DNA from: Loxodes magnus | Lineage: Eukaryota; Ciliophora; Karyorelictea; Loxodida; Loxodidae | Direction: 5' to 3' | DNA length: 64,000 bases | Assembly (NCBI GenBank): GCA_946699065.1 | Contig: CAMPDV010000078.1 | Span: 744,001-808,000 of the forward strand | Shown: piece after piece, positions 1 to 64,000 of the stretch | How positions within the stretch are numbered: the first letter of the stretch is position 1 | Layout of the letters: each line of letters opens with the position of its first letter | Program-made: the position numbers and the translations under genes | Notes under the pieces: generated by a model | The model's database searches: none | What the model was told of the DNA's origin: nothing | Seen by the model: the letters and a program-made list of their open reading frames with translations, nothing else

Positions 1-1150
1 AAAGTCTTTTATCTCATAGTTATGTTGTATACAACTTAGAGTTAAAATGCCTGATAGTGTTAATTTAAATAATTTTATTTATCAATGAGCTATAATTTGT
101 TTTGCAATCTTTTATCATTTCATATTTGTAATTGAATACTTTATTAATTTTTTACATCTTAGTCAATTTCGAATTTTGTAATGATATTTCTAGGTTTGAT
201 AAATTAGGTTTTTAACTGGAACTTCACTTAAATTACACGGCTTTTAATTCTTTTTCCAGTTGGATAGTTAATTAACCTTCTAATAAGTTTTATATTTAGC
301 TTAGTTCTTTTAAACTGTTAATAGTTTTTTAGAGCATCATAATATAGTTAAGTTATATAGTACTATTATCTACCTTTATCCTATTGAACTTGATCTTTCA
401 AGCATTTGCTTTAAGTTAGCTATTTTCTAGAATTTCTACTTGCAAATCCATTTTATTTTATGTTTGCTTAATTATTTAATTAAGAAAATTTAGTTAATAC
501 AAGGATAGGATGACGAAATAAATATTTCATAAATAAAGTAATAATTGAAAATTACTATAAAAAGTCTACCTTACCAAAAATAGTAGACAAATGAGTTCTA
601 TAACTGAGAATATAGAGTAATTCATAAATATTACTGTAAGTACTCTAATAACCAATACTATAAAGTTTATATTTTAAATTTGACTAACTAATGATTCTTA
701 TTATCATATACCTTTGACTATTTATATGCAGCTAACTAAATTTATTTTATGTTTTCTTTTTCTCATATCCAGTCTTAATATCTTTGATCATTTCAGGACT
801 TTCTTTTGCTTATTTCTAGTGAATAAATTATGTAAATATCTTAAACTTCTCTATACTTTTTTAAGAATTGAAATACTTTAATTCCCTAGGCGTAAAATTA
901 TATTGTTAAATTTATAAAAATTTTATATTGTAACAAATAGTTTTTGTATAGAGTCAAACTGAAAGTTATTTGATGAAAAATTAAGATGAAAATAGTTTTA
1001 TTGGTAAGATATTTTAAGAGTTAATGAAATTAATTCTGCTACAAGCAGTATACAATCTGATTGTCATATACATAAGTTTAGTACTTAATATAAGATGGAA
1101 TTATTATTATTTATTGTAATAGTGTTTCAATATTAGGACTTAATGGTTAT
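1..1150. other. A+T-rich stretch without recognised gene
   Basis: Very A+T-rich sequence with no motif, repeat or convincing codon structure that I can see on either strand. Confidence 0.5.
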
Positions 1151-1159
1151 TTAAGAAAT

Positions 1160-1640
1160 TAACTACTTAAATAATTTTCTATAAATTTTGAATGTTAAGT
1201 TTCAAGTAAAGGATCCATATGAAGTGATTTACTTTAAAGTTTCTAATAAATTTTTAAAGTTTATAGAAGGAGATAATAAATTTTAGTTGAAGTAAAGCTG
1301 AATACCAAATGTATTTGAAGGAGAATCTAAGAAGAGTTTCTTAAAGATTATTTATATACCAATTAAAAAAAAATCATCTTAAGTTATTTTCATCTAAGTT
1401 AATTAAGGTTTACTATTTTAGAGTATCTGAATGATAAGTTAGAAAGATTAATTTGAGATAAAGGGTAAGAAAAGACTAATAATTATGAATTAGCAAATTT
1501 AACAAAAAGATTGAATATTAGTTTTGTTATTAATTTTCTTTGTAGAAGAAGATGAATCCAAGAAGATATAATAGAAATTCAAGATATGTGGTTCTTATAT
1601 TAATAATACTAAAGTTTCATAAAATTATTATTATTATTAT
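1160..1640 (+). CDS. possible short multi-exon gene fragment, unrecognised
   Basis: Read with TAA/TAG as Gln, this stretch gives a hydrophilic, Glu/Lys-rich translation if two short candidate introns are removed: 1398-1421 (24 nt, GT...AG) and 1521-1545 (25 nt, GT...AG). Across the second junction the frame runs from a Leu-Thr-Lys-Arg-Leu segment into an Glu-Asp-Glu-Ser-Lys segment. It lies about 100 bp upstream of the RING gene on the same strand and could be a separate small gene or a relic. One TGA remains in the best frame near 1445. I do not recognise the product. The call rests only on splice-like signals and codon character, and chance is a real alternative. Confidence 0.25.
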
Positions 1641-1741
1641 TTTTAGCTACGTGTTTTTTTAATTTCATAATATTGTTTAACGTATACTTACGTGGTTTTT
1701 GTATATAAGGAATTGTTTTTTCTAAAAAATAATAATAAGAA

Positions 1742-3467
1742 ATGTCCTAGGTTGTTTAATGTCAATCTTGTAATGGAGATTTCGAAAATTAGATGAAAGT
1801 ACCCATGTTGTTGCCATGTGAACACAACATATGTTATCTATGTGCGCATGATTAGTATCTAAAAACCAAAAGTATCAAATGTGCAAATTGTCAGCAAGTT
1901 TATAAGATTCATCCTTCAAAGTTGTAAGAAGACAGTTAGTTACTTAAGTATCTTGAGAAAAAGAGTATCATGGAGAGTATATCATTGTTGGAGAATCAAT
2001 CACTGAGATTGCGTTAAGCTTAGACTTAATTGTCTAAGGTCTTAATTACTTTCATCTAGTAGTTGATTAAGCACGTGAATAGTTACGTTTTAAAGGGCAA
2101 TATTGACTTATAAAGGTAGTTGTTTGACTAGGATCGATAAATATAGGAGTAGTTAAGGTTCTTAAAAATCTAGAGGTAAGTAATAACTATTTGTAATAAC
2201 TATTAGTAATAGCCATTAGAATTACTAAGGCTAGGATATTTCTAAGTATGAGTCTAAGGTGTTGAGATTGTTAGATGAGGTTTAGAGGATCATCGATATG
2301 AGGGTATCGGTTAATGTTTACGAGGAGTTGGACAATTATAAGTTGATTAAAGAGTAAATGGTTAAGAAAAATGATTATTTGAGGAGTGAGATATAGAAGT
2401 TGAATGATTAAGTCTAGAATCAGTAATAATAGTTGACTTAGTTATAAGGTTAGTTGATCTAGTTCTAATAAGTAACGCCAGTAGTGTAGCTTAATTAGCC
2501 AATTTCTCCTCTATAAAATATTCCTCAGTAGGCAAAGATATAGGATATCAGTATAACCATCGTATCGCCGAACAATAAGACCTTAAAGCTCTAGGTCAAA
2601 TAAGAAACTACGATAAAGTAGATAAAAGAATAAATCGAAAAATAAACTGAGTTATTATCATGAACTCTCGACATCTTAAAGAGCAATACTAAACTGAAGA
2701 ACAGTTAATCAGTATCGAGTTTATAAATTGTCGATGGGGAATAGCTTCAAATGAGATATAGTAAGTTTAAAAGTTAAATGTATTATTAGATGGTAAGTTT
2801 ACTATATAAATAATTTTAGGAAGTACGTCACATTTTTAAAACATATAGTGGGTAAGTATTTTAATATTCTTTAAACATATAGTACGTAAGTATTTTAATA
2901 TTCTTTAAACATATAGATAGTAAGTATTTTAATATTCTTTAAACATATAGAAGGTAAGTATTTTAATATTCTTTAAACATATAGATGGTAAGTATTTTAA
3001 TATTCTTTAAACATATAGGGAGTAAGTATTATAATATTCTTTAAACATATAGAGAGTAAGTATTTTAATATTCTTTAAACATATAGATAGTAAGTATTTT
3101 AATATTCTTTAAACATATAGGATGTAAGTATTATAATATTCTTTAAACATATAGTATGTAAGTATTATAATATTCTTTAAACATATAGTATGTAAGTATT
3201 TTAATATTCTTTAAACATATAGACTGTAAGTATTATAATTTTCCAATTTAGAGAGTATTTATTAATATTGATAGTATGTAAGGTGTATTTATAGTTTTTT
3301 TTCTGTATTTTAGATGGTAGGTTTAGAATAATCAAAATAGGAGGTGAGTTATTAATTATGTTAAATAGAATGTATGTTAGTTTAAGGTAATTATAAAGGG
3401 GGTGAGTTAGTGTTTTAATGAGTTTAAAATAGGACTCATTGAATCGAGAGGCTGTGAAATATTCTGA
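1742..3467 (+). CDS. RING finger / coiled-coil / ubiquitin-like domain protein with a train of 3-nt microexons
   Basis: Starts at ATG 1742 after an A+T-rich leader. Residues 7-50 form a C3HC4 RING: CX2CX15CXHX2CX2CX12CX2C (C7, C10, C26, H28, C31, C34, C47, C50). A Gln-rich coiled coil follows (about 60-255), then a segment (about 258-328) that aligns by eye with the ubiquitin fold. RING domains usually recruit E2 enzymes, so a ubiquitin-ligase role is inferred. Removing a 31-nt intron (2176-2206) is needed to keep the frame. After 2760 the frame runs through 20 exons of exactly 3 nt, split by 21 GT...AG introns of 20-36 nt, into a last exon 3433-3467 ending in TGA. Exons sum to 1083 nt (361 codons). 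Codon 297 (2661-2663) is an in-frame TGA inside the ubiquitin-like segment: either a lesion or a sense codon. The RING call is firm; the microexon splicing is inferred. Confidence 0.7.
2852..3225 (+). repeat. eleven near-identical 31-nt intron-like units separated by variable triplets (34-nt period)
   Basis: Eleven 31-nt units each begin GTAAGTATT and end CATATAG; they differ only at one T/A position. Between them sit the triplets tac, ata, aag, atg, gga, aga, ata, gat, tat and tat, with tgg before the first unit and act after the last. Units begin at 2852, 2886, 2920, 2954, 2988, 3022, 3056, 3090, 3124, 3158 and 3192. Flanking units are diverged in sequence and length (29, 27, 26 nt before; 26, 20, 36, 24, 25, 27, 31 nt after) but keep GT...AG ends and the exact 3-nt spacing. 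Confidence 0.9.
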
Positions 3468-3496
3468 GTGAGTGAATGACTTTAAATACTTAATTT

Positions 3497-3575
3497 GAAC
3501 TCTGCTTAATATAAACTCTGCTTAATTTGAACTCTGCTTAATTTAAACTCTGCTTAATTTGAACTCTACTAAATA
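3497..3575 (+). repeat. 16-bp tandem repeat, five copies
   Basis: Five head-to-tail copies of a unit close to AACTCTGCTTAATTTG, starting 30 bp after the RING gene stop. The last copy is degenerate. Confidence 0.85.
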
Positions 3576-3731
3576 AAAGTTTATTAATTAGGTATTTATA
3601 TATAAGGGGTATTAAAGTAATTAATAATAGTATATCTTAGTATATTTTAGTATATCTAAATATCTTTAATATTTAAATATATTTAATATATTTTTATTTA
3701 TCATTTGAATATATATTATTGTGTTTTTTTA

Positions 3732-3838
3732 TTATCTGATAATTTTATCAGTAACAAACATTCTTGTCAATATGAAACATTTTTTTTAAAGAGCTGCGCA
3801 CCAACGAGAGTGCTACGCGCTCTATAATCAAATTTATT
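3732..3838 (+). mobile_element. inner end of the long inverted-repeat family, with G+C-rich dyad
   Basis: Nearly identical to 41800-41905: two degenerate roughly 19-bp repeats with a TCAGTA-like core, an A/T tract, then the dyad core 3791-3822 (GAGC...GCTC with GCAC/GTGC inside) followed by an ATAATCAAATTTATT flank. The same dyad in reverse orientation lies at 8047-8077, so the two may bound a 4.3-kb element. Confidence 0.7.
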
Positions 3839-4382
3839 GTGTTTTTTATTATGAAGTTATAATAATTGATATTATTATAATTGATATTTTTAAATATTTT
3901 GTTATTTGTTTATGATTTTGTATAAGGATGTATGAGTGTGGAGAATGGGTGTAAAAGGTATAAGTTATTTTATAATACTGTATTTTTAAGTATTGTAGTT
4001 AGAATATTTGTATTGTAGTTTAATAATAATATAAGTAGTTGTAAAGGATTTAATTTTTTAAGGGTAAAGGTATATTGTTAAGAGTAGATAGAGGAAGTGT
4101 ATATTGTTTTTACTTTCTAAAAGTGATAAAAGTGTAAAAAGGTAAAGAAAGTAAAAGGACAAGAATTTTTTAAATTAGGACTGAGATATTTTTTAAAATA
4201 AAAGGAAGGAAGAGTGTAGTTTTAAAAAAAGGAGAAAGATACTTTTTTAAAGATTTTCTAATATAATTTTTTTTTAATATTTATTATATAATTTATAAAG
4301 TATTAAAAATAATAAAAATAATAAAAATAATAAAAATAATTAAATGTTTAATATATAAAATTGTTTTTGTTTAGAATTTGTG

Positions 4383-5880
4383 AAAATTTTAATTTTGTTT
4401 TTTTGCTCAGCGTTTTCCACTATAGGGAATTTTTGGGAAGGAATAAACTTGTGAAAAGCTGGATAAAATTTTTGAAAAAGGAATAAGAAAAGGTGTAAAT
4501 GGGATAAAGGGTATTGAGTAGTTTTAAAATTTTTGAAAGTGAATTTTTTTGAAAGTGAAATTTTTGAGAAGGAAATAAAAAGTCCATAATGAATTATTTT
4601 TAATATTTTTTGTATTTTTTTTTGAATTAGAGAAAAGTAAGAAAGATTTTTTGTTTGGTGGAAAGAGTATAAAAGGGAAAAATTTTTTGAATTTTGGAAA
4701 TGGAATAAAAAAATTTAATAAAAATAAAAATTGTTTGTGGAAGGTAGTAAAAAGAGTATGGTATGGTGTTTATGATTTCAAAAATCGTTTTTTTTGTAGT
4801 TAGAGAAAAGTATTTTTTCCTAATAAAGCCAAAATTTATTTAATTTTGTTGAATTGTTTTTTAAGAGTAATATGAAAAATGGTGATAGAAAAAGTAAAAA
4901 AGTTTTGAAGATGTTTAAAATGTGAAAATTTTAATTTTGTTTTTTTGCTCAGCGTTTTGCACTATAGGGAATTTTTGGGACGGAATAAACTTGCGAGATT
5001 TGGGATAAAAGATTTCAAAATGGAATAAGGAAAGGTGAAAAGGGAACTAAGGGGAGTAAGTAATGTTAAAATTTTCGAAGTAAAAATATTGATTAAGGAA
5101 AGAATAAAATTTCTAATGGAATTTTTGAAAAAAGTTATTTTTTTTTAAAAGAGAAAAGCTATAAAAGTGGGGAAAATTTTGAATTTTGGAAATGGAATAA
5201 AAAAATTTATAAAAATAGAAAGTTTGGAAAAAGTAGTTAAAAAGCGAAATAGTTGTTGAAAAAGTAAAAATAGATTTTGAAGAGGTTCAAAATAAGAAAA
5301 TTTTAATTTTGTTTTTTTGCTCAGCTTTTTACACTACAGGAAAATTTTCGGACGGAACAAAATTTTTTTTGGAATTTTAAAAGAAGGATAAGATTTTTAG
5401 ATTTTTAGATTTTTAGATTTTTAGATTTTTAGATTTTTAGATTTTTAGATTTTTAGATTTTTAGATTTTTAGATTTTTAGATTTTTAGATTTTTAGATTT
5501 TTAGATTTTTAGATTTTTAGATTTTTAGATTTTTAGATTTTTAGATTTTTAGATTTTTAGATTTTTAGATTTTTAGATTTTTAGATTTTTAGATTTTTAG
5601 TAATCAATTTTTTTTTTATTTTATAATTTTTTTAAACTATGAATTGGAAAAATTCAAAAAGTAAAAATAATTAATTATTAATTAAATTTCTTTTTTATCT
5701 AATTTGAATAAAATAATTTTTTATAATTTTAGTGGAGGTGAGGCTAAGAAAGTTTTAATCTATATCAGTTAATTTTTGTTTAACTGATAAAATCGATTTA
5801 AGATGTAAAAATTTAATTTTTGTTTTTCGCTCTGAATTTTATACTATAGAAGATTTTTTGGACGGAACAAAAATTTTAGA
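4383..5880 (+). repeat. four diverged copies of a 60-bp motif
   Basis: Copies begin near 4383, 4923, 5296 and 5808. The shared core reads TTTTTTTGCTCAGCG, then an ACTATAGG-like stretch, then a GGGACGGAATAAAC-like end. The spacing is irregular (about 540, 370 and 510 bp), and the A/G-rich sequence between copies is partly repeated too. No open frame of note; it could be a non-coding part of the surrounding element. Confidence 0.7.
5392..5600 (+). repeat. 8-bp satellite, about 26 perfect units
   Basis: Uninterrupted tandem array of GATTTTTA. The perfection suggests recent expansion by slippage. Confidence 0.97.
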
Positions 5881-6708
5881 AATTTTGAATCAAGTTTTTA
5901 AGTCTAAAGTTATTCTTATTAAAGTATACCATTTAGAATTTTTTTAGATAATGCATAATATAGAGATTAGGAATATTAAAAAATATTTTTATAATTAAAT
6001 TTTTGTTTTTTTATTTTAGATTTACTACAGGAACTTTTAAAGATAGACTAATATTTTAATAATTAAAAAAATAGAATTTAATTTAATTTTCTCACTCTAA
6101 GTTTTTAATAAAAATATTTGCTTATTAGACTAATGCTATATAAATATTTTTAATACTAATTCATTAATGTAGTTTTTTATATTTAATACTGATAAAGATG
6201 ATAAATATCTCATTAAGAAATATTAAAAAATAATAAATATTTTAATGTTCATTTAAGAATTCAAAATTGCTAAAAAAACAAATTAAAAATTAGCAAATTT
6301 ATTTTCTTCTAAATATAATTTAATTGCAAATATTAAATTATAAAATGAGAAAAAAATTTAATAGCAAAAAAAATTAAAATTTTTTAGACTATATCATATG
6401 AATCTTTATTCATACACCAATAAAAACTTAAAAACTTTAAATTTTTTATAATGAAAGAAAACATTTTTTTTGCAGAAGACATGAAAAATTTTAATAAACA
6501 TATTTGTATATTCTAGAAAAAAACTAAATATATTAAGCTAAAATTTATTATTAGTAATGCATTGCTTTCACAACAATTATTTTTAAATCTAAGTTTAGTG
6601 TTTAATATTATTAACTGTAAAATTTAAAATTAAATTATAGTTAACTGAAATATTTTAATTTCCAAACCAAACAATTTTAGAAGTTAATTCTAAATAATTT
6701 AAAAAAAA

Positions 6709-7500
6709 ATGGATTAATCTCTTCGACTCTCAAAAAATTAACTTAGAAACCTAAAGAGAAAAGCGGCAAAAGAAATGTAGAAAAAATAATAGCAATAGGA
6801 GGAGTCAAGCTCTTCTTCAGAAGGTAAAGTTATGGTAGGATAAATAGAGATAAGTTAACCTAAAAACGAAACTAATCAAAAACTTTAAATTTAATTAGAC
6901 CAAATGTAAAAAGTAATCTCAAATTATGAAGAAACAACTTACAACTTAGGTGAAAAAATACGGGAACTAATGAGTAACATAGAAGATTAGAACAACGAAT
7001 TACTAATACTTAGAAGATAACTTATTTGTAGCAAATTAATAACGGAAGAATAACTCTGAACTTAATCATAATAAAATTTTAAATACGACACAAAAATGGA
7101 AATAGAAAAAATACCAATAGAATTAAAAACAGAATTGAATCCAGAAAAAGAAATGATTGCTACAAGTTTCATTAAAAGATTAGAAAATATAGAAAATAAA
7201 TTATCATAAAAAAGAACGAAATAAAGACAATAATACAAACTTTGTTGATGTTGAAAATCAAATCAACATATTTTAAAAAACTGTTGATAATGAAAGAAAA
7301 TAAACGAATAAGAGCAGAAAAGAACATGGAGACAACTCAATAAACTATGAATAACTCCAACAGGGATCTACAAATAAAAGTTTTTTGCAAGACCACTTGA
7401 ACGGTTACAGTGGTAACCTTCCACTTAATAAAAAGGTCGTGGATCACACCCACGTTAAAAAAACTGTCCGCAGGAACTGGTTGCAATTCCAGAGAATGCA
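6709..7500 (+). pseudogene. decayed Gag-like coiled-coil / zinc-knuckle gene (copy C)
   Basis: ATG 6709 opens a 117-codon frame (to TGA 7057-7059) that is Lys/Gln/Glu-rich and reads as a coiled coil with a short Ser-Ser-Ser-Ser-Glu patch. Downstream, in another frame, a second Glu-rich segment leads to Cys-TGA-Cys-TGA-Lys-Ser-Asn-Gln-His-x4-Cys near 7240-7280. That matches CX2CX4HX4C if the second Cys codon was lost to TGA. A G+C-richer tail (7385-7500) follows. The order coiled coil, knuckle, basic tail matches the other copies here. Frame breaks and TGAs mark it as a relic of a retroelement-like structural gene. No polymerase was seen. It lies between the inverted dyads at 3791 and 8077. 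Confidence 0.5.
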
Positions 7501-8046
7501 AAACTCTACTAACTTTAAGTATATTATTATTATTATTCTAAATAATTAAATATTAACTAATATTACTATAAAAAATTACTTTGAAATCTATAAAACTAAA
7601 ATTTTTTAATATTGTTAATCTTTTAAAAATGTATAAAATATTGCAGAAATTTAATCTGATAACATAATAAAAGATACTAATAATTTTAAATAAAAATAAA
7701 TATTTATATTAAATAAAATAAATTTATATAATTATGATACAAATTTTAAAAACACAATAGAATATGTTAATTTAGCATCAGAATAAATCATTTTATAAAA
7801 TAAATATACAAATTAAGAACGAAAAAAAATGAGGCTATAACTATAGAATAATCTAACTGCTCTGCATTTTAATTTAATTATTATAAAAGAAAAAATAAAA
7901 AGATAGAATTACATTACAAAAACTGATGAAGATATTATTAAATACTATTTGAAGGCTTAATTACTAAATTGTTGTCTTTTAAAATATTTTAAATTAAGCT
8001 AAACATTAAAATAAAAGAACATAAATAATAAATAAATTTGATTATA

Positions 8047-8077
8047 GAGCGCGTAGAACCTCATTTATGTGCAGCTC
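8047..8077 (-). mobile_element. G+C-rich dyad, reverse orientation
   Basis: Reverse-strand copy of the 3791-3822 dyad with the same ATAATCAAATTTATT flank on its inner (left) side. Candidate right end of a 4.3-kb element. Confidence 0.6.
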
Positions 8078-8619
8078 TTTATAATAAAAAAGAAAAATAA
8101 ATTATAAATTATAAATAACTAAGCTATTTTAATTTTTTTCATATTAAATTAAAAAAATTAAATCCTCCATCAACAGTAATTTTAAAATAAATAAATTGTA
8201 AATCAAAACATCTTTACAAAAAATATCAAATGATTAAAAAAGATAAATAAAAATAACTTAATAAAAAACAAAAAATTATTAAAATTTAAGAATCTAGATA
8301 TATGTAGTTAAAAGTTTTATGCAAAATTAAAAGATTAATAATTAATAAAATAGCTATTTTTAATAAATAAATAAATAAAAATTGGATACAAAGTAATGAT
8401 TTTTTATTATAATAGCTTAAATTATAAAAAATTCAATAATTAAAAATTAAATAAAAATTGCAATCTAACATCTTATAAAAAAAATTATTTTTATTGATTC
8501 TAAACTATTTGCATTTTTTTACAAAATAAAAAACAAAGGAATTTAATTCCTCGATATTTAAAAGATAATTATTAGATAATTTACGAAACTATAACATAAC
8601 ATAATTTATTAACGTAGTG

Positions 8620-9010
8620 TCACCTTTATTTGGTTTGCCATTAATCAAAAATTTTAAAGTTTAAAATTGTCTTAAGAGTTATTCCATTTCTAATCTTTTT
8701 CCGAATCTTCTTCTTAGAATATATATTTTTAGAAATAAGCTTACAGTCAATTCCGCTAATTTATTAAATTTGGATTTTATCTGTTCAATTCTCAGATTGA
8801 CTGGTTGGAAATTTATATTTTTTTGTATTTATGTGTTAGACATTAGGTATGCAATTTTTCTTCAAGCTCTTATACGCTTCTTAAAAATTTAAAATTCTCC
8901 TATAACATAGCTTTGAGTTCTTAGAGTATGTTTTGCTAATTGTCATTTTATTGGGATGGATTCCGTTTAGAACAGACTTTTTGCAAGAAATGTTAAATTT
9001 TTCTATATAT
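8620..9010 (-). pseudogene. 3' end of a Gag-like element gene (copy K), truncated
   Basis: The terminal 45 bp (about 8590-8636) match the 3' ends of copies A and B: the CAAACCAAATAAAGGTGA end with its TGA, then a conserved A+T-rich tail. Upstream (higher coordinates) the reverse strand gives a Lys/Asn-rich translation with one TGA, too diverged to show the zinc knuckle. The 5' part is missing. Identity rests on the shared 3' terminus. Confidence 0.5.
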
Positions 9011-12000
9011 GATACTAATTAATAAGATACGAAATAGTTTCTTAAACCAAAAGAATAATTAAAAAGATTTATAATAAATTTCTCTAAATATGAACTATAA
9101 AATCCTAGAAAATTGTTTCGTATAAAGAAGTATAAATGTTTCATATTTATTTTATGTAAAGACTAGATAATAATTAAACCATAAGAAGTAATTAAAAAAT
9201 TTATATTAGTAAATTTCTTACTAAATTCATAAATTTTTTAAGAGAAAAATCTTTAATAATAATTAAATAAATCTAAAAGTATAAAACTTATAAATAACTT
9301 TATTTTAATAACATTTTTATTGTATGTAGTTTCCGATCTAATTCAAATACTTAAATTTATATAAATTTAAGTTTATTAATATAAATTTCTTTTTCTCATT
9401 TGGCTTTTATGAATCATGCTTTCATTATCACTCTCTTTTTATTCTACCTTCGGCTCTGTTTATATACTTCTTTCAAATATTTAACTTATTTTCTTAGTAA
9501 ATTCTTATGAAAAATTTTATTTTGAAGATCCATTTCTAATTTTTATAAAAAGTAAAATATAAGTTTAATTAAATTTGATTTATGTTATTAGTCTTTCAAA
9601 TTTTTACCTGGAAATTTTCAGAATGATTTCAAAATAAGTTCAAATAGTAGAAACATTTGAAGATATGTATAAACATGTTTTTATCTTTCACTCATATAGA
9701 TATCACTGTTCAAAGAATAATACAGCAACTGTAATTCATATTGCAAACTACAAGAATCAGTTCGCAACTTCAAGAATGAGATTATTTCTTTCCTATATTG
9801 CTTATTTATTATAGTTAATTTAAAAAATTTCTAAGCTTCTTTTAGTTTTTCTTGGATTATCTATGTAGTCTGCATGACTCTAAAGCGTAAAATAGTTTCT
9901 TAATAAAATGAAGCTAAAATGTTATGTTTAATATAGTTCTGAATAGGAATATAAGTTAAAGTAATGAGTTGATATTAATAATTAATTTGATAGAGACAAA
10001 ATAAATAAGATAAAACTAATAAATAAGAATTAATTATATTAAGATTATAATTAAGCTATAAACATTTTTTATTTTCAAATTCTTATAGAATAGACTTTAC
10101 AATATAAAGTGAATTAAGAAGCTTAGAATTTATTAACTAAAGCTAAACATATGAACACAATCAATTATTAATTAAAGAAAATATAGATAATCTAATAAAA
10201 GTAAAATTCTCTGACTAGTAAAGTTTTAGATAAAGCATACTCTTTTATAAGAGTGCCTGCTAAATTGTTTGTGAAGTGTTTTAACTTATAAAGTTATAGC
10301 ATACAGTGTGAAAAAGTAAATAAAATGAGTCTTTGAAGCAAATACAGAGAAATGTATATCATATTAATTTAAGATAAATATTTTGGTCAGATTTTATTTA
10401 AATTTCATTAGAATATTTAAAATTCTCTTTTTGAAGTTATATTTTCTATATTAAACTTCCTAAAATTAATTAAAATATGCCTTAATATCATAAGTTAATG
10501 AATAATAGCTTAAACAACTAATAAATTCAAATTAATATTGGAAATTAACTTACTAGTTTTGAAAAGAAATTAGTATATAATGATTTAAACATTTAAAAGA
10601 AAATTAAACAATACTTTAATTTTAATAAAATTTAGATTATTTTATGCATTTTCAAAATAATATATTAGAAGTTTAGCTATTGGAAAAATTTAAGCTGCTT
10701 GCAAATATCAAATTAAAAAACTACTGAAGGAGATAAAAGTAAAGATTATTTAAAAGGAAATATTTAGAATGACACAAATAACTTAATAATTGAATAATAA
10801 AAAACATCATTATTAGTTAAATAATAATAAAGAAAAAATATTAAAATTAAATATATTTAAAACAACTGAAGATATTGCATATCTTATTAAGGAAAAAAAT
10901 ACACTAAATTAAATAAAAATTCATAAATATTAATATCTTTTATTCTGTTGATAAATCCTTAAAATATTATTTTATATATAAAATGTATTAGTGTTTTATA
11001 AGAAACCAAACTAAATGTTGGAAAAAATAATAAAATATAATTAGAGAAATTTAGGAAAACTTATTCTTTTAAATGATATTTTAAATAAATATTAAATTAT
11101 TTTAATTAAATGTTAAGGTAAAGTATGTAAAAAATTATATAACCTAGATTTAACTTTAAAAATATGTTAAGGATAACTAATGGAAAACCTAAAAAATTAA
11201 ATTTTTCCATAAAAATGATTATAAAAACTACTTATAATTTAATTGACGCTATCAGTTTCTAAAAAATTATTTAAAAATATTAGTAAAAGAAAAATCATAA
11301 AGTGTAAATTAATAAATAATCAAAAAATATATTAATAAAATTTTAATTTTAAATTACTAATTTACAATCTAAATTATATCAATAAGGAATAAATTCCTTC
11401 TTATTTTTAGTTTAAATATATTCCTTTCTATTAAAAATAATATAAACTTATTTTTCTAAACAATTCAGACAAAATTAATTATAAAAATCTCTTTTATAAT
11501 TAATTAAAAACTCTATTAAGTTGATAAAATTTAATTTATACTTTTATCAAAGAGATATTCTTTCTAATTATATTATAGCAAGTGGTTCATTTATTATATT
11601 TTCAAATATATATAGAAATTAAAAAAATAAATTAGATTAGAATTTTAAATTTTTGTATTATAAGAAATGTATTTTATATATAGTAAATGTATACAAGAAA
11701 TGATATAGTAAATAAAGAAATTAATAAATAATTTTATTTATAAGCATCATTAATGGACTCTTTATATCTATTATACAAATATTTAATTTATTATTATATT
11801 CTAAATAATATATTTTTCTGTTTTATATCTTTATAAAATAGTTCTAATTTATTTTTCATAAAATTTTAGCTTAACAAAATCTCTATAAGTTAAAAGATAT
11901 TTATATTTCAAATTTAAAATATTTTTTATTGTAAAATTATCAAAAATGTACTAACAATTGTCATATGATTTTAAGCTATAATAAGAATAAAAGAAAGTAT

Positions 12001-12960
12001 TAAATTATGTTAGGATAGCATTTAGAAAATATAGTTATATTTATTAAATATATTAAATAACTTAAAAAAATAATTTAATTTTCTTTATTTTTAAACATTT
12101 TAAGCATAGTAAAGCTTTAAATAATTTTAAATTATATATAGAAATAAATAATACTATTTTAATAAAAATTATAAATCAAATAGTTAAATTAAATTAATAT
12201 AACTTTCAAATTTAATTTAAGATTATTTTTATTGCTTATTATTATTATTTTTTATATTTATTTATTTATAGTTTTTATTATTAGATTCTAAATATTTTTA
12301 ATATTATAATTTATTATTTAGAATTTATTTATTTCAATACATTTGTTTTAGTTATAATTTTGTGATTAAATTATGAATTTTTAATGTTTATCATATTCTT
12401 TTAGAATAAAAATTATATTATAAATTGTTAAATTCTTATCATAATAACTTATTTATTATTCAATCCTAATTAATTTTCTTAAAATTTAGATTCAATTAAT
12501 TTAATTCTAGCAAATATCTTTCAATAAACTAAGTTTTTTCACTAATAAATATATTTTAATATATTGTTTCTATAGTTTTAAATTATGTATTTTCAAATAG
12601 TCATATTCTATTAAAAAATTGCGCCGAAGTTTTATAAAGTTCGAAAAGGTTATTTTATTGCTAATTTTTCACTTGCATTTCTTTTTTTATTCTAGATAAA
12701 TTTTACTAAATCTTTATTACTAAAATATCAGATCTACTTTTTTTCTAAACTATATTATAGAGATTAAGTTTCAATGAAATAATAGTAACTAAAAATAGTA
12801 TTATTTTAATCTTTTATTAGTATTATCGAATCACTTTTTTACTTAAAAATCCAAAATTTGAGGGGAAAATAAATGTCTATGATTTTAATGAAGAGAAATA
12901 ACAATATTATATGAGGACATTTGATATCTAAAATTTTAGATAAAATAACATATTAATTGA
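9011..12960. other. long A+T-rich stretch without recognised gene
   Basis: Almost pure A/T with homopolymer runs. I see no motif, repeat family member or codon structure here. Confidence 0.5.
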
Positions 12961-13039
12961 TGCAATTATAATTATATAAAATTATTTCTCCGTTATTAGG
13001 GAATTTCATCCTGTCAGGATTACATCGCTTTAAACTCCT

Positions 13040-13900
13040 CATTTTTCGCAAAAATGTTTGGGGCAACAGGAAGATTATACGTTCCCATTCGCGGGTTTTT
13101 TAATAGGTTTTCCGTCCTACATTTCTGTCAAATCTTGGTTATAACTTCATCTACTTCCTCTTATAAATACTTCATTCTTGTTGCAAAAGAACTTGTTCAA
13201 CCTAATTTTTTCTGCTTGCTTTGTTATCAGAAATCCTGCTATTTCTATTGAAACTTCCGACTGTTCTATATAGGTGTTATTGGCTTTGTATCAAAAGCAT
13301 CTCTTCCTGATCGGAATTAGTCTCATTCGAGGTTAAGCTTAGTATTCGACAACCATTGGGTTAAATCCATTATTCAGCTATTCCATTCTTGATATTTTAG
13401 GATTTGAATTTTCTATTCTTATTTCGCTACTTAATCCCTCGACTAAGTTTTGTTCTTATCTTTGTGGTGTTGGATGCTGAAGAACACATCTATTGAGTGC
13501 TCATATTTGTCTATACAATCACCGTCCATTTAATTATTTACTTCTAGCTTGAAAATTAGTTTTTTCGTTCAAGTATTTCAACTTTAAACCTCTTCATGGA
13601 GATTCACCACCATCAATGAAAACTACGCTACATCAACTTGCTCGTAATTGAAGCTAAATGATCTTAACTTGTCATGCAATAACATTTTCTGTTGTTTTCG
13701 AGGTATCTTTTCCGTGTTAAGAGTTTGTGGATTTTTTTGTCATTTAGCCCGCTTTGTAATTGTTAGGTCTTTTATTATTTTTTTGGCTGATCAAAAAGTT
13801 GATTATAATTAAATTAAAGACTTGAGGTTATAAGAAGTGGCATCTCGCTTCCTCTCTTCCTTTTTGTCTTTGGAAGAGGTGGTAAAGAAGTCCTATTGGA
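13040..13900 (-). pseudogene. decayed coiled-coil element gene of family F
   Basis: Near 13630-13700 the reverse strand encodes a segment matching the core of the 43.4-kb gene: a His-x-Lys/Glu-x3-Ser-x-Phe-Asn stretch, then Gln-Phe-Ser-Leu-Met-Val-Val-Asn-Leu-His-Glu-Glu-Val, equivalent to Gln-Leu-Val-Lys-Val-Val-Leu-Ser-Leu-Gln-Glu-Glu-Val at 43.5 kb. A one-base shift separates it from the following coiled-coil segment. Downstream (13050-13250) is a basic, Cys-containing tail. G+C is visibly higher than around it. Several frame breaks make it a relic. Confidence 0.5.
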
Positions 13901-14259
13901 TGTTTATTCTTTTTTGGCTACATATAAATTGATGTAATTTATAATTATCGAGCTAGAAGAAACTTAAAACTCAATAAAGTTAATAATTTAAAACTAATTA
14001 ATTATTAGATTAAAACTCTTTAAATAAAATTTAGTTCTAAAAAAGCTTACCAAGTTTTATAACTTTTAAGAAAGCATCATAAACGTTTTTGTATTCTAAG
14101 TTTTGAAATCTAAATTTTATTTTTCAATTTAAATTATTAAATTAAAAATTTTAAAGTTAATAATCTTAATGAAATTAAGCTTTTAATATTGCTCAATAAA
14201 GGCTTATAATTAGTGTTAGAATATTCAATTTAAAAAAAAAGATTGGTAGTTTAATTAAA

Positions 14260-16215
14260 AATGTTTTTAAAGTTTCTATCTAATAGAGGACAAAAATTCA
14301 ATCTCTATAGACATATTTCACATTTCAAAAGACTTGGATCACCATGCAAAACAACTTTCATTATTTATGAGAAAGATGTAAAACATATAGGACATCCTGT
14401 CTCATCTTCCATTTGCTACCATATTTTTTCTTTTTCTTGGTTGAAGATTCCTACTATTAAAATAGCTTTTTCTATATTATTCTAAATTTCCTCTTATATT
14501 TCTTCCTGTTTTTCTTCACTTTCTTTTATTTACTTTTGCTGTATATCCTGATTTTGTTCTTATAGTTTATCCTAATTACATTATTATAAGACTTACTTAT
14601 TTTTTAACTGATTTTCTTTCATTTCCCCAATTCATATCGTAACTGTTAAGCTTGGGAAGTCTTTCCTTGAAAGCCTCATATACTGCACTATCTTAAGAAG
14701 CTGTTCTTTCAATTATAAGTAAAATAAATTTTACTCCTAAAGGTAGCGAAAGATTTTCTTCTTTACAAACATCTAATATCTCTTAGAGAGCTCAAGCACT
14801 TTCTTCGCCTTTGCTAGACTTAAAATAATAATTTTTCACTCTTTGCTATTTTAGGATGTATGAACTTGATTTGAAAAGTGAGAACTTAAGGTTTGATAAA
14901 GATTTGACATTTATTTAGTTTGCTTTACTTTTCCCATTCAGTTTATTGAGCACTAAGAACATTTTAAATATTTTAGCGTATTCTCTAATCTAAAAGAGGC
15001 GTAGAAGCATTTGATTATACTAAAATAAGCATCAGCTCTCCTATTAAAGCAGCATGTCTATTAAGTTTAATAGCTCCTAGAATAAATTCTGCAACTCCTG
15101 CATCACTTAAGGAGTTTTTCACACTTGGACAGATGGCTAAATATAGAGTAGAATTCCCTTCAAATCTTTACGATTTTCCCTTACTAAAGATAAATTCTTA
15201 CTTGTATATATAAACTAGGAATTCCTCTAAGTCTCTAAAAGGCTGTTCTGAAACAATCTAATACAAAACTACAACTTCTTAGCGTATTTTGCACTGAATT
15301 TTCTGCTTTTTTGTGTAAATATTCAATCAGTTAGTCTCTTTCTAATATGTCTTCCACTTCAAGACTTGGAATATTTCTAGCAATTCTTTCCCAAATCATT
15401 CTTAGGCTTGATAATACATCAAATGTTATATTTTATTGAAGAGAAAAAAAAAACCATAAAAAAAGCCATAAGTTGTTTGTTTAAGAACGTTTACTATTTC
15501 AGAATCTCCCATATTATAAAGCATGAAGTTAAAGTCACTGGAATGAAGAGAGTTTATATAATCTTTATATTTTATAGCTGCTTCAAGAGTCATCTCTCTT
15601 CATCATCAGTTCTTCTAATAGCTACATTCCTTATAGTTTCTACTAAAAGTTTATCAAGTCAGATACTTTCACTGATTATTTATAAAGTGTTATCATAGCC
15701 CGTATATAAGCTAAATATTTGTCTTCCCCTAATCTATTATAAACCACTAGAACACTATGAATACATGCTAGATAAAGCAAAACATTTCAAGAGAATTTTT
15801 TTCCTCTCTGATATTATCAATCTATTCTATGCGTCATGTTCTAGATGTACGAAAGATGATATTAATCAGTTTTCGTTCTCTGGAAATTTCTCTCTCCAAA
15901 ATACATTATCTATTATTCTGCAGGTAATAATCCTAGAACACCTCCTAATTTCATCCATTATTTGTTCTACATAAAAAACAGGTACAATGTCCGTTTGTAA
16001 TGATACATCTATTTCTGGTAATTAAAAACGAACACCTGATATTCATCAGCTTCAGTTTTACCATCATGGGCTTTAAAAGTATCATTAAGCATTTAAAATA
16101 CTACATTTTGTCTCAATCAATTTTATTTCTCAGCACCCCACTACTTTGGAGATGCTATCTAATAACTCATTATAGGAGACAGGCAATCTTAATAAGATAT
16201 TTAAAGTACAGAAAT
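14260..16215 (-). pseudogene. unrecognised large gene with a degenerate RING-like C-terminal motif
   Basis: The reverse strand carries a series of frames with good coding character from about 16200 down to 14270. The clearest stretch (about 15420-15230) contains an Arg-Met-Ile-Trp-Glu-Arg-Ile-Ala-Arg-Asn segment. It joins in frame to a downstream Asn-Ser-Thr-Leu-Tyr-Leu-Ala-Ile-Cys segment (about 15160) if a 22-nt GT...AG interval is removed. Another clear block (about 14800-14680) reads Leu-Pro-Leu-Gly-Val-Lys-Phe-Ile-Leu-Leu. The C-terminal end (14400-14280) has CPIC, then CEIC and CP, spaced like a RING finger but lacking the middle Cys-His pair and the last Cys. In-frame TGAs occur (one in a Ser-Ala-TGA-Ala-Leu context). 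It may be an old pseudogene or a gene with tiny introns. No family assigned. Confidence 0.45.
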
Positions 16216-16944
16216 TTTTAGCTAGATGGCAATAAAAAGTGTTAATAAATATATAATATAAGAAAGAGATTAAGAATATGTGATATTAAGACAGAAAATT
16301 TATTTAAGAAATTAAAAAGAAGCACTGATAAAATAAAGTCTGCGATGATAGCAAATGAAAATAAGAAACAAAAAAATTTGGAGATGATTATAAATTAAAA
16401 GAAGACTAATGGTAGATTAAAGAGGATATTAAGGGAAATCGATTTGATAATACATGGATGTACGATAGAAAGAGTGTAAATTGAGGGAAGAGATAAGACA
16501 TTTAACTTAGAAAAACATTATCATTAAATTGAAATTAAAAGATAAAATTTGGAAATAAACGAAAATAAAATTTGAAATATATAAATATTAAAAGTAATTG
16601 AAAGATATATTTTAAAACAAAAATAGAAAAAAAATTAAAGAATAATTTAAATGTCAAACTACTGTTCGAAATAAATAAGTAAAAGCTAAAATAAAATTTA
16701 TAAATAAAGAATCAAATCTAAAATTAAATATTATTTTTAAAATAAACAAATAAAAATAAGTTTGAAGTGTAAAATAAATTAGAAATTTAATATACGAAAA
16801 ATTTATGAAATGAATAAGGAAAATTGATATAAGCGGAATCTTATTATTAATATAATAAAAAGAGTAAAATAAATGTAAAAGAAAGTAAATATGAGAATTT
16901 AATTTATAATGCTGGAAAAAGCAGCAAAAAGGATGAAAATAGTA

Positions 16945-17545
16945 TTTGGTTTTTAGGTTATTGCTTTTAGTTTTTTGGTTTCTTGCTTTTAGTTTTTGGT
17001 TTATTGTCTTTTGTTTTTTATGCTTTATGCTTTTTGGTTTTTGGTTTTTTTATTTTGGTTTATTGTCTTTTAATTTTTGGCTTCTTGTTCTTTTTTTTTG
17101 GTTTCAGGTTTTTGGTTTTGGGTTCTTGTCTTTTTTTTTAATATTTTTTGGTTTTTTGTTTTTTTGTTTCTAGCTTTAATTTTTAGTTTTTAGTTTCTTG
17201 TTCCTGGTTTTTGGCTTTTTTATTTTATTTTTTGGTTTCTTGTTTTAAGTTTTTGGTTTCTTGTTTTTAATTTTTTCTTTTTCTTTTAGTTTTAGTTTTA
17301 GTTTCTTTTTTTTGTTTTTGCATTTCGGTTTCTTTTTGTTTTTTGGTTTATTTTTTTGTTTTTTATGCCTTTTAGTTTTTGGTTTCTTTTTTGTGGTTTC
17401 TTCCTTTTTTTGTTTTTTTGTTTTTATGCTTTTTGGTTTTAGGTTTCTTTTTTTTAAGTTTTGTTTTTTGGTTTCTTGTTTTTTATTTTTTTCTTTTTGG
17501 CTTACAAAATTAAATTTTATTTTATTATTAAATTAAATAAAGATT
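16945..17545 (+). repeat. T/G-rich low-complexity block
   Basis: About 600 bp in which the + strand is nearly all T and G with scattered C and A: irregular repeats of TTTTTGGTTTCTTG-like units. It translates as Phe/Trp/Leu runs, but the pattern is simple-sequence, not a gene. The strand asymmetry is extreme compared with flanks. Confidence 0.85.
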
Positions 17546-17717
17546 TTTCTTTTTTTTTCTTTTCATAATTAGTTTCTAAAACCCGGCTTAAATCTTCAAT
17601 TTTAAATTTTAAAACTAAATTTATCAAAATTTACAAAAAATAAGATGATTGATGTTAACAGATACAAAAAATATTCTTTCACTATTTATTTAGAATAATA
17701 TTAAATATTTTAATATA

Positions 17718-18347
17718 TAGATCCTGAGGGCGGAAAACTTGAATCTTCGGCTTCTTTTGTAAGATAGAAAAAAGGAAAATCAAGACTTGTTTAGTAAAGT
17801 TTAGTTTTAAATTGAAGCCTTAACTTCCTAATTTGAACTATTAGAAAAAAACCTAGAAGCAAATCAATAGAAAATTAAAGAAGAAATTCGATTACCAATC
17901 AAAAAAAACTAACTTCAATCAGAAAAGATGGAAATTGAAAAAATGTAAACAGAATAAAAATTTTAATTCAAGCCCTTAATAGAACGTTGCTATTGTTGTC
18001 AAAAGGCTGGACATTTTTGGAGGTAATATCCGAAGTGAAGAAGAGTGCTTGAGCAGCACCGTAAATAATTTGGAACATCGAGGAGGCTATATTGTAACTA
18101 CTTTGGAGGTATTTACAGAAAGAAGCTGATATTAGATGATTCAAGTGTGACACTAATCAAACAGGATCTTGGTAATTAATAGTAACAGAATAAATAGCTT
18201 TAAAAGGACAACAATGACCTTAGAATTTGTTTAGAGAAGCTGGAGAAAAATTACAAGAAAATGGAAGAACAATTCTATGAGCTTATTGAAGAGAAAGAAG
18301 AATTATCTCAGTTTGAAATTGATTCAGATGAAGACATGTACAGTTGA
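17718..18347 (+). pseudogene. Gag-like coiled-coil / CCHC zinc-knuckle gene (copy D)
   Basis: One reading frame (TAA/TAG = Gln) runs through the whole stretch with a single TGA at 18036-18038. In order: coiled coil (Glu/Gln/Lys heptads, about 17720-17960), a knuckle CYCCQKAGHFWRQY (CX2CX4HX4 with Tyr in place of the last Cys), the family motif LYCNYFGGIYRKK, a second coiled coil, and an acidic end (DSDED) before TGA 18345-18347. CCHC knuckles in retroelement Gag-type proteins bind nucleic acid; that role is inferred. The internal TGA and the lost Cys suggest decay, though the frame beyond the TGA is fully preserved. ATG 17928 lies inside the coiled coil, so the true start is unclear. Copy A follows 350 bp downstream. 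Confidence 0.6.
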
Positions 18348-18693
18348 GTATTGAATATAGAAACTTTTATTGTCTTTAGTTTGATGAAACATTTTCTCTA
18401 ATTAAAGATGACCCTAACCCTTATAGTTAAAATTAATTAATTAATTAAATATTTTTAATACTAAAGTCAAAAAGAATATATCCTATTAAAAGAATTAATA
18501 AATGGATTTAACTAGCTAATAAAGTATTTATCAAAATGAGATAGAAAGAGAGCTATGACTGAAAACGCAGAAACATTTAAATTTAAAATTATTTTTTTGA
18601 TTTTTCCCGATAATTATTCAATTATGTCTCAATATTTCAAATTTTGAATCTCATATAGTTTATTCTTTATATCATTATATATATTTAAATAAA

Positions 18694-19486
18694 ATGGCTC
18701 CTAAGAAATAATCGACAAAAACTAACAGGAAATCGAACAATAAAACTCTCTAATCGAAATATACTCCCTAGAAGCGGAAAACAAAAAATGCAACAATCAC
18801 TTATAGACTTGATTTAACGATTATATTCTTTAACTTTTACTGTGCAATAATTATAAAACGAAAATTAATGATTAAAAACGGAAATAAGTACTAAAGCCTT
18901 GATATTGCAAGGTAATTAAAAACTGGAAAAAATGGAGCAAAGAATAGTAGAAATTAATAAATCATACAATTCTAATCTTAATAATGTTCCTATGGTAATA
19001 GAAGAACAAAATTTAAATTCTTTTTCGGATCAGAAAAAAATTGTCAATTTTTTAAAATTCAAAAAATGCTAAAAATACTTAAAAATAGGACATAACTCGA
19101 AATATTGTAAAACAAGATGTTTCTAATGCTAAAAGGTTGGACACATCTTTAGAAGATGCTGGTATTTTCAGAAGAAGCAAGAATCTAATAATTGAAAGAT
19201 ATGAAATAATATGAAAAAACTATATTGTTCTCTAGAAGGAAGACTTTACAAGAAAAAATTATACTGTGGAGATTAATTATTATTGGATATAGTAAATGCT
19301 CAAAAAAGAAGGATGAGGAAGATGTTGGGACCTAATTGAGATTGAAGAAAAATTCCTAAGATCAAGAAAGGTTAAATCTGTACAACACGATATGCAATAG
19401 AAGAAGCAAGCTCTGAAGAAGACCCGAACGATTCATTTACATCTTAAAACTCATAAAATAATTAGTGGCAAACCAAATAAAGGTGA
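18694..19486 (+). pseudogene. Gag-like CCHC zinc-knuckle gene (copy A)
   Basis: Begins ATGGCTCCTAAGAAA, as copy B does (copy E begins almost alike). Relative to B it has two 1-nt deletions in the first 110 bp, so the N-terminus is broken. From about 18920 one frame is continuous: a coiled coil, a degenerate knuckle (CX2YX4HX4C), a perfect knuckle CFQCQKVGHIFRRC, the motif GRLYKKK, and an acidic tail with SSEED, ending at TGA 19484-19486. That frame passes four internal TGAs. The 3' end (19465-19515) is shared with copies B and K and may be the element terminus. B is a near-identical inverted copy 37 kb away. No polymerase or integrase domain is linked to it. Confidence 0.65.
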
Positions 19487-19519
19487 AGTCACTTTAATAA
19501 ATTATGTTATGTTATTAAA

Positions 19520-22500
19520 ATTTTATATTTAAAGAACAGCTTTAAAAATTTCTATCACTATATATAACAAAAAAAATTAAATAATAACTAAGATTTATAT
19601 GTTTCAAATTAATAGTAAATTAATAGAAAAGGAAATTTTTTTTAATTCGTAAAATAAAAGATTTAGGCCTTAATATTCTTCATTAACTATATGTTATTTT
19701 GTTATATTTTTAGCTTTATTAATGATTAACTTAGTACAAACATATTAGTTTTAGGCTGATTCTATGTTTACATTTAGGTAAATTATTTCATAATTTTATT
19801 ATTTTGATTAGATTTTTTAATATACTTTTAATTATTTTATTTTCTTTCGAGGTTTAATGAAAATTAAATAAAAATTAATTAATTTTATAAAAAAAATCTA
19901 AATTTAGTGAGTTAATACCGTACTTTAAATAATTTTACATATATTTTAACTATTTTTATATTTTATCTTTTGATTCTTTTTAATTTTATCATAAATTATA
20001 ATTTTTTAATTAAGAAGTAGAAATTAATAAATTACTATTCCTTTATTTTAAATAAATTTCTTAATTTATTTTTATTAATTTTCATTTTCGTATACCAGTT
20101 AATATTTTTAACTAAAAATTATTTTTACTTAAACGTTTTCCTTATATAATATCTTCAAAAAAATGAGCTCAAAATTTTCTCCTTATTTATTTACTCTTTT
20201 TTGCGCAGTTTAATTAAAATTTAATTACAACAATTTTAATATCTTTTAATTATTTAATAAAATTTCCTTTATAATTCTAACTACTGCTCTTTATATAATT
20301 TTTAAGTAATAAATAATTGCTAACATTATTTTCCATATTTAGATTTTAAATAAAACTCCTTATTTTTATAAATCAAATTATGCGCTTTTAATAATGCTTT
20401 ACTACTCTCTTTTTATAATTTCAACTCTCCATTAAAAATTATTTTATAATTTTCTCTTTTTAAGATGTATTCTTCCTTTCCAATAAATATATAAAGTTTG
20501 TTTGATTCTCATTTTTATATTTATCAAATTTATAAATTTAAATTATTAAATTAAGTGCTTCTTTTTTTAATTTTTGAAGTTAGAAACTGAATTATTCTTT
20601 TATTGATTCCATATTTCCTCTTTATAATTAAATAGCTTTGTATATATATCCTTAATTTATTTAAATCTTTTAATTTATCCTTTTTTGTCTTAAAGTTCTA
20701 TTTTTCTCTACTATACTCTCCTTCTAAATTTATGAGGATATCTTATTATATTTTTTCTTTATATTTAAATAAGGAATTAAGAATAAAAAACATATTATTA
20801 AGAAAAAAATGAATAGAGTAAAACTAAGACATTATAAATAGAATTATATTTGGTAGTATAGATAAAATTATAATTCTTTATATTTTTTTAATATCAAGTC
20901 TTTTTATCTTTATTAATTGCAAAAATTAATAACTTATTTCAATAATTCATATATTAAAAAAATTAAATGACTATAATTTATTTATTAACTAATTAATTTA
21001 TGTAAGAAGAATCAGCTAGGCTAATAAAATTTAAATACAATTTAGATCTTTTATAAAGAAATTGTTTAAGTTAATGCATTTACATCCATTTCCCAAAAAG
21101 AAAATTTAGTAACATTTTATTTATTCTTTAAAGGAAATTTCTTTTTTATTTTTTAAGACAATTTATTAAATTTTGAGTATATGAGAGTTCTAAAATTTGC
21201 GAAATTAGATATCTTGCAAATCCTAATTTTAATATGTAAATATAAAAAATTAAATAAAATAAATCATCAAGTATTAGCAAATTTAAAAGTTTAAATTATC
21301 AAAAATCCTTCACTTCTAACTCTTATTATACTTGTATTAGTAAATACTTAAAAAAATAATGTCTGATTGAATATTTAAACTAACTTAAATATATAAATAT
21401 AGTTCCTAAGATTTTAGAAAAAATAATTTAGAAGAATGCCTTAATACCCTCTCATATAAGATTTTATTAATCTTTAATAAAAAATTAAGGCGCTAAATTA
21501 AAAAATAAATTGAAATGAATGATAAACTTAATATCTGATTTTTGTATGTATTTTATTACAATTTATAATAATCTTCTTCATATTTTTTATGTTTTATATT
21601 ATCATTACTTTTACTCATCAACTATTATTTAATTCTTAAAATTTTTTGCTTTATAACTGATAAAAAATTACGATGTATACATTTATCCGAAAGAATTTAA
21701 ATATTTATATACTTGCATTTTTAATTTTCTAAATATTTATATTTGCTGAAATATAATAAAATTGTTTTAGAAATTTTATAAAAATTAATACAATAATTTT
21801 TTAGTAAGTAAATAATTAATAATAAATATAAAAGTAAACTAACTTGATTTAGAATTTATTTATTAATTTATTAAGTTTTAACAGAAAAAATATGAAAAAA
21901 ATTAAAAATTTTATAATCAAAATTAGATTTATAAATCTAGAGAAATAGATAAAAAATCAAGATTTTTAGCTTTGTTATTTTTATTTTTGAAAGAAAGAGA
22001 ATAAATTAAAAAAATTAAATTAAGTTAAATAAGTAATATTATCTGAATTAGTTATTGAAAATGATAGATTAATAATTGATAATAGATGAAGAGAATAAAA
22101 TTTTATAGACTCTTTAAATTTTTGATTGAGAAAAATTTGTAAACCAATTAAGATTCATTTTAATTTACTCTTTTGTCTTTATTTATTTTTAAAAACTAAT
22201 AAATTATGTGAAGAAAGCTTTTTTTATTTATTTGTTTGACTAATTTTATAATTATTAAATATTTTTCTAGATAGTTTAAGTAAAATAAACTGAGATATTT
22301 TTAGATAGTATTATTATTAAATTAATTAATTTAACAAAATATTTTATTTGCTAAATCTATCATCATATCAAATAAATGGCTGTTTAACTCTTTTCTTTAT
22401 AGAGAAAATGCATATAAAGTAAAATATTTTCCTATTTATTCATTCTTATACTTATTCTGCAAAAATTGTTTATTTATATTAATGGGCATACAAATAAAAA

Positions 22501-25500
22501 GGGGAAAAATAATATTATAATTTCTTAGGTACTATTTACTGATATGCAAATAAATAATTATTTTAGAAATTTATAATTAATTTAAATCTATAGATGCTTT
22601 AATAATTATCAATATTCTGATATTAGCATCATTTGTAATATTATGACGATCTTTTTATATTCTAAATTAGTTATGATGAAAGTCTGAAAGAAATAACCTT
22701 TAAATAGAATATTTAGAAATAATAGACAATAATTAAATAAATAATAAAAAATAAGCTTTCTATTTAATTATCAAAGTTTTTAGTATTAATAGTAAGGTTT
22801 AAATTACTTGATATTCCACTAAGAACTTTTGTATTATCAAGTAAAAGTTTTTAATAAAAAAAAGAATATTTCTGAACTGTTTTTCTTTATCCAAATAATT
22901 ATTCTGGATTTCGAAAAATAGTGAAATTGTTAGCTTTAAATATAATCTGTTTATATAAACATTTTTATTTTATTTTAAACAAGGCTACTTAATTAAAAGA
23001 GATTTAATTTTTAGTAAATTAGTGTAGATATACTCAATTACTCAATTATTTTAAATATTAAATACAACAAGCTGATGAGAATAATAGAAGAAACTAAATA
23101 CTTATTTTGTTAAATATTATTTTTATTTTATAACTATTAGAGTTTTATATACAACTTAATAGCCTTTTAAAGAAAAAGTTAAATATATTATGAACATTTA
23201 ATTTTTTATCTTAGAAAAATTAAAAGAAATATCACTAAAATGAATTTCTGTACAAATAAAGAGAAAGATCAAAAATAGTTTCAAGTTTTGTTTATTTTAG
23301 TTTACCCTCACCTTTATTAAGATTAAGTTTTCCCGATTAAATTGAAAATTTTTATTCTTATTTCAACATTCGATATTTCTCTCATTTAACAACAATAAAT
23401 AGTGAATTTATGGAATTTATTTTAAATGTTTTTTCTTTTCATTATTTTTAGAAATTGGGTGAAAATTACTTAAAATTCGCTTGAAAACGCATTTTAAAAT
23501 TTTTTGTGCTTATCTCACTCTTATTATTCTTCCAATAAGCACGAAAATATTAAACTATTTCTTAAGCATTTCATTTTTAATAAATGTCCTGAAAGATAAA
23601 ATTTATTTTCAAATTACGTTTATTTATTTAATAAATTATTTCGTTAAGCTACTCTTTTATGTAATAATCATTTTAAATTAAGAAGCTATTTAGCATTTTA
23701 AAATAACTAAGCAAAAATTAAAGCTATAAAGCAATTTAATTTTTATTTAATTTTTATAAATAAAATTTATAAATTAAAATTAAAATATATTTAGAAACAT
23801 TATTCGAATGTTAAGCTAAATAGATTATAAAAGATAAATATAAAGTTAAAAAAATTAGAATTATTAATTAATAAATAATTATAAGTTTCAGCTTAAAAAT
23901 AAATTAATATTTATTAAATAATTTTTAATTAACTAATTCCTTTTGCGGGTTCAATTAATAAATAAAAAATAAAAAATAAAATATGCTTTTTTTCTTTTAA
24001 TTTGCTATTTTACAATGCAAAATACATTGATAATGATTTTTTATTTATTTTTATTTTTTAGACAATTTTATATTAATCCAATCATTTAAAAATTTATTAA
24101 ATATAATCTAAAATAATTTTTTTGCTACTATGCTTTTTTCATGATATTTCAATTATAATGTTTATTTTTTTTCTTAAAGTTTTCATTAATAATTTTTTTA
24201 TAAAAGTTATAATATAACTTTTTTTAATTAAATTTTAACTTATTCCTAAACCTTTTTTCTTTGAAAATTAATTAATTTATGCTTATTTACACTTTTTTAT
24301 TTTTTTACAATAAAAACAATTAGAATCTAAGTTCAATAAAAAATATAAAAGCAGATTTATTATGAATTAAATAACTTAAATTTAGTAAATAAGTTCTAAT
24401 TTATTTAATTATTCTATCTTCAGACTTTATTTTTAATCTTTATTTAATAAAACGAAAAAATAAGAAAATTTAAACCATTTTCAGATTTATTCTATCCACC
24501 TTTTTATTCTAACTGTAAAATCTTTTGCTGCTAAAAATTCTTAAATCATTAATATTAAGTTTTTCCTTTTTTTATAGTTTCGAATTAAAATTATATAAAT
24601 AGAAATTTAACTAATTAAGAAAGCTTATTGCTAGAACAACTATATTTCTATAGATTCTTGTATTTAAAAGAGCTTTAATTATAGAATGCAAGGAAAACTA
24701 TATCATTAGAATAAATAATTTTATCTCTTTTAATTATTATTATTCTTATGGATATATTAAGATTATAATAATTATCTTCAATTATTTATTTTATCTTTTA
24801 GTAATATTAAGAATAAATTTTAGTTTAGATTTTTATCTACAGAATTATCTATTTTTTGATTTAGATCAAGAAATTAAGATAGTTAATTTTATTTTAATCA
24901 TATTTTACTTTTTAGAAGTTTGGTTTCAAAGCAATCATATTAATTATCTTTTAAATAATATATTCATTATAATTTAATCTCTTATTTTTAGATCAGTTTT
25001 TAAAGATTTATATTTAGTAAATTCTTTTTTTATTATGACCTAATTTAATAATTTTAATATGATAAAATATTTTCATTTTTTAGGTTCTGCTCGTTCTGCA
25101 AAAAAAAATGTAAACTTTGAGCTTCTCAAATTTAGCAATCTCAAAAATATTTTAAATTATATTCCTATTATTAATAAATAAAAGATACAAAATGCTTATC
25201 ATATAATTAGTTTTCACTTTTGAAAAAATGCAATAAAAATTAAAAAAATTTATTTTTCATTAATTATTTTGGTAATTCATTTAAGTATTTTAGTTTAAAG
25301 TTATATTTAAATTACTTCCTTGCTTTGTTTCTTAAGCCTTACCTATTTTTTTTGTCAAACTTACTATATCTATTTGATATAAACCTCTCTCATTTTTCCT
25401 TTTTTATAGATTGATTTATAAGTAATTTTAGAATTAAACTTTATATTAGCATTGTAAAATTAAAGTCTTACAATTTTTAAGATTGGTTATATGGTATTTT

Positions 25501-25550
25501 TAATTATTTAAATAACGGAAAGTTAAAAATATCAAAATTTGAAAGTTAAG
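19520..25550. other. long A+T-rich stretch without recognised gene
   Basis: Six kilobases of almost pure A/T. Short open frames are Phe/Ile/Lys/Asn-rich and look like chance. I see no repeat-family member here. Confidence 0.5.
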
Positions 25551-25556
25551 AGTTTA

Positions 25557-26513
25557 TCATAAGAATTTTCTTATTTAGCTTGTTTTATTCTAAAGAGAGG
25601 TAGGCTTGCAACAGTTTTTTGTTTTGCATTACCTGACTGACTTCTAAATTAGCTTCTCAAAACCAAAATTTTATAAGTTCTTTTCTTAGAAAAATTTCTA
25701 AGCCTTTAAGTGACATTTGCAGTATATGCTAACCATTGAGATTTTATTCTAAATATGGTTGTCCAAGTTAAAGCCAAATTTGATAGCTTTTTTTATAGCG
25801 TAACTCCATTTATAAACTATTTTTTCATTTATCCCATATTTAGATACCACATTTCTGAATGTAGCCTACTTCTAACTAGCTATATCCCAATTATTTATTA
25901 AATTAAGCATTATTCCTATTTTCATTTTTTTAAAGTTTTTCTTCTTATCATTTAGCATATTTCTAGAAATTTATTATTCCTTACTATATTTTTTCTATTA
26001 TTTAATTGGTTCTAAAATTGCTTAGGAAGTTTAAATATTAACTTCTTGCAAACCTTCACCAACACTCGTTTCTTTTTGGATAGTTTAGACCGTTTAATTT
26101 TTTTCTACTTGACTATAAGGTAAAATATAATGCTCGCTATTGCATTGTAGACATTAGCGAATTTTTATGAGAACTTTATTAGGACAAACAAAAGGAACGT
26201 AATCATCCAATAAGCATGGAAAAATACCAGCATAAATGAAGCTCTAATTTTTAGCTTTATAAAGCACTTGATAGTTTGAAAGCTAAAAGCCTAACTCAAG
26301 CAGCTTCTTAATCACCAAAGAAAGCTAAATCTAAAAAGTTCCCTTTACATAATTCATCTTCTCTAAAGGAATATCATTTACTTCTTCTACTTAAAACGAA
26401 CATTCCAAGAAATTTTCTTTCATAACTGTAATACTAAGTTAATCAGATTAAAGTTTATTTTCTTCAGAGATTTTTAAATCAATTCCAGAACATTCTTCAT
26501 TAACAAACTTCAT
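25557..26513 (-). CDS. Cys-rich, helix-turn-helix-like protein of 318 residues
   Basis: ATG at 26513, TGA at 25559-25557; 319 codons with TAA/TAG as Gln and no internal TGA. Codon character is clearly coding (many Glu, Asp, Gly, Val). A Cys cluster at 100, 110, 121, 124 with His128 (CLQCNSEH) could bind zinc. Residues 213-240 resemble the helix-turn-helix at the front of some transposases and CENP-B-like proteins (a VVSKYGI turn followed by VYKW). A Cys-rich C-terminal end has C265/C267 and C296, C301, C302. It stands alone with over 3 kb empty on each side. A decayed relative at 39.4-39.9 kb keeps the CxQCNSE motif and neighbouring residues, which supports real coding. DNA binding is inferred. 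No catalytic domain seen, so it could be a domesticated transposase fragment or a regulator. Confidence 0.65.
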
Positions 26514-26519
26514 CACCTT

Positions 26520-29500
26520 TTTTATAATTAAACTAGTAGATAATTGTATAAATAGGAAACTTAAAATTTATAAGATAATAAAATTTTACTAGGAAGTGTA
26601 CATCATAATTTTATAATTACAAAGTTAACTATTTTCTGGATATAGAAATAATAAATCAGATAGTTTAAGATAATTATTAAAAGAAAACACTGTTTGAAGT
26701 AAGAGTAACTATAACTTAGAATAAAATTAAAGGTAATTTCTGAAATAAACTTGTTATAAAGTGAAAACATTTTTTTTTATTAATTTGAATTAAACTTTGA
26801 GATAATAAATTAATGATTTTTAAAATTAAATTGCTTGATATCAAGTGTCTTTAAGTTAATTATTGGAAAAATAAATTAAAGCATTATATGCTAAGTGCTT
26901 AAAATAAATACCATTATATTAATAACTTTGGTAAGGATTTCAGTGTAAGATTTGTATTTAAAAAATCAATTTTTTTGATATAAGGATTTAAAAGTTAAAT
27001 TCTGAGCTTAGTCAATATTTTTAACTTAAATAAAAGAAGATTTTCAAGTTTAGCATTTTCCTGCTGTTTAATTTGAATTTAGGTAGATAAAAGAAATTAA
27101 ACTTAAATTATCTTAGAATAAACTTTAATCATTTAAAAAGATTGAAAACTAATTTAGATTAGGGCTTATTAATATTCTATTTAATGAGATTAAAATAAAT
27201 TAAAAAGTTGTAATTGAGCAATGAAAAAATGCTTTTTTATTCATAAAAAAGTCAAAGAACTTTTAGAATACTCAAGCTGATGAAAAGTAGTTAATTTTTG
27301 ATCTATAGAATTAAAAATCATTATAGAGTTCAAATAAATTTTTTTTTCCTATATAAAGATAAAATTCCAAATGAATCATCGAATCAACTAAGAATTTATA
27401 GAGGACTTATTCATCAAGATTATAAAAATTAGGTAAAATAGCATATATTATTTATGATTAACTCTAAGGGAAAAAAAGAATAGTCAGAATCCACATTAAT
27501 ACAGGCATTTCATAATTAAATTATATTAGAAAATAAAGGATAAATTTAGCTTTGGAAGTAAGCTAGTATATTAGCATTGAAATTAAAAGCATGAATATCT
27601 CAGGCTTTCTTTTCAGCATATAAACTTTTCTTTGATGCAAATATAAAAGTAAAACTATCTCATCTTATACAGCTTCTTTCTATTTTATCTTTTTCATATT
27701 AATGAGACTTTTTCACTATAAAAGTAATTATTTATTATTCTAATTATCCTTAAAATGAATCTAAAAAGATTGCTTTTATTAATAAGTCTTATTAAAATAC
27801 TTATCAATTCATAAGGAGATTTTAAGTTATTATATGAAGAATAATTCTTAAAGTATAAAGATCTAAAGAGTTTTAGGTAATAATTATTTAAGTTATTTTA
27901 GCAAATTAATTCAACTTTTTAAAACCTTTTAGTGATACTTGGTAAATACTTTGTTTAATAATATAAGGAAAGTTTGAATATGATTGACTTAAAAACTAAT
28001 TAGTTATATTAAAGTTAGATTTAATTTAAGAAATAAAATCTACATTTTTTAATTAAGAAAGCTTTCCTTAAATTATAATCTCATTTTAAGTTAATTATAT
28101 TATTTATTTTCTAAGTTTCTGTATTTGAATAAAAATTAAAAAAATATTAATTCCAATTAAATAAAAAATACACAGATGAAAAAATATATTCATTAAGTCT
28201 TTTAAATATAATTAAAAACAATCTAATTTTCCAATAGAAGGTAATAAAGAACAGAAGCTTTCTCTTTTTATTTTGATAATCTTTCTTAAAAAAGAAGTAA
28301 TAGCGTAATAATAGAATGAGAAAGACGTAGAAATATATAATTATGAAATATAAACTAAAAATTATTTAATAAAAAATTGTTAGTTGCTTAATTATTTTTG
28401 TCTTTAATACCTAAATATCATTAAATCATGTAAAGATGACTTTCAATAAATAATGCACTAATATTTTTATGATAAAAATATTTTATAATAAATTATTAAT
28501 TTTAAATAGCTGCTTAAGCACATGAAATTTATTTTATCTATCCTATCTTTATATTTATAAAATTTGATTTTATCTCTCAAACTTAAGCTATTCTTTTCAC
28601 TAATTAAATTCTTCTCTTCTATCATTTAATTAAATCCTTTTTTAAGTAATTGTAATTTATTCTTACTATAAAACAAATTCTTTTCATTTATCTTTAAATA
28701 ATATCTTTACGCTATTAAATTTAATTCCTTATATGAAAAGTTTATTAATGAAGAAAATTTAAAAATTTCCTTAATTATATGATTCTTAACTGAATAATAT
28801 TCAAAATATTTACCCTTAAATTTTTATTTTTTATTAATAAAGCATTATCTAAATTCATATATTATCATTTTCTTCTATTAATTTTGCTCTTAACTAATAA
28901 AACTTTTTGTTTGTATTTTTCATTCAAAATAAATAAATCTAACTGCAACAGTATATTTTTAATGATTTATAAGCATAAATTTCTAGTTGTCTAAGTTAAA
29001 ATAACTGTATAAAAAAGTAAAGTATAGCCATAAAGAATTGATCTATACCTAGAATAAGTTTTTCTAATTTCAATTTTGATGAAATTTGGATTAACCAAAA
29101 ATAAAAGAGTAACTATTCATTAAAATTCTAATCTTAGCTAAAAGTTAAATTTTATATCAAAGTATTTAGGAAAAGCTAATTTTTAGTTATTCTTTTGGTC
29201 AAATAAAGTTTTTTAAAAGTATTTATGATATTTTTAGTTTTCATTTACCTTTTACCTTTTACAAGTTAATACAATAAATTAAATAAAAGTGCTTAAGATA
29301 AAAATATATAAAATGCTACTAAATAAAAATTACTAAACTTAATTACTTTAAGAGTCCAAATTTCATTTTTCTCCAGAATTTTATTTCTTTGATTAAAAAG
29401 CATAGGCCAATAGATGTGTTTACATATTGACATATTAAAAAGAAAGACTGTAAATTTTATTTATTGTAGATGAAAAGAAAGATTTTGGTATGGTACTAAA

Positions 29501-30420
29501 CAGACTTAGTTCCTTTTTAATTTAGTAAGCTTAATATTTTTATTTTAAAATGCAATGTATATTTCTTCACTCAATCAAGTTGCAAAGCTTAAAAAATTAC
29601 TACAAAATGAAACAAAAGTTGAGACAATGTAGCAGTCAATCGAGTGGTTTCTTATTTGAAATTATTGTAAAATATATTGCAAATAAATATTATATATAAA
29701 TAAATCAACTTAGTGTATAAACTCACAATATATATCTGGCAAATATATACACTATTTTACTTTTCTCTTATTCTTTTAAGGAATAATTAAAATTAATAGT
29801 AAGGTAATTTAGATACAATTTTAAATATAATATATTATACTACAATTAGTTTTAACAATCTATACATAAAACTTTTCCTTTATTTTTTTAAATATAAAGT
29901 TTTAGTATAACTTTGGATTTTTATTAAGCGAGGATTTTATCTAAATTGGTTTAAAAGTTTAAGATAATATTAAGCATTCTAAAAAGCCTAAGATGATAAT
30001 ATATAAAAGAGTATAAATGTAAAAATTTAAATTAACTTTAGTATAAATAACTTTAAGAAAACAATTAGTAGAACAAGCGAATTTCTACACCACTTTTTTT
30101 ATTAGAAGACTCTAATAATAATAACCAAAGATTCACAACTTATACATACTTTATTCTTAGTAATTTTTTATTTCAAAAGTTACTCCTATAAAAATAAAGA
30201 CTTTGAAAACATTTCTTAGCATGATCCAAAATGAATTTGCATTAATATAAGACATTCTATATTACTATTACAAATAATTAAAAAATAAAAAAAGGTTTAA
30301 TAATAGAAAGGAACTAAGTCGATTAAAAGGTTAAAGAATTGGTGTTCTCTACTTGCTCAATGTTTTAACTAATATTAATATTTATACTATTCATAATATG
30401 CCTGATAAGAACTAAATTAT
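26520..30420. other. mostly empty A+T-rich stretch
   Basis: No firm gene. A + strand open stretch at 27375-27632 (86 codons, no ATG near its start, bounded by TGA) has slightly better codon character than its surroundings and could be an exon. The rest shows nothing. Confidence 0.4.
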
Positions 30421-31158
30421 AGCTAACTTAAGAGGTAAACGATTTATTTAGAGTAAATTTTAAGAAATATTTAAAACCGAAAATAATGATGAGCAATCAG
30501 AGCAATTATATTTATATCTATCAATCACTTGAAGTAAATAGGGAAGAATATTTGGAAAAACAAACGAAGAAATATTTCAGAGTTGTAAGTTTTGTTGCAA
30601 GTTTTAAAATATAAAAAACTACTAGAAGATTATTTTATTTATTAATTTTTGTCTATCTTATTTTAATTGGATCTATAGTTATGTCTCATTAATAAAATAT
30701 TACCTTTTATGCTTAAAAAAAAAAAATATTTGTTATCTAACAGAGGTAAATAAGGAAAATATTCTAAGCATCGGGATCCACTTTAACGAATTGTGCTATA
30801 TTGATCTTAATTTAATGCCCTTCAAGCATATTATAGCTTTGAGATTTTTTTAATTTTTTTACAAAATAAGAAGAGAAAGTATTGATTATCCACAATCAAC
30901 TATAGGTAACTATAGGTACGCTTTTCTAAAATAATTGGAAAGAAGGGTATTAGTATTTTGACAACTTAAAAAACATGACTGCATACTATAATATTTAATT
31001 GGATAACTCAGAACATAGTTGCAGTCAAAAATAAGTTACTAAGCATATAAAAATGTAAATTTAGCATAAATTTTATAAAGCTGCAACCTAAAGATTTAAT
31101 AGAATATATACTGCTAAGATATATACTGAATTATTTCATAATCTATATTAATTTCCAG

Positions 31159-31576
31159 GAATCAAGTATACTAAACTAAAAAAATCATATAGAAGAGAAA
31201 TTATAAGTATATATAAACTCAGAATTCAATCTTTCAATTTCCAAAAAGATCTTTAAGACCGTCATTACCCTATTGATAGTCCTTACTACATCTGTGGAGA
31301 TTATGACATCTTTGAAAATATAATGGATGTAACTACTATTCAGAGATACGGGAATGACTTTAGTATAAGATTAAGAATTTTTTGAAAAAAAACGTTTTAT
31401 TTTCTATGGTTAAGTTTATATAAATATGTTTCCTAGCAACCAAGCAGTAGAGATAGATTTGCAAATCAAAATATTTCACCAATTACTACTTGATCGAAGA
31501 ATGGAGCTATTTAAAATAGAGGAGAAGGAATAATCATAAAATGTATACATAAGAAATGTTGATGAAGTGTAAGTGA
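31159..31576 (+). CDS. two-exon fragment of an unrecognised protein
   Basis: Exon 31159-31362 follows a TTTCCAG acceptor-like sequence and encodes a mixed hydrophilic segment containing RHYPIDSPYYICGDY, quite unlike the A+T background. A 74-nt GT...AG intron (31363-31436) restores an open frame to a second segment containing CKSKYFTNYYLIEEW, ending at TGA 31574-31576. Upstream exons probably exist: an open, Glu-rich stretch lies near 30430-30600. I do not recognise the family. The next 100 bp lead into the coiled-coil element gene at 31.7 kb, so this may be part of a larger element. Confidence 0.4.
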
Positions 31577-31674
31577 TGAAACTTTTAAATTTAAATATCT
31601 TTAATTGGAAGAAGAAATTCTTATAATTAAAGATGTCCAAAAATCTTTTTAGTTTAAATATTAATATTAAAATG

Positions 31675-32170
31675 GAAGGATTTGAAAGATATTTCTACAC
31701 TACCTCCAAAAAGTTGGAGAGGAACCTAAATTAAATCTTGGATAGTCTTCTTTCCCTCAATCCTAACCTTTTACTTAATCCTAATAAACTGGAGAGCAAC
31801 AAAAACAAACCCAGAAGACAACACATGCAAGAACTCCAACCTCATAAGAGAAACTAAGGAAGAAGATGAAATATGCTCTTTACAAGAAGGTCTCGGATTT
31901 CAATCTTTTTAACAAGATAAATATGAAATAGCTCATCAAAGTGGTACTGAACTTCTAGGAAGAGGTAAAGAAGCTGAAAAAAGATCAATGACAAACTATT
32001 GGAAAATCTGAAAAAGTAAAAGGGAATCGAATCAAAACTCATGTCTCAGGAAGAGATCTAAGTGCTTTATGGAACATAACTCAGATTGAGAATAGCTAAT
32101 TCCAGAATTAAGATAAAAAATACAAAGAAATTGACGATCAATTAGAACAGCTTAATGATTAAATTTAACT
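31675..32170 (+). pseudogene. coiled-coil element gene of family F (copy G)
   Basis: The stretch around 31866-31990 matches the 43.4-kb gene in sequence and layout: KVSDFN, a Met, then QLIKVVLNFQEEVKKLKK, aligned with EVSEFN...QLVKVVLSLQEEVRKLRR. A TGA or one-base shift follows (about 31990), after which another frame continues as a coiled coil. The N-terminal part (31675-31850) is Asn/Leu/Lys-rich. It sits 200 bp upstream of the tRNA-Cys. Confidence 0.5.
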
Positions 32171-32349
32171 TATTATGTTTATATTCATTCAATAAACATT
32201 TTTATTATGCTCTTAATAACTTGTTTTGTATTAATTAAGAATAACTAATTATCTTAATCTAAGAAAGAGGTTACATTTTAACTATTACTATAACTGTATT
32301 AATGAGGATAAATTTAATATTTAATTTATTTGGAAAGATAAATTTTAAG

Positions 32350-32420
32350 GGACAAGTAGCTCAGTAGTAGAGCATTGGACTGCAGATCCAGAGGTCGTGG
32401 GTTCGACTCCCACCTTGTCC
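32350..32420 (+). tRNA. tRNA-Cys (anticodon GCA)
   Basis: A complete 71-nt cloverleaf: acceptor GGACAAG/CTTGTCC, D stem GCTC/GAGC, anticodon stem TTGGA/TCCAG around loop CTGCAGA (anticodon GCA), 5-nt variable arm, T stem GTGGG/CCCAC with loop TTCGACT. CCA is not encoded. A T5 run directly follows, as expected for a Pol III terminator. Internal A and B boxes are present within the D and T arms. No mismatch in any stem apart from one T-G pair, so it looks functional. Confidence 0.97.
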
Positions 32421-32424
32421 TTTT

Positions 32425-35400
32425 TAATAAATTTACAAAAATGTAAATATTTAAATTAATTAAATAAATAGATAGTCAATAGAGAAGGATATCTTAGATA
32501 TAATATACAAAATAGTAAAATTAAGAGTATTACTAATTATATTTGAAGTATTTAAGACAATTATAGAATTAAATGAATAAGCAAATTTACCATAAAATCA
32601 TACATGCTTATTAAAGTAGCTAAACTTAGTTTTAGTTAGCATTATAAATTTATTAATAAATTAGCTTTAAAAGATACTTTATAGTAATACAATTTTAAAG
32701 ATATTTGAGTCTAATAGAGAAATAAATATAGAAAAATATTAATAACTATTTAAAATATCCTATACTTCTAGATTTTCATTCAAACTACTAAAAGAAAATA
32801 GAAAACAAAACAAGTATTATTAAACGAAAATATAAGAACAATATCTCTAGAATCTAATTTAAAAATATAACTATTAAAAGAATTAAAAAAGGGAAAAAGA
32901 ACATTTACTTGTTAGATACATAACTAATAATTAAATGTGAAATGAAGGAAAATTTCTATATGAAATAGATTAAAAGTGTTTAATATAATTTCTATAAGTA
33001 TAACAATATTTAAGAGATTGATATATTCTAAGTTATTCACTAATTTAAATTTTATAAAATTACTATTTAAATCTGACACTAAAATGCAAGCAAAATTAAA
33101 TAAAATATATTGCAAATCTATTTAAATTAAGAGGTTAAGGTAAGAAATAGATAGAATAAATAATACTAAAATATTAACTGAATATTAGATTATGTGGGCT
33201 TTGAAGAAAATTTATATAATTTAGAGAAATATTTTAAAGAATAAAATAAATTTGCATCTCAATTGTATTAAAAATGATTAAGAATGAATTATAAAATTAA
33301 ATTTAGAGTGGAAAGCAAATAGATATCTATAAGTTTAAATAATAGAAATAGGAATTGAAATAAATCAAGAATTGCATATTAATTTTAAAATAACTTTTTT
33401 TTTAATTTAAAGCATGTGATAATACAATTTTTATAAAATCTCTATAAAGTGAATTTTGATTAATAAACAAAAATATTTTCTAATCTAAAAAAATGTATGA
33501 AGTTATTAAATAACTTTATTTGATAATTAAGTGAAAGCATCAAAAGTAATTTACCACATAAATTTTATTCTTTTTAATTGATTAAAATAATAATAGCATT
33601 TTTAAATTGGCTCATTAAAGTATAAAGGTAAAATGAATTTAAGTTGACTAATAATTAGAAATAAAATAAATCAGCTAGATAAAGCACTATGATTTTTTTA
33701 AGATAAATAAATTGATGAACCATTCAATCTAAATTTAATATATTACCTTTATGAAGAAAAGGCTAGTTTAATCACAAAAATATTCAAAAATATAAAATTT
33801 ATAAATCTTATAAAAGTAGCTTAATATATCCATAGAATTATAAAAATAAAATATCTTTGATTTCTATATAACAAATAAAAAGCAGAATAAAAAGATTTAA
33901 AATATTACTCTAGAGATTTTAATTATAAGAAAAAAGATACTTAATTTATTTAAAATAGCATGATAGATTTCATTATTTTAGGCTAATTCAAATTTAAATA
34001 GTTTTAAATAAACTTTATTTTACTAGAATGATAAGATAACCTTTACTTATAATATAAATAAATTCTTTATTTATTTATCATAAGCGAATTTTACAAAAAT
34101 AGAAAGGCTATTAGTGATAATATTTAAAAAGTTTATAAATGATAATGTTCTTTAAATTAATAGCTCAAAATCACTTTAAAATCCTAAAATATAATAAAAA
34201 TATAAAAATATAAAATATTTTTGAAATTGTTCATTTCAAAAAGAGACATTGAAGATAAAAATTTTAATATATTGGGATAATTTTAATTTGATATACTTTG
34301 TAGATGAAAAAAAGAAATACACAAAATTAAAATTAAAAAGAAGATCAAAATAAAAGAAAATAGATTTAAATATTTTTAGAATTTTAATTAATTTTACGTT
34401 GTTTCAATTTGAATATAAAAAGTTGCCTTATATATAAATAGAAATTAAGAAATAAAAGGAACTTATATTTAAAATTTATAAAAGATAAAATACTTTTGTA
34501 AATTGCTTTTTTCTACTTTATAAAATAAGTGAATTTTTTTATTAAAGTTTTAAAGCTAATTTAAATAGTTTTAAAAAGCAGCAACTTAACTCACGACTAC
34601 AAAAAATCCTCAGAAATGCTTCTATCATATAGTTCGAGAAGGCAAAAATCTATAATTATTGACATTTACTTTTTTAAATTGATATAAATAAAATTAGAAC
34701 CTTAGTAAATTATCTAATTTATTAATCATTTTTATTTTTTAAGATAAAATTTAATCTCCTTAATTTTTGTCCCTCGAGTACAATCTTTATTTAAGTAATC
34801 ATTTCCTCTTTTTTATTTTCTAAATTTTAATTTTAAAATTCAAAAGTTTGGTAATATTACCTTTTTACTTATCTAAATTCCTTTACATATTAAAGCTCTC
34901 GCTTTTTAATTCAATCTTTCTTAAAATTGTTTGTCATTCTTTAAATAACATTAGAACGAAGATTTTATTTTCGGTAATAACTACTAATATTTTTCAGTTT
35001 CATTAACTTAATTTTATAATTGAGAAATTTTCATTTTATTTAGTCCATTTTGCTGAATATTTCTATCATTTTTAAGGGAAATTTCTAAAATTTTTTAGAG
35101 GAATGATAAAAACCTAGCAATACTCATATTTATTTTCTTTATTTAAATAATTCTAAATTAAGTTTATTTATCAATCATTACTATAAAAAAATAGAGCATT
35201 TTTAATTAAAATAACTATATTATTTAGCTATTTCAATTTTCTTTAACAGACTAAGAAACTAAAATAGATTTTACTGAGAAAATAACTGAAAATCAATTTA
35301 ATTGAAGTGGTTATCTTCTTTTTTTCTTTAGATTTAGCTAAATAAATTACATAAATTGATTTTATTTATGAAGATAGATGAGAAACAAATAAATAAAAAA

Positions 35401-37640
35401 TATAAATACTATATATATAAAATTTTAATAAATTAACTAAGAATAGAAAAAATTTTATAATTACCTATATAACTTAAAAGCTGGAAATCAGACAATAGAT
35501 TTTCGTTTTTAGTAAAGCAGATAAACTAAGAATGTGCTTATTAAGTTAATAAAATAAATAATACAGTATAAAGCTAAGTTAAATATTGCTTTATAAGTCT
35601 ATTAATTTTATTTATTAGCACCTTTTTTAATTTAGGCTTGGAATTATTCTTTCAGGCTTATTTTAGATTGATATTACATGAGTTATTATTATATATGCTA
35701 TATTATAATTTTTATTAAAATAACTTAAAAAGGAGAGATTAATTAAGCTTATATAAGTAAAATGAAACATTTAATAAGTATCTAAAATTCGTTTTATTTC
35801 AATCTCTTTTAAATTTGTTTAATTACAGCTTCTATTGAAAGAAAATTTTAAAACTAGGGATGCTAATTCATTTATTTGAACTATATTTTTTAAAATAAAA
35901 ATAATAAATAATTAAATAGAATAAACTTAAGTGTAAGAATCATAATAAAATTAAAACTTAGATTTTCTTAGTTCTTTTCTTCATTTTAATAATCATAGCA
36001 TTCTGCTTTAAATATATTCAAATAGTTTGAAAACTTAGCATAATAAAAAATCATCTTTTAGTATATTTTGTCAAATATATTAATTTATTTTTCTGAGAAA
36101 TTTAAAGCTTTCATTGGAATATTAAAATAATATTTAGAAAATAATTATTTTTAAAAGTTTTAATGATTTATTAAAGTAAAAGAATAATATTTTAATATAA
36201 AAAGATCTTTAAATAATCAGATTTATTTTAGTTTCTATCTTTAATTTGATCTTATTAAATGTATAAAGTTCATAAAATTAGAGGACCAATTATTCATTTG
36301 TGATTTTATTTAAAATACTTCAACGTTAATTAATTCCTAAATTTTCTCTAATAATTTAAATAAATTATTTATTATTTTTGTTTTTTACATTATTTATTAT
36401 CTAAATTTTATTATTTTAATTTCTATTATTCTTTTTTATATATGAATTCACTACTCAATCAGATTGGATTTAATTAGTTTTATTCAAATTATTAAAAGCT
36501 AACTTTTATCAATTTTCTTATCTATTTGAATTTTAGTGTTAAATAATCTCAATTTAATAGTTAAATATTTTATAATAAAAATAAATATATTAATTATTTC
36601 TTCTAAGATATTTCATTGATTCCTCCTTAATCGTCTGTTTTTGAAACTTAATTAGAACTTTTTTAGTAATTAATTATAATCAGAAAAAGATCGAAAACGA
36701 GGATTAAACTTTATTAACTCTTTCAATTTTTTAAATTTACTTAGTAATTGTTTGGAGTATTCATACTATTATAGTTAAAATACCAATTCTTAATCTTTCG
36801 GATTACAACTTCTAATACATTTTTATTGATCGATTGCTAATCTTGTGGTTTAGGAAATATTTATATTTATGTTTAGCTACACAAAAATAAATAAAGCTAT
36901 CATATTATAAGAAAAAAGTGAGAAATAGTTTTTAAATTTAAGTTATTTTTGTTTTTATTCTTCTATATAACAAGCTTTTTGGAATAAAATGCTATTAGTT
37001 TTAACTTTAAAATTAGGTAGTTAGTCTTTTAATATTTAGAGAATATTACTATAAGTTAATTAACTTAGAAGCTCTCTTTTATTTTTAAAATTAAGAAGCA
37101 CTAATAGCTTTTATTACTTGATAATTTTAATTGATAAATGTTTAAATTAGTTTATCACTCAATTTTAATTTTTATCATTTTTCAAAGAAACAATCAATGT
37201 AATCTAAAATAAATCAACGCAATTTTTTAAACTTGAAAGAATTAATTAAAGGAATTATTTTAATAATAAAATCTATATTTAACTAATTAATAATTACATT
37301 AAAATTAAAAAATTAAACTTTTCTTGTGCTATTTTTAGAAATATACTCTAACCGAAAAAACCTTTAAAATAAAAACTTTTTAAATCGTTTTTCTGATTTA
37401 AAATTTTAATCTGTAATTTTGCCTTTATCTTAAAAAAAATTATTATTTATTTATTATTTTATGAAAATATTAAAGTTAACTAAGACTTCAAATATTAATT
37501 TAATTTAATTTAATTTTAGGTAAAGCTTATTTTCTTTATATCTAATTAAGATATTTCATTATATTATTATTTTATCTTATCATTTAAATATATTTAAGTC
37601 TATAAAGTTTTTATCTTATTTTTCCTAAATCTTAATTTTT
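32425..37640. other. long A+T-rich stretch without recognised gene
   Basis: Five kilobases of A/T-rich sequence; short open frames look like chance. Nothing recognised. Confidence 0.5.
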
Positions 37641-37649
37641 TAATAATAA

Positions 37650-38430
37650 TAATTAAATAAAAAAATGTTTGTTTTTTGAGGATTTTCCTTTTTATACCTG
37701 CTATCATTATGTTTACATGGATAAATATCGTGATCATTTCTTCATTTGGAATGCTAAACTAATGATTATCTATATTTCTTTATGAATTTACTATTTATAT
37801 ACTCCAATTTCAGTTATTCACAGAATATTTAACATTCTTCTTATTTTTTATTGCTCTCTTATCTGGAGTTTTTTTCATGCTCCGCATTGTATTAATATTT
37901 AGTTATTAACTTTGAGGTACCAGCAGTTTTTATCTACTTTTCTCAGAATTAAAAATATTTTCTAATATTTTATTCTTTTTTTGTTAATTTTTGCCAATCT
38001 TTTCATCTTGCTTGTTTCTTAAGTAATGAATTCAACTTAATCGTTTTCTAGAATCATTTTTTACAACGACTAAATATCGATTGAGATTGATAATGAGGTT
38101 ATTATTTCTGTTGCTATATTATTTTGAATAGCTAATAACGTTTTATTAATATTTTAGTATTATAATAGTCAAAATTGCTCATTGGTCCTTTGATATATTC
38201 TCCAAATATTAAAATTGTTTTTCGTATTTTTAGATTACTTTTTTACATATTTTCTTGTTCACCCTAAAGTTTTTTATTAGCTTTGCTCAAGATTCTCTTA
38301 TCTCAAAAGATTCCAATCAAATTTTATTTCATATGAAGAACTTAACTTCCTCCTTTTCCTATCATTTTCTCATCATTCCTCTTACCACTTTTCTTCTTAA
38401 ATTTTTAATTAATCTTTGGTAGGCGAACTA
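37650..38430 (-). pseudogene. possible decayed coiled-coil element gene
   Basis: G+C is higher than in the flanks. The reverse strand gives broken frames of the element-gene type: Lys/Gln/Glu-rich coiled-coil segments, then Cys-Lys-Lys, and further on an Asn-Cys-Trp-Tyr segment resembling the residues after the knuckle in copy A. Several TGAs and shifts interrupt it. No complete zinc knuckle could be read, so membership of the family is only suspected. Confidence 0.25.
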
Positions 38431-39359
38431 ATTACTCTAATTTTCATCTTTATTTCTTATTTTTTCTAAATACAAAAATCGTAAAATATAAAGAATTTAG
38501 CATTTAATTAGTTAAGAACAACAATAATTAGCTAATAAGAATAGAAATTAGATGATAATTTAAAAAATAAACAAAATTTAAAAATTTTTAATTTTTAGTC
38601 CTTTATTTAAGAAACATTTCAGGGTAGAAATCTTTAAGAAATTCTTTTAATAATAGCAAAAAGATATAAATAATTAATAATTTTAATTTAATTTTAAAAC
38701 TTTTTTATCATTATATATATATTATTGTATAAAATTTTACTAGATAAAATAAATTATAAAGATTTATCTTAATATAAATAAATCATATTCATAAATAAGC
38801 ATCAATTTTCAGTTTTATTTAATTAAATAAATAAATTGATTCTTTTGAGAGATTAGAAATTTAATTTAAATTAAAAAGATTAAATATGAAATGAATAAAC
38901 TCTAATTAATATAATTTAAACTGCTATTTAGATCTAATATAACTTATTAATATTTTTACCTTAAAAAATATTAATGCAATGCTATTTAAAAATCTCAAAT
39001 ATTGTTTATATTTTTTTCATGATTTAAATTCTAAAAAATACTTAGTACTGAAAAAATTTATTTAAGTAATATTTAGATTGTATAATTAAATAAACAACTC
39101 TTAATCTTCCTCTTTCTTTTTTGTGCGAAATATCTAATTTTAGAAATGAGAGATATTAACTAAATTTACATTTTTCCTTTATTATATTCTATTTTAAGAA
39201 TTATGGGCTTTTTTAAATTAAATTTAAAATCCTAAAATATTCTATTTTTCTTTATTTTATTATATTTTTGAATCTGTACATATTTTTCTTTAATTTTATT
39301 ATCAATCTAGATAATAAAATTAAAAAAAGAAAAAATACTTATTCAGACATCTAAAATTA

Positions 39360-39924
39360 AATGTATATGAAGTTTCCTGGTTAGAAAATTTATGCAGAGA
39401 AACAGAGAACTCTGAAGAAAATAATTTCTTCATTGAAAATTTTAGTTCTTCAGTTAGAAAGCAAATTTCTTAAATGTTAGTAATAGGAATAAGCAACAAA
39501 TAGCATTTCTTTTAAAGATTTAGATTATTTCGAGGGTAGTTCTAAGGTTAAACTGTTCTAATTTATGTTGACGCTGTTTGAGTTAGGTTTAGAGTTTTAA
39601 AATATAAAGCTAAACATTTTAATTTTGTTTATGGTATTATTTTTTCATGCTTATTGGATGTTTATGTTCTTTTCATTTTTCCTAATAAATAATTTCATAA
39701 AAATTGGCTAATGTACTTAATGCAATAGTGAGAATTACATTTTATCTTAAAATCAAATAGAATAAAATTAATCTGACTAAAATATTAAAAAAGAAGGGAA
39801 TCTTGGTGAAAGTTTGTAAGAAGACAACATTAAAGCTTTCTTAATAAATTTAGATGAAAAAAATAATAATAAGTAAGAGAAATCTTCTAAAAACTCGTAA
39901 AATTAAAATAATAAAGATAAATGA
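39360..39924 (+). pseudogene. decayed paralogue of the 318-residue Cys-rich protein
   Basis: A segment near 39550-39600 matches residues 56-75 of the protein at 25.6-26.5 kb (Val-Lys...Phe...Leu-Thr-Leu-Phe-Glu-Leu-Gly). After a frame break, the stretch from about 39710 reads CTQCNSENYILS, aligned with CLQCNSEHYILP, and continues in register (GESLQEDNI against GEGLQEVNI) to TGA 39922-39924. Nucleotide similarity is plain across about 250 bp, including the stretch encoding the SCLLDVYV/PCLLDDYV segment. The putative zinc-ligand His is Asn here. The helix-turn-helix portion is absent. Confidence 0.6.
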
Positions 39925-39929
39925 AAATT

Positions 39930-41555
39930 AGATTAATGACTAATTTAATTAATAAATGAGAAAAATATTAATAATTAAAATAAATATAAAGATGTTATTG
40001 CTAAAAGTATAATAAATAAAAAGACATTTTCTATATGGAGATAGATAATAAAGAGAACTCGCAAATTGATCCTAAATTTAGCAATCCTATTTAGAATAAA
40101 ATCTCAGGTTACATAATTTAATATAAATGCTATTTAAAGGTTTAGAAGTTGTTTAAAGCTAAAAGCTTAGAACAATTTATTTTTGAAATTTAGTTAAGAA
40201 GTTTCTGAGTCATTACAAAAATAAAAATTGTTGTATGCCTAACTTTCTTTAACGTAGAGCTAAATTGATTGTACGATTTCTATTTATAAATTTCTAAATT
40301 TTAAAAAAAATTTTATTAATTTAATTTTCTACTTTTTAAATAGTTAAAGTATCTCATCAATAAAATAAAAAAATTATTTGGCTTAAACTATATCAGCTAT
40401 CAAAAAGTTTATATCTAATTTCTAAGGAAATTTTTTTTCTATAAATCCAACAAAATCAAAGAAAAAAAAGATATATGAATAGAATAAATTTTAGCAATAA
40501 ATTATCAAAAAAATTATATATGACTTAATATACTTATTAAAAAATTCGATTTGGTTACTTTAAATTTGAAAATCATTTAAAATAATAATAAAATAATTAA
40601 AAAATAAAGAAATAAAGAAATAACCTTGGAATTTTATTGGAATTTTTATATCGAGAAAATTTAAAATATATTAAGTTTTTTATTCTTTTTATAAATAAGA
40701 TAAAATCATAAAAATTTTAGAAATTAAGGAAATGCTTATAAAGTTAAAAAATAAATAAAATTTTGATTTATGATTTCATTAATAAATTTATCTGCTATAA
40801 TACATTTATTCTTTCATTTTGATAATTAAAAAAAATTATAATGTTTAATATAGAAGAATTAAATAAAATAAAAAAACATTAAATTAATATTTCTTTTAAA
40901 GAAATAAAATCAATTATTTTTAGCCTTATCTCTATGATATTATAAAAAAATTGACTAATTCAATTTCTTGAATTAAAATACAAGGTAAATAAAAAATTGT
41001 TCTAATAAATTTATAAGCTTAAAGAATATCTAAAAATAAAATTCTTCATTGGTTATATCATAAAAATTGAAATTTGTAAAATAATATAAGCTATTCAAAA
41101 GATAAATAACTCCAGGAATATAAATTTTAATTAAATAATTTTAAATATTATTTATCCTTAAAATAATATTTAAAGAACATCATAATAATCTTAATTTAAA
41201 AATTAATAATCAGTTAAATTATAAAATTATTTTATAGTAAGGACGATCTTTTCTAGCATAATATGATTAAAGAATAGAGTTCAATCTACAAATTAAATTT
41301 TTGACTAAATTGCAAAAGACAATAAAAAATAGTTTTTATTTTTAATGTTCTAATTATTTTTAATTCATTGATAATCTTTTCAACTAAATATTAAAAAAAT
41401 AAAAATAGAAAATTCTTTTTGATTAAATAAATTTCCTATTTTAATTCCTTTTAATGACTAAAATGATATAATAGAAATAAAAATATTATTAACTATATAA
41501 AAAGCCAAAGAAAACTTATATTCTTAAATATTAACTAACTTTTATTAGATATATT
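39930..41555. other. A+T-rich stretch without recognised gene
   Basis: Nothing recognised on either strand; extremely A+T-rich. Confidence 0.5.
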
Positions 41556-41560
41556 TCTTT

Positions 41561-41905
41561 AAAACCGCCATAGTTGTTCGAAGGTGAACAACAAGGTCAT
41601 CTTCATCAGAGACTGGGGTATTTAAGTACCCAAAATTGACACATGTCGTCTTCTGCTTTGGTGATGCAATGAGACACAATCCTGCCATGTCCTTGGACCT
41701 CCAACAAGTATTAAAGATTACGAGTATTCTAAAATTATATCAGTATTGAACATTTTTATCAGTACTGAATAATTATACCAGTATTGAACAAGGTTTATCA
41801 GTATCTGATAATTTTATCAGTAAGAAACATTCTTGTCAGTATGAAACATTTTTTTTAAAGAGCTGCGCACCAACGAGAGTGCTACGCGCTCTATAATCAA
41901 ATTTA
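41561..41905 (+). mobile_element. left long inverted repeat with ~19-bp subrepeats and terminal dyad
   Basis: About 345 bp repeated in inverted orientation at 60916-61418. From outside inward: a G+C-richer segment (AAAACCGCCATAGTTG... to about 41710); then five to six degenerate units of roughly 19 bp with a TCAGTA core and GAACA/GATAA-like ends (about 41740-41850); a T run; the dyad 41860-41891; and the ATAATCAAATTTATT flank. No open frame. Tlr elements of Tetrahymena are known for long inverted repeats containing 19-bp tandem repeats, which this resembles; family membership is inferred. Confidence 0.75.
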
Positions 41906-42344
41906 TTTATTTATTTATAATTATTTACTTTTATTTTTCTACTTTAAAGTTAAATAATAAAGCTTTTGAGCTAATAAAGTTTAGTAAACTTTTAACTTTT
42001 TAAGATATTTTTAGTTTACTTAAAAATTAAAAAATATAAGTGCTAAATAGATTAAATTAGTTATTCTTTCATTATTTTAAGAATATTTTAAATTTATTAA
42101 CTTGTAAGCAAGTTTATTGAGTTATAAAACTATAAGCAAACATGAACTTAGCTAATTAAACTTATTTAAAGTATAAAGACACAAAAGTAGTTTGATATAA
42201 ATCCTATGATATTAAATTGCTTTAGTTACTAAAAGAATTTCTAATTTTATTAAATAAAGATGAAATGGTTAGTTTATAAGATTAAAACCTTAATAGAATA
42301 AAAAGAAAATACTATATATTGAATTTAGAAAAATAAGAGTTAGA

Positions 42345-42505
42345 ATGTACTCGTACAGGATAACTTCTATAGGAGATTCTACTCGTTTGCTCCAACAAAC
42401 GAGACTCCAACCAATCTAGGAGTATAATTACCGCCCTTTTCTCAGCTAGAGTTATCGATGACGCTGAGGGAAGTAGTGGTTCTGTCTAAATAATCTAGCT
42501 AAGGA
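42345..42505. other. G+C-rich island with two perfect dyads
   Basis: Stands out from the A+T background. Contains CTCGTTTG/CAAACGAG (42382-42403, 6-nt loop) and CTCAGC/GCTGAG (42441-42468). No coding frame convinces. Could be a structured RNA or an element end. Confidence 0.4.
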
Positions 42506-43279
42506 AAATATTTAAAGAAGTTAAAATAAAAAGGATTAATAAAAAAGGCTATGCTTTGAAAAAGAAAGAAATCATAATATTTAATTAATAATTTATGTTT
42601 AAATTTAGTACCAAGAAATTAATTAAAACAATAAATATTTTAACAAAAAACACATATTGTTTTAACATTTAGATACCTATAAAATCATAAAGAATATATA
42701 CTTATATTTATTAAAAGAAATTAAATATTTTATAAATACTTAAACAATTCTATATATCTAAAATTTTATTAAATTAAACTCTACAAAATAGAAAGCATGT
42801 GATATAGTATATCTATAAATTATTAAAATAACTATACTCTTAATGAAATTAAGAGTATTTTTCTAATTTAATTTAATAATGTGTAGGTAGCTATAAGATA
42901 ATTTAGCGAATATAAAAAATTTGTATTAGTAACACACTTTTTAGTTTTATTTTTTCACTTAATATTATAAAATAAGTGGAAGCAAAAATTGATTCCCTTA
43001 GATGTATTATAGTTGCATAATAATAGATATATAAAAGATTATTAATAGAATGCTAATAAAATAACAAGTTAAAGCTCCCTTATCTAAATAATTTTAATTA
43101 TTTTTTTATTAAAATTAGTTTACTTATCTTAATATACTCTGTTGTATCCTTCCACTTTTTTATTCTATTAACTTTTGATTCTTCTAGATAAAGAATTAAA
43201 TCAACCCTCTTTAGAAATTTATAAATCAAATTTAAAGAAAATAAAATTATAACTTTTAAAATCTATTAAAAGAATAAAA

Positions 43280-44140
43280 AAAACAAAAAAATGTCGAACC
43301 TCCGAAAGGGATTCTTTCCAGCTCCAAAGAACTAGGAGGCTGGCGCTTAACAATAGTGTTAGGAAATAAATAAGCCTTCAAAAACCACCCATACTGCGAC
43401 AACTCCCGCCTCGGAAGTAGATCAAGTCTATCCTACATCAGGAGGTCTCCGAATTTAACCCTACTGGTCAGATGAGCATGGATTAGCTCGTCAAGGTGGT
43501 GTTAAGCCTCCAGGAAGAGGTTAGAAAATTACGAAGGGAAAATGAAAAGCTGACTGAGCAGATTTAACACGGGCTTTAGGATACTCTAGACCTTAGAATG
43601 GCCAATTAGGAAAGAGAACTCACTGCTCTCTAAAATTATTAAAAAGATCAACTTAGTCAGACGAACTCCTAAGCAAAGAAGATTTAGGACTAAAATTAAT
43701 TCCTTGAAAACATAATATAGAGCCAATAAAGCCAATAGAGTCAGCTGATTCCCTAGCATAATAGAATGGACATTGAAAATCAAAAGATTTACTAAAGGAC
43801 GATAGTAACATAATAATAGAACTGAAAACCTAAAAAGCGATGTTACTTTTGTAAAAGTAGTTATATCTGCAAAAAAAATGTAGATAATTTCAATAATTAA
43901 AAGATAATACTGATTTAGAGAGATACAAAGAATTCAGAGGCTATGATGTGATCGAGAAGGGAAAATTTTCAAGAGTAGAATTACTGTAATGTAATCAGCT
44001 ATGGGGCAGGAAATGCAAGGAAGAGAAACTCAAGACCATTGGTAGAGAAGGACTAAACTTTTAGGCCCATTATTTGAACGGCGGATATGACTCTGCTGTT
44101 AAGCAATATTAAATAAATAAAATGTATTAAAATAATACTT
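43280..44140 (+). pseudogene. coiled-coil element gene of family F, best copy
   Basis: Core frame from ATG 43472 (second Met at 43478) is open for 117 codons to TGA 43823-43825: QLVKVVLSLQEEVRKLRREN, then a long Gln/Glu-rich coiled coil. The same frame is open upstream to about 43290. Downstream it continues past three TGAs with Cys-Tyr-Phe-Cys-x8-Cys, a possible degenerate knuckle. A different frame starting at ATG 43291 is also open for some 80 codons, which complicates the start. Related copies lie at 13.0-13.9 kb and 31.7-32.2 kb. G+C is clearly higher than in the flanks, suggesting recent arrival. No enzyme domain was found. Role inferred as a structural, nucleic-acid-associated element protein. 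Confidence 0.55.
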
Positions 44141-44917
44141 ATAAATAAAATATTTTAAAGAGAGAAATGTTTTAAGTTAAATCTACAAATTCATAATAAT
44201 CATTTATTTAAAGAAAACAAAAAAAAATTAAAAAATAGCTACCAAGAATTTATGTGCTAGATTATCAAAAATTTATCATAAATATATAAAAAATCTAAAT
44301 TAAAAAGCTTTGAAAATAAAATAAAAGTTTACTAAATTGTATAAAATTTGTCTAGCTTCAGTTTAAAATAAAATTAGATGTGTAAACTTTATGATTATAG
44401 GCAAGCTTGAATAATTGCATTACTATTATAATAGTATAAAAGTATATACAGTTTTAAATAATAATGTGATTTATATAACAAGCTATTAAAAATTATTTTA
44501 TAACCTTTTGCTTTATTTCGTGATAATAGATTGAATAAATGAATAAGTATAAAATTAAAAAAAGCTTAGTAAAGGAAAACTATAAAAAAGCATCTTTCTA
44601 ACTAAAAATATTTAATAAACTATTAAAGTTTTTAATAAAAGAATTAATTAAGAATTAATATCATTATTAAATAAAAAAATAAAGATAGGAAACTAAAATC
44701 TACTCACTTATATGTCAAATTTATTAAAAAAACAGCATAAATTAAATAATAAATGCTAAAAAGCAAAATGCTTATTTACCTTTGAAACTTTTAAAGTTCT
44801 TAATATGGAATTAGAATCTTAATAAGTATAAAATATCAGATAAAGCTTGTTGTGGTTTTTAATTATAATTATAAATGTTTCTTAAATTTATTATTTTAAT
44901 TCAATGATTGCTTTAAA

Positions 44918-45319
44918 TCATAAAGCTTAAATTTTGATAGACCTAAAATATTGGAAAATTTATTAAGAGCAAATGCATGCTTAAAACATTTTTATAATTT
45001 AAAAAAAGCAGCAAATTTTTTATCGAAATCTTAGCAAAATTTTCGTATAAACATTTTATTATCTTAATTAAAAAAGAAAAACAGATTTCCTTCTATTCTA
45101 GATTATATCTAAGTTGATTTATCTGAATTTGTTAAGAAAAGCAGGAAAAATAGTAAATTAGGATTTTATAGAAGTAAATATTAAATGGAAGGAAAATATT
45201 ACTAAAAGAGGAGAGATAAATAAAAAGTTTAAGTGGATAGAAATGATGAGTTCATAAAATTTGAGGAGGAAAGAACACAATAATGTGAAGTAGAAGTATT
45301 TGAATATTAGGGTTAATGA
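44918..45319 (+). CDS. unrecognised basic/acidic protein fragment
   Basis: One frame, open without TGA for 133 codons, ends at TGA 45317-45319. It has good coding character: a Leu-rich helical segment (LLRANACLKHFYNLKKAANF), a Lys/Arg/Tyr-rich middle and a Glu-rich C-terminal end. The start is uncertain; a GT...AG interval upstream (about 44840-44923) could be an intron joining an exon at 44780-44840. No motif identifies it. Confidence 0.4.
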
Positions 45320-46399
45320 ACTACCTTTTATAGGGACTAATTATAAGGTATTTTAACATTTAAAATTTACTATTTTTATGAATATAATGATTTGCTAAGA
45401 TTGTATTTATTAATATGCTAGCTTCATAATCAAATATGGTATAGAATAATTTTAATAGCATTTTATAATATTCTCTTACCTTCAAGTAAACAAATATTTT
45501 ATCTCATTTATTAATGAGCTAATGAAGCACTTCTAATAAACATATATTTAAAAGCATAGATATCAGTTAATAGATATTATATTTTTATAAATTATAAAAT
45601 AATAAAGCTAAACATTTTCAAAAGAAAAATTAACTCTTCTAGTCAAAAGCTAAAATATTAACTATTGTCTCACTATTTCAACAAAATGGGACATAAAGTA
45701 TGTTGATGCTATTTTGAAGAGATAAATATACAAAGTTGAAATTTTTTATAATATAATCATTTTGCTATTCAAGGAAGGTAGATTAGTTTTGAGAATACAT
45801 ATATATAATGCGCTAATTATATAAATACAATCTGAATTAAATAATTGAATAAATTTTTATTATTTAAGTGAATTTCATATCTCTTTAAATGTATAATTGA
45901 TAAGACTATCATCTTTGAAAAATTTATCTTCTTATAATTTTTCAAACGAACCACTAAGAAATTGATAGCTCTTTAATCTAATTTTAATTACAAAAAAGTT
46001 TTTGTCTTTTGATTGGATTTTATTTGATTATATGGATGTGCTTTTCATATAAATAATAGTAGCCGAAAATTACTAAATATATATACTCTTATTTAAATTT
46101 AATTTTTTAACCTATTTTTAAACAGATTATTTGTAACTCTTGATATGCAAAATCTCTTAGATTTTCATTTAATTACTTAAAATATCTCTAATTATAAGAG
46201 ATTATATCATTTGTTATTTTTAATTAAATACATATTAATTATTAGATTTTGCTATATATGCCTAGCTTCCTTTTAAAACTCTATTATATTTATTTAAATT
46301 AGTTATGATTATACCCTATCACTTCAAAAAAGAATAAGAAACTTGTTTAGTTTCTGAATAGCAGATTTCTAAAATAACCCTAATCTCTTAAATTTTAAT

Positions 46400-47010
46400 C
46401 TCTTAATTAAATTAATTATCTCATTAGTCTGTTTTATGACTAACCATTAATCACAAATTCTTACCCTTACCTATTTCATATAGCAGTAAAGAGGTATTTT
46501 ACTCCTGTTTATCTTTTTATTTCTAGATTTAAAAGTATTGGTGAATACTTATCATCTACCGCTCTATTTCTAACTCTTCATTTTATCTACTTAGCAATTT
46601 TATCTTCAACGTCTTTACTATAATATAAACTAAAGTCTGATTTGATACTTAAAGCTGATATTTCTGCATCCGTTCCTACGATTTATTTTTCCTCTTAATC
46701 TCATTAATTAGACTAATTAAATGTAGAAGCTCATTCATTAGTTAATTACATTTAGGCTAAAACACAAGAATGTTCTGATTATAATAGCCATATCCTAATC
46801 ATAAGCCCTCTACCTTTTCTTACTTACATATAATCCTTCAGATACTTATTTCTATTTAACTACTAACATATAAATACCTAGCTTGACTGTCCATAATCAT
46901 ACGATTATTGAGTAATAAATTATACCTAACTTATTTGAATATCATAAGTCTATTTAGCAGATAACTAGTTGCAACCAGAGTAAAATTAAACTAAAATATT
47001 AAATATTAAA
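46400..47010 (-). pseudogene. unrecognised gene, readable only if several TGAs are passed
   Basis: On the reverse strand one frame has strong coding character between about 46750 and 46430 (many Asp, Glu, Gly, Val, Ala codons; for example VGTDAEISALSIKSDFSLYY). It contains five TGAs, four of them next to charged or polar residues where Trp would be unremarkable. A competing frame from ATG near 46727 is open for about 95 codons and reads as a coiled coil. I prefer the first on codon grounds. It is either an old pseudogene or evidence that TGA is sense here. Confidence 0.35.
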
Positions 47011-47541
47011 ATACCAGGTAAATAAGTAAACTAGGCATGATATAATAAGGAGTTTATGAATTATTAGAGTAAATAAAAAGCAGAAAAAAGTAAGAACTTA
47101 AATCATCATTATGAACACCCTCTGGTATCATAATAGACCTAGAAATATAATTTTACTAGTAATTTGCATTATATAAAAATTATCAATTAAAATTAAAAGA
47201 GTGTATATAATAATCCTAAAAAAGCTAAATATTCATTAATATAAATTAAGCTTCTAAAATAAAACTAGCAGCATATATGATTGGCATACAAATCTAACCC
47301 ATCTAATACAAATAACCATACTACAGTACTAGGATAGTTAAAGCTAAACAGATTTTCAATTTTTGATGCATATAATCCTATTAAGATATTAAGTAGTTCT
47401 TATATCTTTCACCATATTTAGCTTAAGTTTAAAAGGTATTTTAAATTTAAGTGTTAAATTAATATTAGGAATAAACAATTTTACATAAGTAGCTAATTAA
47501 ATAATAAAAAAGCTTTAAAACTCTATTTAATACAGTATAAA

Positions 47542-48564
47542 ATGGAGGAATAAAAGGTATACCCTAAAATAATCGTGAAGCCTTTATAGAAATCTAGATC
47601 AATGCTTAGTTAAGTAAAGTCGAGGAAATCGCTGATTGAAGAATTTGAAGACTTAGGTTAAGAAATTAGCTAGAGCTTAATAGAACTGGAGGAAAAATTG
47701 GAGTTTGTAAATAGGGTAAAATAGTAGAAAGGAAGCAATAGAGTTCAGAATCTGAATCACTTAAAAGTAAAACGTATTCTAGATAAGTGGCATCAAATAC
47801 TACAAATGGACTTTGCTATATACTAAAGAGACATTGAGTAGCCTTAATCAGGATATCTGAAAATATTAAGATAGCACAAACTTAGTAAAAATATGAAAAA
47901 TTAATCATCTAATGAGAAGTAACTCACTCCATATTATTAGCAGAACAATTCTTAACTAGCTCCAAATTATAAGTATTAAGCAAGACTTTAAGATAAAAAA
48001 GAAAATTAAAAAGAAAATTTAAAGGAAATTTAAAATGGATAATCAAATGCTATGCAATAGAAGAAGTATTAAGAAAGAAGTTATTTGGATTAAAAGGGAG
48101 AAATCTTAGAGTAAAAATAATATTCTGACTTTGTAATTAAGAACTTTTGCACTCTCTAGAAATAAATTCAAAGCTTGCAAAATCCAAAATAAAAAGGTTA
48201 AAATTTTTCGAAATTAAAAAAGTGCAAAAAAATGGAAGACTCATTGGATAATATATCTTCCATCGAATTAGTGTGAAATGAAAAATCAAATAGATCATTT
48301 TCAAAACCTTAGATAAAAAAGAAATCGTTTTCAAGTTCTGACTCTGTTAGAGCTAAAAATTCCTCAATATCGTGGATCAATTAAATTTTCAATATAAGTT
48401 CTTGCAAAATCAGTTCTTCATAATAAAACTATGGATAATAAGCAAGCTTTAGTTAAGCTGGTTACAATGTAAAGGACTAATGGTCAACTGAATATATAAA
48501 TTTTTTTTGCTTCTGCATAGTGGTTTTAATATCTTCTTACTTTTATTTGATAATAAAAGGATGA
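47542..48564 (+). CDS. coiled-coil protein with C-terminal membrane segment, one internal TGA
   Basis: ATG 47542. The frame is open for 244 codons (TAA/TAG = Gln) to TGA 48274-48276 and, past it, for 95 more to TGA 48562-48564. The N-terminus (residues 1-90) is basic then Glu-rich coiled coil; the middle (150-230) is Gln/Lys-rich. Beyond the TGA comes a Ser-rich basic segment and then a hydrophobic stretch (residues 319-338: INFFCFCIVVLISSYFYLII) directly before Lys-Gly-stop, the layout of a tail-anchored membrane protein. This suggests the part after the TGA was under constraint, though A+T-rich DNA often encodes hydrophobic runs by chance. No family recognised; it sits inside the inverted-repeat-bounded region. 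Confidence 0.45.
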
Positions 48565-49154
48565 AGCAGCAAAACTTAATTATATATATTTTATATTTCT
48601 CAAAATCTTCCGAACTTATTAATTAAAATTGCTAGCTTATGTATGCTTATCATTAGCTTATATTAAACTGTACTAAAATAAAAATTCAAGCTCTTATAGT
48701 CCTAGATCAATCTCGCTAAGATAGTGATAAAAGAAATTAGAAATGGAAATGTAATTTTAAGGTTATCGATTGGGTAAAGATTATTTGCATATAGCTCAAT
48801 ATCTTATACTATTTAAGAGAGTTAATATAACTTGAGATCCTAAGGTATAGCTTAGTATATCAATTACGTTAAATTGATAAAACAATAAATTTTCGAAATT
48901 TTGGTTAGCTTTAAATTCACCCATTTAAACCTTTTCTAGCTATTAGAGTTTTAATAGCTAATTATTTATAAACATGTTAATAGAATAACTCTTTAAGAAA
49001 ATCTATTGTCAATTAGTCTTTTAAAGATCTGCTATAAATATAAAATTATTTTTAAACAAGCTATATAAGTAAAGAATTAAGGACCTTACAAGAACTTTCA
49101 TCTTTAAAGGTCCTTTTATTTTATTCCTTCATCATATGGTTTCTTTCGAGCACT

Positions 49155-49865
49155 TCAAACTTATATCTATAAAGCTTTAACTTTCACACCTATATTTAAG
49201 ATTTTTTCTGTTTCTTAAATTTTAATAAAATCACTAAAATATCTTAAAGATCTTAAGAAAATATTTCTAAAAAGGATAATTTTAATATAGCACTTTAATA
49301 GTAATAATTTAATAATTAAATACAAGCTTAATATATTATTATTATAAACTTTTCCAAATGGGATAAATTAAATTGAAGTTTACAGTTTTTTCTTCTTTTT
49401 CCCTTTCTATTCAGTAACTTTTTATCTCTATCCATCTTTTTGAGATTATTATTTAATTTTAGTTTCTTTTTATTAAGCAAAAATTAGATTCTAAAGTAGG
49501 TGCTTTGTGGACTTTTATTCTATAGCTTATCTTTTTTAATAAACTACTAATGAACTGCAATACAGCTTTTTTGCTAAAATCTCAAGTTCAAAACATTTTA
49601 TTTTTGCTCTATCCACAAATCGTTTTATCCTTCTACTTTTCATTCTCTTCTGTAAGCTTTCATCTAAATCATTTTACTTTCTGATTTTTTTTGATAAAAA
49701 ACTATTTTCTTGATTTATTAAAATTTTAATGTAATCAAGTTGGAAATAAGTTTTTTCTAAATGAACTTCAGTTTGCTCTTCTGAAAAGGTTTTAAATTGA
49801 ACCTAGAGCCTTAAACCTTTTTCATCTCCTAAAGTAGACTGAATAAATCGCACTATTTCAGTCAT
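49155..49865 (-). CDS. unrecognised basic protein, open 236 codons
   Basis: ATG 49865 to TGA 49157-49155, no internal TGA. Residues 1-110 have good coding character: MTEIVRFIQSTLGDEKGLRL at the start, then Glu-, Asp- and Lys-rich helical segments. The C-terminal third is Lys/Gln then Ile/Leu-rich and may be beyond the true end. The same frame continues upstream across one TGA (just before the ATG) to about 50080 with equally good character (VDDVWRKRLGERQR). So the real start may be further upstream if the TGA is sense, or this may be a broken gene. No family recognised. Confidence 0.4.
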
Positions 49866-50269
49866 ATCTAAAATTATGTCTCATCTCTAGCGTTCACCTA
49901 GCCTTTTTCTCCAAACATCATCCACCTCTCTCTCTTTCTTTACTAGAAATAGCCATGATCTCTTTTTCCCTTATATCTACAAATTTTCATATCTAAGTTC
50001 ATTCAGAATTTCATACCAAATATCCTATATAACCGTTTACTTGACTCTTATAGAATTATACTATTATCGGAGCACTTAAATAATCCAAAGGGATAAAACG
50101 ACACATAATGAAATTACATCTTAATCAGATTCAGATGCATCTTATCTGATTAAGAGCTTTCAGATTTTATTACATATCTTAGCAAAAACTTCATATAAAG
50201 CAACTAAATTAGCTTCAGATTTTAATATTCAGCATGAAACAAAACGGAAAGTTTCTGATATTAGAAAAG

Positions 50270-51000
50270 TTAAAGTAAGTTAAGATAAAAGAAGCATAGT
50301 AGAAGGATTAAATCATCTAAAAAGATTGAGAAATGCGATGATTGAAATAGTCTGAGATAACTAAAGGCATAATCATATAGACATACAATTATGTTATGAA
50401 ATAAATAGAAAAGTAGAATCATTTATTTACCCTGAATTTATAACTTTAGAAATTGAACTATTAATTAAGAACATAGAACCCAAAGAGGCTGATAAATATA
50501 GGATAGATTAAATAAAGCAGTTTGGGAATTTTATTTTGAAACTAAATAGTGTAAAGAAGATAATTTTTCGGAAGTAGAAGATAATATATAAAAGGCTTTG
50601 CTTGAGAATCCAACTATATGCTAGTAATTGATAGTCTATTTCTAAGATAAATTTGTATACTATGCTAATAAGCAAGGAGTATTATTTTACTAGTATGATC
50701 TAATATTAAGCTTTATCAAGTGGGAAAAAGAAATAAGTAGCAAAAGGGATAATAACTCAACGTCTGAATCCTCAATATCTGGAAAGAAAATAAGGAAGGA
50801 TAATAAAATATTCAGTAAGATTTAGATTCAAAGCCCACTTCTTACAATCTTAAACGAGATCATCTACAAAACAACTAAACAATTTTAAAAATAACATAGG
50901 CAGAGTAAAATTTTCAAAAGAAGGGAGCAAAAACAAGTCAAAACTATTACACCTAATTATTTAAAACTCTAGCAAAAAAAAGAGTGCATTATACATACAT
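50270..51000 (+). pseudogene. unrecognised gene with one TGA and one frame change
   Basis: First frame (about 50257-50510) is hydrophilic and contains one TGA. A second frame (about 50514-50900) reads well: a KAVWEFYFETKQCKEDNF segment, then QLIVYFQDKFVYYANKQGV, then Ser/Lys-rich. The two join by a one-base shift near 50510. After 50950 it fades into Lys/Gln-rich, then A+T-type sequence. It starts about 400 bp from, and diverges from, the - strand gene at 49.2-49.9 kb. No family recognised. Confidence 0.35.
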
Positions 51001-51009
51001 CAATAAAAA

Positions 51010-52430
51010 CAACTATCAATCATTAAACTAAATAATGCTTGACTTATAATAAAGTTATTTAATTAAGTTTAATATGTTTTTCATATTATAAATTAAATAT
51101 AAAAGAGGGAATTATATTTAAAGTAAGGCATTTCAATTATCTGCTGAAGTATATAGTTATTAATTTCTCCTTATGGCTATATTAATTATAAGTCTACATC
51201 TCTTTGAAATATTAAGGTAGGCTTTAATAGAAAATTCTATGTATTTATTTTAAGTGTTTGATCATTTAAGATTATATGCAATTAAAGAATATTTTAAAAT
51301 GTCTAAATACATTGAAATCTAAATGAAAATTCAGCAAGCAAAATGACTAAAATCAAATTTTTTAAACTTAGACAGATTTTTGCTTCTTTAGTATTAAAAT
51401 CATCAACTTACAGATCAATCTACAGAAAATTTGCGAGTGTTCAATAACTTAAATTAGATTATCTCTTCTAGTAATAAAATTAATTGTAAGTAATAAAATT
51501 AATTGATATATGCAACTTATTAATAGTAGAAATTTGGATGGTTGCTCAGCAATACTTTGCGTAAATTATCTATACAGTAGTTAGAAATTAAGCTTTAAGT
51601 CTAAGTTTTGATGAAAGTATAAGCTCTTATTAATATTTTAATTTTTACATTTGTATTAATTTGAAGATGAATATCTTAATATAAGATACTAAATCTGAAT
51701 GAGTGGAATATTAGCTTTGCTCGTTGTATTTTTAATATATTAAAAGAGAAATTTAAGGTTAAATATTAAGCATAAAAAAGTAATAAAGTTAAGCTTATTA
51801 TTTTATAATTAAGATATAAAATCATAAAGTTGTAAATAATGCATAGATAGAGGCTAGTTATTAAGACTATATACCTATTTATTTTATAATTATTTAACAA
51901 AATACCACCTTTAAGTATACTCTAGCTATTAGAAATAAAGCCATCTATTATATAAAGCTTATTTTCTGTTGCTAAAAGATGCTAATTGACTGTATTTATT
52001 TAAGGAGAAGCTATTAATTATAAATCCTTTAATCAAATTAGCCTTCAATAGACATTAAGCTTAAATGAACAATCTTAAACATTTAGCATGCTTAATCATT
52101 TTATATCGCTCTAATGTATTTATCTGACGCTTTTAATATCTTTTTTCTCTTTATTTACTCATCTAGTGAAACCTACTGAAGCAAATGCTAAATATATAAA
52201 CATTTATGACTTTAATATTTTCTAATTTAGGTATTAATAAATAGTACCATTTTATGAATGCTTAGAAAATAAGTATATAGGATTTGAAATAGGAATATGA
52301 AAAAAAGTGAAGAATTCGATGACTAACAAATTAAATATGTATAAATGTTTGTAAGTGAATCGCTTCATGTACAGGCTACTAGATAAAAATAGAATAGAAA
52401 TAAAATTACCAAGAAAGAAAACAAAAGAAC
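51010..52430. other. A+T-rich stretch without recognised gene
   Basis: Nothing convincing on either strand. Confidence 0.45.
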
Positions 52431-52834
52431 TACACAGTCAGACTCTTTTTTGCTTTCTTCTACTGAAGCTTCTTACTATTTTTTTTATTTTTCTCCTTAG
52501 TTAAATTGGAATGATAAATTAGAGAATGTTAAACCACTAGAAAATCATTCTTAACACGATTGAGATTTTGAAGTACTTTCTTCACTGATAGTGCTTAAAC
52601 TGGAAAATGAGCTTTAATTTTATAAAGGTTAAATGCTATTTACTTTTCTAATTCTTTCACTCACTTATTTATGAGTCAACAAGCTATCTTTTGCCAAGTT
52701 TTGCTTCTTTGATGTGCTTCTCAAGCCTGCTAAATTTATTTTTTCATTCGGCTTATTTATTTAGCTGTAAGGAATAGACCATTATGAAGTCATAAACTTT
52801 TTTCAATCTTATGCTTCTTATTATTCCATTTCTA

Positions 52835-53368
52835 TCAAGCTTATATTGCCAACTTTTGCTTCTAGTTTGTTATATTTTTATTATTGGAGTGCTTAAATTT
52901 TGTTAGCTTGCTTTTTTTAATTAAATTCTTGAGAGCTACTTCAGTTAGATTAGCTTTGATTGTTTCTTTCGTTAGAAATGGAATCTGAATCCTTTTTGAT
53001 AAATCTCTTAATTTAGCTTTCTTATTCATATTTTGATTTAGACTCTCTAAATTTCCTTTAAAAGACTGATCTAAATCTTTAAATCTTTCAGTAAAGACTG
53101 TTACGTCAGCAGCATAGTAACCATCGCAAATTTATCGCATCTTTTAATGCTAGAAGTTCTAAGTTTCAGCACCCTTAAAGCTTTTCTATTCTAATTTGCT
53201 TTTAAGCTTTTGCTCGGAGCCTTACTCATCATAACTCGTCCATAATTAACACGCCTACCCTTATTTATCCAAGGAGAGTTTGTTTTTCTTACTCTCCAAC
53301 CCCAAACTCTCCTAATTTCTTCCTATAGTAACGCGATTTTTACATTCATCTATATTTTGCTTCCACAT
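52835..53368 (-). CDS. coiled-coil element-type protein, 177 residues, with decayed 3' extension
   Basis: ATG 53368 to TGA 52837-52835, open for 178 codons. The N-terminal half is Lys/Gln/Asn-rich with scattered Cys and Trp. A central segment reads ICDGYYAADVTVFTERF, then Leu/Asn/Lys-rich helices. Downstream to 52440 other frames carry an acidic, Ser-rich tail (SSFSSLSTISEES, later EASVEESKKES) like the tails of the zinc-knuckle genes, reached only across shifts and a TGA. That layout suggests a 3'-decayed element gene. G+C is raised over 53150-53340. Function unknown. Confidence 0.4.
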
Positions 53369-53479
53369 TTTTTTTATAAAAGTGAATGCATAGAGAAATT
53401 TAAATCTCAGAAATGCTTAGTAATTGAAAAACCTTTGGCTAGCTATATACTCAATATGGAGTATAATTTAGATTCCTTA

Positions 53480-53930
53480 ATCATAAAATCTTAACTTTGC
53501 ATAAAAGAGTGTTTGTAGTTATCACCATTAAGAGTGATATAGTTTTATCTATAAATAGTAAAGAAAATAAATTTAGTTATAAGTAAGTCTATAAAAGGGA
53601 TATTGAAGGTTAGTACATTTTAAGTTGGCTCACTAGCCAGGATAATAACTACAGATATAAAAAAGGATATGTTTGCATTTATGAGTATTAAAACAATAAC
53701 TGAGAGAGAGATTAAAATATATAATAATTAATAAGCAGCTTGAAGAAATTTAAAGAATGCCGTTTATAATTGGTAAGGGTTATAAATATAGTGATATAAA
53801 CTTAGATTAAGGAAATGAATATTTAACTGCATCAATTGAGCATTATATGAATAGTGTAAGAAAGTTATATTACTAAGAAAGAAATAATGATTATTTTTAA
53901 GTTTGTAAGTTCTACTGAAAGATTTTCATT
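53480..53930 (+). other. possible coding stretch, unrecognised
   Basis: One frame from about 53480 to 53925 has moderately good codon character (for example RDIEGQYILSWLTSQDNNYR, later GKGYKYSDINLDQGNEYL) with one TGA in the middle (about 53700). A competing frame over 53400-53740 is nearly as good, so the call is weak. Confidence 0.25.
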
Positions 53931-54774
53931 CATATTTTATTTAATAGGTATTGGCTTTATATCAGTTCTATATTTAAGTGATATTAAAGTTTTAGAAATT
54001 AATTTATAATAGACTGAATAAATAATCTTAATTATGATAACAGAAGCTCTATTATAGATATAGTTATTATTTTTCATTGATAATTATTATTTAAAATACT
54101 TTTGAATAACTTAAAATTTCAATACACTCTAATAGAAAGAAATTTTTGGTTTGCTTTAAGTCAAATATTGAGAATTTATCTTATCAAATATGAAAATCAG
54201 CAAATCTTAATATGAATAAAATTCTACTAAATACAAACGTGTAGTCTAAAGTTATTCTTATATTTCTTTTTGTTAATTTCCTAAGTAGAAATGCAAGATT
54301 TAATTAATTTCAATAAATGATAATTAAGCCCCTTTTACATATCTTCAAAGTATCAAATGTATTTCACCTGGCTTTTATACTTTAAAGCTAATTTTTCAAC
54401 CAAGTCGCTTATAATTTTTCTTAATTGTGTTGAATATTGACCATATAATATATTAAGCAGATATCTATTTATTACAAGAGATTATTTTACTAAGCTTAAT
54501 ATAATAAAATAGAGTATCTTTGCTCTTAAATCTTTAGATGAAATATTAGTTCTAGTTACTATCATTTTCTTGATATTCAGGTTTAGATTATGATTTAATA
54601 CAGACTTGTATGGTTAGCTTAGTGTATTATGGTATTTGATTTATTTGATGATTAATATGACTATGATTAACTGACTAGCTAGCAGAATTCTTTTGAAAAT
54701 ATAATTACATGCGAAGTTAATTTCTATTGTAATTTTATTTGATATTAGAGATTCTTCAAGAATAATGCTTCAAC

Positions 54775-55050
54775 ATGTCAACCCTTTTAGCAATGTAGGT
54801 ATCAAAACCTCATATGAAATTTGAGGATTTGGAGAGTTATGAAAAATGGGAGTTGCAAGGTGAGACTAGAAATAAAAGTTTGATTTTAGTTAAGGAAGTA
54901 AAGATTATAAATGAGTTAGTTGGTGATAATTGTAAAAGGATAGATTACTTATCCATTTAATTAATAAGTTAAATATTATAAGCATTATAAAGCTATAATA
55001 AAATGTAAGTTTAACTTATCCCAAAGTATTAGTTATTGATTAAAAGATGA
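54775..55050 (+). CDS. small unrecognised protein, 91 residues
   Basis: ATG 54775 to TGA 55048-55050. The first 55 residues have good coding character, with a Phe-Glu-Asp-Leu-Glu-Ser-Tyr-Glu-Lys-Trp segment and a Val/Lys/Glu-rich helix. The last 30 residues are Gln/Leu-rich and may be chance extension. No motif. Confidence 0.3.
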
Positions 55051-56359
55051 TTTATTGCTATGCTAGTTACTATTAATTGAATAGCTATAGCTTTAGAAGC
55101 ATAATATGATCTTGAAGTTGACTTAACTGATTGTTATTATTCCTTCTTAAGCTTCCATGTTATATAATTAGTTTCTGAAATAGGTATATTAGTTAGCTAG
55201 TTGTCTATATATTAGTTACTGAATAAACTTATTTAATTATATCTAATAACAGTAGATTATATTACTAGATACTTATATAAATACCATTGTTTAAAGAATC
55301 CTTTTTAATTATTAGCTATATATCATTATATTTTTCCCTATGCAAGCAGATAATTTATCTGCTCTATTCCTTCAATATGGGAATTACTAGATCTAATACT
55401 CTGCTATTTATCAGGTTTATTATAATTGCTTTTAATAGTAAGCCAAAGCAATTTAATCTATTCCTAAGATCTTAAAATAATGATGATGTTGGTCTTAAAA
55501 ACTAGAAAATTAGAGTAAATCTCAGATATGCTAACTATGAATTTCCATACCTTAAAGGTTAGTCTTAAGTGATTTTAGGATTTAGAAATTCTAGTAGCTT
55601 ATTTTAAATATTCTGGCTCTAATAAAAAATCTGAAAGATAAGCAAATTTAAGTTATAAAAAGACTAAAATAACTTTAAAAATAGCTTCTAGCATATATGT
55701 CAACAGCAGATCTAAGTCTATGATTCATAGATATTAAATAAGATAATTTAGTTCTTTAATAACTTTAATCAAGCATAATATGGCTATAATAACTAAAATT
55801 AAAACAAATATTCAAAATCAGAAATAGAACCTTGATATGTATAGTAATAGCTTCTAATATGAGACTTACTAGTTAATCTCAAAAAGGGAATCAATACATT
55901 ATACAATAGTCCTTTCATATTTCTTTTTAACTTTATATTTAAAACTATATTTAGTGAAGATTCAAGAGTTAATTTACAAAGTAAACGATAAATCTAATTT
56001 AAATCAAATAAAGGCTCTATATGTCTATTATCTAGATTCAAATAACTAAACTAATATCAAATAAACACCAAAAAGCTAACCTACTAGTCTTATCAAATAT
56101 CTACTATCTAATTTCCATATTTTGCTTAAGAAACACTTACTATTAAGGATATAAAAAGCTTAAGTTACCATTTGCTTATTTTATTATAAAAGGCTAATTA
56201 ATATACCTATTAAGCTTTGCTTTATATAAAAGACTAAGTTTATAAGAACATCAAGTTGTACTATTTTAATTATCCAAATCATATTTAATATCTTTTAGTA
56301 GGAACATTGGCTTTTTAGTCTAATAGATATATAACATAACATAATTTATTAAAGTGACT

Positions 56360-57161
56360 TCACCTTTATTTGGTTTGCCACTATTTAGTTTATGAGTTTT
56401 AAGATGTAAATGAATCGTTCAGGTCTTCTTCTGAGCTAGCTTCTTCTATTCTTCTATTGTCATATCGTGTTGTATATATTTAACCTTTCTTGATCTTAGG
56501 AATTTTTCTTCAATCTCAATTAGGTCCCAACATCTTCCTCGTCCTTCTTTTTTGAGCATTTACTATATCCAATAGTAATTAATCTCCACCGTATAATTTT
56601 TTCTTGTAAAGTCTTCCTTCTGGAGAACAATATAATTTTGTCATATTATTTCATATCTTTCATTTATTAGATTCTTGCTTCTTCTGAAAATACCAGCATC
56701 TTCTAAAGATGTGTCCAACCTTTTAGCAATAAAAACATCTAGTTTTACAATATTTCGAGTTATGTCCTATTTTTAAGTATTTTTAGCATTTTTGGAATTT
56801 TAAAAAGTTGACAATTTTTTTCCGATCCGAAAAAGAATTTAAATTTTGTTCTTCTATTACCATAGAAACATTATTAAGATTAGAATTGTATGGTTTATTA
56901 ATTTCTACTATTTTTGTTCCGTTTTTCCAGTTTTTAATTACCTTGCAACATCAAGTCTTTAGGGCTTATTTCCGTTTTTAACCATTAATTTTCGTTTTAT
57001 AATTATTGCCTAGTAAAAGTTAGAGAATCTAATCGTTAAATCAAGTCTAGAAATGATTGTTGCATTTTTTTGCTTTCCACTTCTAGGGAGTATATGTCGA
57101 TTAGAGAGTTTTATTGTTCGATTTCCTTTAAGTTTTTGGTGAATTATTTCTTAGGAGCCAT
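56360..57161 (-). pseudogene. Gag-like CCHC zinc-knuckle gene (copy B)
   Basis: Near-identical inverted copy of 18694-19486. ATG at 57161 (ATGGCTCCTAAGAAA), TGA at 56362-56360. The N-terminal coiled coil is intact here (about 90 codons, including QLQNENQWLKTE), but a 2-nt deletion relative to copy A breaks the frame near 56910. Beyond it the same elements can be read: degenerate knuckle, CX2CX4HX4C knuckle, GRLYKKK, and acidic SSEEDLNDSF tail. Four TGAs lie in the C-terminal frame, all shared with copy A. The upstream flank holds the G+C-rich dyad (57195-57225), a candidate 5' element end. Indels differ between A and B. Confidence 0.65.
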
Positions 57162-57194
57162 TTTTTTTTTATCATAAATAAAAAAAAGATTATA

Positions 57195-57225
57195 GAGCGC
57201 GTAGCACCTCAATGGCGCGCAGCTC
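57195..57225 (-). mobile_element. G+C-rich dyad 35 bp upstream of copy B
   Basis: Reverse-strand copy of the dispersed 31-32-bp dyad; its inner flank is ATAATC followed by a T run, less conserved than at the other sites. It lies just 5' of the ATG of copy B. Confidence 0.6.
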
Positions 57226-57239
57226 TTTCAATATTAATA

Positions 57240-57600
57240 TTTAATATTAAGAAAAATGTTCTCATGCTTCTTGTTAAAATTCTAGAGGTCTGATGAGTCA
57301 TGTCAGCTTCTCCAAATGGGGAATCTTCTTATTAAAAATTATTCTTAAATCTTGAGTTCAATGCTTCAGTCTTCTTGAATAAGGTCCAAATAAGAGATAG
57401 TTATTAAGTCGGTAATTAGAAGGCCCGTCAGTTAAACTTTCATACTGCTAGAGAGAACCCTCGGGGTAAGTTAGGTATGTCTCAACGGAGCTTATCCATC
57501 CTTATCCGTGGTGTCATCTACTGCGTGATTATTCGCAATGCAGTATACACTGCACCAGATTTCCTACTAGTTTGGCTGACGCGGCCGACATCCATTTTAT
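57240..57600. other. G+C-rich island, unassigned
   Basis: Strongly raised G+C from 57400 to 57595. A reverse-strand ATG at about 57594 opens 38 codons ending in TGA; two more TGAs follow in that frame without other breaks. I could not assign a protein family. Perhaps a structured RNA, an element end or a fragment of transferred coding DNA. Confidence 0.3.
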
Positions 57601-57609
57601 ATATAATAT

Positions 57610-59110
57610 AGTAATAATAAAATAAATAGATCTTTAGTTATTAACTTTAGAATGAGTAGTTTAGTTATTAGTTTCTAAGATTTACTAAGGGAATATCTTT
57701 TAGTTAAGACCGAGATAAAAACTATAAGAAGGCTTAATCATGACTCTTCTATATTCAACGTAATTTTGTGTGAAGATTTAAGTAAGAAAAATACTAAATT
57801 TATTAAACTTATAGAGCTTTATAATGATTAGTAAGAATCTGACTAACTTCAAATTAAAAATGAATCACATAAATTTATTTGGCTGAAAGAGAAAAATATT
57901 ACTAGTAATCTATTTAAATAAGCAAGAAATATCTGTAATAAGCTATTTAGTACTTATAGTTCATTGATAGGGTTATTAGAGATTCTAATTTTAAGTCTGA
58001 AAATTAGAAAAAGAAAGCTTAAAACTTTATAAAATACTTTATATTAAGATAAAAAATCATAATTTAAATTTAAAGAACTTAGAAGATAGCTCAAAGTAAT
58101 GATAAATTAACTTTTAGAAAAATAAGGAAGCGAGTAGACATGAAGGATATTAAAAAGAAAAATCAAGAAAAAAATTATATAAATGGAGAAAAATACGAAA
58201 GATTAACTTAAAAATGTTTAAAAAGAGAAATAAAAATTTAAAATTTGAAGATAATGAAAAATAAGGAAAAAAGATGGCAAAATTATTTTTAAAAATTAAA
58301 AAGAACTATAAAATAAAAAAAATGTAGAGAAATTATATTAGACAGAAATAATAAAAAATTTTAAGCATTCATAATTCTTCAATATCTTATAAATTATAAA
58401 CTAAAATTAACTCTTAATTTAAATTTTATATTTCTGTTTATTTCTAACTTAATGCTAAGTCTACAATCTTTATATATTTTAGTGTTCTTTATATTCTATT
58501 TACTTTTAAAATTTCGACATCCTTCCTATACTTCAATCTCTTTAATTTAAATTAATAAGATATGACTGGATACCTATAGATTTTAATGAAAAAATTTTGT
58601 TTTGAAAAGTAAAAGGCATCATTTACTTCTATTTAAAGAAATGATAATTAGCTAAAAAGGAGAAGATTAAAATTGCACAGCACTATATAAATTAATATGC
58701 TCCAAATTATAATTAACTAAATATATCTGATGATACATAATATTTTTATTTATTTTATCTAAGCTTGTCAAACTATAGCTATTTTTATAAATTCCTAAAC
58801 CGCTTTGTTGGTTTATTTATAATGCTTACTTTTAAAATGTTTCCAATAATTCTAATTTATTATAAATTTGCAAACGGTTAACTTAATATTCATAAAAAGA
58901 TTTTATACCTTTTATGAACTTAATTTATTTTCACCACTTTTAATTCATTTAATTATACTCAAAATTATAATTTTAAGCCTTTAAGGGAAAATTATTTTAT
59001 AGGTATTTAATCTTTCAACTTTTTGGTTCATTTCATCTTTATCAATCAATTTAAATGAAAGCTATCAAACATAATTTAAAGATGATATTTATTAACTAAT
59101 TATTTATTAA
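57610..59110. other. A+T-rich stretch without recognised gene
   Basis: Nothing convincing. A Lys-rich stretch at 57800-58300 is probably A-richness alone. Confidence 0.45.
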
Positions 59111-59119
59111 CTTTCATAT

Positions 59120-59390
59120 TTTGAGGATAACCTAGCTACGTCATACTGCTTAACTGATAGCCTCTAGACGAATAATACGAGGATATTCTCCTACTGATTT
59201 TCAATCGTCCAAAGATCACTATGTGTATTAAATAAATATTCTATGAACATATTTTCATGCCTCTATCGAATTCGGATAAACTCCAGATGCCTTTCCTTCA
59301 AGAACTTAAATCCAGCTGGAGGCTTCCCTATGAGTTGGAGGTATAATCAGACAGTTCAAAATCTTGCTCCTGCTATTCTTCAAATTATTT
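59120..59390. other. G+C-rich island with dyads
   Basis: Raised G+C against an A+T background. CTCCAG/CTGGAG pair at 59281-59321 around a 29-nt interior. No coding frame convinces. Similar in character to the islands at 42.3 and 57.4 kb. Confidence 0.35.
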
Positions 59391-59808
59391 TAAATATGAT
59401 ATAAAAATAAGGAATTTATTTAAATAAAATGTATTATTTTAAGAAATTAATTTCTTAATTTATATTTAAAAATATTTATATTAGCAATCTTTAAGAAAAG
59501 TAGATATTATAAAAATCCAATATGCTAAATCTTTTATCTCATTTCTATTTTTAGTTTTATACTTTTTCTTATTTTCACTCTATTAAAAAAGTTACTTTTA
59601 TAAAATTCAGTTCCAAATATTATATAAATTATTTTCCTTTTTATATCCTTTTTAAGTGAAAAGATATTTTATTTAATAATTATTTTCTTATATTCTTGAG
59701 AATTGTAATGATTAAATATATCCTTAAATTATAGCTATCATATCTAGAATTAAAATTAGCATATTATAATTACAGAATGATTATTAATATATTATATTAT
59801 TATATAAA

Positions 59809-60687
59809 ATGGCTTCTAAGAAATAATAGAACTTTGAACAAAACATTTAAACAGGAAAATTCTCTAAAAAGTAAAAAAGCGAAATAATTACAATGAGTGA
59901 AAGTGAGAAATATGATTGATATGACGAACATTAACAACTTGGAAATCCAGAACTAAAAAAACTTCCGACACAAACTCAAATAGAAATATTATCTAAGTCA
60001 TTAAAAGAGTTTATGTTTAAAAATAGATACCTCACTGATAAAGTAGAAAAATTAGAAAAACTAATAACGTCTTTACTTGAGAAACAATATTAATAATCAT
60101 AAGAAATAGAAAACAAACTGGAACAAAGAATTCTTTAAATTTAATAATAAATTCAGGTAACGCCATTTTCGATTTAACAGAATTAATCAGATCCTATGGA
60201 AATAGAAAATGAAGCCTCAAATTAAAATAAACAGTAAACGTTTATTTAAAATAAGTAGTAAATTTAAATTAAATAAGTGTTACAGGAATAATAGTTTAAA
60301 AGAAGAATAAAATGCTACGTGTGCAATAAATAACATCAATGAAAATACTGCTACTAACTAAGCGAAATTTAAAGAAAGAATAAATAAGATATTTTTAGAA
60401 AACTATTTAGGATATATCCAACATAAAGCGGAAACATTTATAGAAAAAATTCTTTAATTCAAATCTTAATCCTTGGATAAATAATTAGGAACGCTAAGTG
60501 CAAGACCAAAACTATTCCGAATATTAAAGGATGGTGTACTAATGAAGTGCTACACCGCCTAACTAAGCCTAGTAGAAATTCAAGACAAACTAATGGAGAC
60601 AAGCTGATAGAATAGGTCAGATGGCTGACTACTAAGGCTTTAACAAAGCTTTTTAACTTTAACTTTTAATAATTTGATAGAACTTGA
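59809..60687 (+). pseudogene. Gag-like coiled-coil / CCHC zinc-knuckle gene (copy E)
   Basis: ATG 59809 (ATGGCTTCTAAGAAA, like A and B). A single frame of 292 codons to TGA 60685-60687 passes only two TGAs (59917-59919 and 60340-60342) with no shift. In order: basic N-terminus, coiled coil (about residues 45-110), Met-Glu-Ile-Glu segment and Gln-rich linker, knuckle at codon 169 on (CYVCNKQ-HQ-TGA-KYC, one residue short between Cys2 and His), a GNIYRKN motif matching GGIYRKK and GRLYKKK in D and A, then a basic tail with TKTIPNIKGWC. This is a diverged member of the A/B/D family. Nucleic-acid binding inferred from the knuckle. It lies just inside the right inverted repeat. Confidence 0.6.
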
Positions 60688-60915
60688 ATTATATTTAACT
60701 TTTTTAATATCTATATAAAGAAAAATATTAGTTATATCCTATAAAACTAGTAAATTAAATAAGATACAAACTACTTTTTTATTTTGATTGAACATAAATT
60801 AACAAAATAAATAAATTAGTAAGCTTTTGAAGTAGTTTATCCATAGCAAGCTAATAGTTAATAAAAACTAGGATACCTTATAGTTATAATTAAAGATATT
60901 TTTTATTACAATAAA

Positions 60916-61418
60916 TAAATTTGATTATAAAGCGCGTAGCACTCTCGTTGGTGCGCAGCTCTTTAAAAAAATGTTTCATACTGACAAGAATGTTTCTTAC
61001 TGATAAAATTATCAGATACTGGTAAACTTTGTTCAATACTGGTATAATTATTCAGTACTGATAAAAATGTTCAATACTGATATAATTTTAGAATACTCGT
61101 AAACTTTAATACTTGCTGGAGGTCCAAGGACATGATAGGATTGTGTCTCATTGCATCACCAAAGCAGAGGACGACATGTGTCAATTATGGGTACTTAAAT
61201 TCCCCACCTCTGATGAAGCTCGCAATATTGATTCTTTTTCGTTCCAGAGTTAAAAATAAACGAAGCCAAGCCAAGTCAGTGTCGAAGGTCTAAGAATCTT
61301 ATGTCTCGAGGCCAAACCAAAGCAGAGGAAGACATAAAGTCGATTATGGGTACTTAACTTCCCCAGCCTCTGATGAAGATGACCTTGTTGTTTACCTTCG
61401 AACAACTATGACGGTTTT
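60916..61418 (-). mobile_element. right long inverted repeat with internal duplication
   Basis: Inverted partner of 41561-41905. It has the same order from outside inward (CGGTTTT end at 61418, G+C-richer block, ~19-bp subrepeats at about 60985-61090, dyad 60930-60961, A+T flank). It is about 160 bp longer because the ATCAGAGG...GGGTACTTAA...CTCTGCTTTGG block occurs twice (about 61150-61215 and 61305-61370), with unrelated sequence between. Confidence 0.75.
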
Positions 61419-61419
61419 A

Positions 61420-63090
61420 AAAAATATTAATAATTGATATAACTTGATACCTCATATATTGCAACTGTTTTTGTACTTATAGTTATAAATTAAAGATTAT
61501 TAATATACAAATATAACTAAAGTTCATATTAGAAGAAACTGTTTATTTAGGATATTTTATATAAAGGGAGACTTCCTTTTTAGTTTATTTAAATTAAATG
61601 TTTTTTTAAACCATTTATAAATATAAGATTTTTCAAGAGTTTGTTTTAAATAATTGCAAAGCAATCTTTAATAAAATGTGAAGCTTACATTTTGCTAGAT
61701 TATATTTATATTATCTATATAAAATTTAAAAATGCTTAAAACAAAAAAATTCAACTTTATAGTAAAGTGACTTGTATAGTAATAAGTAGGAAGTAGAAAA
61801 TTTTAGAATTTTTAGTTTTATAAGTAAATTTATAACAAACTTAAAAAAGATTATGGTAATGAAATCTATTAAAAAGGCATTGATTCATAAAAATCGTTTG
61901 ATCTTTAATGAATTCACATTCCAATAATATATAACTTATAACCCTTTTCCTTTTTAGAATATTCTAGTTATTTTATGATATTTTTATATATTTAAAATGT
62001 TGTTTATTTAGATATTATGAATAAAATTTTATTATTAATGTCTCTTATTAAAATTAAATTATAAAGCACATATTTCTTTAATTTTTCTAAAAAGCACTAC
62101 TATTTAACTTTTTAGATTTAGTGATTATAACTACAACTTCAATTGCTGCAATTTTTCTTATTTCAACAAAAGCCAGATAAGATAAAACTAATAGTTAAAT
62201 TTATGATATTAGCTAAATATATGCTATTAGAGATAAATTTTAGATTTAATATCTTAATTAATTTTATACTAGCTGTAGATATTTAAATTACTATTATAGC
62301 AGAAGGTTATATTTAAATATCACTTTAATATTAAATAGCTTATTATAACTTATTCTTAGTTTTAGGCTTAATAAAAGGCTAAATTAATATTTACATAAGC
62401 TTAGCTAATTTAACTAAAATAACCTTTTACTTTTCTTCTTAATTTTCTAATTTATTACTTATCTAAGTTTTAATGCTATTATATAAGTAAAAAAATTAGA
62501 TATTAATTTATAAATAGCAATATTAAATAAAGATATACATTAAAAATATTAATTATAAAGCATATAACAACAAAAGTCAAATTTTGTTAGCTAATTGAAG
62601 AATATAAAAAACCTCAATAAAAGCTACATATTAGGTAATACGTTTAAAATCCATAAAATTAGCTGGGTATATTTAATAATTTCATAGAAAAGAATATGAC
62701 AAATATATCAATAATAATTATAATTTTTAATTTAATAACTGATTGAAAACCAAAAGATATAATTTATTAAAATAAATTTAACTATATCTAAATTTATAAG
62801 TACAAAGTACTTTCAATGTATCAAATTAAAATTTTAATTTTTTATACTATAAAATAAAATTATATAATCTCACTAAATTTTTGTTAGTTCTAATATAATA
62901 TTAAATTTTGCTAATATTTTCTTTATTTTAGATTAAAAGAAATAGATGAAATCCTCAATAATATTATAAAATTTGTTTGGATTAAAAGTATTAATAAATA
63001 AATAATTATGATAAAATAAAAAATAAGTTAAATTTTAGAAATAATAAACATTTATTAATTTTATTAATTTTTAGAATCTATTTATTTATT
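61420..63090. other. A+T-rich stretch without recognised gene
   Basis: Nothing recognised on either strand. Confidence 0.5.
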
Positions 63091-63095
63091 TAAAA

Positions 63096-63126
63096 GAGCT
63101 GCGCACCAACGAGGTGCTACGCGCTC
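63096..63126 (+). mobile_element. solitary G+C-rich dyad
   Basis: Sixth copy of the dispersed dyad, + orientation, with the usual ATAATCAAATTTATTTATT flank on its right. It lacks the 19-bp repeats that precede the copies at 3.8, 41.9 and 60.9 kb. No inverted partner before the window ends. Confidence 0.6.
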
Positions 63127-63129
63127 TAT

Positions 63130-64000
63130 AATCAAATTTATTTATTTATTAATTTTTAGAATAAATTAAGTGTTTTATTATAAATAAGAAAAGTTTATTA
63201 TATATTTAAAAGTATTTATAAATAATAGATATTATATGATAGACTATTATTATTCAAAATTAAATTAATTAAAAAAATAAAATAAAGATTAAATTTTCTA
63301 TCTATATTTACTTTATTTAAATTAAATTCTTTAATAAATCAAAATTTTTATATTCACTTTTTATACTTTTAAATTGTTGTTCTTTTCTTTTATATTTACC
63401 ATAAATCTTAAAAAGCATTTGATAACTTAATTTTATTTGTTCATTAAATCATTTCATTTATAATATAAAAATTATTATTCTAACTTTTTTCTTCACATAA
63501 GTTATTTTATCTATTCAAATAAAAAATTTATTTTAGATAAATAAAAAAATTTTGCATATATAAATTTATATTTATCTTTCTTTTTCTACTCTTTATTTTT
63601 CCAAATTCATAAAATTTTTATAGTTTTTTATTGGTTTTTATAAATTATATTTCTATATTTTTTCATAATTTATAAATAATCCTCTTAAATACTTTTCCTT
63701 CAATCATAATAATATTAATATTCTATAAATGCAAATAAAATATTCAAATATTATAAATAAATATTTTTAAAATATAAAGCTATTGGTTAATACTTCTAAT
63801 TATATTATAATTTAATTATTTTATTTCTCATTCTAATATTTTCATATTTTAGTGGGTTTAATTTGCTTAGAGTTCTCTATTTTAGACTAAGTTTTACTAT
63901 CTCTATTCTCTGAGTTTAAATAATATTCATTTGTTTATCTTTATTAATTATTAAAAATGGAGTTTAATAACGGACAGCATCTTAGCAAGGCCGAAATTAA
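63130..64000. other. A+T-rich stretch to window end
   Basis: No gene recognised. The final 45 bp (from ATG 63957) are less A+T-rich and open to the window edge, so a gene could start there and run out of the window. Confidence 0.4.

Follow-up and report, generated by a model that had tools for sequence, protein, structure and literature searches.

Candidate single-codon exons in series between near-identical introns in a RING–ubiquitin-like gene family of Loxodes magnus

Introduction

Few internal exons are as short as 3 nt, and at very small sizes an exon is considered difficult for the spliceosome to recognize. Micro-exon genes have symmetric exons whose lengths are multiples of 3, many of them small and consecutive, and encode a secreted product. 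Introner elements are near-identical introns found genome-wide that insert with a target-site duplication. To our knowledge, long runs of single-codon exons serving as units of recombination have no known match.

The closest described systems are a single-nucleotide exon in Arabidopsis (PMC4674806), a 3-bp microexon in Drosophila homothorax (PMC7392893), the schistosome micro-exon genes (PMC4350168, PMC4671649), the aphid bicycle genes (PMC9168663), and introner elements (PMC7789003). For Loxodes magnus, the genome paper reports a MAC assembly of 706 Mbp, the use of translation table 27—i.e. TGA is read as Trp or, near the poly-A tail, as stop—and introns with a mean of 19.3 nt, a mode of 17 nt, and 93% at or below 25 nt (Seah et al. 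2024, PMC11441545). In the parts of it consulted, one-codon exon series are not described, and among the papers listed by our literature search, none combined a Loxodes or karyorelict term with a microexon term.

Here, we analyze a window of 64 kb of the genome of the karyorelict ciliate L. magnus (C78:744001-808000; "the window" means this whole stretch of DNA), in which a gene ends in a train of tiny GT..AG intervals spaced by exactly one codon. Like the Arabidopsis and homothorax exons, the members of this train would be spliceosomal exons of 1–3 nt; however, the known ones are isolated, whereas the candidates in Loxodes stand in unbroken series and by the thousand. The schistosome and aphid genes resemble the Loxodes ones in that they form families, contain many small exons, and encode products that evolve fast, and consecutive small exons with lengths in multiples of 3 are also found in the Loxodes family at the level of gene models. 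The Loxodes protein starts with a RING finger. By contrast, the schistosome and aphid exons are larger and are not single codons between near-identical tandem introns, and the proteins are unrelated. Introner elements likewise place near-identical introns at many points of a genome, but the Loxodes copies lie in tandem within one gene family, target-site duplication is not seen, and their number changes together with the codon. TRIM-type RING E3 ligases share the N-terminal RING, the coiled coil, and a C-terminal part, and the RING of the window gene matches TRIM32; the window gene differs by its ubiquitin-like domain (Ubl) and one-codon-exon tail, and by the lack of a B-box or SPRY match in Pfam scans. 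Compared with the ordinary short introns of L. magnus, a second family reported below is alike (GT..AG, 16–26 nt), whereas the introns of the window gene are mostly 31 nt.

Results

Anatomy of the train

An automatic chain search, together with the parse we adopted, divides positions 2761–3432 into 21 GT..AG intervals of 20–36 nt, with 20 spacers of exactly 3 nt between them. The GT..AG borders are present in all 21 intervals, and the 3' end is TAG in all but one, which ends in AAG (3372–3398). The gene reads as follows, introns and microexons being predicted features:

1742..2175, + strand: exon 1, containing the start codon and encoding a RING finger (frame open under table 6/27; RING models below Pfam cut-offs; TRIM32 match)
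2176..2206, + strand: intron of 31 nt, gtaagt..attag (joins two open frames in phase; frame continuous without the intron in locus L012)
2207..2760, + strand: exon 2, which encodes a coiled coil rich in Gln (by eye) and a ubiquitin-like domain, with TGA 2661–2663 as Trp (Pfam Rad60-SLD; aligned relatives)
2761..2789, + strand: first GT..AG interval, 29 nt, probably exonic and coding SKFKSQMYYQ (length of 29 nt in 30 of 31 entries; whole-codon triplets; L016)
2790..2792, + strand: triplet ATG, which closes exon 2 in the preferred model and is otherwise microexon 1 (parse; first-interval length comparison)
2793..2851, + strand: introns 2 and 3 (27 and 26 nt), microexons GAA and TGG (parse)
2852..3222, + strand: eleven near-identical 31-nt introns, with microexons TAC ATA AAG ATG GGA AGA ATA GAT TAT TAT between them (parse; exact 31-mer 759 times in the genome)
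3223..3432, + strand: microexon ACT, introns 15–21 (26, 20, 36, 24, 25, 27, and 31 nt), microexons AGA TAT ATG GAG AAT GGG (parse; matching introns kept in 30 loci)
3433..3471, + strand: last exon DSLNREAVKYSE and probable stop TGA 3469–3471 (comparison with family loci)
3465..3479, + strand: TGAGTGAGTGAATGA, with TGA in all three frames (sequence; most of 30 loci by eye, altered in L016 and L042)

We simulated the 64-kb window 200 times under a first-order Markov model; the longest chain with 3-nt spacing was 3, compared with 21 observed, and the unique right flank of the train alone gives a chain of 7. Spacers of 1–12 nt other than 3 give chains of at most 4 in the window, with the exception of 7 nt, which reaches 13. 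This exception corresponds to reading the repeat as 7-nt exons with a GTATT donor 4 nt further in, an alternative that we rejected as it falls short of the whole train (13 versus 21). A loose chain that allows any GT..AG parses the last part of the train otherwise, with 22 intervals. These results confirm the train of intervals with 3-nt spacing that a first-pass annotation had read as microexons at 2761..3432, and the same is true of its claim that ten flanking intervals, now numbered 1–3 and 15–21, differ in sequence and length yet keep GT, AG, and the 3-nt spacing.

The 11 intervals at 2852–3222 are copies of one 31-nt sequence (consensus GTAAGTATT[T/A]TAATATTCTTTAAACATATAG) in a 34-nt tandem. 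Among the 22 deviating cells of this array, 19 fall in the three triplet columns and 3 in a single one of the 31 intron columns (binomial P ~1e-17). As such, variation is not spread along the unit as in a plain minisatellite (19/22 deviating cells in 3/34 columns): apart from 3 scrambled nucleotides, the unit is nearly invariant.

Other repeats were recorded in the window. A 16-nt tandem repeat (CTTAATTTGAACTCTG) lies directly behind the stop at 3489–3567, with similar ones after the last exon in the other family loci compared. A perfect 8-nt repeat, AGATTTTT, is present in 26 copies at 5391–5600, and the motif TTTTTTGCTC...CACTATAGGGAATTTTTGG recurs about four times by eye at 4381–5860, perhaps as a dispersed repeat. 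Two related stretches at 17940–19440, one of them damaged, carry by eye a zinc-knuckle-like CX2CX4HX4C and are possibly retroelement remnants. Similar 19/38-nt minisatellites with TACTGATA-like motifs are found ~19 kb apart, at 41723–41845 and 60978–61087.

The RING–ubiquitin-like gene

The train is the 3' end of a RING/ubiquitin-like gene. Its Ubl reaches 25.6 bits with Pfam Rad60-SLD (cut-off 23.8) when TGA is read as Trp, and 18.3 bits otherwise. No RING model reaches its Pfam cut-off (the best scores 21.2 bits against 25.2), and the best PDB match of the RING is TRIM32 (E 2.4e-4). By eye, the coiled coil of exon 2 is glutamine-rich. Protein database searches returned no relative at E 0.001, and single-sequence structure prediction of the Ubl has a mean pLDDT of 54.6.

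One in-frame TGA, which the first-pass annotation did not mention, lies inside the upstream Ubl frame at 2661–2663 and aligns with Trp, Tyr, and His codons of relatives. In 21 distinct family sequences, the codon at this site is TGA (4), TGG (5), CAT (5), TAT (4), or TCA (3), and the last codon before 2761 is TGA (10), TAT (6), AGA (3), ATA (1), or TTA (1). We take the window gene to be intact. The possibility that it is a pseudogene owing to TGA 2661 was rejected because TGA is Trp here, and an extra intron bypassing the TGA was rejected because the Ubl match is continuous through it.

The variable spots of the Ubl (codons 38, 45, 51–54, and 85 of 85; overall pN/pS 0.92) suggest a recognition surface, a role that is a guess. 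At locus L012 (C78:113001-122000), the Ubl and train start are nearly those of the window gene, but the RING half has diverged strongly from it, a mosaic that looks as if conversion or recombination had occurred between family members.

The gene family across the genome

We searched 705,730,643 bases on 7,843 contigs. The exact 31-nt intron occurs 759 times, at least 100 of them on C78 (all among the matches listed). Intron 16 (20 nt) is found at 46 exact places and at five more with one mismatch. We examined 30 of the 46, including the window gene itself (L025); these loci were thus chosen through an intron of the train, and some are probably haplotype copies. The train is present in all 30, the window's own included, and in 2 of the 5 one-mismatch loci, the other three being chance matches. 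Summed over the 30 loci, the chains comprise 789 introns and 756 exons of exactly 3 nt and are broken at three points; since the chain search takes only 3-nt exons and listed donors, the breaks and not the exon lengths are the measure. The three breaks are read as damaged donors, such as those of L041 and L022.

The ends of the train are conserved. ATG stands first in 21 of 25 loci and GAA second in 17 of 25, and the last six triplets in the 30 loci are TAT (30), ATC (28; ATG in 2), GAG (23; GAA in 6, AAG in 1), AAT (30), GGG (30), and GAC (30). Introns that match the flanking, non-repetitive ones of the window are kept with 3-nt spacing in all 30 loci; six of 40 end columns vary across loci, which we attribute to gap placement. 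The variable middle is distinct in each of the 30 loci, two of them cut off by the locus end. Among 487 consensus-like intron units, 328 are exact, 404 are 31 nt long and deviate at 0.67% of sites, and 83 have other lengths. Within loci, heterozygosity averages 0.90 among the 3-nt exons and 0.50 among whole introns.

L009 (C78:231527-235769) has 125 intervals in one train, with triplets that are mostly AAT and TCT, which we read as a recently expanded Asn/Ser run of putative separate one-codon exons. By eye, two further loci, L055 and L056, appear to belong to the window's family as divergent genes whose introns have other sequences.

Reading frame, first interval, and stop

The Ubl frame reaches 2760 with one base over, so the triplets would be in phase 1 if the first interval were spliced. 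According to the codon usage of the family, however, the triplets fit phase 0 (whole codons) better than phase 1 in 499 of 500 bootstraps and better than phase 2 in 500 of 500 (21 loci; L016, L019, L022, and L041 were left out of all codon-usage tests, and five near-duplicates also out of the bootstrap). The first interval (2761–2789) is 29 nt long in 30 of 31 matched entries, under a pattern allowing ~27–30 nt, with one gene entered twice (window and L025) and three loci unmatched; in L016, the triplet after it is absent. In the model we prefer, which falls short of proof, the first interval is probably exonic, and the phase conflict between the upstream frame and the whole-codon triplets then vanishes. 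The exonic model reads ...QMRY-SKFKSQMYYQ-ME-[variable]-YIENG-D..., with predicted protein ends such as DSLKNRMAVKYSE, DWSIGESE, and DCGTESE. L041, with 28 nt at the first interval, does not fit this model.

Under the exonic model, the microexons of the window gene would number 19, and its stop would be TGA 3469–3471. The first pass had counted twenty microexons, joined to the phase left by the previous exon and ending at TGA 3465. Its twenty exact triplets stand, but their number as microexons is probably 19, whole codons fit better than the proposed phase, and the stop would be displaced. We rejected the phase left at 2760 for the triplets because it gives poorer codon usage and leaves L016 without TGA in that frame (compared stretch, by eye). 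The TGA present in all three frames of TGAGTGAGTGAATGA may secure termination where this codon is ambiguous.

Differences between near-identical copies

L028 and L036 differ by four substitutions in ~3 kb, plus single-base gaps that may be homopolymer noise. Three of the four make up one triplet (TTC to AGA), and the changed triplet equals the one three units further on. L028 and L036 lie 35,811 and 35,866 nt from L027 and L035, spacings from which L028/L036 and L027/L035 are probably haplotype copies. Within the train, L018 and L020 differ by one 34-nt unit and no substitution, L034 and L039 by 170 nt (five units) and two substitutions, and L027 and L035 by 68 nt plus 29 aligned substitutions, hence not by units alone. 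Strings of at least four triplets are common to 11 pairs in four groups (28 loci), compared with a mean of 0.9 pairs after shuffling. Triplet number varies between loci and close copies differ by 34-nt units, which indicates that intron and codon move together.

One-codon exons genome-wide and a second RING-Ubl family

Three 3-nt exons in succession, searched as a pattern with TAG and GTAAG, match the genome 26,538 times (reversed control: 554), and two in succession match 31,624 times (control: 1,707). With 4-nt exons, the two-exon pattern has 21 matches and its control 16. These counts include tandem arrays and overlapping matches, and the exon lengths compared are 3 and 4 nt. At ten further loci chosen from the pattern matches (L050, L052–L060), the longest 3-nt chain is 13–35, whereas other exon lengths of 1–9 nt give chains of at most 6; L059 and L060 contain fused intervals.

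Four of these loci on four contigs (L050, L052, L053, and L054) are a second RING-Ubl family, in which the RING of L052 is above the Pfam cut-off. The family has 23 introns of 16–26 nt and exons of 3, 3, 3, 27, 3, 3, 6, and 21 nt followed by fifteen of 3 nt, under a segmentation in which exon lengths were limited to multiples of 3 and five intervals of L050/L053, including one GC donor, were cut by hand. This layout is in register in all four paralogs, and in comparisons between them, 5–13 of the 23 introns vary in length and the exons never do. In all four, TGA forms one microexon. Exon differences between L052 and L054 at codon positions 1, 2, and 3 number 2, 5, and 10; this third-position excess is seen in one of six pairs, with none in the five others. 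Intron identity (0.69–0.92) is about equal to exon identity (0.68–0.85), possibly because the introns are nearly pure A/T. In L053, intron 13 is a probable GC..AG intron between two one-codon exons.

Downstream in L052 and L054 are arrays of 24-nt introns with variable triplets, 46 and 26 units long, whose introns deviate by 0.8% and 2.4%. These arrays show the same design built on a different intron.

Discussion

We consider it probable, at roughly 0.8, that the train consists of spliced single-codon exons in a large RING–coiled coil–Ubl family, and that an intron and a codon together form the unit that is duplicated and converted. Three observations support the core of the first-pass proposal, in which tiny introns separate 3-nt microexons in a RING/Ubl gene: the train in 30 of 30 loci (the window's own included), the excess of 3-nt over 4-nt spacing, and the second family. 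To these observations are added the anatomy of the train itself, near-invariant introns against varying triplets, and the unit-sized differences between copies. That the train is spliced and translated, that its units are converted, and that the tail serves recognition are inferred.

In the mechanism we propose, the 3' part of the gene would comprise ~19 consecutive one-codon exons and a short last exon, and the GT..AG introns of 20–36 nt would be removed singly by intron definition, a neighboring intron counting as exon while it awaits removal. Since intron definition needs only the intron at hand, a 3-nt exon would pose no steric problem if the introns leave singly. Tandem duplication, deletion, and out-of-register conversion between near-identical 31-nt introns would add, remove, or replace whole codons. 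The unit being one intron plus one codon, unequal exchange, slippage, and conversion between identical introns would leave the frame intact, and such exchange would account jointly for the frozen introns, the scrambled codons, and the unit-sized differences. The outcome would be a hypervariable, gene-specific C-terminal tail behind conserved domains. If any donor could join any acceptor, ladders of codons would also arise from a single gene. Counting against the proposal are the length of the 31-nt introns, which exceeds that of most L. magnus introns (93% at or below 25 nt), the phase-1 entry of the upstream frame unless the first interval is exonic, and the whole-intron heterozygosity within loci, which is still 0.50. 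Also weighing against it are the two retrocopy patterns that gave no match, the near-equal similarity of introns and exons between paralogs of the second family, where one of six pairs has a third-position excess, the hand-cut intervals and multiple-of-3 limit of that segmentation, the fused intervals of L059 and L060, the damaged donors of L041 and L022, and the 29 aligned substitutions between L027 and L035.

The train could instead be a minisatellite of an intron-like unit, located either in a 3' UTR or inside a single large intron, with incidental GT and AG and no 3-nt splicing. Eleven of the 21 intervals are indeed a tandem repeat, arrays expand to 125 intervals in L009, and two sequence patterns searched for spliced retrocopies gave no match. 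However, variation is almost wholly confined to the triplets, which obey codon usage, the non-repetitive flanking intervals hold the 3-nt spacing in 30 of 30 loci, 4-nt spacing is at background genome-wide, and the second family is non-repetitive over 23 introns; we therefore regard a minisatellite as improbable. An array acting as DNA or RNA, e.g. for protein binding or as a barcode with variable 3-nt spacers, would agree with a highly conserved repeat and variable spacer, its coding look being incidental. It appears highly improbable to us, given that GT and AG mark the exact ends of the conserved unit, that codon usage is again obeyed by the triplets, and that the introns of the second family do not repeat.

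Two further alternatives accept real introns. The microexons may be mostly optional, with any donor joined to any downstream acceptor, many frame-preserving tails per gene, and rare full inclusion. The repeated introns share identical donors and acceptors, the frame is kept whatever number of 3-nt exons is skipped, and the damaged donors of L022 and L041 could be bypassed; yet codon-level conservation in the second family is less expected if exons are mostly skipped, and we judge this reading unlikely. Another is an introner-like origin, in which an existing coding stretch received an intron after every third nucleotide, as opposed to joint duplication of intron and codon. It would suit the 23 unlike introns that split a conserved codon series in the second family, as well as the near-identical introns between unlike triplets in the window. 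It is at odds with the first family, where triplet number varies by locus and close copies differ by whole 34-nt units, and target-site duplication is not seen because the triplets flanking the repeated introns usually differ. We hold such an origin to be distinctly unlikely.

Ordinary gene finders and read aligners would miss genes made of one-codon exons. Should splicing indeed join single codons, dozens in a row and in many genes, then intron definition must be enough by itself, and the limits on exon size would have to be reconsidered. A broader view, on which we are evenly divided, is that the spliceosomal intron serves L. magnus as a codon-handling device: identical 31-nt (or 24-nt) introns would be homology tracts through which tails are rewritten codon by codon and in frame, in dozens of RING-Ubl genes, maybe for recognition, and among tens of thousands of one-codon exons genome-wide. 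If this is true, introns gain an evolutionary use as spacers that make codon-by-codon recombination frame-proof.
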